Below the pieces are notes generated by a model that was given only the letters and a program-made list of their open reading frames with translations, had not been told where the DNA came from and did not search any database. A stretch of 64,000 nt of DNA from Geosiphon pyriformis (taxonomy: Eukaryota; Glomeromycota; Glomeromycetes; Archaeosporales; Geosiphonaceae). Within the stretch, counting starts at the first letter, position 1, and every line of letters starts with the position of its first letter. A program made the translations under genes and the position numbers. The stretch is taken from the NCBI GenBank assembly GCA_016748015.1, contig JAAOMT010000135.1, positions 983,296 through 1,047,295 on the forward strand. The letters run 5' to 3'. Positions 1-64,000 of this stretch are shown here, in pieces.

Positions 1-104
1 TCTTCATAATGTCTGGTATGTCATAAACCTTTAACTTTCGAGTCACTTTTCTTTATTCTACCTTAAGAATCTCGCAAACCCATAAAGCAAAAGATATATT
101 TTAC

Positions 105-233
105 CTCTTTATTTTGGGGTCTTTCTTGCCAAGTGTTCTGAATCGTATCAGACCGTCCATCATCTGAATTCACTTGTATATTCACGCTCAACCCAGTTGA
201 AGCTATTGTTGAGTTATCATCACTTGCATTCAT
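105..233 (-). CDS. 5' coding exon of an unidentified gene (partial, runs off the window)
   Basis: The minus strand has an ATG at 233-231 followed by 43 open codons that end at a GAG/gtaaaa donor (intron begins at 104). The peptide starts MNASDDNSTIASTG and is rich in Asn, Ser, Asp and Thr, so it looks like a disordered N-terminus. No family was recognised. The rest of the gene lies in the intron (104-1) and beyond the window edge. It is transcribed away from the septin gene, which suggests a shared intergenic promoter. The reading is supported by the exact phase-0 fit of ATG to donor and by polar, non-random composition. It could also be a chance open stretch. Confidence 0.5.
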
Positions 234-352
234 GATGTTTGGGTTATCGAGAATTTCCTAAAGCTTGAGCAATACTTAAACGTGAGCAAAATTAATAATG
301 ATTTGAAACAATCACATTAATACACTTTGTTTCTTTCCTTTCTTCGCTATAG
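234..352. promoter_or_regulatory. Divergent intergenic region between unknown gene (-) and septin gene (+)
   Basis: This stretch separates the minus-strand ATG at 233 from the first septin exon I can place (353). It must also hold the unresolved septin start exon, or an intron joining to it, because the pyrimidine-rich stretch ending in TAG at 350-352 looks like a splice acceptor. No clear TATA box or other named element was identified. Confidence 0.3.
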
Positions 353-2306
353 ATAATTCTGCGAGTGCCCACTCGGGTGGCAAAGTAAGCTTCTTAATTT
401 TAAGCTTCGAACTTATTACATAATATATTGAGCTTAGAGCATCAATTGACTTTATTATTTGAAAGAAATTTATTACAATCCTATATTTATGTTGAAAAAT
501 ATTTCATAGTACTCCATTATGTTAAGGTGTTTTTGAAAGGAAAATCTAAATTTGATTTTCAATTTTAGTTAGCAGCGGCTATAAATGGTGTTATTCGAAA
601 GAAACTGCAGGGCTACGTCGGCTTTGCCAATCTTCCGAATCAGGTGCATAGGAAATCCGTAAAAAAAGGATTTCATTTTACGGTGATGATTGTTGGTATG
701 TTTACATGTACATCTTGGCGACTCTACAAAATAATTCCTTTGTTTAATCATCGATTTTTTATCCTTCAATTCCATCACTCTAGGTGAGTCTGGTTTAGGA
801 AAATCTACTCTTGTCAACACTCTATTCGGCACCACATTATATCCACACAAAGCAAATGCAGAACCAACAGATGAGTCACCAAAGACAGTAGAAATTCAAT
901 CTTTGAGTGCAGGTACAAGATCCTAATTTGCATATTTATTTATTCATTTATTAATTACAACTTTGGCTCACTCAAAAATTTGAATTTATTAGATATCGAA
1001 GAAAATGGCGTTAAACTGAGACTTACTGTCGTCGATACTCCAGGATTCGGTGATTTTGTTAATAATGAAGAAAGGTATTTCTATCTTAAAGCATTCATTT
1101 GAAAATTTGTTGATCCTAAATCAACGGCACTCTCTAATAGTTTTGTTTGTTCTATTAGTTGGAAACCTATACTTGAAAATATTGAAGCACGTTTTGATGC
1201 ATACCTCGAGCAAGAAAATCGTGTAAATCGTCGTAAGATGGTCGACAATCGCGTCCATGCATGCATTTACTTTATTGCCCCTACCGGCCATTCGTATGTA
1301 TATTGAAGATTTTGTTTCCAGATTTTTTCTCGAATATAAATATTAATTCCTCCCTATTAATACAATATAGACTCAAACCTTTGGATGTTGAGTTTATGCG
1401 ACGATTACACACCAAAGTTAATCTCATTCCAGTCATTGCCAAATCCGACACATTGACTGAAGACGAAATTATCCAATTCAAACAACGTATATTGGATGAT
1501 ATCGCTTTCCATAAAATTCAAATCTACCAGGCTCCTCAATATGAATACGATGATTCAGAAACTGTAGCTGAGAATCGGGAAATAATAGTAAGTAAACCGG
1601 ATACCATGTGTTTTTCTCTATATTGCAATCCTAAAAACCTGATAAATTTTCCCAATTCAAATTAGAGCAAAATTCCATTTGCAATTGTTGGTAGCGACAA
1701 GGAAGTTGAACTTCCTGATGGCCGTAAAGTTCGAGGTCGTAAATATCCATGGGGTGTGATTGAAGTCGATAATCAAGATCACAATGATTTCGTTAAACTT
1801 CGACAAATGCTCATTAGGTCAGGATCTAGTTTTATCATTTTTTCTTTAAGATTGGTGGCATGAAAACAAATTTTAATTTATTCATCCAAGTTAACCAATT
1901 AATTCAAAATGCTAGAACTCACATGGAAGAACTCAAAGAATACACCAGTGACGTTTTATACGAGAACTATCGTTCCGAGAAACTAGTCTCTTTGGGAGTA
2001 CAACAGGACCAAACTGTCTTCAAAGAAGTAAATCCACTTGCTAAGATGGAGGAAGAACGTCAACTTCATGAGGCCAAGCTACAAAAGATGGAAGCGGAAA
2101 TGAAGATGGTATTCCAACAAAAAGTCCAGGAAAAAGAAGCCAAACTGAAACAATCGGAAGAAGAACTATACGCACGCCACAAGGAAATGAAAGATGCCCT
2201 AGAGAAACAACGAATGGAATTAGAGGAAAAGAAGAGAAGATTGGAATCTGGGAGACCGATTACTCCAGAAAAAGCAAAGAAGAAAGGGTTGTTTAATAGC
2301 AAATGA
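353..2306 (+). CDS. CDC3: Septin, Cdc3/AspB class
   Basis: Septins are filament-forming GTPases acting at the septum, bud neck or hyphal cortex. Hand-spliced exons: 353-384, 569-695, 784-912, 993-1074, 1159-1293, 1371-1587, 1666-1817, 1916-2306. Introns are 77-184 nt and all phases agree, giving at least 420 residues (AspB-type septins are about 420). Motifs in order: polybasic [16 protein letters not shown] before the G domain, P-loop GESGLGKS, switch II DTPGFGD, base-recognition AKSD, septin unique element [11 protein letters not shown], then a long Glu/Lys/Gln-rich coiled coil from about 1990 to the stop TGA. The N-terminal start exon upstream of 353 was not resolved: the 353 exon begins in mid-codon and its open frame has no upstream ATG before a stop at 304-306. 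The Cdc3-class assignment rests on the GYVGFANLP block and the [18 protein letters not shown] coiled coil. Confidence 0.93.
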
Positions 2307-2695
2307 TTTATTAAATATTTAGAGATAGAATTCAATTTGAGTCATTATTTTTATTTTGGACGACTTTTTGGGTGAGTGTGGGTTATCTTATTATACAGTT
2401 CGGGGTTTTTTTGGGGGGAGGGACTTCAAAAGTTATACAGCAAAAAATATTTTCACCACTCATCAATCAGTCTTTCAAAAGAATATTTTACATATAACGC
2501 CGGTAGTTTTTTTTTTAGATTTCTTAATACTTTTTGAGATGTAATTTTTATTTATTACCTTTACACTACTATTTAACTACTATTACTACATTACTTTGAC
2601 TACTTTATATCTCGCCTTGTGGGGTTTCACTATCATTACGAACATTAAACGTGATGCGTCAAATTTGGCGGAATTCTATATATAATACACTATTT
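2307..2695. other. Intergenic, septin 3' flank
   Basis: No gene was seen here. The stretch starts with the probable septin 3' UTR, followed by T- and G-runs around 2405-2420. A 62-codon plus-strand ORF (2356-2544) has no recognisable features. Confidence 0.5.
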
Positions 2696-3073
2696 TCAAA
2701 TTCCCGCTTTTGTTACGATTCTTATTTGAGGTATCTCAAATTCCACAATTACAATACTGTATTCTCCCACCTTTCCAAATATATATCTTATTATTTCAGC
2801 AATTTTGGTGATAATTAGTCTTGTGATGCAAAGGCTTATTGAGATGGATTTGAAAACCTGTTTCGATTTGTCCCAAAAAGCTCCAGCCAAATATAGTTTT
2901 ATTCGATTGGTTGCGGATAAAATTTGATGTATAAAACCGTTATTGTTTATATGTTTCAAAACTACAATGGTAATGTGAGAAGTAATTTTCTTGGGTGAAG
3001 AGCTTTTTTGGTTTTCAATATTCATATCTAGCGCTACGACTGTAATGAATAAAAAATTACAAGAATTCATCAT
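2696..3073 (-). CDS. Orphan ORF, possible small secreted protein (hypothetical)
   Basis: A 125-codon minus-strand ORF starts with MMNSCNFLFITVVALD, a short hydrophobic stretch that could be a weak signal peptide. A mixed Ile/Val/Lys-rich body follows. No family was recognised. Its length in such AT-rich DNA is more than chance usually gives, which is the only support. There is no intron evidence and no neighbour in an operon-like arrangement. It may equally be a decayed gene fragment. Confidence 0.3.
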   Translation of the reverse strand: MMNSCNFLFITVVALDMNIENQKSSSPKKITSHITIVVLKHINNNGFIHQILSATNRIKLYLAGAFWDKSKQVFKSISISLCITRLIITKIAEIIRYIFGKVGEYSIVIVEFEIPQIRIVTKAGI

Positions 3074-5554
3074 TTTCTAAAAATAGATATGAATTTCTAG
3101 AAGATTTACTTAAAAAGACGTCATTATTTAAGATCCTTATTTTGAAAATAGATAATTAAAAGGAGCAGTTTAATAGTGAAATTAACAGTTTAGTGAGTAT
3201 TTAAGATCTGTATTTTATTATTAATTTAATCGTTAAAGGGGGAATTTATAATTTTTGCGCTTTAAACGTACAACTGAAGAATGGATTATATTTTGAAAAA
3301 GATGCTATTTTCTGAGACAAGCTTCAAGAGCTAATCTTTTTATTATAAATAAACCAATAATATATTCCCAATTCTCTTAAAAAAAGCTCTTTAAACGCCA
3401 AAAGCGTGGAAAATTTATTCATTAAACTGTATGTTGAAAGAAAAGGGATTTTTGCAAGATGAGGGTAAGTAGAAATCCAAGCTACTCGTTAAATTCTAAA
3501 TTGAAGCCAAGACTGAAAGTAATGTATAAATGATAAAGGAAATTTTTATTTTAAATGATTTACAAAATATCTTAAAATCTGCGAATTAAATATTATTAAA
3601 CTTAATGGGAAATTTTCATTAAAAATCATACATAAAAATTAATTTAAAATTTAAAAATTGAATTTATGTTGTTGTTGATTTTTTCATAAACCAATAAAAA
3701 CAAAATTAACTATTTATCTTAATAAAATTATGACCAAAATAAAATTCATATTATATATTTGTTTGCAAACAAAAAGTGTATTTTTGATAAAATTTATATT
3801 AATTAATTTTTATATTTTTTATAACTTGTAATGATTGTAATTTTAAAAACAATTATAATAATTAGTAATTTATTTAATTAAATATTGTTAAACCGAATTT
3901 TAAGTTTAAAAATAAATAATTATAATATTATAATATTTGTTATTATTAAAATTCTTAATTAATATTATACTTTTTTCTTTTTTATCATATTTTAATTTAT
4001 TAATAATTATATTTTTTTATTAATTAAAATTATGTTTAAAAATGTTGAAACTTTTTATTTGTAATAATTGCTAAAAGTAATACTAAAAGTTTTTTAACAA
4101 TTTAAAATTTTATATTTTAATTCAAATTTGTATTTATTATTAATAGAATATTAATTAAATTATAAATATATATTTTTTAACTTTAAAAAAAAATTATTCA
4201 AAATGTTATATTAAAAAATATGTGACAAATAATTTGATTAAAAAATTTAAAATATATTTAAAAACAAAATATAAAAAAAATTTTTTTAAATAACATATTT
4301 GTAATTACTTTAATTTAAATTTTTAGGCTTTATTACAAAATCAATTTTTTGATAATAATATTTAAAGTTTTAATTTAAATTACAATCAATTTTATGAGTT
4401 TTTGTATAAGTTTTTTTGTAATTTTATTAATAAATTTTTTTAAAAAAAATTAAATTAAACTTTTATTTATTATTTTAGAGTTTTTTTTTAAATATTTAGT
4501 TAATAAATAACAATTTTATTTAAATAATATATAAATAATAATTAATTGTTTACAAATAGTATTTATTTATTTAATTTTTTAATTATTGTTATATTATTAA
4601 ATATTAAATATTAAATATGTTTTTTAATATTAAAACTATATATATAATTTTATAAAATAATATATTGTAATATATTTTTTTGTTATTTTAAAATAATAAT
4701 TACATTATAAACTAATAATTATTAATATATAAAACTTTTTTATTTTTTATTTTTACTTTGTTAACTACATAATTAATTAAACTAATTATTTATAAGTTTG
4801 CTGATTTTTTAATTAATTAAACAAATATATTATATAAATAGTTATATTTTTATTATATTTGTTTATTAATTTTTTTATAAAATAATAATAAATACAAATT
4901 TACAAAATTTGCCAAAATTAAAATTATTTAATAATAAATCATAAATACAAAAATTAATAAAAAAACCAATTATATTTTAAAAACAATAATTATATATATA
5001 TATATAACTTTTTCTTTTATATATACAAAATTTTACAAAAAAAAAAGTTTTTAAAAGAAATTTTAGTTTTTTAGTTTTTAAGATTTTATAAATATTAAAT
5101 TATTTAATTAAAAACTAATAACTATTATTATTATTAATATAATTAAAAAGAAATTACAAAAAATATTGTATATAGTTTTATTAAAAATAAATAAAAATAT
5201 AAAAAATTTCGAAATAAATAGTTTTTTTTTATCTTTAAATAATAAAATAATTATTTTCGATATGTTTAATAATATAAAAACTGATTCTAAATATGTATTA
5301 AAAAACTTTTTATAAAATATTTTTATAATAATAATAAAATAATTAATTAAAAAAGTAAATTTAAATTTTGCAAATATTAAGATTATTAAAATTAAATGCA
5401 ATATAAATAAATATTTGTTTTTAAATTATTGTATAGCTATACTTATTAAATTAGTAAATTTTAACTTAAATTTTACTAAATTTTATAAGATAAAAATTAA
5501 TATATATATTTAATATAAATTAATATAATATTAATAAGCCCAAATAATAATTAC
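3074..5554. other. Very AT-rich gene-free block upstream of LINE A1
   Basis: Nearly all A/T from about 3540 onward, with poly-A and poly-T runs, (AT)n at about 4992-5005 and scattered short direct repeats. No coding exon was supported. A 97-codon minus-strand ORF at 5108-5401 is a low-complexity Ile/Leu/Phe/Lys product of the AT bias. It may be a fully decayed repeat, but no remnant is recognisable by eye. Confidence 0.6.
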
Positions 5555-7962
5555 AAAAAACTTCTTTCTCTCCTTTGTCCCAAATTCCTGAAAAAGAGTC
5601 AAATTTTGAAAAAAGTTTTTTCTGTTTTTGCATACTGTCTTCCACTATTTCACAAGAATCAAACAAAAACTTGTAAAAACTCTTTGTCTCCTTAATTTTA
5701 TGACCATGACCAGAGCTAAGAGTAAAAAAGCTGCACCTGATATCTGTTCTAGGATATCTAATAAAATTTCAACCAGAAGAGCTCTTTCTGTTGTAGAAGC
5801 AACTAAGCAAAACGTTTTAGAAGCCTTCTTCTTACTTAGTAATTGTGAAAAGCTGCTTTTGGTAGCCACTGAATCAACTTCCCCATCTTTGGCTGGTTTT
5901 TCACCAGTCAAAGTTCCTTCAAAGAGACATACTTGGGTTAGTCCCAGTGTTGCCTCCACCCCAACTAAGAGCCCAAAAGTTTTTAATAATAGACCAGTAA
6001 ATAAGCTGGTCTTCCTTTCTATAGACTTAACACCTGGTGCTTCTGGCACCATCTCTTCAAAAAAAATGGTCAAAAAGACCAAAAGTTCAGAAAAGTGGGA
6101 GCAGTCGCTTGCCTCTGCTATTGTCACACTGAACTCTTTTGTGGTTCCCAATAAGATCCTAGATGAGATCTCAGTAGCATCATCTGGCACGTCATCTAAG
6201 ATGGGCCAAGATCAACTACTGGCTGTGTTGCAAAATGTGGTGTTTTCCAATAGATCATTGCCGGTTTTAGAAGCAAAACAATCTCCTCCTGTTGGGTCAC
6301 CTGTTCTTGAGAACTGGGCTGATCAAATGGAAACTGACTTATCTCCTTCTCTAGTTTCTGGTGCTACTTTTGGTGATGCTTGGGAAACTATTACTAGTCA
6401 TCAAAGGTTTGCTGGGTGGGTGGCCTCCACTCTGGTGCCTGGTGCTACTTTCAAGACCAAATTGGCTCATGTTAAGACTGTTTTTCAGTCTGTGCATGGT
6501 TTCTTGGGTGCCAAATCTGTTTCAAAAGACAATGTGAAGCTTTTCTGTATGGAGTTTGCTTCTCAACAGTCTTTGGAAGCTGTGTTTCTGGTTGAGCTTA
6601 CAAGCTCTGTTCGTTTGGCCACTCTTAAAATTGCCAAGTCTTTGGTGGTTTCTGAATTTGGTTCTTCTTCTGCTGCTGTTGTGCTGCATGATATACCTTT
6701 GGGTGTGTCTGCTGCTGACATTAAGTTGGCTCTTAGTGTGTTTGGTAGTGTCACTCGTGTTATGCTGAAGCCTGCTGGCATTTGGCAGTATGTGGTGGTT
6801 TATTTTGAAAAGTTGGACTCTGCTGTGTCTGCCTTGAAGCATTGGTTAGTCTTGGTGGACAAGGATAGTGTTAGAATTCTCCCTCTGATAAATCAAAATG
6901 AGACTATTTTGTTTCGTGATAAGTTTAAGACCAAATTGGTCAACCTTCCCCCTGGTTGTACTGCCTTTGAAATCAGTGATATGATTTCTCAGATTGATGG
7001 TCGTACATGTTTTATCCCTCGTTTTCCTGATTCTGGTCATTGTTCCCAGTTCGCTTTGGTTACATTTGGCTCTCAAGGTGATTTAAATTCTGCTGTAGTC
7101 AAGACTAGTACTCTAAGGAAATGCCGTATCTGGTGGGAAACTCCTGGCTGTCGGCACTGCTTTAGGTGTTAAGAAATAGGCTATCTGGCCATAGATTGCA
7201 AAATTTCCCCACCCCCCACTCCCAAGGTTCCCAAGATTTTCAAGTCTCGTTTTGTGGGTTCTGCTTCATATGCCAAGACTGCTGCTCCTTCTGGTCTTTC
7301 TGAGTTTCCTCCTTTGGTGGCTCCTTTGGCTGCTTCTGTTGTTGATCCTGCTGTTGGTTCTAGATTGGACTCTTTGGAAAAGCAGATTTTGGATTTGGCT
7401 GTTCTGGTTAAGTCTATTGTTGAGCCTGTTAGTTTTTTGGTTGCTTTGGTGTCTCGTCTTCTTGATGATAATGCTGCTAAGGCTGTTCAAGTCAAGAAGG
7501 ATCTCATTTCTATGAAAAATGCTGCTAACAATTTTTCTAATCTCTTGGTTGGGGTCTCCAAGGACATTGCTTGTCTTAGATCTGAGGTTGACTTTGGTGA
7601 TATAGATTATAATAGTATGCTGGCTGTTAAGCCTTCCTTTTTAAGTGAGGACACTATTAAGCGTGTTATTGCTTTGTGGTGTATGTCTGGTACTGAAACC
7701 AGAGGCAATATTGAGTCTACTAGATTGTTTCTTAGTGAGTTTATTTTTGACTCTAGGAATCTGAATGGTGTCATTGAGAAAATTCGTGGGTTGGGATTAT
7801 TTCCACCTACTTTTGATTCAGCATAGTGAGTCCTTGATTGGGCCGAGTGTCTGATCACATGTAGAAAACGCATGATTTACGCCTATAATGTAATTCCTTC
7901 TGTGGTATCATAGTTTAGGTGATATTTGGGTCTCGCTCGTTAAAATATAAAAAAAAAAAAAA
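5555..7962 (+). mobile_element. LINE copy A1: short non-autonomous element carrying only an ORF1-like gene
   Basis: The element starts with a leader containing AACTTCTTTCTCTC and CCCAAATTCCTGAAAAAGAG, closely like the 5' leaders of LINE copies B, C and D. It then has one gag-like ORF. It ends with the family's 3' block (7841-7864, related to ggctcgagtggc...acatgtag), a gctcgttaa end and a run of 14 A (7949-7962). No endonuclease, reverse transcriptase or RNase H sequence lies between ORF1 and the tail. GC content is clearly higher than in the flanks and there is only one stop, so it looks young. The next LINE (A) begins directly after the A tail. Confidence 0.75.
5700..7826 (+). pseudogene. 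A1 ORF1: RNA-binding gag-like protein with one in-frame stop
   Basis: One frame runs from an ATG at 5700 (also open to an upstream ATG at 5628) to TAG at 7826, broken only by TAA at 7170-7172. Order: Ser/Lys-rich N-terminus; an RRM-like fold around AAVVLHDIPLGVSAADIK to WQYVVVYFEKLDSAVSALK (about 6670-6840); a second RRM-like unit around TKLVNLPPGCTAFEISDM (6930-7090); then a CCHC knuckle, CFRC-x4-G-Y-x4-C, with Tyr replacing His and the stop inside it. A C-terminal part with heptad-like SRLDSLEKQILDLAVLVKS and a further unrecognised domain follows. The layout matches ORF1 of the full-length copies but the sequence is diverged. By analogy the protein would bind the element RNA. The TAA could come from CAA by C-to-T change. 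Confidence 0.7.
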
Positions 7963-7995
7963 TCAAACCCTTTTTTTGTTAGACCAACTGCCACT

Positions 7996-9855
7996 ATGAG
8001 TGGTCTTAGTGCTAAGAAAAGATCTGCCAGAGTCTCAACCATTGGTTCAGTTGGTGGTGGCTTAACTCAAAAAGTCAAGAAGCCTCTCAGTGGTGTTAAA
8101 CTATCAAGTGCGGATAAAAATCTCAAAGATAGTGGGCTTATTAGTGTGGACAAGCAACTTACTAACATGAATACAGATAGAGAAGTCTCTGATAGTAAAA
8201 CCACTTTTGACTCCCAAGTAAATACACCCAATGCAAAGCATTTCAATACTGGTGCGGCTATCAGTTCCCTTCTTGGCTCTATTAATTATGACATGGATAA
8301 TGAGGAGAAGGTTTTTCTTCCTCCCTATTTGTCTTTCTCTTTGGAAAAGGTGTGGGTGGACCCCAAAATTGTTAAAACTTAAGTGGAAGTAGCTGTGAAG
8401 AAATCTTTTGCTTTGAACATTAATCTTTTGGCTGTAGAAGGGAAATCAGCAATGGTTAAAACTCAGGTCATAAAAAACTTATTTTCAGGTATCAATGGTT
8501 TTGGGGGGGCCACTACCTCCTCAAAATTTGAAGGGATCATTAGATCAATATTTACTTCATCAAAAAGCATGGAAAAGGCTGCATCATTGGCCAGAGATAA
8601 TAATATTATTGTGAACAGTGATCTTAAGAAACAAGGAATTCACTCAGATTGGGCCATAGTAATTAAGAAAATTCCCATGGATATGCCAAAGGAAATGATC
8701 ATCGCCGCAGTATCTAAGTTTGAAAAAATTGAGTTGATCAAAATCCTGATTGGTTTATGGCAAAAGGCTGTGGTGGAATTCGCCGAACTGGAACAGACTG
8801 TGTTTTTGGCTGCTAGGTAGTCCTTTCTGATTGGTAAAGACTTGATTTGTGTGGCTATGGTGGTGGGCGATTGTGAAACTTGGGCATTTAGGGATCAGTT
8901 CAGGGCGCTTTTATTTACTTTGCCAATAGGAATTACTGCTCATGATCTTGGAGATCTTTTTGAAAGAGCTGGTGGAAAAACTTGTGTCATAAATCGGTCA
9001 TTAGAGACTGGTAATAGGGTCTGCTGTGCTGTTGTTTGTTTTGATTCTGATGAAGTTTTGGAGTCAGCTTTTTGCATGGAGCCAATCTTTGGTGGTATGA
9101 AACTCTCATGGGCTAGGCTGGATTTGGTTCGCTGTGAATAGTGTGGGAAGTTCGGTCATTTTGCCTTGGAATGTGATGCTGAGGTTGCATCAGCCCTCAA
9201 ATCTTCAAAGTTTTTTATAAGGCCTGCCAACCCAAAAAATTGTCTCCAGCTGGCCAAATTGTATGCGAAAAAAAATATACCAATCTCTTGTCCTGTTGCC
9301 TTTGGTGGCAAATCTTGGGCTCAAATAGTTTCAGTTGTTTCGGTTTCTTGTGGTTTTTATGCTGGTTCTGGTTCTGGTTTCTCACCTTCCGGTGCTTTGA
9401 GTTTAGGTGGGACATTTCCCTCTCTACCTGTGGTTGATTCTTCTTTGAGTGCTCACTTGGCACTTCTGGAACGCTCTGTGGAGCTTTTGTCTGAGCAGAT
9501 TTCGGACATTCTTTCTTGTCTTGACAATGTTGGTTCAGTACCCTTGGTGCCTTCCTCTCAAATGGCTTCTTCTGTGGTTGTTTCTTAGTCCCCAACCTCT
9601 GCTCTTTTTGTGATTGCAAACTCCGACTTAGATTTTAACATGACAGTTGATGATTCTGGTGTCTGGCCTACTTCTTTTTCTCCAGGTGTTGCCAATTTGC
9701 TCTTGGGTCTGAGTAGCTCCAAAGTTCTAACTTCCAAAGTTGGTGGTCTGAAATTGAAGTTGGTTGTCCTCAATATCTCTGTTGGTTCAATTTTGGCTAA
9801 TTTGGATCAGTTGTGTGCTGGCTCAGGTTCTTCGGTTATTTCTTCGTCAAAATGA
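7996..9855 (+). pseudogene. LINE A ORF1 (gag-like, RRM-like domains and CCHC knuckle)
   Basis: A single frame from ATG 7996 to TGA 9853-9855, about 619 codons, is interrupted only by four stops: TAA 8380-8382, TAG 8818-8820, TAG 9139-9141 and TAG 9586-9588. Comparison with other copies shows the first two replaced Gln (KTQVE) and Trp (RWSFLI), both C-to-T or G-to-A changes. Domains: polar N-terminus; KSFALNINLLAVEGKSAM block; RRM-like unit DWAIVIKKIPMDMPKEM to WQKAVVEFAELEQT; second RRM-like unit RALLFTLPIGITAHDLGDLF; knuckle C-x2-C-G-K-F-G-H-F-A-L-E-C with one stop inside it; a Ser/Gly-rich region with an AHLALLERSVELLSEQIS coiled coil. The product would coat the element RNA. Confidence 0.85.
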
Positions 9856-12800
9856 CCAGTTTTATTTGGAAAATTGCCATGTGTAATGTTAAGGGAATGA
9901 ACAATCCTGCAAAACAGAAGGACATTTTTTGCTGGCATAAGAAATCTGGTAGTTTAATCTCGATTGTTACAGAAACCAAGTTGTGTTCCAGTTCATGACC
10001 ATGGATCATGAAAAGGTTTGAGAGTGTTCGGGTTTTTACATCTAGTCTGGATGTTGGGTTTCGGGGGGCTGGTGTGGCCATTTTTGTGAACAATTCTCTG
10101 GCTCGTCATGTTTCCAAAGTTGAGGAGGTAAAGGGCAGAGTTCTTTCGATTCGTTTTTTGTTCAAGGACAAGCTTTTTGTGTTTATCATTGGGCTATATG
10201 CTTGTGCGTCTGGTGGCAATTGTTTTGCTTAGGCTCCTATTGTTAATTCATTCATTGCTAATATTGTCAACAAAAGTTCTTTTGTTGTTATGGGTGGGGA
10301 CTTCAATGAAAACAATTCAGTCAAGGGGACAAGTCTTAGAAAATGTTTAAGTTTGGGTCTAGTTGATATTTTTGATGGCCACTCTCTAGCTAGAGTTCCT
10401 ACTTGGAGCAATTTAAAGAGCATTAGCAAGATTTTGGACTACATTTTAGTTAGTGAATCTTTGATTTTGGCTGTTGTGAATTGTAAAGTTAGTTTTGTCT
10501 TGGAATTTTTTGACATAGATCACTTGGCTGTCTCGATGTCTATTGGGCTGGGTGGTTTTCTGGATGCTCATTTGAACAGCATCTACAAGCATGCTAATAA
10601 GAATCACTGGAAGTTTAAGATTAAGAATGCTGATGAGAAAAAGTGGGCGCATTTTAAAGAACTTTCTGAGTGTGTACTTTTGGGTTCTCTGGATAGGTTC
10701 AAGATGGTTGAGGATGATAGTGACTTGATTGGAATGTGGGAGGTGCTAGCTAAAGCCATGACTGCTTCTGCTGAGGAAATTTTTTCAAAACATTGGTATA
10801 GTAAATTTGATTGTGCTAAGAATAAACTTTCTTTTCCAGATTAGAGCTGTTGGTTGCCAAGTTATTAAAAATGCTAAGACTGGATAATACGTTGGGTTTT
10901 AATTGTCTGGTTGATACTTGGTTTAAAGTTGACTCTTCCGAAGCTTTTAAAGTTCTTGGTATGGTTGGGAATGGTATAAGTTCTACTGGCTTGATAAGTC
11001 ATCTTTCAAAGATTAGAAAGCAATATAGAAAGTCCAAATATTATGAATCTGAGATGGCCAAAAGATCTGCTATTAGAGACACAATTGATAAGTGTATGGA
11101 AATGTTCAATATAAACAAAGATGGAATGATTCAGAGCATCTTGGAGCGGCCCTTTCGCAAAGTTGTTCTAGACCATTTGGTTGTTGATAACTCTTTTATT
11201 TTGGAACCTAATGAAGTGAAGCTTAAAGTGGATGACATTATGGTTAATTGAACCAGAAAGTGGAATGCTTTTCCTGTTCTGTCTGGTCCCTGGGCACAAC
11301 AATATGCCTCTTTGGCTTATGTTAATGATGGTGCCTTTAGTTGGGTTATGTGTGATATTACCATGTGTGAAATGTTTTCAGTTATAAGCAATCTTTCTGA
11401 TGGCAAAGCTGTTAGTTTGTCTGGTATCACCAATGAACTTTGGAAACATTCTGGCTGTTTGGTTTTGGAGTGTTTGTTGTCTTTGCTGAACTCTTGTTTG
11501 CATTCTGGTGATGTTCTGGTTCATTGGAAAGAGGCCTGGGTGTCCATAATTCCTAAGCCTTATGATTGGGATGGCGTTTTGTCAAATACCTGGCCTATTG
11601 CATTGATTGAGACGGCCAGAAAGATTTTGTCAAAAGTTCTTTCAGATAGGATCTCTCTTGCTTGTAGTAAGTTTGATGTTCTCCATGGTAACAACTTTTC
11701 TGTCCTCAAAGGTACTTCCACTCAGTCACCAATTTTAGCTGTGGATTCAATTGTGGAGGATGCTTTGGAAAAAGGCCATAAACTTTGGCTGGTTTTTCAG
11801 GATATGCACAAAGCATATGACTCTGTTGGTTGGCCTCATTTGGAAGCTAGTTTACACTATATTAAAATGTGTAGCAGGTTCATTAAGTTTTTTGGCAACA
11901 TTCACAACAATCGCTTCAACAGAGTCATGACAGATTTTGGCCTTTTTGATGGATACAGAGTTCTTGATGGTTTGGATTAGGGTGAAGTTTTTTCACCTCT
12001 TCTATGGAGAATTTTTTATGACCTCTTGTTGTGTGAAGTTGTGAGACAAGATCATTTGTGTGGTTATCAGATCAATTCAAACTTTGTGACAAAGTCTGGA
12101 AGGATTGAGACTAGTGGGGTATGACTTCTTTTTTCGCAACTGGTGCCTTTGTTGATAATACTATTTGGGTGGAAAATGGGCAAGCCTCTACACAGTACAT
12201 TCTTAATGTGGCTAGTGAGTTCTTCCTCATCAATGACATTAACATAAACAATGAGAAGATGGTTGCCATTTCTATCAACAAAAGAGTGGGGGCTCCTGTT
12301 TTATCTATCAATGACCAGGCTATCGCTGTTGCCAATCCCAGTGTGGGTCATCAATATTTGGGTATTTTCTTGTCTACCGATGGCTTATCTAAGCCAAGTC
12401 TTGCCAAAGCCAATTCAGATGTTAAGTTCTTCTCAAACATGGTTCTCTGGAAGACTGTTTCTGATAAACAATTTTCTTATCTGGTTTTGGCTGTTTTGCA
12501 GCCTATAGTTATTTATCAAACACAGTTTAGTTTTGTTTTCAAAGCTGTTTGTCTAAAATGAGACATTCTAATTAGAAAAAGTCTTAGGTCAAAAGCCAAT
12601 TTGCCGAGGGACTTTCCCAATAAGGCGTTGCACCACCACTCTCTTTATGAACTGAAATCTTTTGAACAGTTGCAAGCTGAATGCAAGGTAGCTTCCATTA
12701 TGCAATTTGCGAATTCTTCTGGAATTCTTGGCTGACTGTTCAAACATCAATTTTTGGATTTGCAGGTTTTGTGCTGGGCTCCACTGAATCCTCTTCAATA

Positions 12801-14529
12801 TCCTGTTAAGTTAAGAGTGAACACTTCAAACAATTTTCTGACAGGTGTGGTTCGTATATTTCTTGACAACAAGCTATCTTTAGATAACAGGCTTCCCTGT
12901 GTCTTTCACTCTCCTGGCCGTTTCTTAATGTTATTGGTATTGGGTGATTTTTTGTATTTCAATGTGGTTCACTCCTTGAAAATTGCTGGTGTGGCATATG
13001 GTGACCAACTTCTGGACAAAAATGGTTTAGTTGTTAGTTAGCGTACGTTTCGCCAATGGAAAAGGCTTGGTTCTAGAGGCCCCATGCCTTTATGGTTTTT
13101 GAAGGCCTCCACTCACTTGAATAACTGTTTGCATGCTCCCCCTCCTGTGAGTTTAACTTCTGTCTGTGCCAGTGTTTTAGATTCAACATCTTTTGCCGAT
13201 ATTTGTAAGGAGATTTATGGATTGTGGGCTGATGAGATTGATGTTTATACTGATGGTTCTCTTAGGGACTTGGGTACGTTTCAGATGGTGTGTGGTGCTA
13301 CTGCTTATTTTCCTAGCTTGAACAAAGGTTTAGGGGTGGAGGTACATGGTGTGCTGTCTTCGACTCTGGCTGAGTTACAGGCTGTTGCCCTGGCTTTAGA
13401 GTGCGTTCCTGCCTCTGTTTCAGTGACTTTGTACACAGATAGTCAAGTGGCTATTGATGCATGTGTGGCCGAATTGAGTCTCTTGCAGCCAGATTGTCAC
13501 AATAGTTGCTGGATAGAAAGGTGCCATGTGGTTGATTTGATTAAATCTAAAGATCTGACTGTCTGTTGGATCAAAGTCAGAGGTCATGCTGGCATCGCTG
13601 GTAATGTTGTGGCTGTCACTTTTGCTAAACAAGCTGCACACTCTAGAGTTTCTCTTTCTGCCAGGATTGATTGTAGATATGTGGTTGCTAATGGCAGGCT
13701 GGTTTCTGGTAATGCCCGCCATTTTGTGCGTGACATTTTTTGTTCTATTTACAAGTTTCAGTGGGAGGTGGGTCCTGGCCAAGGAGTTTTGTCTTGTTTG
13801 TTTGGTCTGGTTGTCGATTGAAATAGTACTGCTCTAGTTTGGCATCTTGATTCTCATATGCTCTCTGGGAGTACGTGTCGAGCCACTGCTGCTTTTTGTA
13901 TGTACTTCATGAAAGCCGTTCATTTCAGGTTGCCTATTGTTGTTCAAAAGAGGTTGTATAATAAGTATTACCCTGGTGTGTCATGTCTATTTTGTGGTGA
14001 TGTGGAACTCCCCAATCACGGCTTTACTTGTGTTAAGGATGCTTCTGTGCAGTCAAATATTTTGGATAACTTTGGTAGTTTGTAAAAAACTCTAATGGGT
14101 CCTGATTTACTGTCGCCTTCTTTTGTGCTACGAGATCTCTCTCTGGAGGTGTCTGATGTTGGTTTGTATTCAATTTTTTGCAAGGGATTTGTTCTCAAGA
14201 GTTGGATGGATGAGACCATTGCTTTTCTCAGTGACAAGAAGAAAGCAGTCTTTGTGGTGGTGGATTTCGTCTGTCGTTTGGCTGAGAGTCATAGGACAAA
14301 CCTCTGGCTTTTTAGAACTAAGTTCAGGTCTAACATGGAGAGATGTGGTTTGATTGGTGATAACATTGTTGTGACCAGTGCTCTTGGTGTGGGTGCTCTG
14401 CCTCTCTCAGTTGGCACAGTCCGTCTTACTAGTGTGTTGGATTCTCTTAATGTTAGTTTTGGTTTTAGGGATAGGTTCTTGTTTTTTTCTGGTGCTGTTC
14501 ATAGGATTAGTGTTTCTATAAGTGTGTAG
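9852..14529 (+). pseudogene. LINE A ORF2 (APE endonuclease, reverse transcriptase, RNase H)
   Basis: The start ATG (9852-9854) overlaps the ORF1 stop. APE endonuclease: NVKGMNNPAKQ, VTETKL, GGDFNEN (10296-10316), LDYILVS, and DIDHLAVSM as the SDH-like motif. Reverse transcriptase: GISNELWKH-type block written here GITNELWKH, SIIPKPYDW, FQDMHKAYDSVGW (11800-11835), GEVFSPLLW, and the catalytic box FVDNTIWV (12151-12174), where the second Asp is Asn. RNase H: YTDGS (13247), AELQA (13370), YTDSQ (13432), GHAGIAGN (13583), with Val where the last acidic residue is expected. C-terminal finger CLFCGDVELPNHGFTC. Disabled by stops (for example near 9997 and 10230) and by two frameshifts near 10835 and 12100. 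Confidence 0.87.
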
Positions 14530-14670
14530 TGTTGCCTTAATTGGCTCGAGTGGCCGGTTACATGTAGCAAATACATGAACCATGTTTAGTTAACTACTTT
14601 TCTTTGTAACTTATTCTAGGCATTGGTTGGGCTGCACTCATTAATAAATAAATAAAAAATAATAATAATT

Positions 14671-14896
14671 ACATGTAAACGAAACATAATTCATATTTAT
14701 TTAAAATATATACATATATTAAAATAGTAAATTGTATTTGTATAAGCAAAAAAATTTTTTTTTTTATTAATGAATATTGTTTTAGCAATAGAATTAAAAC
14801 TATTAATTTAACACACAAAGGTAACGTCATGTGACTAGTTCACATTCACTGGGATCAAAGCTAGTCTTCTTTTGGGATACTAGGTAATGGTGTACC
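14671..14896. other. AT-rich spacer between LINE A and the Rrn11-like gene
   Basis: AT-rich to about 14810, then more balanced sequence before the ATG at 14897, which is presumably the promoter of the downstream gene. No motif is firm enough to name. Confidence 0.4.
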
Positions 14897-17354
14897 ATGA
14901 ACCCCGTTTACAGAACAAAAAAAAGAGAGAGAGAATTCACTGCAGAGGAATTAGATGATCACATTGAAAAGAGCAAACTCCTTCCAAATGGGTGGTTCTT
15001 CTGGGATCACTTCGAAACGCGTAGATCCCGAGTGCTTAGTATACGACTTTTGCATTTGTACAACTTAATTAACCTCCTTAAAACAAGTTTGCTTGAACAA
15101 AACTACGAGCGTGCCAACCGCATTTTAGTCGTTCTGACCGAAAACCGTGAGCTGGCCGTCAGTGCGATTTGGGAGGTACTTTTGAGATAGCCTGTTATTT
15201 TAATTTTATCACTTGATTTCGAAAGACTTCTTTAATTTCAAAAGGAAATTCTTAACCTTGTGGACCAAGTTGTTTTGAAAATTAACCTCCATTCAACAGA
15301 CATAAATCATTTTATTTCTCAAAAGAATCAATCAATAAAGAGTTAACACATACAAGGGACGAATTTGGTAAACCGGAACTAATTTTCTCGTGCTCTATTA
15401 TATCTTGTAGTTATGTGTCAAAGTGGTCCAGGAACTATCTAACCATAATGACGCTGTAGTAAAACTCTTAAATTTTTTTCTCGGAATCATGCCAAATCGT
15501 GTAAGAAAAGAGACGAATTATATATATTTTTCTAGGCAATATTAATTTACCCTCATAATATTATTTTAAAGGGACCTGAATTGATTCTTGAGTTGGCATT
15601 CTATCATGTACATTGCGAAAATGCTGAAAGAGCGCTTGAACTTCTTGAACCGTATGATCTATTCTTTTTAATGTGTACTTCACAATTAAGCTATTTCTGA
15701 TTATTTTGACTTCTAACTTTAGATGGCTTTACATAAGCCCATATCAGGAAAACCCATTGATACAAGGTTATATTGGGGTTTTGGCTTATGGATTGTGGCA
15801 TCAAGAAAATTTACAAATGAATATTGAGAATTTAGAATGCGAGATAAATCCCCGTTTTGTTACAACAAGATCCCTCGGATCATCAAAAAAAAGATCTCGT
15901 GACTTCCTCGATATCTTAAATAGCGATGAAGAAAATGAAGATGACGACGAGAAAGAATATGCCAATGATGGTGACTTATTAAATTTGTTTTTCTATGAAT
16001 TTCTTTGATCGTATTAACACCTCATTTCTGTATAAAAAGAAGGCGTAATTAAAGTCAGATCTGATAAGCATCTCCATTATTATCAAGTCGCCATCCATGC
16101 ACTGAAAGCTTCTTTAAAGCTTGACCTGTCCAATGACATGTTTTTAACATTATACCTCAGAGTATCGTAGAAGCAATTTTTCGCGACTATCTTTATTGAA
16201 AGTAACCTGCTTAAATAGATTTTACTTATCATTGTTTTCATGAAAGTAGCTCTGTGCAAGCACCAAACAAATTGAGGAACCTTTGCTCTTAATTAACCAG
16301 TATATAAATGAATATCCAACAATGCTGACAGGCTACAGGTAATCTTTAAGATATTCAAATAGTGTTCAACGATTATTTGAGCATTTAGAAAAATAATATT
16401 TTGATTAAGTTTCTCTATTATAGGCTTTTATTTGAAGTCTTGTTTAAATATAAAAACCATAGTGATGAAGAATGGCTTGAGGCAGGTAAATTATATCACA
16501 GAATGGACCCCGCCAGTCCAGATGAACTCGTCTTGAAACCTCTTTGTGATCATTACAAGGAAATTATTGGTGTGTCCCTATTCTCTCTTGATCCAGTATT
16601 AAGTATATTGGCTACCTAGTAATCCTGTGCCTTCTTAGCGTATGCCGAAGAGGATGACAAGCCACTTTTAATCGACGCGCATCTCAATATTGCTGAATTG
16701 ATATTGCAACGTATAGAACATGGAGACGATAGATTGTCGACGTTACAGGAAGTAGTCAAACGAATTTTGCTTTTAGAGTGGGGCTCTTTAATTTTTTTTC
16801 TTTTGCCTTTCTAAAATAATAAACGATAATCATATTATTTTAATTTCAACAATTTGCAACTAAGCATCCTGGATCCGACTTCCCACAAACCACTCTTTTC
16901 GAGTGATACTGGTCGAGATACCTGGATGGGAGAATACATATATCGCCAAGGTGTCAAATTGGTTGATAGTCATTTAAAACGAGATCTTTATTCTGTTCTG
17001 GGCTGGTATTCTGATGAAAAAAGCAAAAAATTATTCGCTCCGCTCGTTCACCATACATTAATTGAATCATGGAAAAGGATAGTTTTAGACGGCCAAGATA
17101 TATGGAAAAGTGGATATCAGCTTGTACACAACCGGGAAGTATTTACTCGTAGAAAAAGTGAAAAAAATGAAGAACTTCAAGCGAAGATTATAAAAAGTGA
17201 ATTCAATCAAGAAGAGGCAAAGGAAGAACTTCTAATGAAAAAGAGCTATATCGAGAAAAAACCAATTAATTCCAAATGGCGAAAAAGGTGGTGTCCATTA
17301 AAAGAAGAGCAATCTGAGTTAGAGCAACCACAAACTCCAAGAACATTCCTTTGA
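14897..17354 (+). CDS. Probable RNA polymerase I core-factor subunit (Rrn11/TAF1A family)
   Basis: Hand-spliced exons: 14897-15175, 15245-15341, 15424-15500, 15572-15651, 15723-15970, 16040-16161, 16250-16338, 16424-16569, 16639-16777, 16865-17354. All phases join and total 1767 nt (588 aa). The protein is helical and TPR-like: LLEQNYERANRILVVL with later repeats (ELAFYHVHCENAERALELL), then PYQENPLIQGYIGVLAYGLW, an acidic insert with DEENEDDDEKE, and a Lys/Arg-rich C-terminus. The Asn-Pro-x2-x-Gly-Tyr-x-Gly-Leu/Val pattern and the repeat that loses or gains residents of a transcript-level pool are what suggest TAF1A/Rrn11, which bridges TBP and Pol I at rDNA promoters. The assignment is from memory of the family and not certain. 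One donor is gttaac (15342). A frame just past the stop stays open and polar, so the last exon may be longer or frameshifted. Confidence 0.6.
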
Positions 17355-17961
17355 TTCCAAAGAATTTCCAGATTCTATCAAAAGTTCATCTGGCCAAAAT
17401 GTTTCGAGATTTGCATCTGTTTCAGATCATAAAATCCAAAAAGATGCAATCAAAAAAAATGCAAAGATATTTATCAGCAAAGATTAGAAATGCTTTATGT
17501 TGACACAAAATAGTTGTCCCCTGGGAAAAGAGGCAAAGATTTTAATAGCGAGAGTTCTGGTAAGGGTGAACAACGAGCAGAATAGAAATAATGGCAGAGG
17601 TGAAAATAAATATTTCATACAAAAGGTATTTGGTAAGGATTTAATAGTCTATTATTACAATGTTACTTACAGTACATAGCTGCGCAGAGGGATGGTTTGA
17701 AAGTCGGGAAATGATAATTATTAAGCAAATATTATTTGCTGAGACAATTTTTTTTGTGGAACTATGTAAAATATGAAAATATCATTTTAAACTACATCAA
17801 AAGGGATTAATTATTTAGGAATATTAAAAATTTACATCAAGTTGCTTCTATTTTATTTTAGATAGTTCAAATGGTATGGCTTAATATTTTATTTATCATG
17901 TAATGAAATTTAATATATCTGGGCCTTCGCGGAATCCATAATTTCATAACTACATGCCGAA
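17355..17961. other. Convergent intergenic region, Rrn11-like gene (+) and MFS gene (-)
   Basis: This holds both 3' UTRs. From 17354 to about 17488 a second frame continues as a Ser/Lys-rich peptide (DSKEFPDSIKSSSGQN), a possible lost or alternative C-terminus of the upstream gene. A 60-codon ORF at 17497-17679 has no features. The remainder is AT-rich. Confidence 0.4.
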
Positions 17962-19913
17962 TTAATAACGCCTCATGAAAAATGTGAAAACCATGCCAAT
18001 TGCTGCCATCACGATGCTCACCACAAAATTTTGCGATACAGCATCTTGAATCGCGTTTCTTATCGTCGACTGCTTGTCAAAAGGTAATCGCGCAACGACT
18101 GAAGGTGATAGAAGTGCAGCGTTGAGGTCATGAAAAAGGGTAATATTGCCTATCAAAGCATTTGATGATGCGTTTACCGCTTCCTCCAACACGATGACAT
18201 TGAATAATGACCCTGATACCGACATCCCAAAAACCAAACCAGCGCTTCTAAAAAAGTTGCAAAGTTTTGTGGTGATTTCTCTTTGATCTTCGCTATTGTT
18301 TATCGATGAATCAATTTTCATTTGGGGTCTTTTAGTTAACGTTGGTGCTTTGTCGGTTGATCTTGGCGATTCAATGTCATGTTGATCAAGGTTTTCAATA
18401 CCCAACGATTGAGCTTTATTCTCTGAACTTATAGCAGCCTGACTTGCAATAGGCAAGATCGAGAATAATAAACCCACACCCATACCAGCTAAAGTCAACC
18501 CTGTAATCTCTCTGGGAATATCCTTGGGGAAATCAAAAGAAGCCTGTATTCCTACACCTATGATAACTAAGATTGAGCCTAAGATTACACTCGATCTGTA
18601 ACAACCCCATCTGTATACGGCCATGGGACCTAATCCAGACATTACCGCGATGCTGATTACAAAAGGTAACATGGCGATGCCAGAATTCGTGGCAGTCTTT
18701 CCCCTCACGTATTGATAGAATATTGGAATATAATAGATGATGACAGCTTGTACCCAACCGATAAAAAAGAAGGAACCAAAGATAGCTCGTAATCCATAGT
18801 TTTTTAAAAACGATGGTGGCATTATCGGTTGTGCGACGAAATGTGATTCGAATAATCCAAAACCCAGGAGAGCAACAAGACCTGCGCCAAACATGCTCAA
18901 GATTGGGACACTTATCCAATCGTATTGATTTTTTCCAGCAAACCCAAGTGGTAAAGTTATCAGCAAGAGTCCAGAAATTAAAAGAAAGCTTCCTATCCAA
19001 TCGATTCGTTTCGGTTTGAAAGCGGGGATTGGAGTGTCAACCTTGGGGGTTTTCAATGTGAAAAACAAAATTACCAACGAGACGGCACACAGTGGTCCAT
19101 TGATATAGAATGACCAACGCCATGATGCATAATCAGCAAATAAGCCACCCAACAGTGGGCCCAAAATTATTGCAATTGCGAATATAGCGTTGAGGAAATT
19201 TTTGAAGAGATTTATTTGTTGCACTTTTAAAATTATATCTGATATAATATCAAAGCTCATGGAAGTAATCACTCCCCCACCCAAACCGGAAACTGCACGA
19301 CTAACTATCAACGATTTCAAATTTTGAGCAGCTCCGCAAAAGATTGAACCGACTCCAAAACAGAGGATGGCTGATAAGAAAACTATCTTTCGGCCAAAAA
19401 TAATTGAAAATCTGGTGCTCAAAGGGTATAGTATTGTCTTAAAAGAAAAAAAGCATAATTGATGAGGAAAGATATCAATTATTTTGCTATAAAAGAAATG
19501 AAATCACTTACTTCTGAAAGATTATAAGATATTGCCAGCCAGGCCATATCCTCTGCGGACTTGAATTCACTGACAATCACAGGAATTTGTGTAGCCACAA
19601 TATTTATATCCAAAATAACAAGGAAGAATACCAAGGATGTGCTTAAAATTTTCAAACAGTATTTAGCTAATTTTTATGACAAATAACCGCTAAATAATTT
19701 AATGTGGAAAGATAAAACCAACCCCATTAACACTAAAGCCTTATCTCGATTATTCAATTTGGTTACAAGTGGATCATAATTCTTTAGTAAGTTAATTGAT
19801 TTTGTTGAAACTCTTTCAACGCTTCCTTTTGATGACAATAACTCTTCTTCTTTGACTGATCCTCTTTTTGAAAATACTGGTAAGTTTCTTATTGAACTTA
19901 CATCATCTCCGTG

Positions 19914-19951
<38 letters not shown>

Positions 19952-21029
19952 CACCATCATCACCATCATCTTTGCCTCCTTTTTTTTCACTCATTCTTTC
20001 TAATTTTTCATTAGTCTTTGATTTGCGCTTGAAAGATAAAAATGACAATCTTGAAGCTCTCTTTGATGAACGTGGAGAATTTGTTGCTGTTTTATCATCT
20101 TCAGCCGACACATCATACTCGTCATTATCACCCAACATTGTCGGTAATGAAGGGTGAGAATCTTGAAGCTTTAGCTTCTGTTTTTGTTGCTTTGTAATTT
20201 TTTGCTGCTGTTGCAGTCTTAAATGTTCTTTCGGTTGCGCAGAGGGACCCATGTGGCTTAGTGTCAAAGTGAATTGACGATTTTTCTGTTCTTCCTCGGC
20301 CAATATTAAGTCCTCCGAAGTGTTAAAGTACTTGTCCAGCGTGAATTCTAAACTTTTCAATGTTTCCCCGGATTTTTTTATTCCACTGAGATCATTTACA
20401 TCACTGTTTGAATCCACTAATTGTTGCTTTGCATCTTGTTGAAAATATTGAGTGATTGAATTAAGATCAATATTTTCATGTGCCCCAAGCGTAGTTGTAT
20501 CACTTATCGATGAGATATTGAGTTTACGCAGATTAATATGACTTAATTTAGAAAGTTCAACCACTTGATTCGAAGCAAGAATTGGGGGTGTATAAGTTTT
20601 TGAAGTTGATGATAAAGATGTATTAGAGCCCATAACCTTCAAGCTGTTAATTACTCCACCTACGCCAACTTGTTTTCTGTATTTTTCCATCGTAAGGTTT
20701 TCTGTCGAAGGAAATTCTTTGGTTCTACCAATGGTCGAATAAAAAACATTTTCATAAGATCCCTTAGGATTAACGTATTTGAAGTTTTCTGTGGATTCTC
20801 TAGGAGTCATATATAGCGATTCGAAACGTGATGAACCCATCGAGTCAAATGATGATGTATGATTATGTTGCAATTTCTCGCGCGGGAGACGTGGTAAAGA
20901 TTGTTGTCTGGGAAGCTGCGAGACTTGCTGAGATGATTGCTGGTCTTCGTCAGCAATCGCCTCAAAGAATATGTCATCACTAGATTCACTTCCAATGGAT
21001 GATTTCGGCGTATGCCGTATTGCTTTCAT
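17962..21029 (-). CDS. MFS transporter (DHA2-like, 14-TM type) with long disordered N-terminus
   Basis: Exons on the minus strand: 21029-19732, 19641-19512, 19437-17962. Phases agree and total 2904 nt (967 aa). Residues 1 to about 432 are Ser/Gln/Asn/Asp-rich with poly-Asn (encoded by the ATT repeat 19914-19951) and basic patches, presumably cytosolic. TM1 is built across exons 1-2 (VTSLVFFLVILDINIVATQI), followed by SEFKSAEDMAWLAISYNL, the loop motif STRFSIIFGRK, RAVSGLGGGVITS, and the antiporter motif GPLLGGLFADYASWRWSF. These are typical of the drug:H+ antiporter-2 group at the plasma or vacuolar membrane; the substrate cannot be told. A hydrophilic loop with IDSSINNSEDQREITTK precedes the last TM pair. 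The first intron uses gttaat as donor; without that splice the two parts would be separate genes. The start is the first true ATG in frame (21029). Confidence 0.8.
19914..19951. repeat. (ATT)n microsatellite inside the MFS gene, encoding poly-Asn
   Basis: Roughly 12 tandem ATT units on the plus strand are read as AAT codons on the minus strand. They give 12 Asn in a row, flanked by Asp/Gly (DDGDDGD before, HGDD after). In-frame length variation between isolates would be expected. Confidence 0.95.
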
Positions 21030-21473
21030 TTCCACTGGCAAAAGGATAATAATTTTATTTGAAAGATGGATTAACGGTAAATATTTTTTCAATCCTCGCT
21101 TCTTATTCTATTTTTAATGCATCTAGTTTTTTGAGGGAGGGAATTATTTTAGAGGAAAAGTAGTAGAGAATATGGTAGAAGGAAGATGAGAAACGAAACG
21201 AAAAACCATGTTATGGTGTACATGAATAGGTCTGTGAGTTTGCAAGAAGCAAAGTACATAAAATGTGACCATAAAATTTTAATTTTTTATTTGTACACAA
21301 TTAGGTAAAATTCGAAAAATTTGAGCCATTTTATAGAATCAGTGTAACTTGGAAAAAGTTACATATGCAAACAATTAATTTCCTGTGCATCAAGTTGCGT
21401 TCTGATTTCCAAAACCAATTACAATAAAGAAAACCTTTTATTAAAATAGGGCTGCCTATTTTTAATTAGGTTA
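21030..21473. promoter_or_regulatory. Upstream region of the MFS gene
   Basis: No gene was seen between the MFS start (21029, minus strand) and the Tc1-like element. AT-rich with purine-rich stretches (21130-21210). It probably contains the promoter and 5' UTR of the transporter. Confidence 0.35.
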
Positions 21474-22640
21474 CCAATGTAGACACAAAATTAGACCGAT
21501 TTTCTCAAGATTAAAAAATGTTATCGATATTTTTAATAAAGTAACTTTTTCATTATAACTTGATTATTGAAAAAACAAACGTATACCAATGGGTCGCATA
21601 ACCCTTTCTTTTTATAACTTTTTAACACGTTTTTGGCATCAAGTTATTAAATTGAAGAATTCCCTCTAATGGAATAACGTTTCACACAGTAAAGACTGCC
21701 TCCTCCAAGTTAGCTTCAATTCGTGGCTTTTGGTTTTGGTGAATCCAATTTTTAACTTCCCTCTACATATTTTTCATTGGACTAAAATCTGGCGATTGTG
21801 GAGGCCACAATTCCAAGATTATCTTGGAGTGAAATATTGCTTTTTCACCAGTCATAATTATTGGCTTCCAAATGTTTTACCAGCCATACGTGAGGGGTAT
21901 AAATCAAATGATTCACATCTTGTCTGCTAATATTTTCCCATACCATGATAGATTTACGTCCACGTTTAACTTGTGTATGATCAGAGTTATAAAGCTTACT
22001 TTTATGATAGCATACACGAAAATTTCCATACGAATCAGTGCTTATATAGGATTCGTCTGTCCAAAGAACACGTCGCCAATCCTCTTTTGGTCCATTTTAA
22101 CCTTTGATTCGGTTTACTTCATTTAATAATTGGTTTCTTACACATTATATAGAATTTAATTTTGTTTTTTTTTTCAGAGTTTTCATTAAAGTGCTAATGG
22201 ACATAAAAATTTGGGTTTTTAGATGAGATTTCGGCTGTTTTGGCTGGATTTTTTTTGATTTCCCGGAGAATCCGACGTTCAGAACGTTTATCAACAATAC
22301 ATTTTCGACCAATATAATTTCTTTTTAAATAATCACTATTTTTTGTTAATTCTAATCGTTTAAGACAACTTTTACAATCGCGCAATTTTTGCGGTGGACA
22401 CCTTTCTTGAGCATTTTTACCGCATAAGATTCGTTTTTACCAAGATCTTTTTGGAGACCCATTTGTGTATACATTTCGAATTTTCAAGTCACTCTTTAAT
22501 GAAATAATAAATTAAAACGAATGTCTTTTGTTATGAATAATAACCACGCAAGGGCAGTTTTAAGGTTGCCAGTATTATTGCAATCTTTAAAATTCTTTCC
22601 GATTTCCTCAAAATCGTCCTAATTTTGTGTGACCCGTCTG
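21474..22640 (-). mobile_element. Tc1/mariner-type DNA transposon, decayed but near full length
   Basis: Inverted terminal sequences are visible: ACACAAAATTAGACCGATTT begins at 21483, and its imperfect reverse complement (2 differences in 21 nt) lies at 22610-22630. Flanking TA dinucleotides at 21472-21473 and 22641-22642 fit a TA target duplication, which gives about 1.17 kb, the usual Tc1/mariner size. The outer few bases of the left end are diverged, so the exact edges are approximate. Confidence 0.7.
21725..22480 (-). pseudogene. Tc1-like transposase, broken
   Basis: Read on the minus strand. The N-terminal part near 22470-22360 starts MYTQMGLQKDLGK. A second helix-turn-helix/linker segment at 22330-22240 contains RKCIVDKRSERRILREIKKN. 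The catalytic core near 22100-22040 reads EDWRRVLWTDESYIS, holding the first Asp of the DDE/D triad, followed by a SIMVW-type strand. Near 21820-21770, ELWPPQSPDFSPMKNM matches the typical C-terminal block before the last acidic residue. Several frame changes and stops separate these blocks, so no functional enzyme is made. Confidence 0.75.
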
Positions 22641-23597
22641 TACATATTTTAAAAAAAATTACGGTTAAGTAAAATAAAGACATATAGTCAAAAGAAATTT
22701 AATTCAATTCAACAAAATAAAAATTTATCTATTGTAAAATAATTTTATAAAAAAATCATAATAATCTCTATTTTTTTAATAAAAGTTCAAAAGCCTGTTA
22801 TCAAAATGTAAAACCTTTATTAATATATTTTGATTACAAATACAATATGTATTTAACATAATTATTATTTTATTTTTATATTGCTTTATTGAGTGTAGTT
22901 CTTTCACAGTCTACATTATACAAATATATGTTTATTGTAAATGTGAACTACATGTCTAATTTATATTCATGTCTTACAGGTTATAAAACTCAAAATTTTT
23001 GCACAACTACTTTTTTTATTTTAATATAATAAAACTGCATTAAAGTTATTTCTAATCATAAAGATATTCAATATTAAAGTTACAATATTCTCAATAATTT
23101 TAACTATTTTTATTATTTTAAAATCTGTGTTATTATATTTTCAAGTATTATAATATGATTTAAGATAAATTACCATTCAAATTTTTTAAAAAACCTTATG
23201 TTTCTTAAAGTATTAGATTGAAGCAAATTCAGTTTTTTAATAAAACAGTATTATTAATTAAAACTTAACCTAAAAATTAATACAAATTTAAATTTAATTC
23301 TTATTATTAACTTAATATATATTATTATTTTACAATTATAATTAATTATCTAATTGTTTTTTTAATAATAACAATTTTATTAAACACTTTAAACCTGTTT
23401 TTAATTTATTAAAAAATATGTTATAAAGATTTTAAAATTACAGCAAACTTTGCAATTTTAAATATAATAAAAAAAATTAACAAATTCAATTTGATAATAA
23501 TATTTAAAAAGATTTAAAATACAAACTTTCATATAAGATAATTTTAAATTTTAAATTTAAACTAATAAAGCCAAAAAATAATTAAAGTATAATTTTT
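22641..23597. other. AT-rich gene-free block downstream of LINE B
   Basis: Almost pure A/T with short poly-A and poly-T runs. No coding segment, RNA gene or organised repeat was recognised. Confidence 0.5.
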
Positions 23598-23738
23598 TTA
23601 TTATTATTATTATTATTATTGCTTAATGAATGAGGCCCAAACACTACCTAGTGCTATACATCAAAGAATTGATCTAAACTAGGTGTGAATCATGCATTTT
23701 CTACATGTGACCAGCCACTTGAGCCAATCAGAACAACA

Positions 23739-26700
23739 CTATGCATCTATATGAACTGATACTGAATCACCTACACCTGAAAAGAACAAACAGGACTTGC
23801 AAAAACCAAAATGAACATCCAAAGCATTAGTGACACCAAGTAATTTAACCACTCTTGCAGAAAACCTTAAAGCCAAACCATGAATTGAGACAACAGCCGA
23901 ACCATCTGATGGAATCAATCCATTTTTTTCCATATAAGCATGATGTTTAGCACGAACTGACCAGACATCTTCTCTGAAAGCAAGACCAAGAGAATGCACA
24001 AACTTGATAATCTCTAAAATTGCAATTTTGGGGTCGCGAAAGACACAAACAACTTCACGAAACCAACCATTGAAAACAAAGCTCTTAAAAAGAGCCATGA
24101 ACACAGAGAAATCAGATACACAGGATGACAACAAATGTAAAATATCCAAAGAGAAAAAAAAGGAACCAGAAAGCGCCTTCCAGACTTCTACATGAGAATC
24201 CAGCAACTAACATCAAGTAGACTTGTCAATCTTGCAGGAGAACACATGATCTGACACCTCTATCTCACCACAATATAAGCATAACACACTAGGATAGTGT
24301 CTATTATAAAGACATTTTTGTACAGCAACTGGCAGCTGATAGTACAGAGCCTTCATAAAGTAAGTGTGCACACTGGCCAAATGCCTGCTGGTAAAACCCA
24401 TAGCCATGTGCAAGTCAAGATGCCATACCAATGACAAGCAGAGCCAATCAACTTCGGAAAACAGACTTCCCACCAAAATCTTAAAACCAGAATCAACCTC
24501 CCAGTGTACACAACAAACAGAATGATAAATATCACAGATAAAATGTCTTGCATTCCCAGAAACAATACCACCATCAGCCGCTAAGAAATGTTCACTCAAG
24601 CGGGGGGGGGGGGGGAGGGGGGGAAAAAAGATACCATTTGGAGAAAGAAGCGGTACCAGTGATCTCATCAGCATACTTGTTTCTCAGAACACCAGAATGA
24701 CCTTTTACTTTGTGGAAACTGACCCCCAACTCCTTACTGCAAATCAAGTTGACAATATGATGACGTTCAACTCAACACTGATTACGAAAATCGGGACACA
24801 CCAGATTTAACTCCGATCTGCAAGCATCCAAAGCTAATTGACTATCTGAAAACAAACGAACAGAGCTTGATGAAGGGACACACTCCAGAGCCAAAGCAAT
24901 AGTCTGCAACTCCATTAAAGTAGATGACATCAAACCCAACACATTAACGCCCAAACTCATACCAATGTCTTCAAAAAAAACAGCAGTGCCAGCTCTACAG
25001 CCAACTGTGCCAAGATTACTAAGGAATCCATCTGTATAAACTGACAAACTGTTAACACCAGTCACCAGGAGACAATCACGAACAAGCACATATTCACTGA
25101 ATTCGAGAATGTTTAAAAGGCCACCATTACCCAAAACCAAAGGCGAAGTGTGAGAAGATCTCACACTATCGAGAAACAAAACAGAATGCTTGAATCACTC
25201 AAGAACAGGGCCACAGGGGTCCAATCTCTTCCACTGCTTGAAGGTATACTAATCATAAACAGCACCATGATGGTCACAAAGTTAATCCACAAAAGCAATA
25301 CCATACTGCCAAAGGGATGGGAGAAACCTGAAAAACCTTGACTCACTCAGGACCGTAGACATTGGTACCCCACCACGAAACCGAAAGGAATTGACCAAAG
25401 AGCCACCCAGAGACACATTGCAATTAAGAAGAACATGAACCATGCCTGCCAAAAAGTTATTAGATGCACTAACCCGAATATGGACAGGAGAACTCAATGG
25501 ATAAATAGGACACCAACACAGAACTTGCAAGTCATGAGACCTGTGGAAAAACAAACGACCCAAAATACCACTAGAGTTTGCAAAACTGACAAGAGAAACA
25601 ATCTTGCTTTCAGACTGAATTTGAAAAAATGACTTTAAACCATAAAATGAAGGGTGATGAATCACATCATTAGGGAAATTGAGTGGTAGACCAGATTTGA
25701 GTTTTAAACTTTTACAAATCAGAGCATCCTACTTGTTACACATGCCAACAGGAACAAAACTGAACTGAATTCTATAGCTGACTATTGGATATAGAACTGC
25801 TGACACCAAATACAAGAACTGTTTATCCAAGACTGCCTTCTTTAACACCAGATTGGTGAAAAAGCAAACGTCCGAATGCGCCTTAACCAAACTAGGCTTC
25901 GAAAGACCCTCAGTCAAGAGAAAAATGCCCAGATATCAGTGTGATTCCCCCTTTTTGGCAATAGAAATGGGTGAACTGCTGATAGAAAGAGAGGAATTGC
26001 TAACTCTGCTATTGATAGAAATGGTTATCATTTTGTCATTGTTAATAGAAATGTTATTAACACAAAAAAATTCACTAGCAATATTGAGAATATGTTGAGT
26101 AGCCATCTGACTGCTGCCAACCCAAATCGTATTATCAACAAAAGCACCAGCAGCAAAAAAAGAAGAAAACCCAGCCTGAGATTCAGAATAACCATTTTTG
26201 GAAACAAAGTGAGAATTCAACCTATACCCATATACACTCTCCTGTCTTTTGACTTCGTACAAAAGGAGATCATAAAATATGCACCAGAGAAGAGGGGAAA
26301 AGACTTCTCTCTGGTCCAAACCATTATGCATACAATAACCACTTGTTAACCCAAAATCTGTCATAACTTGGTTGGTACAATCCCTATAAATACTGCCAAA
26401 AAACCAAATAAATTTGCTACACATCTTAATCCTAACCAAACTCTTCTTAACTCTCAGCCAACCAAGTCATACGCTTTTTGCATGTCTTGAAGAACCAGCC
26501 AGAGCTCCCTGTTTTTCTCCAAAGCATCTTTGACCACTGATCCAATTGCAAAAATAGGAGACTGGATTGTCATATCCTTTAGAACCAAAAAATTGTCTTC
26601 CTGAAGAACATTGAAAGTGCTACATGCCAAAGAAATCCTGTCAAAGAGAATCTTGGAAAGAATCTTGCAAGCTGTCTCAATCAAAGCAATAGGACATGTA

Positions 26701-28443
26701 TTCATCAGAACACCTTTCCACTCATAGGGTTTGGAAATCATCGAAATCCATGCTTTCTTCCAAGGGCTAGACACTAATTCTCCGGATAAACAAGAGTTCA
26801 AAAGCACCAGCAACATATTCAAAACTGACCTATCACAGTGTTTCCAAAGCTCATTTGAAATACCCAACAAACCAGCTGCTTTGCCATCTGAAAGATCAGA
26901 AACCACTTCAAAGAACTCATCATACCCAATTGAGCACATAACTCCAGAAAAAGCTTCATCAAAAACATATTCCAATAATTAATACTGGTAACACCAATCA
27001 ACTGAGATATCACTGACCACCTGGCGCTTCCTAGTCCAACCTTTCATGATCGCATTTACCTTAGACTTAACCAGATCAGGTTCCAAAATCAATTCATCAT
27101 TAACCACCAAATGATCCAGCACAACCTTATAAAATGGGTGTTCCAATACACTCCTTATCATATGACCCTTATTCATTTCAAAGCTTTTCATCTTTTTGCT
27201 TATGGCAGACCTGATGTTTGCCTCTTTAGCACTCTGAGACTTAACAAGCTTGGATGCCCAATAAGATTTCCTAACATCCAGAAGAGCAAAAAGAACATGA
27301 CCAGATTCCACACCAGAGTTCACCAAATCCTGAATGGTTGAAGCTAAAACACCATCCAAAGAAGCCCAATGCTCCATGAAAGAAGCAAAATCTAAAGCAC
27401 ACCCCACACGAGATGCCTTAATAATCTTCGAGACCAGAAGCTCCAATTTGTGAAACTTCAAAGATTTTTTGGTAAAGACATCATTGAATTCCTTGAATCA
27501 TTTTTTTTTGAAAACCTTACCAGCTAAGAAAATCATTATCCTGTGAATAACACTCCACATCGCATCCAAATCTGAAAGCCTCACAGAGGCATCAAACTCA
27601 TCTGAGAACAAAGTAGTATTGGCTGATGTAGCACCTTTAAAACTGTTCCACTTAATCTCATCAGCACCCTTGAAATCGAATTTCCAACAGTCCCTATTTG
27701 CTTGCCTGCAAAAAGAGTTTAACTGCGTATCCAAAAGCCCATCCAAACCTACAGCCATTGAAACAGCTTGGTGATCTGTGTTAAAATGCTCACTGATATC
27801 CAAAACCTCACAATTCACTATCATATTGATAAGATTTGAAGAAACAAACACATAGTCAATCGTTTTTATAACACCCCTAGAATTTGCCCAAGTGGGCAAT
27901 TTTAAAGCTGGGCTCCCAGCCAAAGAATTCACCAGACCCAAATCTAGACACTTTTTAAAACTTGCACATTTATAAGAACCATTTTCATTGAAATTGCCAC
28001 CAAGAACAATAAAGGAAGATTCATTAACAGCTTTTGCAATGAAAGAGTTGACCTTACCAGCCTGAAAGAACCGAACTGCTGAGGAAGCACCAACATATAG
28101 TCCCAAGATAGACACCAAAAGTTTATTTCTGAAAAGTAACTTAATAAACAAGAGCCGACCAGGCACTTTTGAAACCTTGCACACATGTTTTGCCAAAGAA
28201 GAATTCATGATGACCATGACATCAGCACCCAGATAGCCAGATTCCAAATCAGAAGTAAACACCTGCACACCATCAAATTTGTTGACAATCCAGGGGCGAA
28301 TCTTCCCTTTTAACTTAAATTCTGTAAAAATTAAAACTAAATTGTTTTTTTTTCTTATGCCAACGAATGACATTGTCCTGTTTCACAGGATTGTTCATTC
28401 CTCTGATGTTGCAAGTAGCAATATTCCAAATCAGATTAGTCAT
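23739..28443 (-). pseudogene. LINE B ORF2 (EN-RT-RNase H)
   Basis: The start ATG at 28443 overlaps the ORF1 stop. Endonuclease: IATCNIRGMNNPVKQ, GGNFNENG, IDYVFVSS, NTDHQAVSM. RT: GISNELWKH, MISKPYEW, LQDMQKAYDLVG, QREVFSPLLW, box FVDNTIWV near 26130. RNase H: VYTDG (near 25045), MELQTIALALE, FSDSQLALDA. C-terminal finger CLYCGEIEVSDHVFSC. Frameshifts: one at the T9 run near 28345-28353, one just after AYDLVG near 26455, and one around the G14-A-G7 tract at 24602-24623. Several stops occur as well. Confidence 0.85.
24602..24623. repeat. G14-A-G7 homopolymer tract inside LINE B
   Basis: Fourteen G, one A, then seven G followed by A6. It is the only long G run in an otherwise AT-rich window. 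On the coding (minus) strand it makes a Pro-rich stretch at a point where other copies have ordinary RNase H sequence, and the frame changes here. It could be a real slippage expansion or a sequencing/assembly artefact. Confidence 0.95.
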
Positions 28444-30230
28444 TGAGAAGAAGAAAAATTTGAAACTGCACCAAAACTGTCCACTTTGGCCAAAAGATTC
28501 AGAACTGTTTTCATCAGACACTTCATGCTGTCTTCCAACTTGGACACCACAGATACATCAAAAGACACTGCTCCCGCAACAACCTCACCACTGATGGCTG
28601 CACTCAAACTCTCACTCATCACTATATCCACCCCTTGATTCTGTGATGAGGGGGTCACCAACAGCTGACATCCAGGGCTTGGCTGGGAAACCATTGGCCC
28701 AAGTGCATCTAACCTCTTAGCCAGCTTATCTATCTGCTTCGTGAGGCTGGTAAGACTGCACTCAAGAGCGGCAAACCTATCATCAACTTTTATCAAAACC
28801 GGCAGGGATGGCTTCATCTTCAAAGAGGAACCAAATTTCACAGAAACATTTCATCCAGAGAGAGGGGAAAAAGAAGACCCACTAGCAATCTTTGTCCAAG
28901 AGAGACCACCAAAAAAGACTGGACGAGCAACTGGAGCTGATCGTTTGGCATAGATGGCTGCCAATCTGCTTTTATCTGTGTCTGACAGGGCTCTACGCAA
29001 AGACAAATCTGAGAAAACTTTTCCACCAACCTCACAGCCCAATAATGTATGGCCTGATTTTCCACACTTGGCACACTTAGCTAAAACAAAACAAGACCAG
29101 TGGAGATTGGTGCCCCTCAATACTGGCGTGGTTCCCACGATGGCATCTAGTAATTCAGCAGAATTAAAACAGATGACAACACACTTAGCCCTAGCATATG
29201 TAACCGGATAATGATCAATAACACACATCCTCCCACCCACTGAAACAACAAAATCTCAGATGTCATGAGCAGTCATTCCCATTGGTAAAGTATAGAGCAG
29301 TGCCCTATGCTGGTCTCTTGTGTCTCATAATTTTTTGTCTAAATCCGATCTAGCTACCCACATAGCATCCTTTCTGATTAAGATTGACCATTTTGCCGCA
29401 ACCAAATCAGCATGACCTGATTGCTCAAACTCTACTACAGCTTTCTGCCACAGCCCCACCAATTGTATTTTGATCAACTTAATTATCCCAAACTTGGAGA
29501 GCGCAGCATGCACAGCCTCAGCTGACATTCCAATTGAAATTTTCTTCAACACCACAGCCCGATCTGAGTGACCAGCAGATTTTTTAAGATCAGTGTTTAC
29601 CATAATATTCGCATCAGTAGTCATTTTGATAGTCTTCACCAAACTCGATTCGGAAGTGAATATTGTCCAGATGATTCCAGCAAATTTTGAGGGGGTAGAG
29701 GCCCCCCCAAAACCATTGATTCTCGAAAACAATTTTCTGACCACCACCAACTTCTCTTGAGATGATTTTCCAGTAATTTTGTCTAAGCCAATATCTAAAG
29801 CGAAAGATTTATGGATGGAAACGGCAATCAACTTTTTGACAGATGTGGGAAGTGCCAGCAGAGTATTAAGGAGAACATCATCATCATCTTTGTCGAGCAA
29901 AAAATCAATCTTTCCCAATGGTTTGCCCAGTGCCTTTTTTGTTTTGACTTTTATACCCATAGGTGTCTGATCATGATCCCCTTCAGTAAGAGCACTGCCT
30001 TTGCCGTAGTCGAAACTGGTTTTCTCTATAAGGCATTCCTCTTCCATGTCAACACTTTCAAATTCAGTGGTGTCACTAGTCTCAGAACCTCATGAGCTAC
30101 TTTTCCGAACTTTAGGACTGATATCACTACCACCAGAACCACCTTCCAAAACCCCACCTCTTCTCTTTTTACCCGGAAGAATAGGTCTGAAGCCGTCACC
30201 AGAAATAGAAGCTTTAATAGCATTCTTCAT
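28440..30230 (-). pseudogene. LINE B ORF1 (gag-like)
   Basis: One frame from ATG 30230 (MKNAIKASISGDGF) to TGA 28442-28440, broken by four stops: near 30090, at 29327-29325, near 29257 and at 28853-28851. The first follows SSS, likely CGA to TGA. It has the same block order as copy A: HKSFALDIGLDKITGKSS, the RRM-like unit DRAVVLKKISIGMSAEAV to WQKAVVEFEQSGHADL, and the second unit RALLYTLPMGMTAHDI. It keeps an intact CCHC knuckle CAKCGKSGHTLLGC (C-x2-C-x3-GH-x4-C) near 29110-29060, and a coiled coil VDDRFAALECSLTSLTKQID. Confidence 0.85.
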
Positions 30231-30385
30231 AACAGCAATACTACAGCCAACAGTGGCCTCGTAGTCAAGAATAAAAGGTTTAGATTTATCATACTGAATT
30301 GTAAAAAACTTTTTTCAAAAAACTTTATGACTCTTTTTTAGGAATTTGGGATGAAGGAAAGAAAGAATTTCTTTTTAATATTGTA

Positions 30386-30739
30386 ATGTATAATTTTTAT
30401 ATAATTTGATTTAATTTTTAAAAATAAATATTAAATATTTATTAAAAATATTAAAAAAATATTGTTTTAATTTTTATAGTATTAATTCAACTTTTTAAAA
30501 TTAAACCTAACAGTTTTAAAGTTCTTAAAAATATAAATTATTGTTTTTTAACATACAAAAAAAAATTTTTTTTAGTATTCTTGGTTGGTTTGTTTTAAAA
30601 AATAATAATATTATTATTAATTATAATAATAAAAAACAAAAAAACTGTAGTTTTATTATTAACTTATTATTAAAAATATTAATTTTCTTGATAATAACAA
30701 TATTAAAAAATTGGTTTAAATTTGTATTATTTATAATTT
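30386..30739. other. AT-rich spacer between LINE B and LINE C
   Basis: Very AT-rich. A 100-codon plus-strand ORF across 30541-30843 is Phe/Ile/Asn-rich and ends inside the tail of LINE C, so it is not regarded as a gene. Confidence 0.5.
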
Positions 30740-30879
30740 TTTTTATTTTATTTAATTTAACAAATGCAGTCCAACCACTACCTAATTACATAAAACCAAA
30801 AAAGCTTTATATTAAGTGTGTCTTATGCATTTTTTACATGTGACCAGCCACTCGAGCCAGTTAAGACAACACTACACAC

Positions 30880-33800
30880 CTAAAACACCAGATGTAGGGA
30901 AATCATATAGAAAACCAAACTACAAACTATGTAATTAAGGATTAAGACCAAAACATATATGTATATCTAGCTTAATGCTGAAACTATTAATCATGTCACA
31001 GGACCAGACTGAAGACAAATCAGACATTAGTAGAATAATAGATCCATCATATGGCAAAAAACCATGTTTTTCATAATGGGCTCTCAGTTTGGTCCTTGGC
31101 ATTCATACACCAGATCTATAACTTTTAGCAAAATGGCAAACCAGATCAATGACCAAAGCTCCACTATTCGAATCACTTTCTAACAAATCTTTTGCTTCAT
31201 CTACCCATTTCTTCAACATAAAACTTTTGTACAAAGTTATGTACAGACAATCTGAACCCATAGCCTCATGAAACGAATAAATTACCATGCCACAAGTGGT
31301 ATGCACACCCAACAAAATTGTCCAATCTTTGATGGCATCTGAGATTAAGTTTTTATGAATGTTAGCATCAGAAACACAGACAAATAAGTGATCTGAATCT
31401 TCTAAAAGTCCACATAGAATGCACAACACATTAGAATAACCTAAATCATATAACTTCTTTCTCTTGGCCACAGATAGCCAGTAGTGCAAGGCCTTCATAA
31501 AATATAAACAAAGTGTCACAGTAGCAAAACCTGTGTAATCAGATCTAACATGACCGTCTGCATGTCATACATTGAAAGTGCAACGCTTGTCTATCAGGCT
31601 GCTAAGTGCTCTATCAACTATGCCACTTGTGTATTTGGATTCCCAACCAACAAGATTGACAGCATCATAAAGTCTATTAATTATATGATAAGTGTTGTCA
31701 AAAAGGGGTCTATCTTCCATGCTAAAGAAGTGGAGTGATGTCTTGACAGGAAGAATGAAATTAGAACCAGTAGCAGCTCCAGTAAAGAAATCAGCACACT
31801 TGTTGTTAACAACACCAGTGTGGTCTCTCACTTTGTTTCAGGTAATCAACAAATTTTTTGAAAAAATAGTTTCATGGACAAACTCACACTCCATCCAGCA
31901 TTTTTTTCTGAAATCTGGTCTGTGGCTTTATAAAACCATTGCACATAAATCCAGCAAAGCCTGACTATCAATAAACAACACCATTAAGCTATGATCAGGG
32001 ACACAGTCCAAGGCAAGAATAATGGCTTGCATTTCTGCAAGCATAGAAGACAGTAAACCAAAAACCCTAACACCAACACCAACATCAACACTAGAGAAAT
32101 AAGCAGTAGTGCCATTACAAACACCAGAGGAACCAAGATCTTTAACTGAACTGTTAGTGTAAACATGTATAATATCAGAACCCACTTGTTCTAAACAATC
32201 TTTGACATAACCATTATCATATGAGCAAAATTTTGAAGAAAGAAGTTGTGATAAGATCTTACTATTAACCAGACCACCAAATTCAATGAAGTTTACAAGA
32301 GAAATAAACCAACCAGGAGTCAGTTCTCTAAGGTCTAGCCTTTTTCATCTACAAAACGAATTCCACATGAAACACCTGCCATGACAGTCTAAAAGCTGGT
32401 TCACATAGATTATCCCAAACCTTTTTAGCAAACTCACAACCTTAATATAAGCATTTAGCCCAAAAATATCTGTAGCAATAACACCACTGCTCGCACAAAA
32501 CATGTTCATTGCACTACTTTTCAAAAACAGGCCACATGATAAAAGTGTGTTCATTATGCCAGCTAAAAAACAGTCTACAGAACTGATCAAAAGTGTCATT
32601 AAAAAATTGAGAGAGTTCTGGGGCATCTAATTGATGGCCTGTAGATCCATCATACAATGTTCAAACAAATTGCTGAGTATGCCACAGAATTAGTAAAGAA
32701 CACAAAATTGGCCAGTGAATTTTTGGCCAGGAGCTACTTAAAGGGAACCAAGTTATATAAATTCAGGTGATATAAGGCCTTATTGGAAAAATCTTTGGAA
32801 AAATTAGCCTTGAGTTTCAGATCCTTTCTCAACAACCTGTCACATTTTTCACACATATTAATAGGGACATGACTAAATTAGACCCTATAACTAATAATGG
32901 GCTGCAAAACAGCAGAAACTAAATACAGGAATTGTTTATCAAAAACCACTTTTCTCAGAACTAAGTTCATAAAAAACTTCAAGTCCAAATGTGCCTTAGC
33001 AATACTAGGATAAAAAAGACCCTCAGTTGACAGAAAAATGCCCAAGTATCTATGAGTCTCACACTTCTTTACTATTATAATATTCGATCCACTAATCACT
33101 AGCCAAGGATTAGCAACTCTTCTGTTGATTGGTATAGCAACTGTTTTGTCTGTGTTTATGGAAATGTCATTAATATAAAAAAACTTACTAGCAATATCCA
33201 AAATACTCTGAGTTATAGCCATGCTATTTCCAATCCAAATTGTGTCATTCATAAAGGCTCCAGCAGTCATAAAAGACATCTTGCTAGTCCTAAGATCCAG
33301 TTTGCCAGTGTGCATAAAAAACTTGGATTCTATTCTATAACTATATGTATAACCAAGCTTTTTAATCTCACAAAGCAAAGAATCATAAAAAATTCTTCAC
33401 AGCAATGGAGAAAAAACTTCACCCTGGTCAAGTCTATTATGTACAATGTACTCGGATGTGAGCCCAAAATCTGTTATAACATGGTTCATTCAACCATTGT
33501 GAATATTCTCAAAAAACTTAACAAAACAAGAACACATTTTGATCTTGGTTAGACAATTCTTCAAGTGATGCCATCCAACAAAGTCATATATCTTGCACAT
33601 GTCCTGTAACACCAACCATACTTCTCTGCTCTTTTCCAAAGCATCTTTAACTATTGAGCTGACAGCAAAAATTGAAGAAAGAGTAAACATGCCTCTTAAG
33701 ACTGAGAAGTTATCACTTTGAAGAACATCAAACTTACTATATGCCAAAGAAATTCTGTCTGAAAGCAGCTTAGATAGCACCTTGCAAGCAGTCTCAATTA

Positions 33801-35559
33801 GAGCAATGAGTCTTGTGTTGATCAGGGTTCTTTCTTAGTCATATGGTTTTAGTATCATAGAGACTCAGGCCTCCTTCCATAGTGCTGGAACCATCATCAA
33901 ATGTAGGCACAAATTACAAATATTCAACAGACCACCCAGAATCTTTTTATTGCAATGCTTCCATAATTCATTGATAATACTAGAAAGTCCAGCTGCTTTG
34001 TCATCTGGTAAATCCTTGACCACTAATAACAACTCATCCAGACTGAAACTGCATATAACACCTAAAAATGCACCAGTATTAACATAAGCCAAGAGGGCAT
34101 ATTGATTTGACCAGCAATCTAACAGAACATTGGGCACTACACATTTTCTTGTCCATCCTTCCATAATCATATCAATGTTTGACTTGACATCACAAGGATC
34201 CAAAATCAAATTATTATCCACTATCAAGTGGTTAAGCACTACCTTTCAAACAGGTCATTCCAACACACTTTGAATTATGCACTCTTTGTCAGAGCAAAAG
34301 AATTCCATATGTTTGTCAATTGCCTTCCTAATGGAATTATCCCTAGCTATTCTGGATTCATAATATTTGGATTTGTGATATTTTTTTCTCATCCCAGCCA
34401 GGTAATGGAGAGCTATTTTAGCCCCAACATTACCATTAATTAGAGTCTCAAACTTAAAAGCTTTTGTTTCATCAAGACCAGACCAAGTGTGTAAAAAGCA
34501 AGTAAAATCAACTGTGCAACTCTTACTCAAATTTTTCACAATTTTTGCCACCAGAAGTTCCAACCTAAAAAACTTGGAAGAATGTTTGTTTCTTGCACAC
34601 TCAAAATCACTGAATCAATGTTTGAAAAAAATCTTATCAGCCAATACCATTACAACTTCTTTCAGAATGTTTCACATTGTATTCAAATCCCCACAATCTT
34701 TTGCCTAGGTGAATTCAGGTAAAACCAAAGCAAATCTGTCAAACAAATGCTCTCTGAAATGCAACTATTTACTAGTGTCGGCATCCTTGATCTTGAATTT
34801 CCATCTGTTCCAGTTGGTTTGCTTGTGTAAACTATTTAAATTGACATCTACAAGACCTCCTAATCCAATTAAGACTGAAACTGCTTTATAATCAGTGTCA
34901 AAAAATTCCACAACAGAGCCGATTTTATGGCCAGCAACAGCAGAAAACAAATTGCAACTAATAAAAATAAAATTGATAGTTTTTTCGATCTCTTTTGAGT
35001 TGAACCAAGTAGGAACTTTGACCAGTTCATGTTCAACAAATGAATTCACCAGACCTAAATCAGAACAAAACTTGAAACTTGCACTTTTTCCTTTCCCATT
35101 TTCATTAAAGTCTCTACCCAAGACCACAAATGTGCTGGAATTGACAACTTTGGCAATGAAGGAATTAACAACCAAAGCTTGACTGAATTTTGATTCAATG
35201 AAGGCACCAGCATAAAGACCCAAAATAGATATCAAAATTTTGCCCTTGAAAAGAAGCTTAATTGAAATGACCTGCCCAGGAATCTCCTCCACTTTAGACA
35301 CATGTCAAGCTAAACACTCATTTATGATAACTGTCACTCCAGCTTCTAAAAAACCTTTTTTCAGCTCAGAAGTAAATATTCGCACTCCATCAAATTTTTT
35401 CATAATCTATGGTCTAATACTAGACCTTAGTTTAGTCTCAGTAATGAATGAAACCATGTTATCCGAACTCATGTGTTACTGTATAACATCTTCCTGTTTT
35501 GCTGGAACATTAATGCCATGAACATTGCATGTAGCAAATTTTCAAATCAAGTCACTCAT
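30880..35559 (-). pseudogene. LINE C ORF2 (EN-RT-RNase H)
   Basis: The start ATG is at 35559-35557. Endonuclease parts: GRDFNENGKGK, INFIFIS, DTDYKAVSVL. RT: SIINELWKH near 33965, LQDMCKIYDFVGW, box FMNDTIWI near 33250, where the first Asp is Asn. RNase H remnants: HVYTNSS near 32170, AEMQAIILALD, FIDSQALLD. C-terminal finger CILCGLLEDSDHLFVC near 31420. One frameshift between about 32880 and 32630, and many stops. The end past 31100 is approximate. Confidence 0.82.
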
Positions 35560-37427
35560 TGGGAAGCAGAAGACATCTGAAAACCCAAGCCAGCACACAA
35601 CTGATCTAACTTTGCCAAAACTGAATCAATTGAAGCTTCAAAAGCCACCAACTTTGGCTCTAAGCAATCCACTTTAATTGTCAAAATCTTTGAGCTATTG
35701 ATTCCCAAAGCTAAGACAACAGGAGGAGATACAGGTAGTGCATCAGAATTATCCAAAACCATATTAGAATTCAAATCCACATTGACATTAACTGGGGCAG
35801 CCAAACTATCAGAAGAAGAAGAAGAAGCCAAAGACACCAATTTCATACTGCTAAGTTTATGCATAATGCCAGAAATCTGATTACCCAAGAGCTCTAAGGA
35901 ATGTTTCAGAAAGGATAAATAAGTGTTCAATGACAAATTACTAGTTAGGACCAGAGGAGAACCACCGCTCAAATCTGAGGCACCAGAAGAAAAAGAACCA
36001 GAACCAGACTCAAACCAAAAATCACCAGAAAAAATTACAAAAGAAACCACCTAAGCCTATGACTTGCCACCAAAAGCAGCAAAGCAAAAAATAGGAACAT
36101 TCTTTTTGGCATATAACTTGGCCAACTGAAGATGATTCACATCAGAAATGTTCCTTTTAACTGTTTTTTTAGAAGGGGCAAACACCAGAGTGTTAGAGGC
36201 ATCACATTCCAAAGCTGAGTGTCCAAATTTCCCACACTTTTCACACTAAACCAAGTCTAGTTTGGCCCAAGAAAGTCTCATCCCACCAAAAATTGGCTTA
36301 GTGCAAAATGCAGATTCAAGCTCATTTTTGAATTCAAAACTAACAATGGCACAGCAAGTCCAGTTGTCAGTCTTCAGAGAACAGTTGATTACACAAGTTT
36401 TCTCACCAGTCCCATCCAAAAGAGTACCAAGATCATGTGCAGTTGTTTCTATTAGCAAAGTAAACAAAAGCACCCTAAAGCAATCCCTAAACATCTAAGT
36501 ATCCTAATTTCCCACAGTCATAACCACATGTACTGAGTTCTTCCTAATGAGGAATGACCATCTTAATGCCAGTTGTTTGGTCTGTTCTAATTCAGCAAAT
36601 TCTACTATTGCCTTCTGCCACAATCTAATTAGCTGAATTTTGATTGACTTAATATCACCAAACTCAGACACTGCAGTAATGATCATCTTCTTTGGCATGT
36701 TCATGAGAATTTCTTTAATTACTATGGCCCAATCTGAACAAACTTCTTGTTTCTTGAGATCACTGTTTATGTTGATTTCTTTTTCACTGGCCAATAATGC
36801 AGCCTTAATCATGCTTTCTTCAGAAGTAAATGTAGATCAGATGATTCTCTCAAATTTTGAGAAAGTAGTAACCCCCCCAAAACTATTAATTGAAGAAAAA
36901 ATTTTTCTAATGAATTGAGTCTTAACCATTGCTGATTTCCCTTCCACAACACTAAGATTTATATTAAGAGCAAAAGACTTATTTACAAACATTTCAACTT
37001 GAGTCTTAATAATTTTTGGATTGACCCACTTTCTGTTAAGAGAGATTCTAAGAGGAGGAGGAAGAGACCCATCATCTTCATTCATGTCATAATCAATTGA
37101 GCCAAGAGGGAAGTCACAAACTATGACAGTATTAACTCTTTTAGTTTTAGGAGTGTTTGCTGCCAAACCAAGAAGAAAATTATTGTCAGGACTAAAAAAA
37201 ACATCCTCATCACCACTATCCCCAGACATGCTGTTCATATTCGAATACACACCACTACTAGGACCAAGTTTGACTAAAGAGATGTTCTTTTTATCACCCA
37301 AATGCTTGACATTACCAACAGAAATCTTTTTCTTTTAAGAAAAAGAATCCCCAATAAGACCATAGAAAACTCCTATAGGCATCTTTTTTTTGGACATAGA
37401 GCCACTTGAAGCAGCAGCCAGATTCAT
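35556..37427 (-). pseudogene. LINE C ORF1 (gag-like)
   Basis: A single frame from ATG 37427 (MNLAAASSGSMSKKKM) to TGA 35558-35556, with a few stops (one after GLIGDSFS near 37337, others near 36813, 36500 and 36245). Blocks: VGNVKHLGDKKNISLVK, KSFALNINLSVVEGKSAM, the RRM-like unit DWAIVIKEILMNMPKKM to WQKAIVEFAELEQT, the second unit RVLLFTLLIETTAHDLGTLL, and a knuckle C-x2-C-GKFGHSALEC near 36240-36200. The C-terminal Ser-rich coiled-coil part ends SSASQ. Most similar to copy E among those here. Confidence 0.83.
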
Positions 37428-37550
37428 TACAAAAAGATTATTTGATTGAGAAATGTTTGCAAAAATTAATAAAAAACAAAAAAACTTTTTTTTTCAGAGA
37501 AACGCTTTTTGAGGATTTGTAAATATAAGAGAGAAAGAAGTTTTTTAATT

Positions 37551-39717
37551 TTTATAAATATATTAAAATAAAAAATAAAATAAAATAATTTTTTTTTATA
37601 GTTATTAAAAACCAAAATTCAAAAAAATTTAATATTATAAAAGTATTTTTTATTTAAAGTTGTTTTGATGCAATTAATTAAATTTAATTTTAATCTATTT
37701 ATTATTAATATAAAAAAATTTAAACTTTTTAATAATAAGCTAATAATTAAATTATTATTTTTTTAGTAACTTTTATTTAAAAAAATTAACAAGAAATTTT
37801 TTTAAGATATTTAAATTTTTTGGTGTTTTTTAAATTTTTTTTCTTGTAAATATTACAAAAAATTATTTTTGGTAATTACAATCATAATTTGTTTTGTATT
37901 TGAAAGTTTATTATTATTAAATCTCAGTTTATAATATTAATATTAATGATTTTGTTCATTTAAAAATTTGAAAATTAGTTTTATGAATTTTATTAACTTT
38001 TAACAAAAACATAACAATTTTTTTTATAAATAGTATTATTTTATTATATGTTGTTTTTATTAAAATTATTGGTAATAGTTTTTTGCTGTTTTTTTTTGCA
38101 GTTTTAAAACAATAATTTTATTTTTTAATATAAATAATATTAAAATTAATTGTTTTACCAAAATTTTTAACTAAAAATTTTTTTAAAAAAAAGTGTTTTT
38201 AATAATAAATAAAATATTTTTTAATTTACTTAATGTTTTTATAAATTAATAGATATTTTTTTACAAGTTAAAATTATTATATATATATATATTTGGTTAT
38301 ATAAAAGTAAATTAATTTTAATTGAATTATAAATATTTGTTAAGTTATTAAATTATTTATTTGTTAATAAGTGTTTTTTAAATTAATTTATTTATATTAT
38401 TTAAATATAATTAATTATTAATTAATTTATAATAATAATTTTAATAATAATATATGTTAAATTTTATTGAATAATATCAGTTTTATTAAATTTATATTTA
38501 TTATAATGTTTATGTTAAATTTAATTATAAGCAATAGTTTTTTTGTTTTAAATAATAATATATTTACCAAGTTGGTTTTAATTAATTTATAATTAAATTG
38601 TTTAATATATTGAATTTTAATTAATTTTTACCTGTTTTAAAAACAAAATAAATTATAACTTAATATATAACTTTAACTAATTAGTTTATTAAATTATTTA
38701 ATTTTAAAAATAAGTTAATAAAATAAAAATAAAATTTATTTGTTTTTTTAAAATATTGGTTTTAGTAGTATTTAAAAAAGTTTTTATTAGGTTTTTAAAT
38801 AGATAATTTTTGAATAAAATTATAAAAATTATATTAATTTATATTAAAATTGTTATTATTAAATATTTTTTTATTTTTAATATGTTTATTTTCTTAATAA
38901 TAATTTTAAATTTATTATTTATATATTATTGTTAAAATTTAACTTAATTTTGTTAATAAAATATATTTTTAAATATTTAAAAAAATATTACAAATTAATA
39001 TACAAACTTAAGTTATTTAAACAATTATTATTTAGTTTTAACTATAAAAAATTTTTAATTTTAATAATTTAAGTCTTAAATAATTGTTTAAATTTGTTTA
39101 AATTTGTTTAAAACTGTTTGTTTATTAAATTTTAATAAATTTTATTGGCTTTTTTTTTGAAATATAAAATTTAATAATAATATATCTTAGTTTTATAAAT
39201 TTTTAAAAATTAATTTTTTTTAAACAATAATAATAATATTTATTTTGGGTTTAATATTTTAAAATAACTAATAAATTAATAATTAATAGTCAAACAATTA
39301 CAAAATTGTTAATTTTTAATAAAAAAACAAAAAAAATTTTTTATTTTTAATTAAAAAAGAGTTGTTTTTGTAAATTGATTTTTTTAAAAATTATTATGTT
39401 AAATATTTATTATTAAAGAAAAGTTTTTTTTTATACAAATTTTTATTATATTATTTTATGTTTTTAAATTGTTTATTAAAATATTTGTTAATTTTTTGTA
39501 TATAAATATAAATTTTAATAAATTATTTATTATTTTGAAAAACTTTGATTAATTTTAATTTAAACTGATTGAATATTATTTGAACTATTTAAAATTTATA
39601 TATTTTATATAAATTTTAACTTAAATTGCTTAAAATTGTTTTTGTATTTAAAGTTTAGAGTTTTATATATTTTAATTATAATATTTTAGTTTATTGATTA
39701 ATTCTTATAAAAAAAAT
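37551..39717. other. Very AT-rich gene-free block between LINE C and LINE D
   Basis: About 2.2 kb of almost pure A/T with poly-T runs and (AT)n at 38278-38290. No coding or RNA gene evidence. It resembles the blocks at 3540-5550 and 46530-47560 in composition. Confidence 0.6.
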
Positions 39718-39853
39718 TATTATTATTATTATTTTTTTAATGAGCAAAGTCCAAATACTGCCTAGTGACAATACATTAAAATAATGATCTATACTAAGTG
39801 TGAATTATGCTTTTCCTATACATGACTAGCTATTCGAGCCAATCAAGACTACA

Positions 39854-42800
39854 CTATACACCCACATACACAGAAACCAAATTACTTATACCCGAGAAAA
39901 ACCAACAGGAACTGCGCAGTCCAAAACTAACACCAAATGCATCATCAATACCAAGCAATCTGATTACTCTGGCTGAAAGCATTGATATATTACTGGACAC
40001 TAAGACAGGGATCAAACCATCACAAGAGATCAGACCACATTTCTCCATAAAAACATGATGCTTGGAGTGAACCAGCCAGACATCTTTTCTAAAAGACAAG
40101 CACAAACCATGAACAAATTCAACAACTTTACCAGACGCAATTTTGGAGTTATCAAAATAGAAAGCAGCCTTCTGGTACCAATTCACAAACACAAAACCTT
40201 TGCATAGAGAAGCAACCAGCTCTAAATTAGCCAAACAATTGGATAACATTTGTAACACACGAGAGAAGGCATGAGACAGACCAAAAATAGTCCTTCAAGT
40301 AGAAGCAAAATCAACAAACAATTGAAACCAAGCAGCCGCTTCAAAAGCACAAGAGAAAACATGGTCCGATACTTTGATATTGTCACAATGCAGGTATACC
40401 ACATTGGGGTAATGTCTATTATAGAGGCATTTACGAACAGTGACAGGCAGTTTATGATGTAAAGCTTTCATAAAATAGGAGTGGGAGCCAGCAAAGTGGC
40501 AACTTATAAAGCCAATAGCCATGTGGGAGTCAGGATGCCAAACAAGAGACAATTTAAACCAATCAATATCTACAAGCAGACGACTGCTCACAATTTTGGA
40601 GCCAGAGCCCAATTCCCAGCATGTACAATAAATAGACCAAAAAATATCACAAACAAAGTGTCTAGAGTTTCCAGAAACAATGTTGCCATTAGTCAAAACA
40701 AAACATTTCTTAAGCCAGGAAGGAAAAATTTAGCCTGAACAGAGAGAAACATCAGTAAGCAAGTCAGCTCTATCATTACCCAAAACACCCAAGTGTCTTT
40801 TAATTTTACCCCAGTCAACATTCAAATTTCTCTTATGTATGATGCTAGCAATGTGTTGATGCTTAACTCAACATTTGTTTTGAAAATCCGGAACCAACAA
40901 CAAAAGTTCAGATTTATATACATCCAGAGCAACTTGGCTGTCAGAAAATAAACTGATTGAACTTAAACTAGGCATACACTCAAGAGCCAACACAATGGCT
41001 TGAAGCTTTGTCAATGTAGAAGACACCATGCCAAACACCTCCATCCCAAGACCTAAGTTAATATCCTCAAAGAACACAGCAGCACCAGCTTTCATACCAA
41101 CACTCTCCAAGCCACAAAAAGAACTATCCATGTACACAAAAAAGCCAGAGGCACCAACACTAAACAACTGATCATGGACAGACCTAAACTCATGAAATTC
41201 CAGAATGCTTTTTGCAGCAGCAAATTTCAGAGAGAAAGGGCTGACATCAAGAGAACCAGAACCATAGAGATGCCGAATGGCAGTAACAAACCAGACAAAA
41301 ACAAAACCATGTAGGTTGAGTCTCTTCTACCACTTGAAAGTCTTTCAATCAAAGATAGCATTATTCCAGCACCAAAGCTGCTCAACAAAGGCAATTTTAT
41401 AATGATAAAGGGAGGGAAGACACCTGACATATATTGACTTACTGAGAATCCCAAATAAAAAAGTTCCATTCTGGGATCGAAAAGCATTACATATAAGATT
41501 ACCCAAAGACAAACCAGAGTCAAAAAAGACCTGAACCACACCTGCCAAGAAGTTGTTCAAAGGATTAATATTAATGCAAACTAAAAAACACAAGAGATGT
41601 ACCAGACACCAACTTAGGACTTGTAAATTGTGCAATCTATGCACAAACAATTGGCTCAAAATTCCAACAGAGTTAGTGAAATATACTACAGCAGCAATCT
41701 TGTCTTTGGTCTGGACCTGCTTAAAAGTCTTTAAGCCATAAAACAAAGAGTGGTACAATACATCATTAAAAAAGTCCAAGGGCAGACCTGATTTCAGTTT
41801 CAGGCCTTTTCAAATTAAAACATCTCACTTCTGGCACACACTAGCAAAAACAAAGCTAAACTGAATCCTGTAACCAATGATAGGATAAAGAACTGCCAAG
41901 ACCAAATAAGAAAACTGTTTGTCTGAAATTGCTTTTCTTAGAACAATATTGGCAAAAAACCGAACATTCGAATGTGCTTTGGCCAAGCTAGGCTTAGACA
42001 ATCTATCAGAAGAAAGAAAGATACCCAGATATTGGTAAGACATCCTCTTTTTAGTGATGGAATAGAAGTGCCACTAACAGATAAAAAAGGAGCCACTACT
42101 TTGCAATTAATTGGGATTGTCACAGTCTTGTCATTGTTGATTGAGATATTATTCATCTTGAAAAATTCACTGACAATATTGAGAATGTGTTGTGTAGCCA
42201 CCTAACTAGAACCAACTCATATAGTATCATCAACAAATGCACCTGCAGTAAGAAAAGAGGTTAAACCATCCTGGAAATTTACATGACCAGTTCTGGCAAC
42301 ATAATGTGAATTCAATCTGTAACCACACACTGTCTCTTGCCTCTTTATCTCACACAACAAAGTGTCATAAAAAATATGCCAAAGGAGAGGTAAAAATACT
42401 TCCCCCTGATCCAAGCCATCATGAACACCATAACCATCAGTCAATCCAAAATCAGTCATTACTCTGTTTATGCAGCCATTGTGAATATTCCCAAAAAATC
42501 TAATGAATCTATTGCACATTTTGATCCTGACCAAACTTCTCCTTAGATGTTCCCAGCCAACCAAATCATATGCTTTTTTCATGTCTTGCAAAACTAACCA
42601 AAGTTTATGATCCTTTTCCAATGCATTTTCGACTACTGAACCAATAGCAAAAATATGAGACTGTGTTGATGTACCTTTAAGAACTGAGAAGTTGTCACCA
42701 TAAAGAACATCATACTTACTACATGCCAAAGAGATCCTGTTAGAGAGGATCTTGGAGAGAATTTTATAGACAGTCTCAGTCAGTGCAATAGGATAGATAT

Positions 42801-44531
42801 TTGTCAAAACACCCTTCCAGTCATAAGGTTTAGGAATCATAGACACCCAGGCCTCTTTTTAAGGACCCAGAACAGATTCACAAATCAAACAGGAGTTCAA
42901 AAGCATTAAAAGTGAATTCAAAACAGATCTGTCCATAGCTCATTTGTAATACCAGAAAGGCCAGCAGCTTTATTATCAGGCAAATCTAAAACCACATCAA
43001 AAAATTCATCCACCTCAATTGGATGCATAACATTTGAAAAAGCATCATTGAAAATGTACTTCAAAGGTTGAAATTGACAAGACCATTCATCCGAAATGTC
43101 GTCAACCACCATATGCTTTTTGGTTCAGCCCTTCATAATTCTATCAACATGAAATTTAACCAAGCCAGACTTCAAAATAAGGTCTTCATCCACAACTAAA
43201 TAATTCAATGTAATCTTGCAGAATGGCCACTCAAGAACACTTCTAATAATTTGACTCTTGTTCAGCTCAAAGTTTTCTATCCTTCTGTTAATTGCCAGCC
43301 TGATTTGAGAATTCTTAGCATGTTTTGATTCTATCATCTTAAAGGAATGATAAGACTTTCTAATCTTTGCCAACACTAATCTAATAGTGTTAAAATGAGA
43401 TTCCAAAAAAAAAAAAAATTTGATGACAAAAGCATTGACAGAATCCAAAGACACTCAAATGTCTAAAAGAGAAACAAACTCATCAGATAATACAGAATGT
43501 GAGGTCTTCACCAACTTAGAGACCAAAATTTCCAATTTATGATAGTAAGAAGAACACTTAGTAAAGCCACTATCAAAGTCTTTAAACCAGGTTTTTGAGA
43601 AAACTTCATTTACTGAAAGACAAATGGCTTTATGAATAACACTCCACATACTGTCCAGATTAACCAAATGATGAGAATCCACAAACTTATCAGAAAACAT
43701 GGCAAAATTATCATGAGATGCAATCTTATACTATTCCCATTTAGCTCTATCAGCATTTTTAACATTAAATTTTCACTTGTTTTTATTGGTTTACACATAA
43801 ATAGCCCTTAAAACAGGATCCAAAATCCCATCAAGACCAATTATAATTTGAACAAAACTATGATCAGTGTTAAAAAACTCATCCACATCCACAACTTACT
43901 CATTAACTAGAGCATTACTCAAACTTTGTGAAACAAAAATGTAATCAATGGTTCTCTTAACACCTCTGAAATTCCTCCAAGTAGAAGCCTTAATGTAAGA
44001 ACTATTAACCAATATATTGACCAGCCCTAAATCCATATACTTACTAAAACTAGAGCTACATTTTTTCCCATTCTCATTGAAATCACCATCTAAAATAACA
44101 AAAATACTCTCATTACAAGCTCTAACTATAAAAGAATTAACAAGGCCAGCCTGAATTTTACACTTATCCAGAAAAGTCTCCACATATAAACCCAACACAG
44201 AAACAAATTGTTTGTTTTTGAATAGCAAATGGACCATCAAAAGTCTATCCAGAATCTCAAAGATATTTGAAACATGTTTGGCTAAGTTTTCATTCATGAT
44301 TAAAGCTATACCCACACCTAAAAACCTAGCATCCAGACCTAAAGTAAACACTCTCACACCAAAAAATTTATTTGCAATCTAAGGCTTGACACAAGAGTAA
44401 AGCTTAGTCTCAGTAACTATTGAAATGATATTATTCGAAACCTTGTGCCATCTAATAATGTTATTCTGCTTAGTAGGTACATTCATATTTCTAACATTAC
44501 AAGTAGCAATTCTCCAAGCTAAACTACTCAT
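39854..44531 (-). pseudogene. LINE D ORF2 (EN-RT-RNase H)
   Basis: The start ATG is at 44531-44529, in frame to about 42918. Endonuclease: RIATCNVRNMNVPTKQ, DGDFNENGK, IDYIFVSQ, NTDHSFVQI. RT: GITNELW, SMIPKPYDW, LQDMKKAYDLVGW (near 42580), QGEVFLPLLW, box AFVDDTI at 42240-42217. RNase H: VYMDSS near 41135 (Thr replaced by Met), TKLQAIVLALE, FSDSQVALDV. C-terminal finger CDNIKVSDHVFSC. Frameshifts near 42850-42900 and 42050-42210. The last frame ends SNLVSVYVGV and TAG-type stop at 39854. Confidence 0.85.
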
Positions 44532-46353
44532 TGGGGAAAGAAAGGGGTCATCACACTACTGCCAGAACCAAAAGAGTCCAACTTATTTAATATTGTTTTA
44601 ACTGAATTTTCTAGAACCACCAGATTAGCCTCCAGGCCACCCACTTTTGCAGTTAGAACATAGAAACCACTTGGAAAGATGTTCTGGGAAATGGCAGTGA
44701 CCACACTATGCACAAAGGGAATGAATAACGAAATATTAACAGCCATATTCAGTACTGGAATATGTTCAGAAATGAACAAAACAGTAAGATTTGCCAATGA
44801 AACAGCCAATACTCTGTTCAGCTTCCGTGAAATGTTAGCCACCTGTTTAAACACATTCTCAAGTAAATACTTGAGGACACTAATATGCAAAGCCAGAACT
44901 GTAACTGCAAACATTGAACTGTCAACCAATCTTATGTTCAGATTGGTCCCAACAAACAGTGTAGAAGACAAATTTTTTGAAGAGTCATTTACTACAGAAG
45001 CCCAAGTCATACTGCCAAAGAAGATTAGATGAGACACAGAAGCTTGCTTTTTGGCATAAATAAGCACAAAGCACCTTTTATCTGAATTGGAACAAAAAAA
45101 TCTTTTTTTATTGAAATCCTGTTCAATGTTTTTCACACTACTGTCACATCCAAAGAAAACATGACCAAAATTACCACATGCCACACACTTAGGAGAAGAC
45201 AAACCAGTCCATACAAGGTTAACATCCTTAAACACCAGCATAGAGCAAATGGCAGCCTCTCTGACATCTTTAAAATCAAAACAAATAATCATACAGCAGG
45301 CTTGTACATAAGACACCAAGTTTCTAGAAATGTAGCAAGTCTTCCCACCATATGACTGGACCAAATTTGAGAGATCATGAACAGTCATGTCCATTGGCAG
45401 AATATATAAGAGAGCACAATAGCTGTTCTTAAAATTCCACGTTTGTTTGTTGGTGTTGGCTTTGGCAACATGCACTGAGTCCTTACCCAGCAAGATTGAC
45501 TATTTGGACACAACCAGATCAGTAATTTGAGAACTCTCAAACTCTATTAGTGCTTTCTGTTAGAGGCCAATCAGCTGTATTTTGATTGAAAAAATTTTCT
45601 CATACTTGACCAAAGCTGATTCAACTGCTGATTTAAACAGATTGACCAGAATCTCTTTAATAACAATTTTCTTGATCATATGCCAATCTTCTTCAGATCA
45701 GCATTAACAACAAGACTTTCAGACATAGCCAACTGTTTAGCCAAAGTGAGACTGGATTCAGACATGAAAGATGTCTTAACAATGCCTGAAAACTTTAATA
45801 AAGTTAACATACCCCCAAAACCATCAATTTTGTAGAATAACTTCCTGACACTCTTGAGTTTGTTATGTAGAGTAGTTCTGGAAATAGCCAACAGACCAAT
45901 GTCAAGTGTAAAGGATTTGGTCAGTTCAAAACAGAGTTTCTCCTTGACAGAAGCAACCAGACAAAGAGAGGATTCCAAAGAAACAGGGGGAGGTAAGTCC
46001 ATGTCAACATTATCAACAGCAGAGCCAAAATCACAGAGACCCAGAAATTGAGTCTTTATCATACCAGAGTTGAAGTGTTTCATTTTTGAGGTGTTGATAC
46101 TAGAGTCTAATGACCCATTGCTCTTGCTGCCAGCATCATAGCTCATGTTTTTGCCCATTTTATGCTCTAACTTCTTGTTGGAAAAGGTATCCATATTTTT
46201 ATATTGACTGGAATTGCTTACAGGTAATTTGAAAGACAAATCAGCTTCATTACCCAAATGTTTAACTTTTCCAAGTGAAACCTTTGGTTTTTGTCTCAGA
46301 CTTTTATTCATAAAGCTGTTAGTAACACCTCTGGCCAATTTCTTTATGAACAT
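44528..46353 (-). pseudogene. LINE D ORF1 (gag-like)
   Basis: The ATG at 46353 (MFIKKLARGVTNSF) was chosen because the longer open frame to 46422 has no ATG. The frame ends at TGA 44530-44528, but a frameshift lies between about 45676 and 45493. Blocks: VSLGKVKHLGNEADLSFK, TKSFTLDIGLLAISRTT, FYKIDGFGGMLTLLKFSGIV, the second RRM-like unit CALLYILPMDMTVHDLSNLV, and knuckle CVACGNFGHVFFGC (C-x2-C-x3-GH-x4-C, intact) near 45190-45150. A coiled-coil region LALHISVLKYLLENVFKQVA follows. Confidence 0.83.
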
Positions 46354-46525
46354 AGCATTAACAACATTAGATACCAAAGAGACAACAAAAGAATTGGTAA
46401 GTTGAGAAATTGTGAAGACCAAAAAAAATACAAGACAAGAACAGATACAAAAAACAAGAAAACTTTTTCAAAAAATAGCACTATTTTAAGAATTTGGAAT
46501 GTAAGAGAGAAAAAAGTTTTTTTAT

Positions 46526-47879
46526 TATCTTAAAAATATTTTTATGACTAAATTAATTAATTTTTTTTGATTGTATTGTTTTTAAAATTGTTAAGTTAAT
46601 TTTTTAGATTTATAATTATATTTTGATTTATTTTTAATTTTACTTAATATTTAAAATATATTATGTTATTATTAATGAAAAAATAGTAATTTATAATATA
46701 AATTATAACTAATTATATAACTTAATACAATAATTATTTAATTAAAAATAATATATTATAATATATTATCTTATATAACTATAAAATTATATATTTAATA
46801 GTTTTAATATAAAAAAAAACATGTTTAATATTTAAAAATTAATTAATAAATAAATATATATAATAAATATAATATTATTTTTAATTTTTTTGTAATAAAT
46901 ATTTACAATATAGTTTTTTTAGTTTTTTAAAAACTATTAATATAATTATTTTTAATGTTTTTAAAATTAATATATATTATATTAATTAAAAGTTTTAAAA
47001 AATTAAAATAATTTAAAAAACAGCAAAAACTTGAATTTTTAGCAATAAAAAAACTATTTTAAAAACACCAAAACAATTAAAAACACAATTTACAATAAAT
47101 AAAATAATTAATATTAGAAATTTTAGCTAATAATAACAAATTTATTAAAATTAGTAATTTATTAAAAAACCAAATTAATCAAAATTACTAAATATTTAAA
47201 ATTATTAAAATTATTCTTTAAACTAAAATTTTTATTTAATAAATAAAATTTTTATTTTATTATTAAATAACTTTTGTTAAAAAAATAATTTTAATCGAAA
47301 TTATTTACATTAAAAAATATTATAATTATTTTATGTTTTTAAGTTAAAAATATATATACTAAAATAAAAAAACCACAAAAAATTTTTCAAATAATTATTA
47401 AAAACAAACAACATTTGTAATAACAATTACTAAATCAAAAATCCAATTATTAAAACTTATATTACAAATAGAAAATCTTAAACAGCTATCAACAATTATT
47501 AAAATAAAAATATCAATAACATAAGCCAAATTTAACATACTTTTATGAATAAGCTGTAACAAAAACTCTTGGTTTATGCAAATTTATTTATCAAATTGAT
47601 TAATCAAAAGAACCAAAACAATCACACCACTCAAATTTAATATCAAACAAATTGATAAAACCAATTAAAGTATAAAAAGCAATAACAGCAAAAAATTATA
47701 TATTTAACAAAAACAATTGTTTGCAAATTTTTTTGGATTTACAACTGTTAGCTTGTTTATTTGTTTATTTGGTTTCTTTCAAATGATAAACAGCTGGAAG
47801 GATCAACATGAGATAAATATAATCTCAAAATAAATAATTATTTAGAATAGACCCGTTCCATCTCCTAAGATTGTAAAGA
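46526..47879. other. AT-rich block between LINE D and the succinyl-CoA ligase gene
   Basis: Very AT-rich to about 47560, then slightly less biased. The last 100-150 nt before 47880 are probably the 3' UTR of the minus-strand LSC1 gene. No gene was seen. Confidence 0.5.
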
Positions 47880-49415
47880 TCAGTTAGAAAAACGATATAT
47901 TGATTGTAATTGAGAATGTCGATAATTAGATACCTCTTTGAGCAAAATTCCCAGTTTCGCAGGACTCCTTGAAACAATAACCCCAGCACCTTCCAATGCT
48001 TTAATCTTATCAGTTGCAGTACCTTTTCCACCCGCAATTATAGCGCCAGCATGACCCATTCGACGTCCTGGCGGTGCTGTAAGCCCAGCAATAAATGATA
48101 CAACCGGTTTAGGTTGAGTTCGCGTTAGATTATTTTGTTTCAAATATGCAGCAGCTTCCTCCTCGGCTGACCCTCCGATTTCCCCAATTAGGATGATCCC
48201 TGAGATTATTTAAGGGATTCTAAGTACAATAAACTTGAAAATTCATGCAATTTTAGATAAAATAAAGACTTGCTATCATTTCTCGACAAACACCTTGAGT
48301 ATCCTTATCTTCCAAAAACACTTTAAGACAGTCCACAAAGTTAGTCCCATTGAAAGGATCACCACCAATACCAATACATAAACTTTGCCCAATATTGGCT
48401 TGGGTGGTCTGATTTACAGCTTCATATGTAAGGGTACCTGACCGGGATACTATTCCAACTTTGCCTTTTTGATGAATATGGCCAGGCATTATTCCAATTT
48501 TGCAAGCCTCAGGCACTATAATTCCGGGACAATTTGGCCCAATGAGTCGTGATTTACTTTGTGATTTTAAAATTTTTACAACCTTTTGTAATTTACAAAA
48601 AAATTAGATTTTCGAGTCTCTATTACTCAGAAATTTTTGTGACTCCTACCTTAACCATGTCCTGTTGGGGAATGCCTTCAGTGATGGTCACTATCAATGG
48701 GATTTCTGCTTCTATTGCCTCAATTATAGCTGCTGCAGCGAAAGCGGGTGGAACATAAATAACAGTAGCATGGGGCTTCACTTCACGCGCCGCCTTAGAA
48801 AGAAGGGGTGGATTGATTGATTGAAGAATGAAAATTTGATAATATAGGAAATAACATCATCATCGCACCGTATGTATATAAAATTAATAGTGACCTACGT
48901 CAGCGACACTATTGAAAACCGGCAATTCCAAATGTGTTCTTCCCCCTTTTCCAGGGGAAACACCGCCCACTAAGTTAGTGCCATATTCGATGGCTTGTTG
49001 TGAATGAAAAGTTCCCTACAGAATTATGATCGATTTAATGAATTATAAAACTATTGAAGAAACCAATCACAAAGATTCTATCGGCTAAAGTCAGCATCAG
49101 AAATCTTTTGGATTGGCAGTTTAGATTTTCATGTCTTTAGGGGTTTTTTGCAATTGAAGAACAAAAGCTAAAAAACTATCTTACTTGTTTTCCTGTAAAA
49201 CCTTGACAAATTACTCTTGTATTCTTGGTCAAATACATGTTATTCACAGTCTGGTCGTAGGGAGACGAGGCGAGAAAAGAGGTCGAAGAAAAACGTCTAC
49301 ATTTGAAGGGAGACCAATCTGAGACATCGGATCTGAAATGAACCTCTAACAAGCTACCTCTTGCAGCCTGACGTCTTTTTAGAGCTCGAATGAAAGTGCC
49401 TCGAGAAGTGAACAT
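47880..49415 (-). CDS. LSC1: Succinyl-CoA ligase alpha subunit, mitochondrial
   Basis: Catalyses the reversible conversion of succinyl-CoA to succinate with nucleotide triphosphate formation in the TCA cycle. The alpha subunit binds CoA and carries the phosphohistidine. Exons on the minus strand: 49415-49185, 49015-48899, 48793-48650, 48582-48294, 48199-47880. Phases agree and total 1101 nt (366 aa). The N-terminus ([20 protein letters not shown], then RRFSSTS) is Arg/Ser-rich without acids at first, a typical mitochondrial presequence. CoA-binding: [23 protein letters not shown]. Middle: [70 protein letters not shown]. Active-site His in RRMGHAGAI. The last residues ([20 protein letters not shown]) differ from the usual C-terminus, so a final small exon may have been missed. 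Confidence 0.95.
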
Positions 49416-50096
49416 TTTTGAAAGCTCTAAATGCTAAATGGACTTGATCATCTTAATTAATTTTTATAATTCAGACTAATATTAGTAGCAAATTTATTAG
49501 GTTGAAAATTTTAATAAGAAATAATGATTATAATATATAATTTTAAATTTTAAAGTTTTTTTTTAATTTATTATTTTAACTAATAAAGTTATAAATAAAT
49601 TGTTTAAATAAAACTTAAAATATAACATAAAATATTAAAATGGTTTTAATAATTAATATATGGATTAATATATAACCAAAAAAATCAATTTAACTTGATT
49701 TTTATTTGATTTTTATACAATTAAATCTTTTAACAAAAATAACAATTAATTGGTCAAATACTTTTGAAATAAAAAGTTAGAGCTGAAGTAATGATTAAGC
49801 CATTCAAATAAATTTTTATTATTAAAAAGAAAACTAACCTCAGATTATACTGACCAGACGTATTGCCCCATTCTCAATATTTTGCAACAATAAATAGTGT
49901 GATTTATCACATAATAATGAAAATTACCATTTGTCTCTTGATAAATGCTCTTCAGCTCATTGCCCGCTAAACATCCTACCAGTAATCTCTCTCCGCCTCC
50001 CAGGCTCGCACACAAAAAATAAAGCTAAAAATCCCAAAAATTTTCGTAATTCCATTTAAAAATTTCTCACTTTCCTCTTCATGGTTTTCCGCGATA
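49416..50096. promoter_or_regulatory. Divergent intergenic region, LSC1 (-) and MAD2 (+)
   Basis: This 681-bp stretch between two start codons has an AT-rich middle (49490-49760) and more mixed sequence near both genes. It should hold both promoters. No named element can be supported. Confidence 0.4.
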
Positions 50097-51070
50097 ATGG
50101 CCGCCGTAAAGGTTGGAACAAAGAATGCCTTTAAAAACGCGGTTTCGCTCAAAGGCTCAGCCAAAATAATCATAGAATTCTTTGGTAAGTAAATTAACTT
50201 TTTTAGCCCTGACGCGATTTCTAACCTATTATTTTGCTTTGACTTCCAAGAATGTGGTATCAATAGGTTGGCTTCACTTAATCTCTCAAGATCCTCCCCG
50301 TGTTATCGTAAAACACTGAAAAAATTCTTTCGTCTTCCATTTTAAGCATATTTTTTCAACGTGGCTTATACTCGGCAGAAGATTTTTTGATGGTCCCAAA
50401 GTATGGTCTTAACGTGCTCATGACGACCAATGACAGTGTTAAATCATATCTGAAAAAAATTCTGACGCAAGTTGAGGGTTATTATCAAATTTATTTTCAA
50501 GATCCTTAAATTTTATGACACGTCCGGGTTACTTAATCATTGCATGTTCATTATATCAATACCTCTTGGTTCCCTAGCTTGGTTGCTTGATCAGAAAATA
50601 AGCAAACTCGTACTTGCGATTGTATCGCAAGATACGCGTGAAACACTCGAAAGATGGGAATTTGATGTAGAAATAGTGGCGAAACAGAATGGGAAAGAAA
50701 ACACTGAAAACGTGGGGGGAAAGAAGGAAAAATCAGAAAAAGAAATAAAACAAGATATTCAAGCTATTATCCGACAGATAACTGCGAGCGTCACCTTTTT
50801 ACCCACCCTGGAAGAAGAATGTAAGAATAAGTTTTAAAGTTTATATTTTTCCCAATCCTTCAATAATTAGGTGAAATTACTATATTTTCTGGTATAGGCA
50901 CATTCAACGTACTAGTATACACTGATAGAGAAGTAGAAGTCCCTACCGATTGGAATGATTGCGATCCTCATCTTATAAAAAACCCTGAATTTGTGCGTCT
51001 CCGACCTTTCTCTACAAATTATCATAAAGTGGACTCCATGGTCGCTTATCGATTAAATGACGATATTTGA
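50097..51070 (+). CDS. MAD2: Spindle assembly checkpoint protein Mad2 (HORMA domain)
   Basis: Mad2 binds Mad1 and Cdc20 to hold the anaphase-promoting complex at unattached kinetochores. Exons: 50097-50184, 50251-50266 (only 16 nt), 50347-50477, 50578-50820, 50898-51070. Phases agree and give 651 nt (216 aa, family about 205). The protein reads SLKGSAKIIIEFFECGINSI across the micro-exon, then FQRGLYSAEDF, VPKYGLNVLMTT, LERWEFDVEIV, a Lys/Glu/Gly insert, IIRQITASVTFLPTLEEEC, TFNVLVYTDREVEVP. It ends with the safety-belt region VRLRPFSTNYHKVDSMVAYR. An upstream ATG at 50081 is in another frame. The 3' end converges on TAM41 with 150 bp between stops. Confidence 0.94.
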
Positions 51071-51220
51071 GAATAAGGTAAATGGGATCCCGGTAAAAGA
51101 ACCTTTTAAACCTTCTGTTTGGGTACGTAATCTTGTTAAATATTGGCAAAGAAATTACGAAGCTCATAAATAATACAAATTTCGGTCTCCTCTCTTATAT
51201 ATTCGATTTATGAATGCTGG

Positions 51221-52989
51221 TCATGCTCTTTTCAACCATTTTGCCAATTTATTCCCCACATATTTTGTACTCCTATAAATCCCTGCGGTCAAAGGTCCTT
51301 TCATACTTTGGGTAAAGGCCGGCCATGAAACAATTGAAGATATACCTTAAATTGATAAAAATATAAGACAATCTAGTTGGGACAGGACAACACGATAAAT
51401 ATGAAAGTTATTATTATTCCTACCTGTGTTCACATAGTTTGAGTATTCAGGTGAGTTGGCGATGCTTTTACAAGCTTCGAAATCATCTAAGTGATATTAT
51501 AATCAAAGGTGAGCTTCGTGAACTTTAATAATTCTGCTGGCTTTTAAAATGCCATACCTGTAGGTAAATTTTCTCCTTTTTTCAATAATTTAATACAATG
51601 CTGCTCTTTGATCTTAGCTTTGAGAGTGCTTGGTAGCTTTTGTATTAATCGCGCGCGTGCCTTTGGACTATCATCTTGCTATAATAATAAACACCATTAC
51701 GAGTTTGTTCAAAAAATAAATGTGTTTTTATTGAGAATTAAACAAACCTGCAGCGCTTTATTGCCAATATGCACAGAATGGGATAGACCTACGAATATTC
51801 CGCTATAAAGTAGTTTGAAATTTTCCATCTGCCAAGAAACCATATTTTCGATCTTTTTTGGGTTTTCACCAATGTAACTACGAAAATCACCTGAGTTTCA
51901 ATTAGCTTTGGTTAAGAGTACGGAGTCATACAAAGAATTAAGTCAAACCTTGATAAGATAATCCAGCAATCTTTAGATACAAGTCATACTCGGTGAATTC
52001 CTTCGGCAATAGCAACAGAGCTGTCCTCAGAGCATTTGCCAAATTTACTTGATTTGCAAGTCGAACACGAGCATAATCTTTAAGTATCTTGATCTACATA
52101 TTATAATCAGTTAAGCAATTAATTAATAAAGCATTATAAAGCTTCGTTAAAATGCTTAAATGAGTACCGGCTTTTGCATTCTTCCAGCTATGTAAAGAGT
52201 CTCCCAATCCAACAGGTCTCTGCACAATGTGTCAATCGAGACCACACCATATTTGATCAACTTTTAAGACAAAGTAAAATTAATACAACCATTCGAAGCA
52301 AATGAAGAGTAAGACTTCAAGGAACCATTACCATGCCATCAATTTTTACGTAGGGATTATAATAGATCCCAGCACCAATTTTTTCTTGCAAAAAACTCAC
52401 TGGCCCACTACCAAGCATTCGAATAATAGAGTAATGTTCAGGATATTGGGCGAGGTTGAGAGAGTGCCAATGTTGTGGGTGACTGACACCAAAAATAAAA
52501 TCAATCATAGGCTTGGACTAGGACGAAAATTAGTTAAACTTCTGAAGAAGTTACAATTCATCCTAATAAATTTAGAATCATCTTTCAACCTTTGAACTAT
52601 CGTATCCTCTTTGTGGAAATACCCCACTTCCATACGCAAAGGCATATCGAATCGGCGCTTGGAAATGCTCAAGAACGGTTTTCAGACGACCTTTCATATC
52701 ATCATCAATTGGTATATGCTGATTTTTCCCAAAGGTAAGAGGTAATTGAATCGAATCCAGTGTTTGTTCGGCATGTTTTAAGGTGGGCGACTCGATGGAG
52801 GTGACTACTTTTCGTGAAGAGTGTGGTGGTTTCTCAACAACAGTACCGAATCTCGATATTGAATAAACCGACAGGTGTTTAACTGGGCGAAAAACGACGT
52901 GTTTATTTAACTAGTTTAGGAGAAGTAAAACTTAGCTTAATTATTAATTGGGTACAAATTATGAAGTTTCTTACGCGTTTAAGAATCAT
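51221..52989 (-). CDS. TAM41: Mitochondrial CDP-diacylglycerol synthase Tam41 (phosphatidate cytidylyltransferase)
   Basis: Tam41 makes CDP-diacylglycerol from phosphatidic acid and CTP at the inner mitochondrial membrane, the first step to cardiolipin. Exons on the minus strand: 52989-52956, 52882-52590, 52517-52332, 52260-52168, 52093-51949, 51890-51748, 51678-51558, 51486-51424, 51345-51221. Phases agree and total 1203 nt (400 aa). The N-terminus MILKRVRNFIIFKHLSVYS is a plausible presequence. Family blocks: RYAFAYGSGVFPQRGY (nucleotidyltransferase GSG motif), MIDFIFGVSHPQHWHSLNL, HYSIIRMLGSGPVSFLQE, GAGIYYNPYVKI, IKYGVVSIDTLCRDLLDWET, LYIAGRMQKP, VRLANQVNLANALRTALLLL. The C-terminal helix ends NKLAKWLKRA. 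The small first exon with a gtaccc donor is the least certain part. Confidence 0.92.
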
Positions 52990-53130
52990 CTTTTCGGAAA
53001 TTCAGAGATTTGTTGATATATCTTTTTACAAATTAGTATTGGTTCTGGGTTAGCTTAAAATTTGTTAGTTAACTATTTAATGACCAAGTGTTTATAAAAT
53101 GATATCACGTAATTGACTCCGCTTCGAAAA
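52990..53130. promoter_or_regulatory. Compact bidirectional promoter, TAM41 (-) and mitochondrial carrier (+)
   Basis: Only 141 bp separate the two start codons. The region contains TCACGTAATTGACTCC at 53105-53120, which includes a TGACTC core of the bZIP type; whether it is used is unknown. Both products act in mitochondria, which makes shared regulation plausible. Confidence 0.5.
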
Positions 53131-54635
53131 ATGACACACTCATTCACCGGCTATTTGCCCTTGGTAATATTTCGGCTCATTAAAAAAGGTGTTCCATTTT
53201 TTTGATGTAGACTTGGTCACGACAAAATTCCTGCAGGATCAAGCCGTAGCGGGCGTCACCGCTGGAGCCGTGTCTACAATATGCATGCATCCTTTGGATC
53301 TCATTAAAACGCGGTTTCAAAGTAAATTTTTCTTCAAACCAAAGCTATTCGGGTGTTTCGAAAAAAATACCTTCTCAACATAAGATTTCTGCTAAAGTTG
53401 ATGAAAGCTCAAGAAATCAAAGTCGTAGACGACCCTTTTTTGGTGGGACTATAAAGGCAATATGCGGAATTGTGAATTCACATGGTTGGGTTGGGCTTTA
53501 TCGCGGCCTCACCCCTAACTTGGCCGGTTCCACTGTAAGCTGGGGCCTTTACTTCTACTGGTAAGTCTTTTAGGTTTTTACCATAGAGAATCGGTAATTA
53601 AACTTTAAAGTGGACGTTAAGGTTTTTGCAATGTTTAATTTTTATACTTTTTGCCTTACTGATATATTTATAGGTATAGCTTAATACAACGTCGAATGAC
53701 AGGAGATCAACCAATGTTAAAACTTTCTGCCTTCAATTATCTGTTAGCTTCGGCACAGGCGGGCATGTTTGACTTTTTAATCACTTGAATGATTTTCAAG
53801 ATTCAAATCCTACGCTTATCGCATAGGTTTTTCATTTGGTTTAGGTGTAATTACTGCCTTCTTCACAAATCCCCTCTGGGTTGTGAAAACGCGCATGTGC
53901 GCCACGAATTGGGGGGATCAGGGAGCATATAAAGGGTTAATTGGTAATGTTTAAATTTTTTTTGTCTAAATATTTAAAGGTTTGTTAATCTTGTCTTAAT
54001 ATCGCATTCATTTTGTTAGATGGGTTATATCAGCTCGCGAAATCGGAAGGAATAAGTGGCTACTACAAAGGTATGGTACCTGCCATATTAGGAGTATCTC
54101 ATGGCGCTTTGCAGTTTATGGCTTACGAGGAGTTGAAGAAATGGAGAACACGAGCAAATTTAAAAAAAGAACAGGAGCGGCTGGTGAGGACTATATGACT
54201 CAAAATTCGAAGAGAAATTATTGCTCATCTTAAGAATTCTTGTATTTTGACACAAATAATTTTTAATTAAAAAGGATAATACCGATTATGTTTTAATGGC
54301 TGGATCCTCTAAAGTTTTTGCCTCTGTAGCCACATATCCTTATCAAGTTCTTAGGGCCCGTTTGCAAAACCAAAAATTACATAGTAGATATGAGGGCGTC
54401 ATCGATTTGCTAAAAAAAATTTACAGGTATTTCATTCTCCCTCGGCCAAGAAATGAGTTCTCTATTTATAATAAAGTTTTCCTTCTATGATAGTTCTGAA
54501 GGCCTTTTTGGATATTATAAGGGATTAGCCCCTAATGTGCTAAGAGTTCTTCCGGGAACTTGTATCACGTTTCTTGTGTATGAAAATATGTCCAAATTCT
54601 TTAGGGAGAATCCTCGTTATGAAAAAAGCATGTAG
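53131..54635 (+). CDS. FLX1: Mitochondrial carrier, FAD/folate transporter type (Flx1/SLC25A32-like)
   Basis: An inner-membrane carrier, probably importing FAD or folate into mitochondria. Exons: 53131-53163, 53237-53321, 53398-53560, 53674-53762, 53845-53943, 54020-54183, 54275-54426, 54494-54635. Phases agree and total 927 nt (308 aa, the family size). The three carrier repeats show [20 protein letters not shown] and the less canonical [10 protein letters not shown]. The block [16 protein letters not shown] and the TYPYQV form of the third signature are characteristic of the SLC25A32/Flx1 branch rather than other carriers. Repeat linkers include [44 protein letters not shown]. The fourth intron starts with gcatgt (GC-AG). 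Choosing acceptor 53236 after LPL joins directly to [13 protein letters not shown]. Confidence 0.92.
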
Positions 54636-55249
54636 CAACGTAACTGAAATTTTATTATTTGTAGATCGGTGAACACCACAAATAATTAAAAACAAGCTTA
54701 GTTTTTACTAGAAATATTTTATTTTTACGATTCGAACAAGCAATTTGTGTTTTTCAAATTGTTATACAGTTTTGGTGTCAAAAAAAAATTATTAAAGTAA
54801 AATTCATTTACTATTAAAAAATATACAATCAAATTCTTATTTTATTTGAACATTATTTATTGTATAAAAACAAAAATAGTTTGGTCAGTTTTTTTTGCAC
54901 CACATTACAAAATATTTTTTATAATTGCAAATTAAAATATAATTGAATGATTAGAATTATTTATAATTTAATATATATAGGTTTAAAATTAATCATTAAT
55001 AATAAAAAGTAAAAATAAAAACAATTTTAATTTTAATTTTAAAGTTATATATATTAATTAATATTTATATAATAAATGAAATTTTTGTTTTAAAGAATGT
55101 AGTTTCATTTAATATTTTATAATATTGTAAAAATTTTGTTAATTTTAAATATGTAATTATTATGAATGTAAATTGTATTTAACAAACAATTAATTATTAA
55201 ATTTCAAAAAATATAATATATTAATATTATTTATTAAAAGATATTAAAA
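54636..55249. other. AT-rich block upstream of LINE E
   Basis: The first part is the probable 3' UTR of the carrier gene, then almost pure A/T. No gene was seen. Confidence 0.5.
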
Positions 55250-55330
55250 TTTCTATCTCTTCTACATCTTAAATTCCCCAAAGAGCATTTTTTTAAAAAA
55301 AGTTTTTTATTTTTTAGTCTTTATCTTTCT

Positions 55331-56335
55331 TGTTCTATTATCTTTAACATTTTTTAAGCAAGTAATCCATTTGTGATGGGCCTAATAACTGCTTTTAGTA
55401 ATAATATGTTGTTACTCATAAAAAAGTACAAAAAAAAAAGTACAAAAAACAGATGGAAAAATAGACCAATAGAAGAATAGAACTTAACAAGTAAGCACAA
55501 TGTTAATGAATTATAATACACTGCTTAGCAATAAACATATTGTCAAAAAATCATGGCATATTGCTTAACAATAAACATATTATCAGAAAAAATAGGGCAT
55601 ATTGCTCAAAAAAATACAAGATTTTGTATAACATAAATTATATATATATAATAAGAGTATTAAAAACAGAAAAAGTAATTTCAAAAGAATTCAATAGAGT
55701 TTATATTAATTAGAACAATACTCTTTTTTTCAAAAGATAGTTTTCTACAACTTGAAGTAAAATTATTTTCATATTAATAAAATTATCTATTATTATTGAA
55801 TCCATGTTATTATTACTTAATTAAAAATATTAATTAGTTTTACTTTATTAACACTCTATGTTAATAGAATTCAATACTTAACCACACTGAACCAATAGCT
55901 TTTAATCACAGTTATTAACAAAATACCAATTTTTTGTTTTTTTATTTTCTTTATTTTTTTTTGTTTTGTTTTTTTTGTTGTTTATTAATTAATTAAAGAG
56001 ATTAAGCATTGAGTATTTGACATCAAAAATAGCTTAATAAAAAACTCAGAAATAAGGATAGAAATTTAAGAATAGCTTATTAAAAGAACATAACTGTCAG
56101 ATTAAACTGATTATTACACTAAAAAAAAATTCATAGAAAAAACCATCAATTAAATCTTTGTTTATTATACAAAGGACTCAACCAAAATCTTTAAACTCCA
56201 AAATCTTTAGAAATTACTAATATTACCAATTATTGAGCACCAAGTTATAGATTTGTTATTTGTTTTAATACCCAAATAATTATTTATAACAATATCTAAA
56301 AAAAAGCACTCAAAAAAGCTTTTTATGAACTTTTT
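55331..56335. other. Extra ~1-kb segment at the 5' end of LINE E
   Basis: Lies between the LINE-like leader and the first ORF1 block. AT-rich, no coding evidence. It contains ATGGGCCTAATAACTGC near 55377 and the 40-bp tandem repeat at 55521-55606. It may be an older insertion or a longer, different leader. Confidence 0.35.
55521..55606. repeat. Two tandem ~40-bp units
   Basis: Unit 1 starts at 55521 (ctgcttagcaataaacatat), unit 2 at 55561 (ttgcttaacaataaacatat). Both continue with tt-x-tca-x-aaaaa and end in a g-rich catatt stretch, and a partial third copy starts near 55602. A recent local duplication inside decayed DNA. Confidence 0.8.
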
Positions 56336-56339
56336 AAGG

Positions 56340-58132
56340 GTTTTTTTTTTCAAAAAAAAAGGGTTTTATAGGCAATATCAAGCATTTTGATGATAAAAAA
56401 AATATTTTCTTAGTCAAATCTGATTCTGGTAGAAATATATATTCAAATATAAACAGTGAATTTGGTAACAATAATAATAAAAATGTCTTAGTAAACATTA
56501 GTGGTGGTTTTTTTTTGGTTTGATAACAACAATTTCTAAAACAAAAAAAGTTATTAATAACTTAAAGTATGACTTTTTTCTTGGTAAAATCGACTTTGAT
56601 ATAAATGAGGATAAAAAATCTCTTTTTTATTTTCTTAATACATTTCTGAAAAAAAAGTAAATAGATTCAAAAATAGTAAAAACTCAAGTAAAAGTGACAA
56701 TAAAAATTTTTTTGCATTGAATATTAATTTTTTAGCTGTAAAAAAAAATCAGCAACAGCAAAAACTCAATTCATTAGAAAAATTTTTTTATTAATTAATA
56801 GTTTTAAGAAGACCACTACTTTCTTAAAATTTGAAATAATTATCTGATTAATATTTACATTAGAAAAAAGTATAAAAAAAGCCATATTATTAGGTAAAAA
56901 TAAAAAAATTATTGTAAACAATAATGTTAAAAAACAAAAAATACATTTAGATTGGACTGTAATAATCAAAGAAATTTCCATGAATATGCCAAAAAAATAA
57001 TTATTACTATAGTATCCAAATATAATTAGATTGTGTTAATTAAATTACAACTTATTAAACTATGACAAAAAATTATAATAGAGTTTGCTGAATTAGAACA
57101 GACCAATTATTTGGCAGCTAAATGGTTATTTTTAATTAGGAAAAACTTAGTATATATAGTAAAAGCTATAAAAAATTGTAATATTTGGATGTTAAAAAAT
57201 TGGTTTAAGGCACTTTTGTTTATTTTGTTAATAAAAACAACAGCTTATAATCTTAGTACTTTATTGGAAAAAATTGGTAAGAAAATTTGTGTTATAAATT
57301 ATTTATTTAATATTGACAATAAGATTTGCTGTATAGTAGTTAGTTTTAAATTAAAAGAAAAATTAAAATTAGCTTTTTGTACAGAACCTATTTTAGGTGA
57401 CATCAAATTCTTTTAGACTAGAATGGATCTGGTTTGTTGTGAGAAGTGTGAACATTTCAGACATTTGGCTTTAGAGTATGATACATTAAGTATTTGTGTC
57501 TTGTTTTTTAAAAAAATATATAAAAAGATTGCTTTAAAAGATAATTGTTTTCAATTGGCTAAGTTATATGCTAAAAAGAATATTTTTATTTTTAATTCTG
57601 CTGCTTTTGGTGGCAAATTTTGGGTGTAGATAATTTTACTTGTTTTTTCCTCTGATAATATTTGTTCTAGTTCTAATTCTGGATTTTTTTTTTCTGATAT
57701 ATTATATGTGAAAAAAAGTTTTATAGTTACTCAAAATAATTTATTTATTAGTGCTTACTTAACTTCTTTAAAATACTTTTTGGGACTTTTGGCTAATTAA
57801 GTTTCAGATATTATATAAAAGTTAAGCACTATAAATCTGGTACTCTTAGTGTTTGTTTTTTAATTTCTATTATTTATAAAAATTGTTTTTTTAAATTCAA
57901 AATTGAATTTGAATATGGTTTTAAATAATTCATTTATATTATTTTTTTTTTTTCAACTACTAATAATATGGTTCTGAATTTGAGTTTAAATAAATCAAAG
58001 ATTCTGATTACCAAAATGAGTAGATTGGAATCTAAAATAGTGGTTCTTAAAGTTTCTGTCAATTCAGTTTTGATAAGATTAAATCAGTTGTGTGCTAAAT
58101 TGGATTTTTTAGTATTTTTTTTATCTCAATGA
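56340..58132 (+). pseudogene. LINE E ORF1, heavily decayed
   Basis: Recognisable by alignment to copies A and C: GNIKHFDDKKNIFLVK near 56371-56420, an FFALNINFLA-type block near 56710, FAELEQTNYLAAKW at 57079-57123, RALLFILLIKTTAYNL-type block near 57205, knuckle remnant CEKCEHFRHLALEYD near 57439-57480 (last Cys now Tyr), LAKLYAKKN and AAFGGKFW near 57560-57625. Many stops and small indels. Ends at TGA 58130-58132. Confidence 0.75.
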
Positions 58133-61100
58133 GTGATATGGTTTGGAAATTTGCTACATGTAATGTTCAAAATATTAATGTTTTAGCTAAACAAAAAAAT
58201 ATTGTTTATTAACATATGGAATCAGAAAATATAATTTCAATTATTATAGAAATGAAATTGAAGTCTAATATTAAGCTATAAATCATAAATAAGTTTGATA
58301 AAATTAGAATTTTTACTTCTGGTTTGGATAAAAATTTTTTTAATGCAGAGATGACTATTATTATAAACAATTTTTTGGTTTAATATGTTTTTAAAGTAAA
58401 AAAAGTTTCTGATTAAGTTATTTTAGTGTAACTTCTTTTCAAAGACAAATTTTCAGTCATAATTTTGGACTTGTATGCTGGTATATTTGCTAAAGCTAAG
58501 TTTAATCAAGTTCTAACAATCAACTCTTTTATTGTTAACATGGTTAACCTCAGCAATTTCATAATTGTGAGTGAGAATTTTAATAAAAACAGATCCAGAA
58601 AAAGTGCTAGTTTCAAGTTCTGTTCAGGTTTGAATTTGGTTAATTTATTTGGTAGATATTCACTAGTTAAAACATCTACTTAAAGCAACTTAAAAAGTGT
58701 TAAAAAGATCATTAATTATATTTTTATAAGTAAAAGTTTGTTTTCTACAGTTGCTAATTATGAAGTTAATTCTGTTTTTGATTTTTTTAATACAAACCAC
58801 AAAACAGTTTCTGTAGTAATTAGATTGAATAGCCTATTAATTATTCATTTAAATATCTTTTATAAACAAACTAATAGGAACTGCTAAAAGTTTTAAAATA
58901 AAAAATACAGATAGTATTAAATAGACACAGTTTAGGAAATGCTTTTTTATTAAATATATTGCTATAACAGATAAGTTTTTAAAACCAAAAGTTTGTGGGA
59001 TTTAAATAGTATATAAAAACTGCTAAGTATAATGATAATTGAATCTGCTAATAAGATATTTTTTAAACTTTGGTTCAATAAGTTTCAGTATACAAAAAAT
59101 AAACATTTTTCTAAGTTTTTTGGATTGGAACTGTTAGTTGTTAAAATTGTTAGAATGCTGAACTTGAGTAACATGCTTGAATTCAAATATTTTGCCAAAA
59201 AATGGTCAATTTTAAATAGTTTAAAGACTTTTAAGATTATGAAAATAGTTTAAAATAACATAGAATTAATAGATATTTTTAAACATTTGTTAAGCATTTA
59301 TAAAAAGTACAAAAAATTCAAATTGTACAAGTTAAAATTGGCTAAAAAAGCATCTATCAGAAAGACTATTGAAAAGCACATAAAAAATTTTTGTTTTAAT
59401 AAAAAAATATAATTAGAAGTGTTTTAAACTAGCTTTTCTACAAGATAATTCTGGATTATTTGGTAGTAGATAATGAGTTGGTTTTAAAACTAGATAAAAT
59501 AAAGATCAGTGTTGACAAAATTATAAAAAGTTAGACTAAAAAGCAGATTATGTCTTTAATAATGTCTGATCTTTGGGCTTATTAATATGTATTATTAGAT
59601 TATATAAATAATAATATCTTTTCTAAGATGATAAAAAAAATCAGTAAGGAGAAATTGCTTTTGGTAATTAGTAATCTGCTTAATAATAAAGCTACTGGTT
59701 TGTTTAATATTCTTAATGAACTTTGAAAACATAGTAATAACAGTGTAATATGACTTTTTTTGTAATTGCTAAATATGTGTTTGTCTTTTGGTAATATTTT
59801 TGTTTTATAAAAAAAAGTCTGAATTTTGATGATCTCCAAACCATATAATTGGAATGAAATTTTAATGAACATTTACTCTATTGTTTTAATTAAAACAGCT
59901 AGAAAGATTCTCTCTAAAGTTTTTTCTAATTAAATTTTAATTGTATATAATAAGTTTAATGTTCTTTGGAGGAATAATTTTTCAGTGTCAAAAGATATTT
60001 CTACTTAGTTTCTAGTATTTGCAATTGGATTTGTAATTAAAAATATTTCGAAAAAAAACAAAAAACTTTGGTTGGTCTTATAAGATATGCATAAAATCTA
60101 CAACTTAATTAGATAGTATTATCTAGAAATTAATTTATAACAAATCAAAATATGCAAGCAGTTTGTGAAATTTTTTGGAAGCATACATAAAGATAGGATT
60201 AATAGAGTAATGTCTAATTTTAAACTGTTAGATAATTACAAGATACATAATAAATTGGATTAAAATAAAGTTTTTTTGTCCCTTCTTTGAAAAATTTTTT
60301 ATGATTCATTTTTGTATAAAGTTAAAAGACATAAACATTTGTGTAGATATCAAATTGATACCAGATTTGTAACCAAAATAGACAGAGTTGAAAATAGTAG
60401 TAAAATGTTCTTTTTTTTGCAGCTAATGTTTTTATTGATAACATAATTTGGATTAAAAACAGTTAGGTTTCTATATAATATGCTTTAAATATAGCAAATA
60501 AATTTTTTATGATTAATAATATTTCAATTAACAATAAAAAAATGGTGGTTATTTTTATCAACCAATATATTAAAGTTGCTTCTTTAAAAATTAGTGGCTT
60601 GTTGATTTAATTGCCAAAAAAAGTAAAACATACAGATATCTGAAAATTTTTTTGTCAATTAAAAAATTGTCTAAGCCAAGTTTGGCTAAGTTTACTCTAA
60701 TATCCAGTTTTTTGTCAATGTGATGCTTAGAAAAATTATTGCAGATAAACAGTTCTCTTGTCTGGTATTAGTTGTTTTACAATTTATAATTTTTTATAGA
60801 TTTCAATTTAATTTTATCTTATTAAATATGTGTCATAAGTAAAATATTATAGTTAAAAAGTCTCAAATTTAAGACTAAATTGTTATGTAATTTTCTTAGT
60901 AAAACACTGTATTATTTGTTTTTGTATGATTTGAAATCTTTTGAACAGATATAAGCTAAGACCAAAGTGGTATTAATAGTGTTTTTTGTCAATTTTTCAG
61001 ATATTCTTAGATATTTGTTTGATTATAACTTTTTGGATTTGCAGGTTTTAAGTTAGACTTTTTTAAATCTATTGTAATATTCTATTAGATTGTATATTAG

Positions 61101-62752
61101 TTTTGTTAACAATTTTTTAACAGAGATAGTAAAAATTTTTTTAGTCAATAATTTTTTTCTAAATAAAGAGCTGTTTAGTATATTTTATAGTCTTAGAAAG
61201 TTTTTGATGTTTAATATTTTAAGAAAGTTTTTGTATTATAATTTAGTTTATTTTCTAAAAAAGTTTAGTGTAGTATTTAGTAATAGGCTCTTAAATAAGC
61301 TTAGTAATATAATAAATTAAAAAATGTTTTACTATTAAAAAAGATTAGATCTTAGAAGCCCAGTACTGTTTTGGTTTAAATTGGCTTTAAAATTTTTACA
61401 TAATAATAATTCTCTAGTAATTAATTCCAACTGCATAAATAGATCATTTAGGCTAAAAATTTTAGAATTTGATGAGTTTTTTAATGTTTATAAACATTTA
61501 TATAAGATTTAGTCAAATGTTATTAAAATTTATATTAATAAATTTTTAAAAAACTTGAGTACTATAAAGATAGTTTTTTGTTATCTACAATGGCCAAATT
61601 GCAAACTGTTGCTTTGTCTTTAGAATATGTTTTTTTTTTGTGTAGTAACTCTATATTTGAATAGTTAAGTTATTATTAATATATATGTATTTAAGACTAA
61701 GCTTAATACACCAGATTTTTGCAATTAATATTAGATAAAAAGAAAACATATTGTTAATTTAATTAAAAATAAGAATCTTAAAGTCAAATAAGTTAAGATT
61801 AAGAGACATTTGAGTATATTAAACAATATTAAAACAGATTAATTAACAAATAAGACTGCAAATTTCTCCTTGTTTTTGCCAAATAGAGTTTATAAACATT
61901 TTATTGTAGTTGAAAACATGAGTGTTTTTGGTAATACTTGCTATTTTGTCTGAGATGTATATAAATTTATGTATTGTGCTCAGTGAGAAAATAGTTTTGG
62001 CTATAGTGTAGTTCCAAGAAAGTTAATTCAAAAAATGAATTAGCAGTCTATCATAAAAGTTTGGCATTTTGATTTGCATATGCTTATTGAATTCATGAAT
62101 ATAAGATCTGCCAATCTGCATATATATTTAATAAAACCTGTATATGGGCATTTGTTTGTAACTATTAGGAAAAGACTATATAATAAAGAGTACCTTAGAG
62201 TATTGTGTTTATTGTATAAAAAGATGAAATTTTCAGATTATGTCTTTATTTGTCCTAAAGATGCTGTTATTTGTGATGAAATTCTGACTAAGTTTGTTAA
62301 CATCTGGATTTTTTTGATGAATATATGTAATCTTTTTTTTTCTGTTGTGTTCAAAACTTTTTCTAGATATTTGGGTGATGTAAATTTATATGTTATGATT
62401 TGTAAAAAATTTACATTAAAAGATTGGTATTTGAAAGCTGTGACAGCTTTCAAAAACAAAAAAAAGGTACTGGCTACTATGATTTTATTCATAAGACAGT
62501 TGGTAAAATTTTATTGTTTGAGAATTTGGCTCATCAGATTCAAGTTTAGAGCTGATATAGAGAGAGTAAATTTGGTGAGTGATAAAAGCATGGTGTTTGG
62601 CCTGGCTGTTGGTTTGGTGGCTGGTTTGTTAGATGGTGTGGTTTATCTTTTGGGATTGATTGAGTCTTTTGCTGTTTAGTTTTGGTAGATGCAAGCCATG
62701 TTTGTTTTTTTTTGGTTTGAGTAGTGATGTGAGAGTTCATATAGATACATAA
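58129..62752 (+). pseudogene. LINE E ORF2, heavily decayed
   Basis: Start ATG 58129-58131 (MSDMVWKFATCNVQ). Endonuclease remnants: SENFNKNRSRK at 58570-58600 and a NYIFIS-type strand near 58715. RT remnants: SMLNELWKH-like stretch near 59715, KPYNW near 59840, LVL*DMHK near 60075, box FIDNIIWI near 60430-60455. Finger remnant CLLYKKMKFSDYVFIC near 62205-62250. The final 600 nt (62074-62679) are open for 201 codons and less decayed than the rest. Stops are mostly TAA and TAG at former Gln or Trp positions. Ends at TAA 62750-62752. Confidence 0.75.
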
Positions 62753-62836
62753 TGTTGTTTTGTCTGGTCTGAGTGGTTAGTTACATGTAAAAAGTGTATA
62801 AGTCATATTTAGTTTGAGCCATTTAGATTGGTTCTA

Positions 62837-63441
62837 CAGAGGGTGTCCAAAAGTTTCCGAACAAGTTTTATTTAACAATAATATTTATTTTTTTATAAAA
62901 TAAAACAAAATAAACAACATATTTATAATTTTATAGTAATTTTCTAAATTTTTCCTTAAGTGTTACTAAACGTTTAAGTCGGCGATATTTTTGGTGAGTA
63001 AATAAACGTGGACGCCCTGAACGAGGTCTTGAATCAATTGAACCAGTTTCTTTAAATCGTTTTATTGTATTCGAAACTGTTGTCAAGCTGCAATTGACTA
63101 TGTTGGCAATATCACGATATTTCTTGCCATGCTGTTGTAATAAGCATATAGTATTACGTTGAGCAATCGTTAATTCTTTTTTTGCTCCCATTTCTTTTTA
63201 ATAAAAACGACGAAAAAATCTTATATGCGCGTTACATTTAATTTTTATAAAAAAACGAGTATGAATAAAATCGATTATACGCGTCGCGAAAAAACATTAT
63301 ACACGCGTGTTTAAAAAAATAAAAAACGCGTAATTAAATAATTAACTAACTTAATTTAGTAATAAACTCGTGCTTTTCTAATTATTCAAGCATGTGGAAT
63401 GTTACTCCAAAGTTTGTTCGGAAACTTTTGGATACCCTCTG
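62837..63441 (-). mobile_element. 605-bp Tc1/mariner-type element with perfect edges, internally deleted
   Basis: Terminal inverted repeats of 28 bp with one mismatch: CAGAGGGTGTCCAAAAGTTT at 62837 and its complement ending at 63441, both continuing CCGAACAA. TA is present on both sides (62835-62836 and 63442-63443). The flanks joined without the element restore continuous LINE 3' sequence. The interior keeps CpG-containing sites (acgcg appears several times at 63220-63330) and is far less decayed than the surrounding LINE, so insertion was recent relative to LINE decay. Confidence 0.92.
62931..63191 (-). CDS. Truncated Tc1-like transposase: DNA-binding domain only
   Basis: An intact 86-codon frame from ATG 63191 to the stop at 62931. 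It has the paired helix-turn-helix layout of Tc1 transposases: LTIAQRNTICLLQQHGKKYR then DIANIVNCSLTTVSNTIKRF, followed by the basic GRPR-like linker in SRPRSGRPRLFTHQKYRRLK. The peptide stops about 95 bp before the left inverted repeat. The DDE catalytic domain is absent. A product of this sort could bind the element ends but not cut. Whether it is expressed is unknown. Confidence 0.75.
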   Translation of the reverse strand: MGAKKELTIAQRNTICLLQQHGKKYRDIANIVNCSLTTVSNTIKRFKETGSIDSRPRSGRPRLFTHQKYRRLKRLVTLKEKFRKLL

Positions 63442-63588
63442 TATGTACTAGATAGTAGTTGAGCTGTACTCATTAAATAAAATTATTAAAAAAAAAATTT
63501 ATTAAATAAAAAATCAATCAATTTAATTTTAATTTTATAAAAATATATAAGTAATATAAATTTCAGTTTAAATACTTTTTAATTTAAT

Positions 63589-63590
<2 letters not shown>

Positions 63591-63653
<63 letters not shown>
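63591..63653. repeat. (AAT)n microsatellite
   Basis: About 20 AAT units with one AAA interruption near 63618. The position about 110 bp beyond the LINE E end fits a (TAA)n LINE tail, its own or from an older insertion. Confidence 0.9.
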
Positions 63654-63654
<1 letters not shown>

Positions 63655-63742
63655 TATTAATTTATTATTATTATTTTTATTTTTATAAAATACTTAAAAA
63701 CTATTAATATTATTAAAAAATTTTTAAAATTAAATAATAAAA

Positions 63743-63776
63743 TATATTATATTATATTATATTATATTATATTATA
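63743..63776. repeat. (ATATT)n pentanucleotide repeat
   Basis: Six to seven tandem copies of a 5-bp ATATT unit, distinct from the nearby AAT array. Confidence 0.9.
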
Positions 63777-64000
63777 CCAAAAAATAAAAAAAATAAAAAA
63801 TATTTTATATATATATATTTTTTTTATGTATTAAAAACAAAAATTAATTCTTAAAAATTTAACATAATCTTTATATTTAATTGGTAAAAAAATATTATTA
63901 AAAAAAAACAACTTACCTTTCCGCAATTTTTACTTAAAAAATTCACTAAACAGAAATATCAGTTATAATACTTGTAAGATCAAATTTATCCAATTCTCAG

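Follow-up and report, generated by a model that had tools for sequence, protein, structure and literature searches.

The window, a 64,000-nucleotide stretch of Geosiphon pyriformis DNA, contains a full-length LINE at 5555-14660 and, inside it, a shorter element (A1) with limits at ~5665-7960. The features of this region are:

5543-5554, + strand: upstream target-site duplication (TSD) of the host LINE, 12 bp (AATAATAATTAC), exact copy at 14661-14672
5555-5664, + strand: 5'UTR (leader) of the host LINE, not part of A1; 15/15 other loci continue into sequence like that from 7961
5657-5664, + strand: upstream TSD of A1, 8 bp (AATCAAAC), exact copy at 7961-7968
5665-5678, + strand: extra 5' junction bases and an A run ahead of the conserved 5' end; other copies begin at ACTCTTTGTC
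5679-7946, + strand: body of A1, probably an ORF1-only non-autonomous LINE, with conserved 5' end ACTCTTTGTCTCCTTAATTTTATGACC; at least 40 near full-length places and 424 5'-end places
5700-7826, + strand: ORF1-like gene of 708 codons with a TAA at 7170-7172; intact in copies L005 and L012
6666-6878, + strand: first RRM-like unit (aa 323-393), a weak assignment from the order of secondary structure in an AF2 model
6942-7103, + strand: second RRM (aa 415-468), Pfam RRM_1, E=2.7e-5
7158-7199, + strand: CCHC zinc knuckle (aa 487-500), from alignment with intact copies; damaged here by the stop and an H-to-Y change
7347-7586, + strand: predicted long helix or coiled coil (aa ~550-629), AF2 mean pLDDT 79
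7441, + strand: junction at element position 1763, beyond which the B-type module and tail differ (three B copies)
7647-7793, + strand: predicted C-terminal helical domain (aa 650-698), the A-type module, from AF2; no Pfam or PDB relative
7827-7946, + strand: LINE-type 3' tail (A-type) with a conserved multi-helix RNA fold, from the tail alignment and covariation
7947-7960, + strand: A-rich (poly-A) end of A1
7961-7968, + strand: downstream TSD of A1 (AATCAAAC), exact copy of 5657-5664
7969-14660, + strand: remainder of the host LINE (ORF1 from 7996, endonuclease, RT, RNase H, 3' tail), from ORF1 homology and Pfam
14661-14672, + strand: downstream TSD of the host LINE, exact copy of 5543-5554

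Because AATCAAAC repeats flank A1, AATAATAATTAC repeats flank the LINE, and the leader is uninterrupted at other loci, we conclude that A1 sits within a full-length LINE, in its 5'UTR. The leader has many copies in the genome and, in the best 40 of 742 candidates scored, every match but the window's own ends at leader base 109-110. At all 15 of the other leader loci read, it runs on into ...AATCAAACCCTTTTGTTG...GCCACTATGAGTGG, the equivalent of which in the window begins at 7961, past A1. To judge from sequence, these loci serve as paralogous empty sites for the A1 insertion. Conversely, among 30 A1-type copies read, the leader precedes the 5' end in the window copy only. The original prediction had A1 share both ends with the full-length LINE family; this holds for the 3' end, but the supposedly common leader is the 5'UTR of the LINE that A1 interrupts. 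The host LINE matches the Pfam families Exo_endo_phos_2 and RVT_1, both under the curated cut-off, and RNase_H, and Pfam hits on the ORF2 pieces of window LINEs are in part weak.

A1 has a 5'UTR of its own, 21 nt long, upstream of a single ORF that runs from the ATG at 5700 to a stop at 7824-7826 and is broken by one internal TAA. The single gag-like ORF that had been proposed is confirmed by tblastn, in which aa ~231-530 match the ORF1s of several window LINEs (best 23-28% amino acid identity, E down to 2e-25). Of its two proposed RRM-like units, the second is recognized by Pfam, and the first is a low-confidence prediction of secondary structure, with beta-alpha-beta-beta-alpha order in an AF2 model at a pLDDT of ~55-59 over most of its length. 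The proposed CCHC knuckle is real for the family, reading CX2CX4HX4C in the intact copies, and damaged in the window copy, where the stop lies inside it. As predicted, the C-terminal region has no counterpart in the window LINEs (tblastn). An AF2 model of the whole ORF from three sequences had a pLDDT of 31 and was unusable as a whole, but modelling of the C-terminal module gave the mean of 79. This module has no Pfam family and no PDB sequence match, and Foldseek returned no fold match below E=0.7. A second version of the module, called B, occurs in related copies and shares the pattern of the A-type module, a long coiled coil and then a small helical domain in which an LW is invariant. A reasonable guess is that the coiled coil multimerizes the ORF1 protein.

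A1 is far from alone in the genome. At least 40 places cover nearly the whole element (mostly query positions 121-2407) over ~2.29 kb, the other 39 at 89-94% identity, and 424 places match the 27-nt 5' end with ≤ 3 mismatches, against none for the reversed control. Copies start at the same conserved sequence, often after A's, beside unrelated flanks of their own. In a TSD test across copies, the longest word shared by a copy's own flanks averages 9.6, compared with 7.2 ± 0.3 in mispaired flanks. A1 thus bears the marks of non-LTR elements and target-primed reverse transcription, namely variable TSDs, a 3' A-rich end and no LTRs. The 708-aa frame is fully open in L005 and L012 of the 29 copies scored, and the remaining copies have 1-6 stops and few frameshifts. 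To see what lies downstream, 311-base probes were read 2.05-2.36 kb from 40 of the 424 5' ends. A LINE-type tail was found there in 36, and none of the 40 visibly continues into ORF2. At the other four, a translated search found no similarity to the window LINEs at the probe, and one of them (L103) departs from the family sequence past position 857.

Could A1 be just one ordinary LINE copy with an internal deletion? Homology to LINEs in the 3' tail and the middle of ORF1 speaks for this, but the hundreds of 5' ends, the copies of the same length that sit at independent sites between TSDs of their own, a protein identity of only 23-28% to the best window LINE ORF1s and the assignment of the leader to the host LINE leave this explanation scarcely credible, and we rejected it on the number of same-length copies. 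The search for further copies of one length with TSDs that had been proposed as a check found them, rather than a solitary sequence or the product of one deletion event. Another improbable alternative is that A1 and its kin belong to a longer autonomous LINE as its 5' ends. The form with ORF2 would then be rare or overlooked, and the 2.3-kb copies would be the dominant deletion derivative of that LINE. TAHRE and HeT-A have been proposed to stand in such a relation, A1's ORF1 is homologous to LINE ORF1, and the downstream sample covers 40 of 424 5' ends, with genome matches that are the best of the candidates scored. Against this, a LINE-type tail is reached by ~2.3 kb in 36 of the 40, the other four lack window-LINE similarity there, and L103 has left the family sequence well before that point. 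An independent ORF1-only lineage is the better reading because the copies have their own TSDs, two keep the intact ORF and none of those sampled visibly enters ORF2. The original prediction of a separate non-autonomous lineage is therefore upheld by hundreds of precise 5' ends, a single length, TSDs that vary, intact ORFs in some copies and, among those sampled, no visible run-on into ORF2.

The prediction had also taken the single stop in A1 as a sign of recent activity, for which it is a weak argument. The TAA corresponds to a CAA (glutamine) codon in the intact copies, and the window copy differs from the majority of copies by 84 C>T or G>A changes and 4 transversions. The stop is explained by C-to-T decay, which dominates the divergence of copies in general: across window 5679-7960 and L001-L030, C>T and G>A make up most differences and affect ~10% of C/G sites (30% at CpG, 7-12% in other contexts), and transversions amount to ~0.3% per copy. 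The changes occur on both strands and are strongest at CpG, a pattern that reads as RIP-like or methylation-driven decay. The counts show no short-term purifying selection on the ORF: fixed differences between A and B elements number 28 nonsynonymous to 9 synonymous (dN/dS ~ 1.0) and the N/S of shared variants equals that of singletons. The domain pattern kept between the A and B modules, at 25-32% identity, nonetheless argues for constraint over the longer term.

The A1 3' tail can be aligned over its length with the tails of LINEs both in the window and in other parts of the genome, at 64-75% identity, and is followed by a poly-A run; in both respects the original prediction was right. An alignment of 16 LINE tails with the A1, B and C tails (tail types other than A1's are described below) yields a consensus structure with five helices and 37 pairs, in which 94.6% of cells are paired and 12 pairs have changed at both positions. 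No shuffle out of 500 reached any of five measures, and slid partners pair at 28-41%. A1's own tail forms 31 of the 37 pairs. A1 therefore has the feature typical of stringent-type systems, a 3' tail structure in common with LINEs of the same genome, and because the fold is common to both, trans-mobilization of A1 by a LINE ORF2 protein is likely. None of the LINE tails sampled is of the A type: sought by tail identity, candidate partners reach at most ~75% for A1's tail and 83-84% for a second type, D.

The coding modules and tails of the family occur in mixed combinations. Three B elements are 86% identical to A1 as far as element position 1763, then pass abruptly into another C-terminal module (~32% amino acid identity to the A-type) and another tail. 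Two more tail types, C and D, were found among the sampled 5' ends. Reading 190 bases upstream at 40 C- and D-tail places, we found C tails behind A-type coding sequence in 14 cases and B-like coding sequence in 6, and D tails behind A-type in 3, B-like in 16 and the end of a LINE ORF2 in 1; two further D-tail places adjoin LINE ORF2 ends by coordinates. The tails themselves are closely related across this divide. The C tail of L078, which has B coding sequence, is 94-95% identical to those of the A-coding L124 and L125, and the D tail of the A-coding L068 is 91% identical to those of the B-coding L144 and L145. Several C and D tails lie ~2.27 kb downstream of an A1 5' end, for example on C190, C290, C143, C319, C247 and C386. 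As all four combinations of A or B module with C or D tail occur, coding module and tail must have been reassorted, by recombination or template switching; the simplest route would be template switching during reverse transcription.

Independent origins of the A, B, C and D combinations from different LINEs, with no recombination within the lineage, have a precedent in HAL1, which arose several times in mammals (PMC5753468). They are very unlikely here, given that the types have the same 5' end and length, that A and B elements match so well over their first 1763 bases, and that near-identical tails sit behind diverged coding modules. A question of a different kind is whether the tail matters at all. 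Recognition by the L1 RT is of the relaxed, poly-A type, and stringent-type LINE proteins recognize structured tails, which their partner SINEs also have, as with UnaL2 and ZfL2 (PMC4176376). If A1 were mobilized by poly-A alone, as in L1 and HAL1, its tail would be a relic of LINE ancestry; the A-rich ends of the copies and the divergence of A1-type tails from the LINE tails sampled would both be expected. We think this rather unlikely, because compensatory changes maintain the fold across LINEs and ORF1-only elements and the tails are the very part that is exchanged, which together suggest that the tail has a function.

The reading that we prefer, at a probability of roughly 85%, is that A1 represents a single insertion from a non-autonomous, ORF1-only non-LTR lineage that has many copies, ends in a LINE-type structured tail, would be copied by a LINE ORF2 protein and has had its modules reassorted. 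Under this reading, the ORF1 protein of A1 would package A1 RNA, the endonuclease/RT (ORF2) protein of a LINE would recognize the tail and copy the RNA by target-primed reverse transcription, and template switching during that step would reassort C-terminal modules and 3' tails. Such reassortment may let the lineage follow different LINE partners. The full proposal, that a large ORF1-only LINE lineage with its own gag-like protein and no RT recombines its C-terminal modules and RT-recognition tails and so moves between LINE partners, we advance tentatively and at less than even odds.

How does A1 compare with known elements? HAL1 is a mammalian non-autonomous LINE derivative that encodes ORF1p only (PMC5753468). 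A1 resembles it in encoding ORF1 and no ORF2. HAL1 derives from L1, and mammalian L1 lacks RNase H, whereas the comparisons for A1, which covered LINEs of the same genome, found homologues with endonuclease, RT and RNase H and an RRM/CCHC ORF1. A1 differs from HAL1 in its RRM/CCHC ORF1, conserved structured LINE tail, lineage-specific C-terminal domain and swapped 3' modules. HeT-A of Drosophila is a Gag-only non-LTR element without transposition enzymes that is thought to use the RT of TART or TAHRE, and it targets chromosome ends, where it forms head-to-tail arrays (PMC5537684). A1 is likewise a Gag-only non-LTR element. HeT-A lacks ordinary TSDs and forms telomeric arrays, whereas the copies of A1 lie scattered through AT-rich DNA, flanked by variable TSDs. 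The non-autonomous partners in stringent LINE/SINE pairs have, like A1, a 3' tail in common with a LINE, but SINEs are short and non-coding, and A1 codes for an ORF1 protein of its own. The genome's full-length LINEs, among them the one at window 5555-14660, are homologous to A1 in ORF1 and have the tail fold in common with it, and differ in having ORF2 (endonuclease, RT and RNase H) and another 5'UTR; those in the window lack the A1-type C-terminal domain. By analogy, A1 appears to work like HAL1 or HeT-A; we claim membership in neither.

LINE parasites that encode protein but no RT have been described in few lineages (HAL1 and HeT-A), and the literature searched contained no ORF1-only LINE in fungi or Rhizophagus. 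What seems new, on sequence grounds, is that the A1 family is modular. With its several hundred copies, some intact ORFs and shuffled tails, the family lives alongside the genome's many LINEs of conserved tail structure. It is a natural system for studying why a parasite should retain ORF1, whether the ORF1 protein acts in cis, and how RT-recognition tails are exchanged.

Several further arrangements were seen around the A1 family and its LINE relatives. L005, L012 and L023 have a second A1-type 5' part, 79-86% identical, no more than ~0.7 kb from the first; in L005 the two face opposite ways. Elements also adjoin one another head to tail: in L109 (C310:273660-273940), an A1-type 5' end begins directly in the poly-A of a LINE, and in L008 and L077 LINE-leader-like sequence begins shortly after the A1-type tails; these abutments suggest A-rich insertion sites or read-through. 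The A1-type copy L010 (C333:484534-487093) is broken by a run of N. In the window itself, an ORF1 piece at 44528-45499 on the minus strand has no Pfam family above the cut-off, and 23560-46500, also on the minus strand, carries several further LINEs in the same orientation as one another with homologous 3' tails (23.7k, 30.8k and 39.8k).
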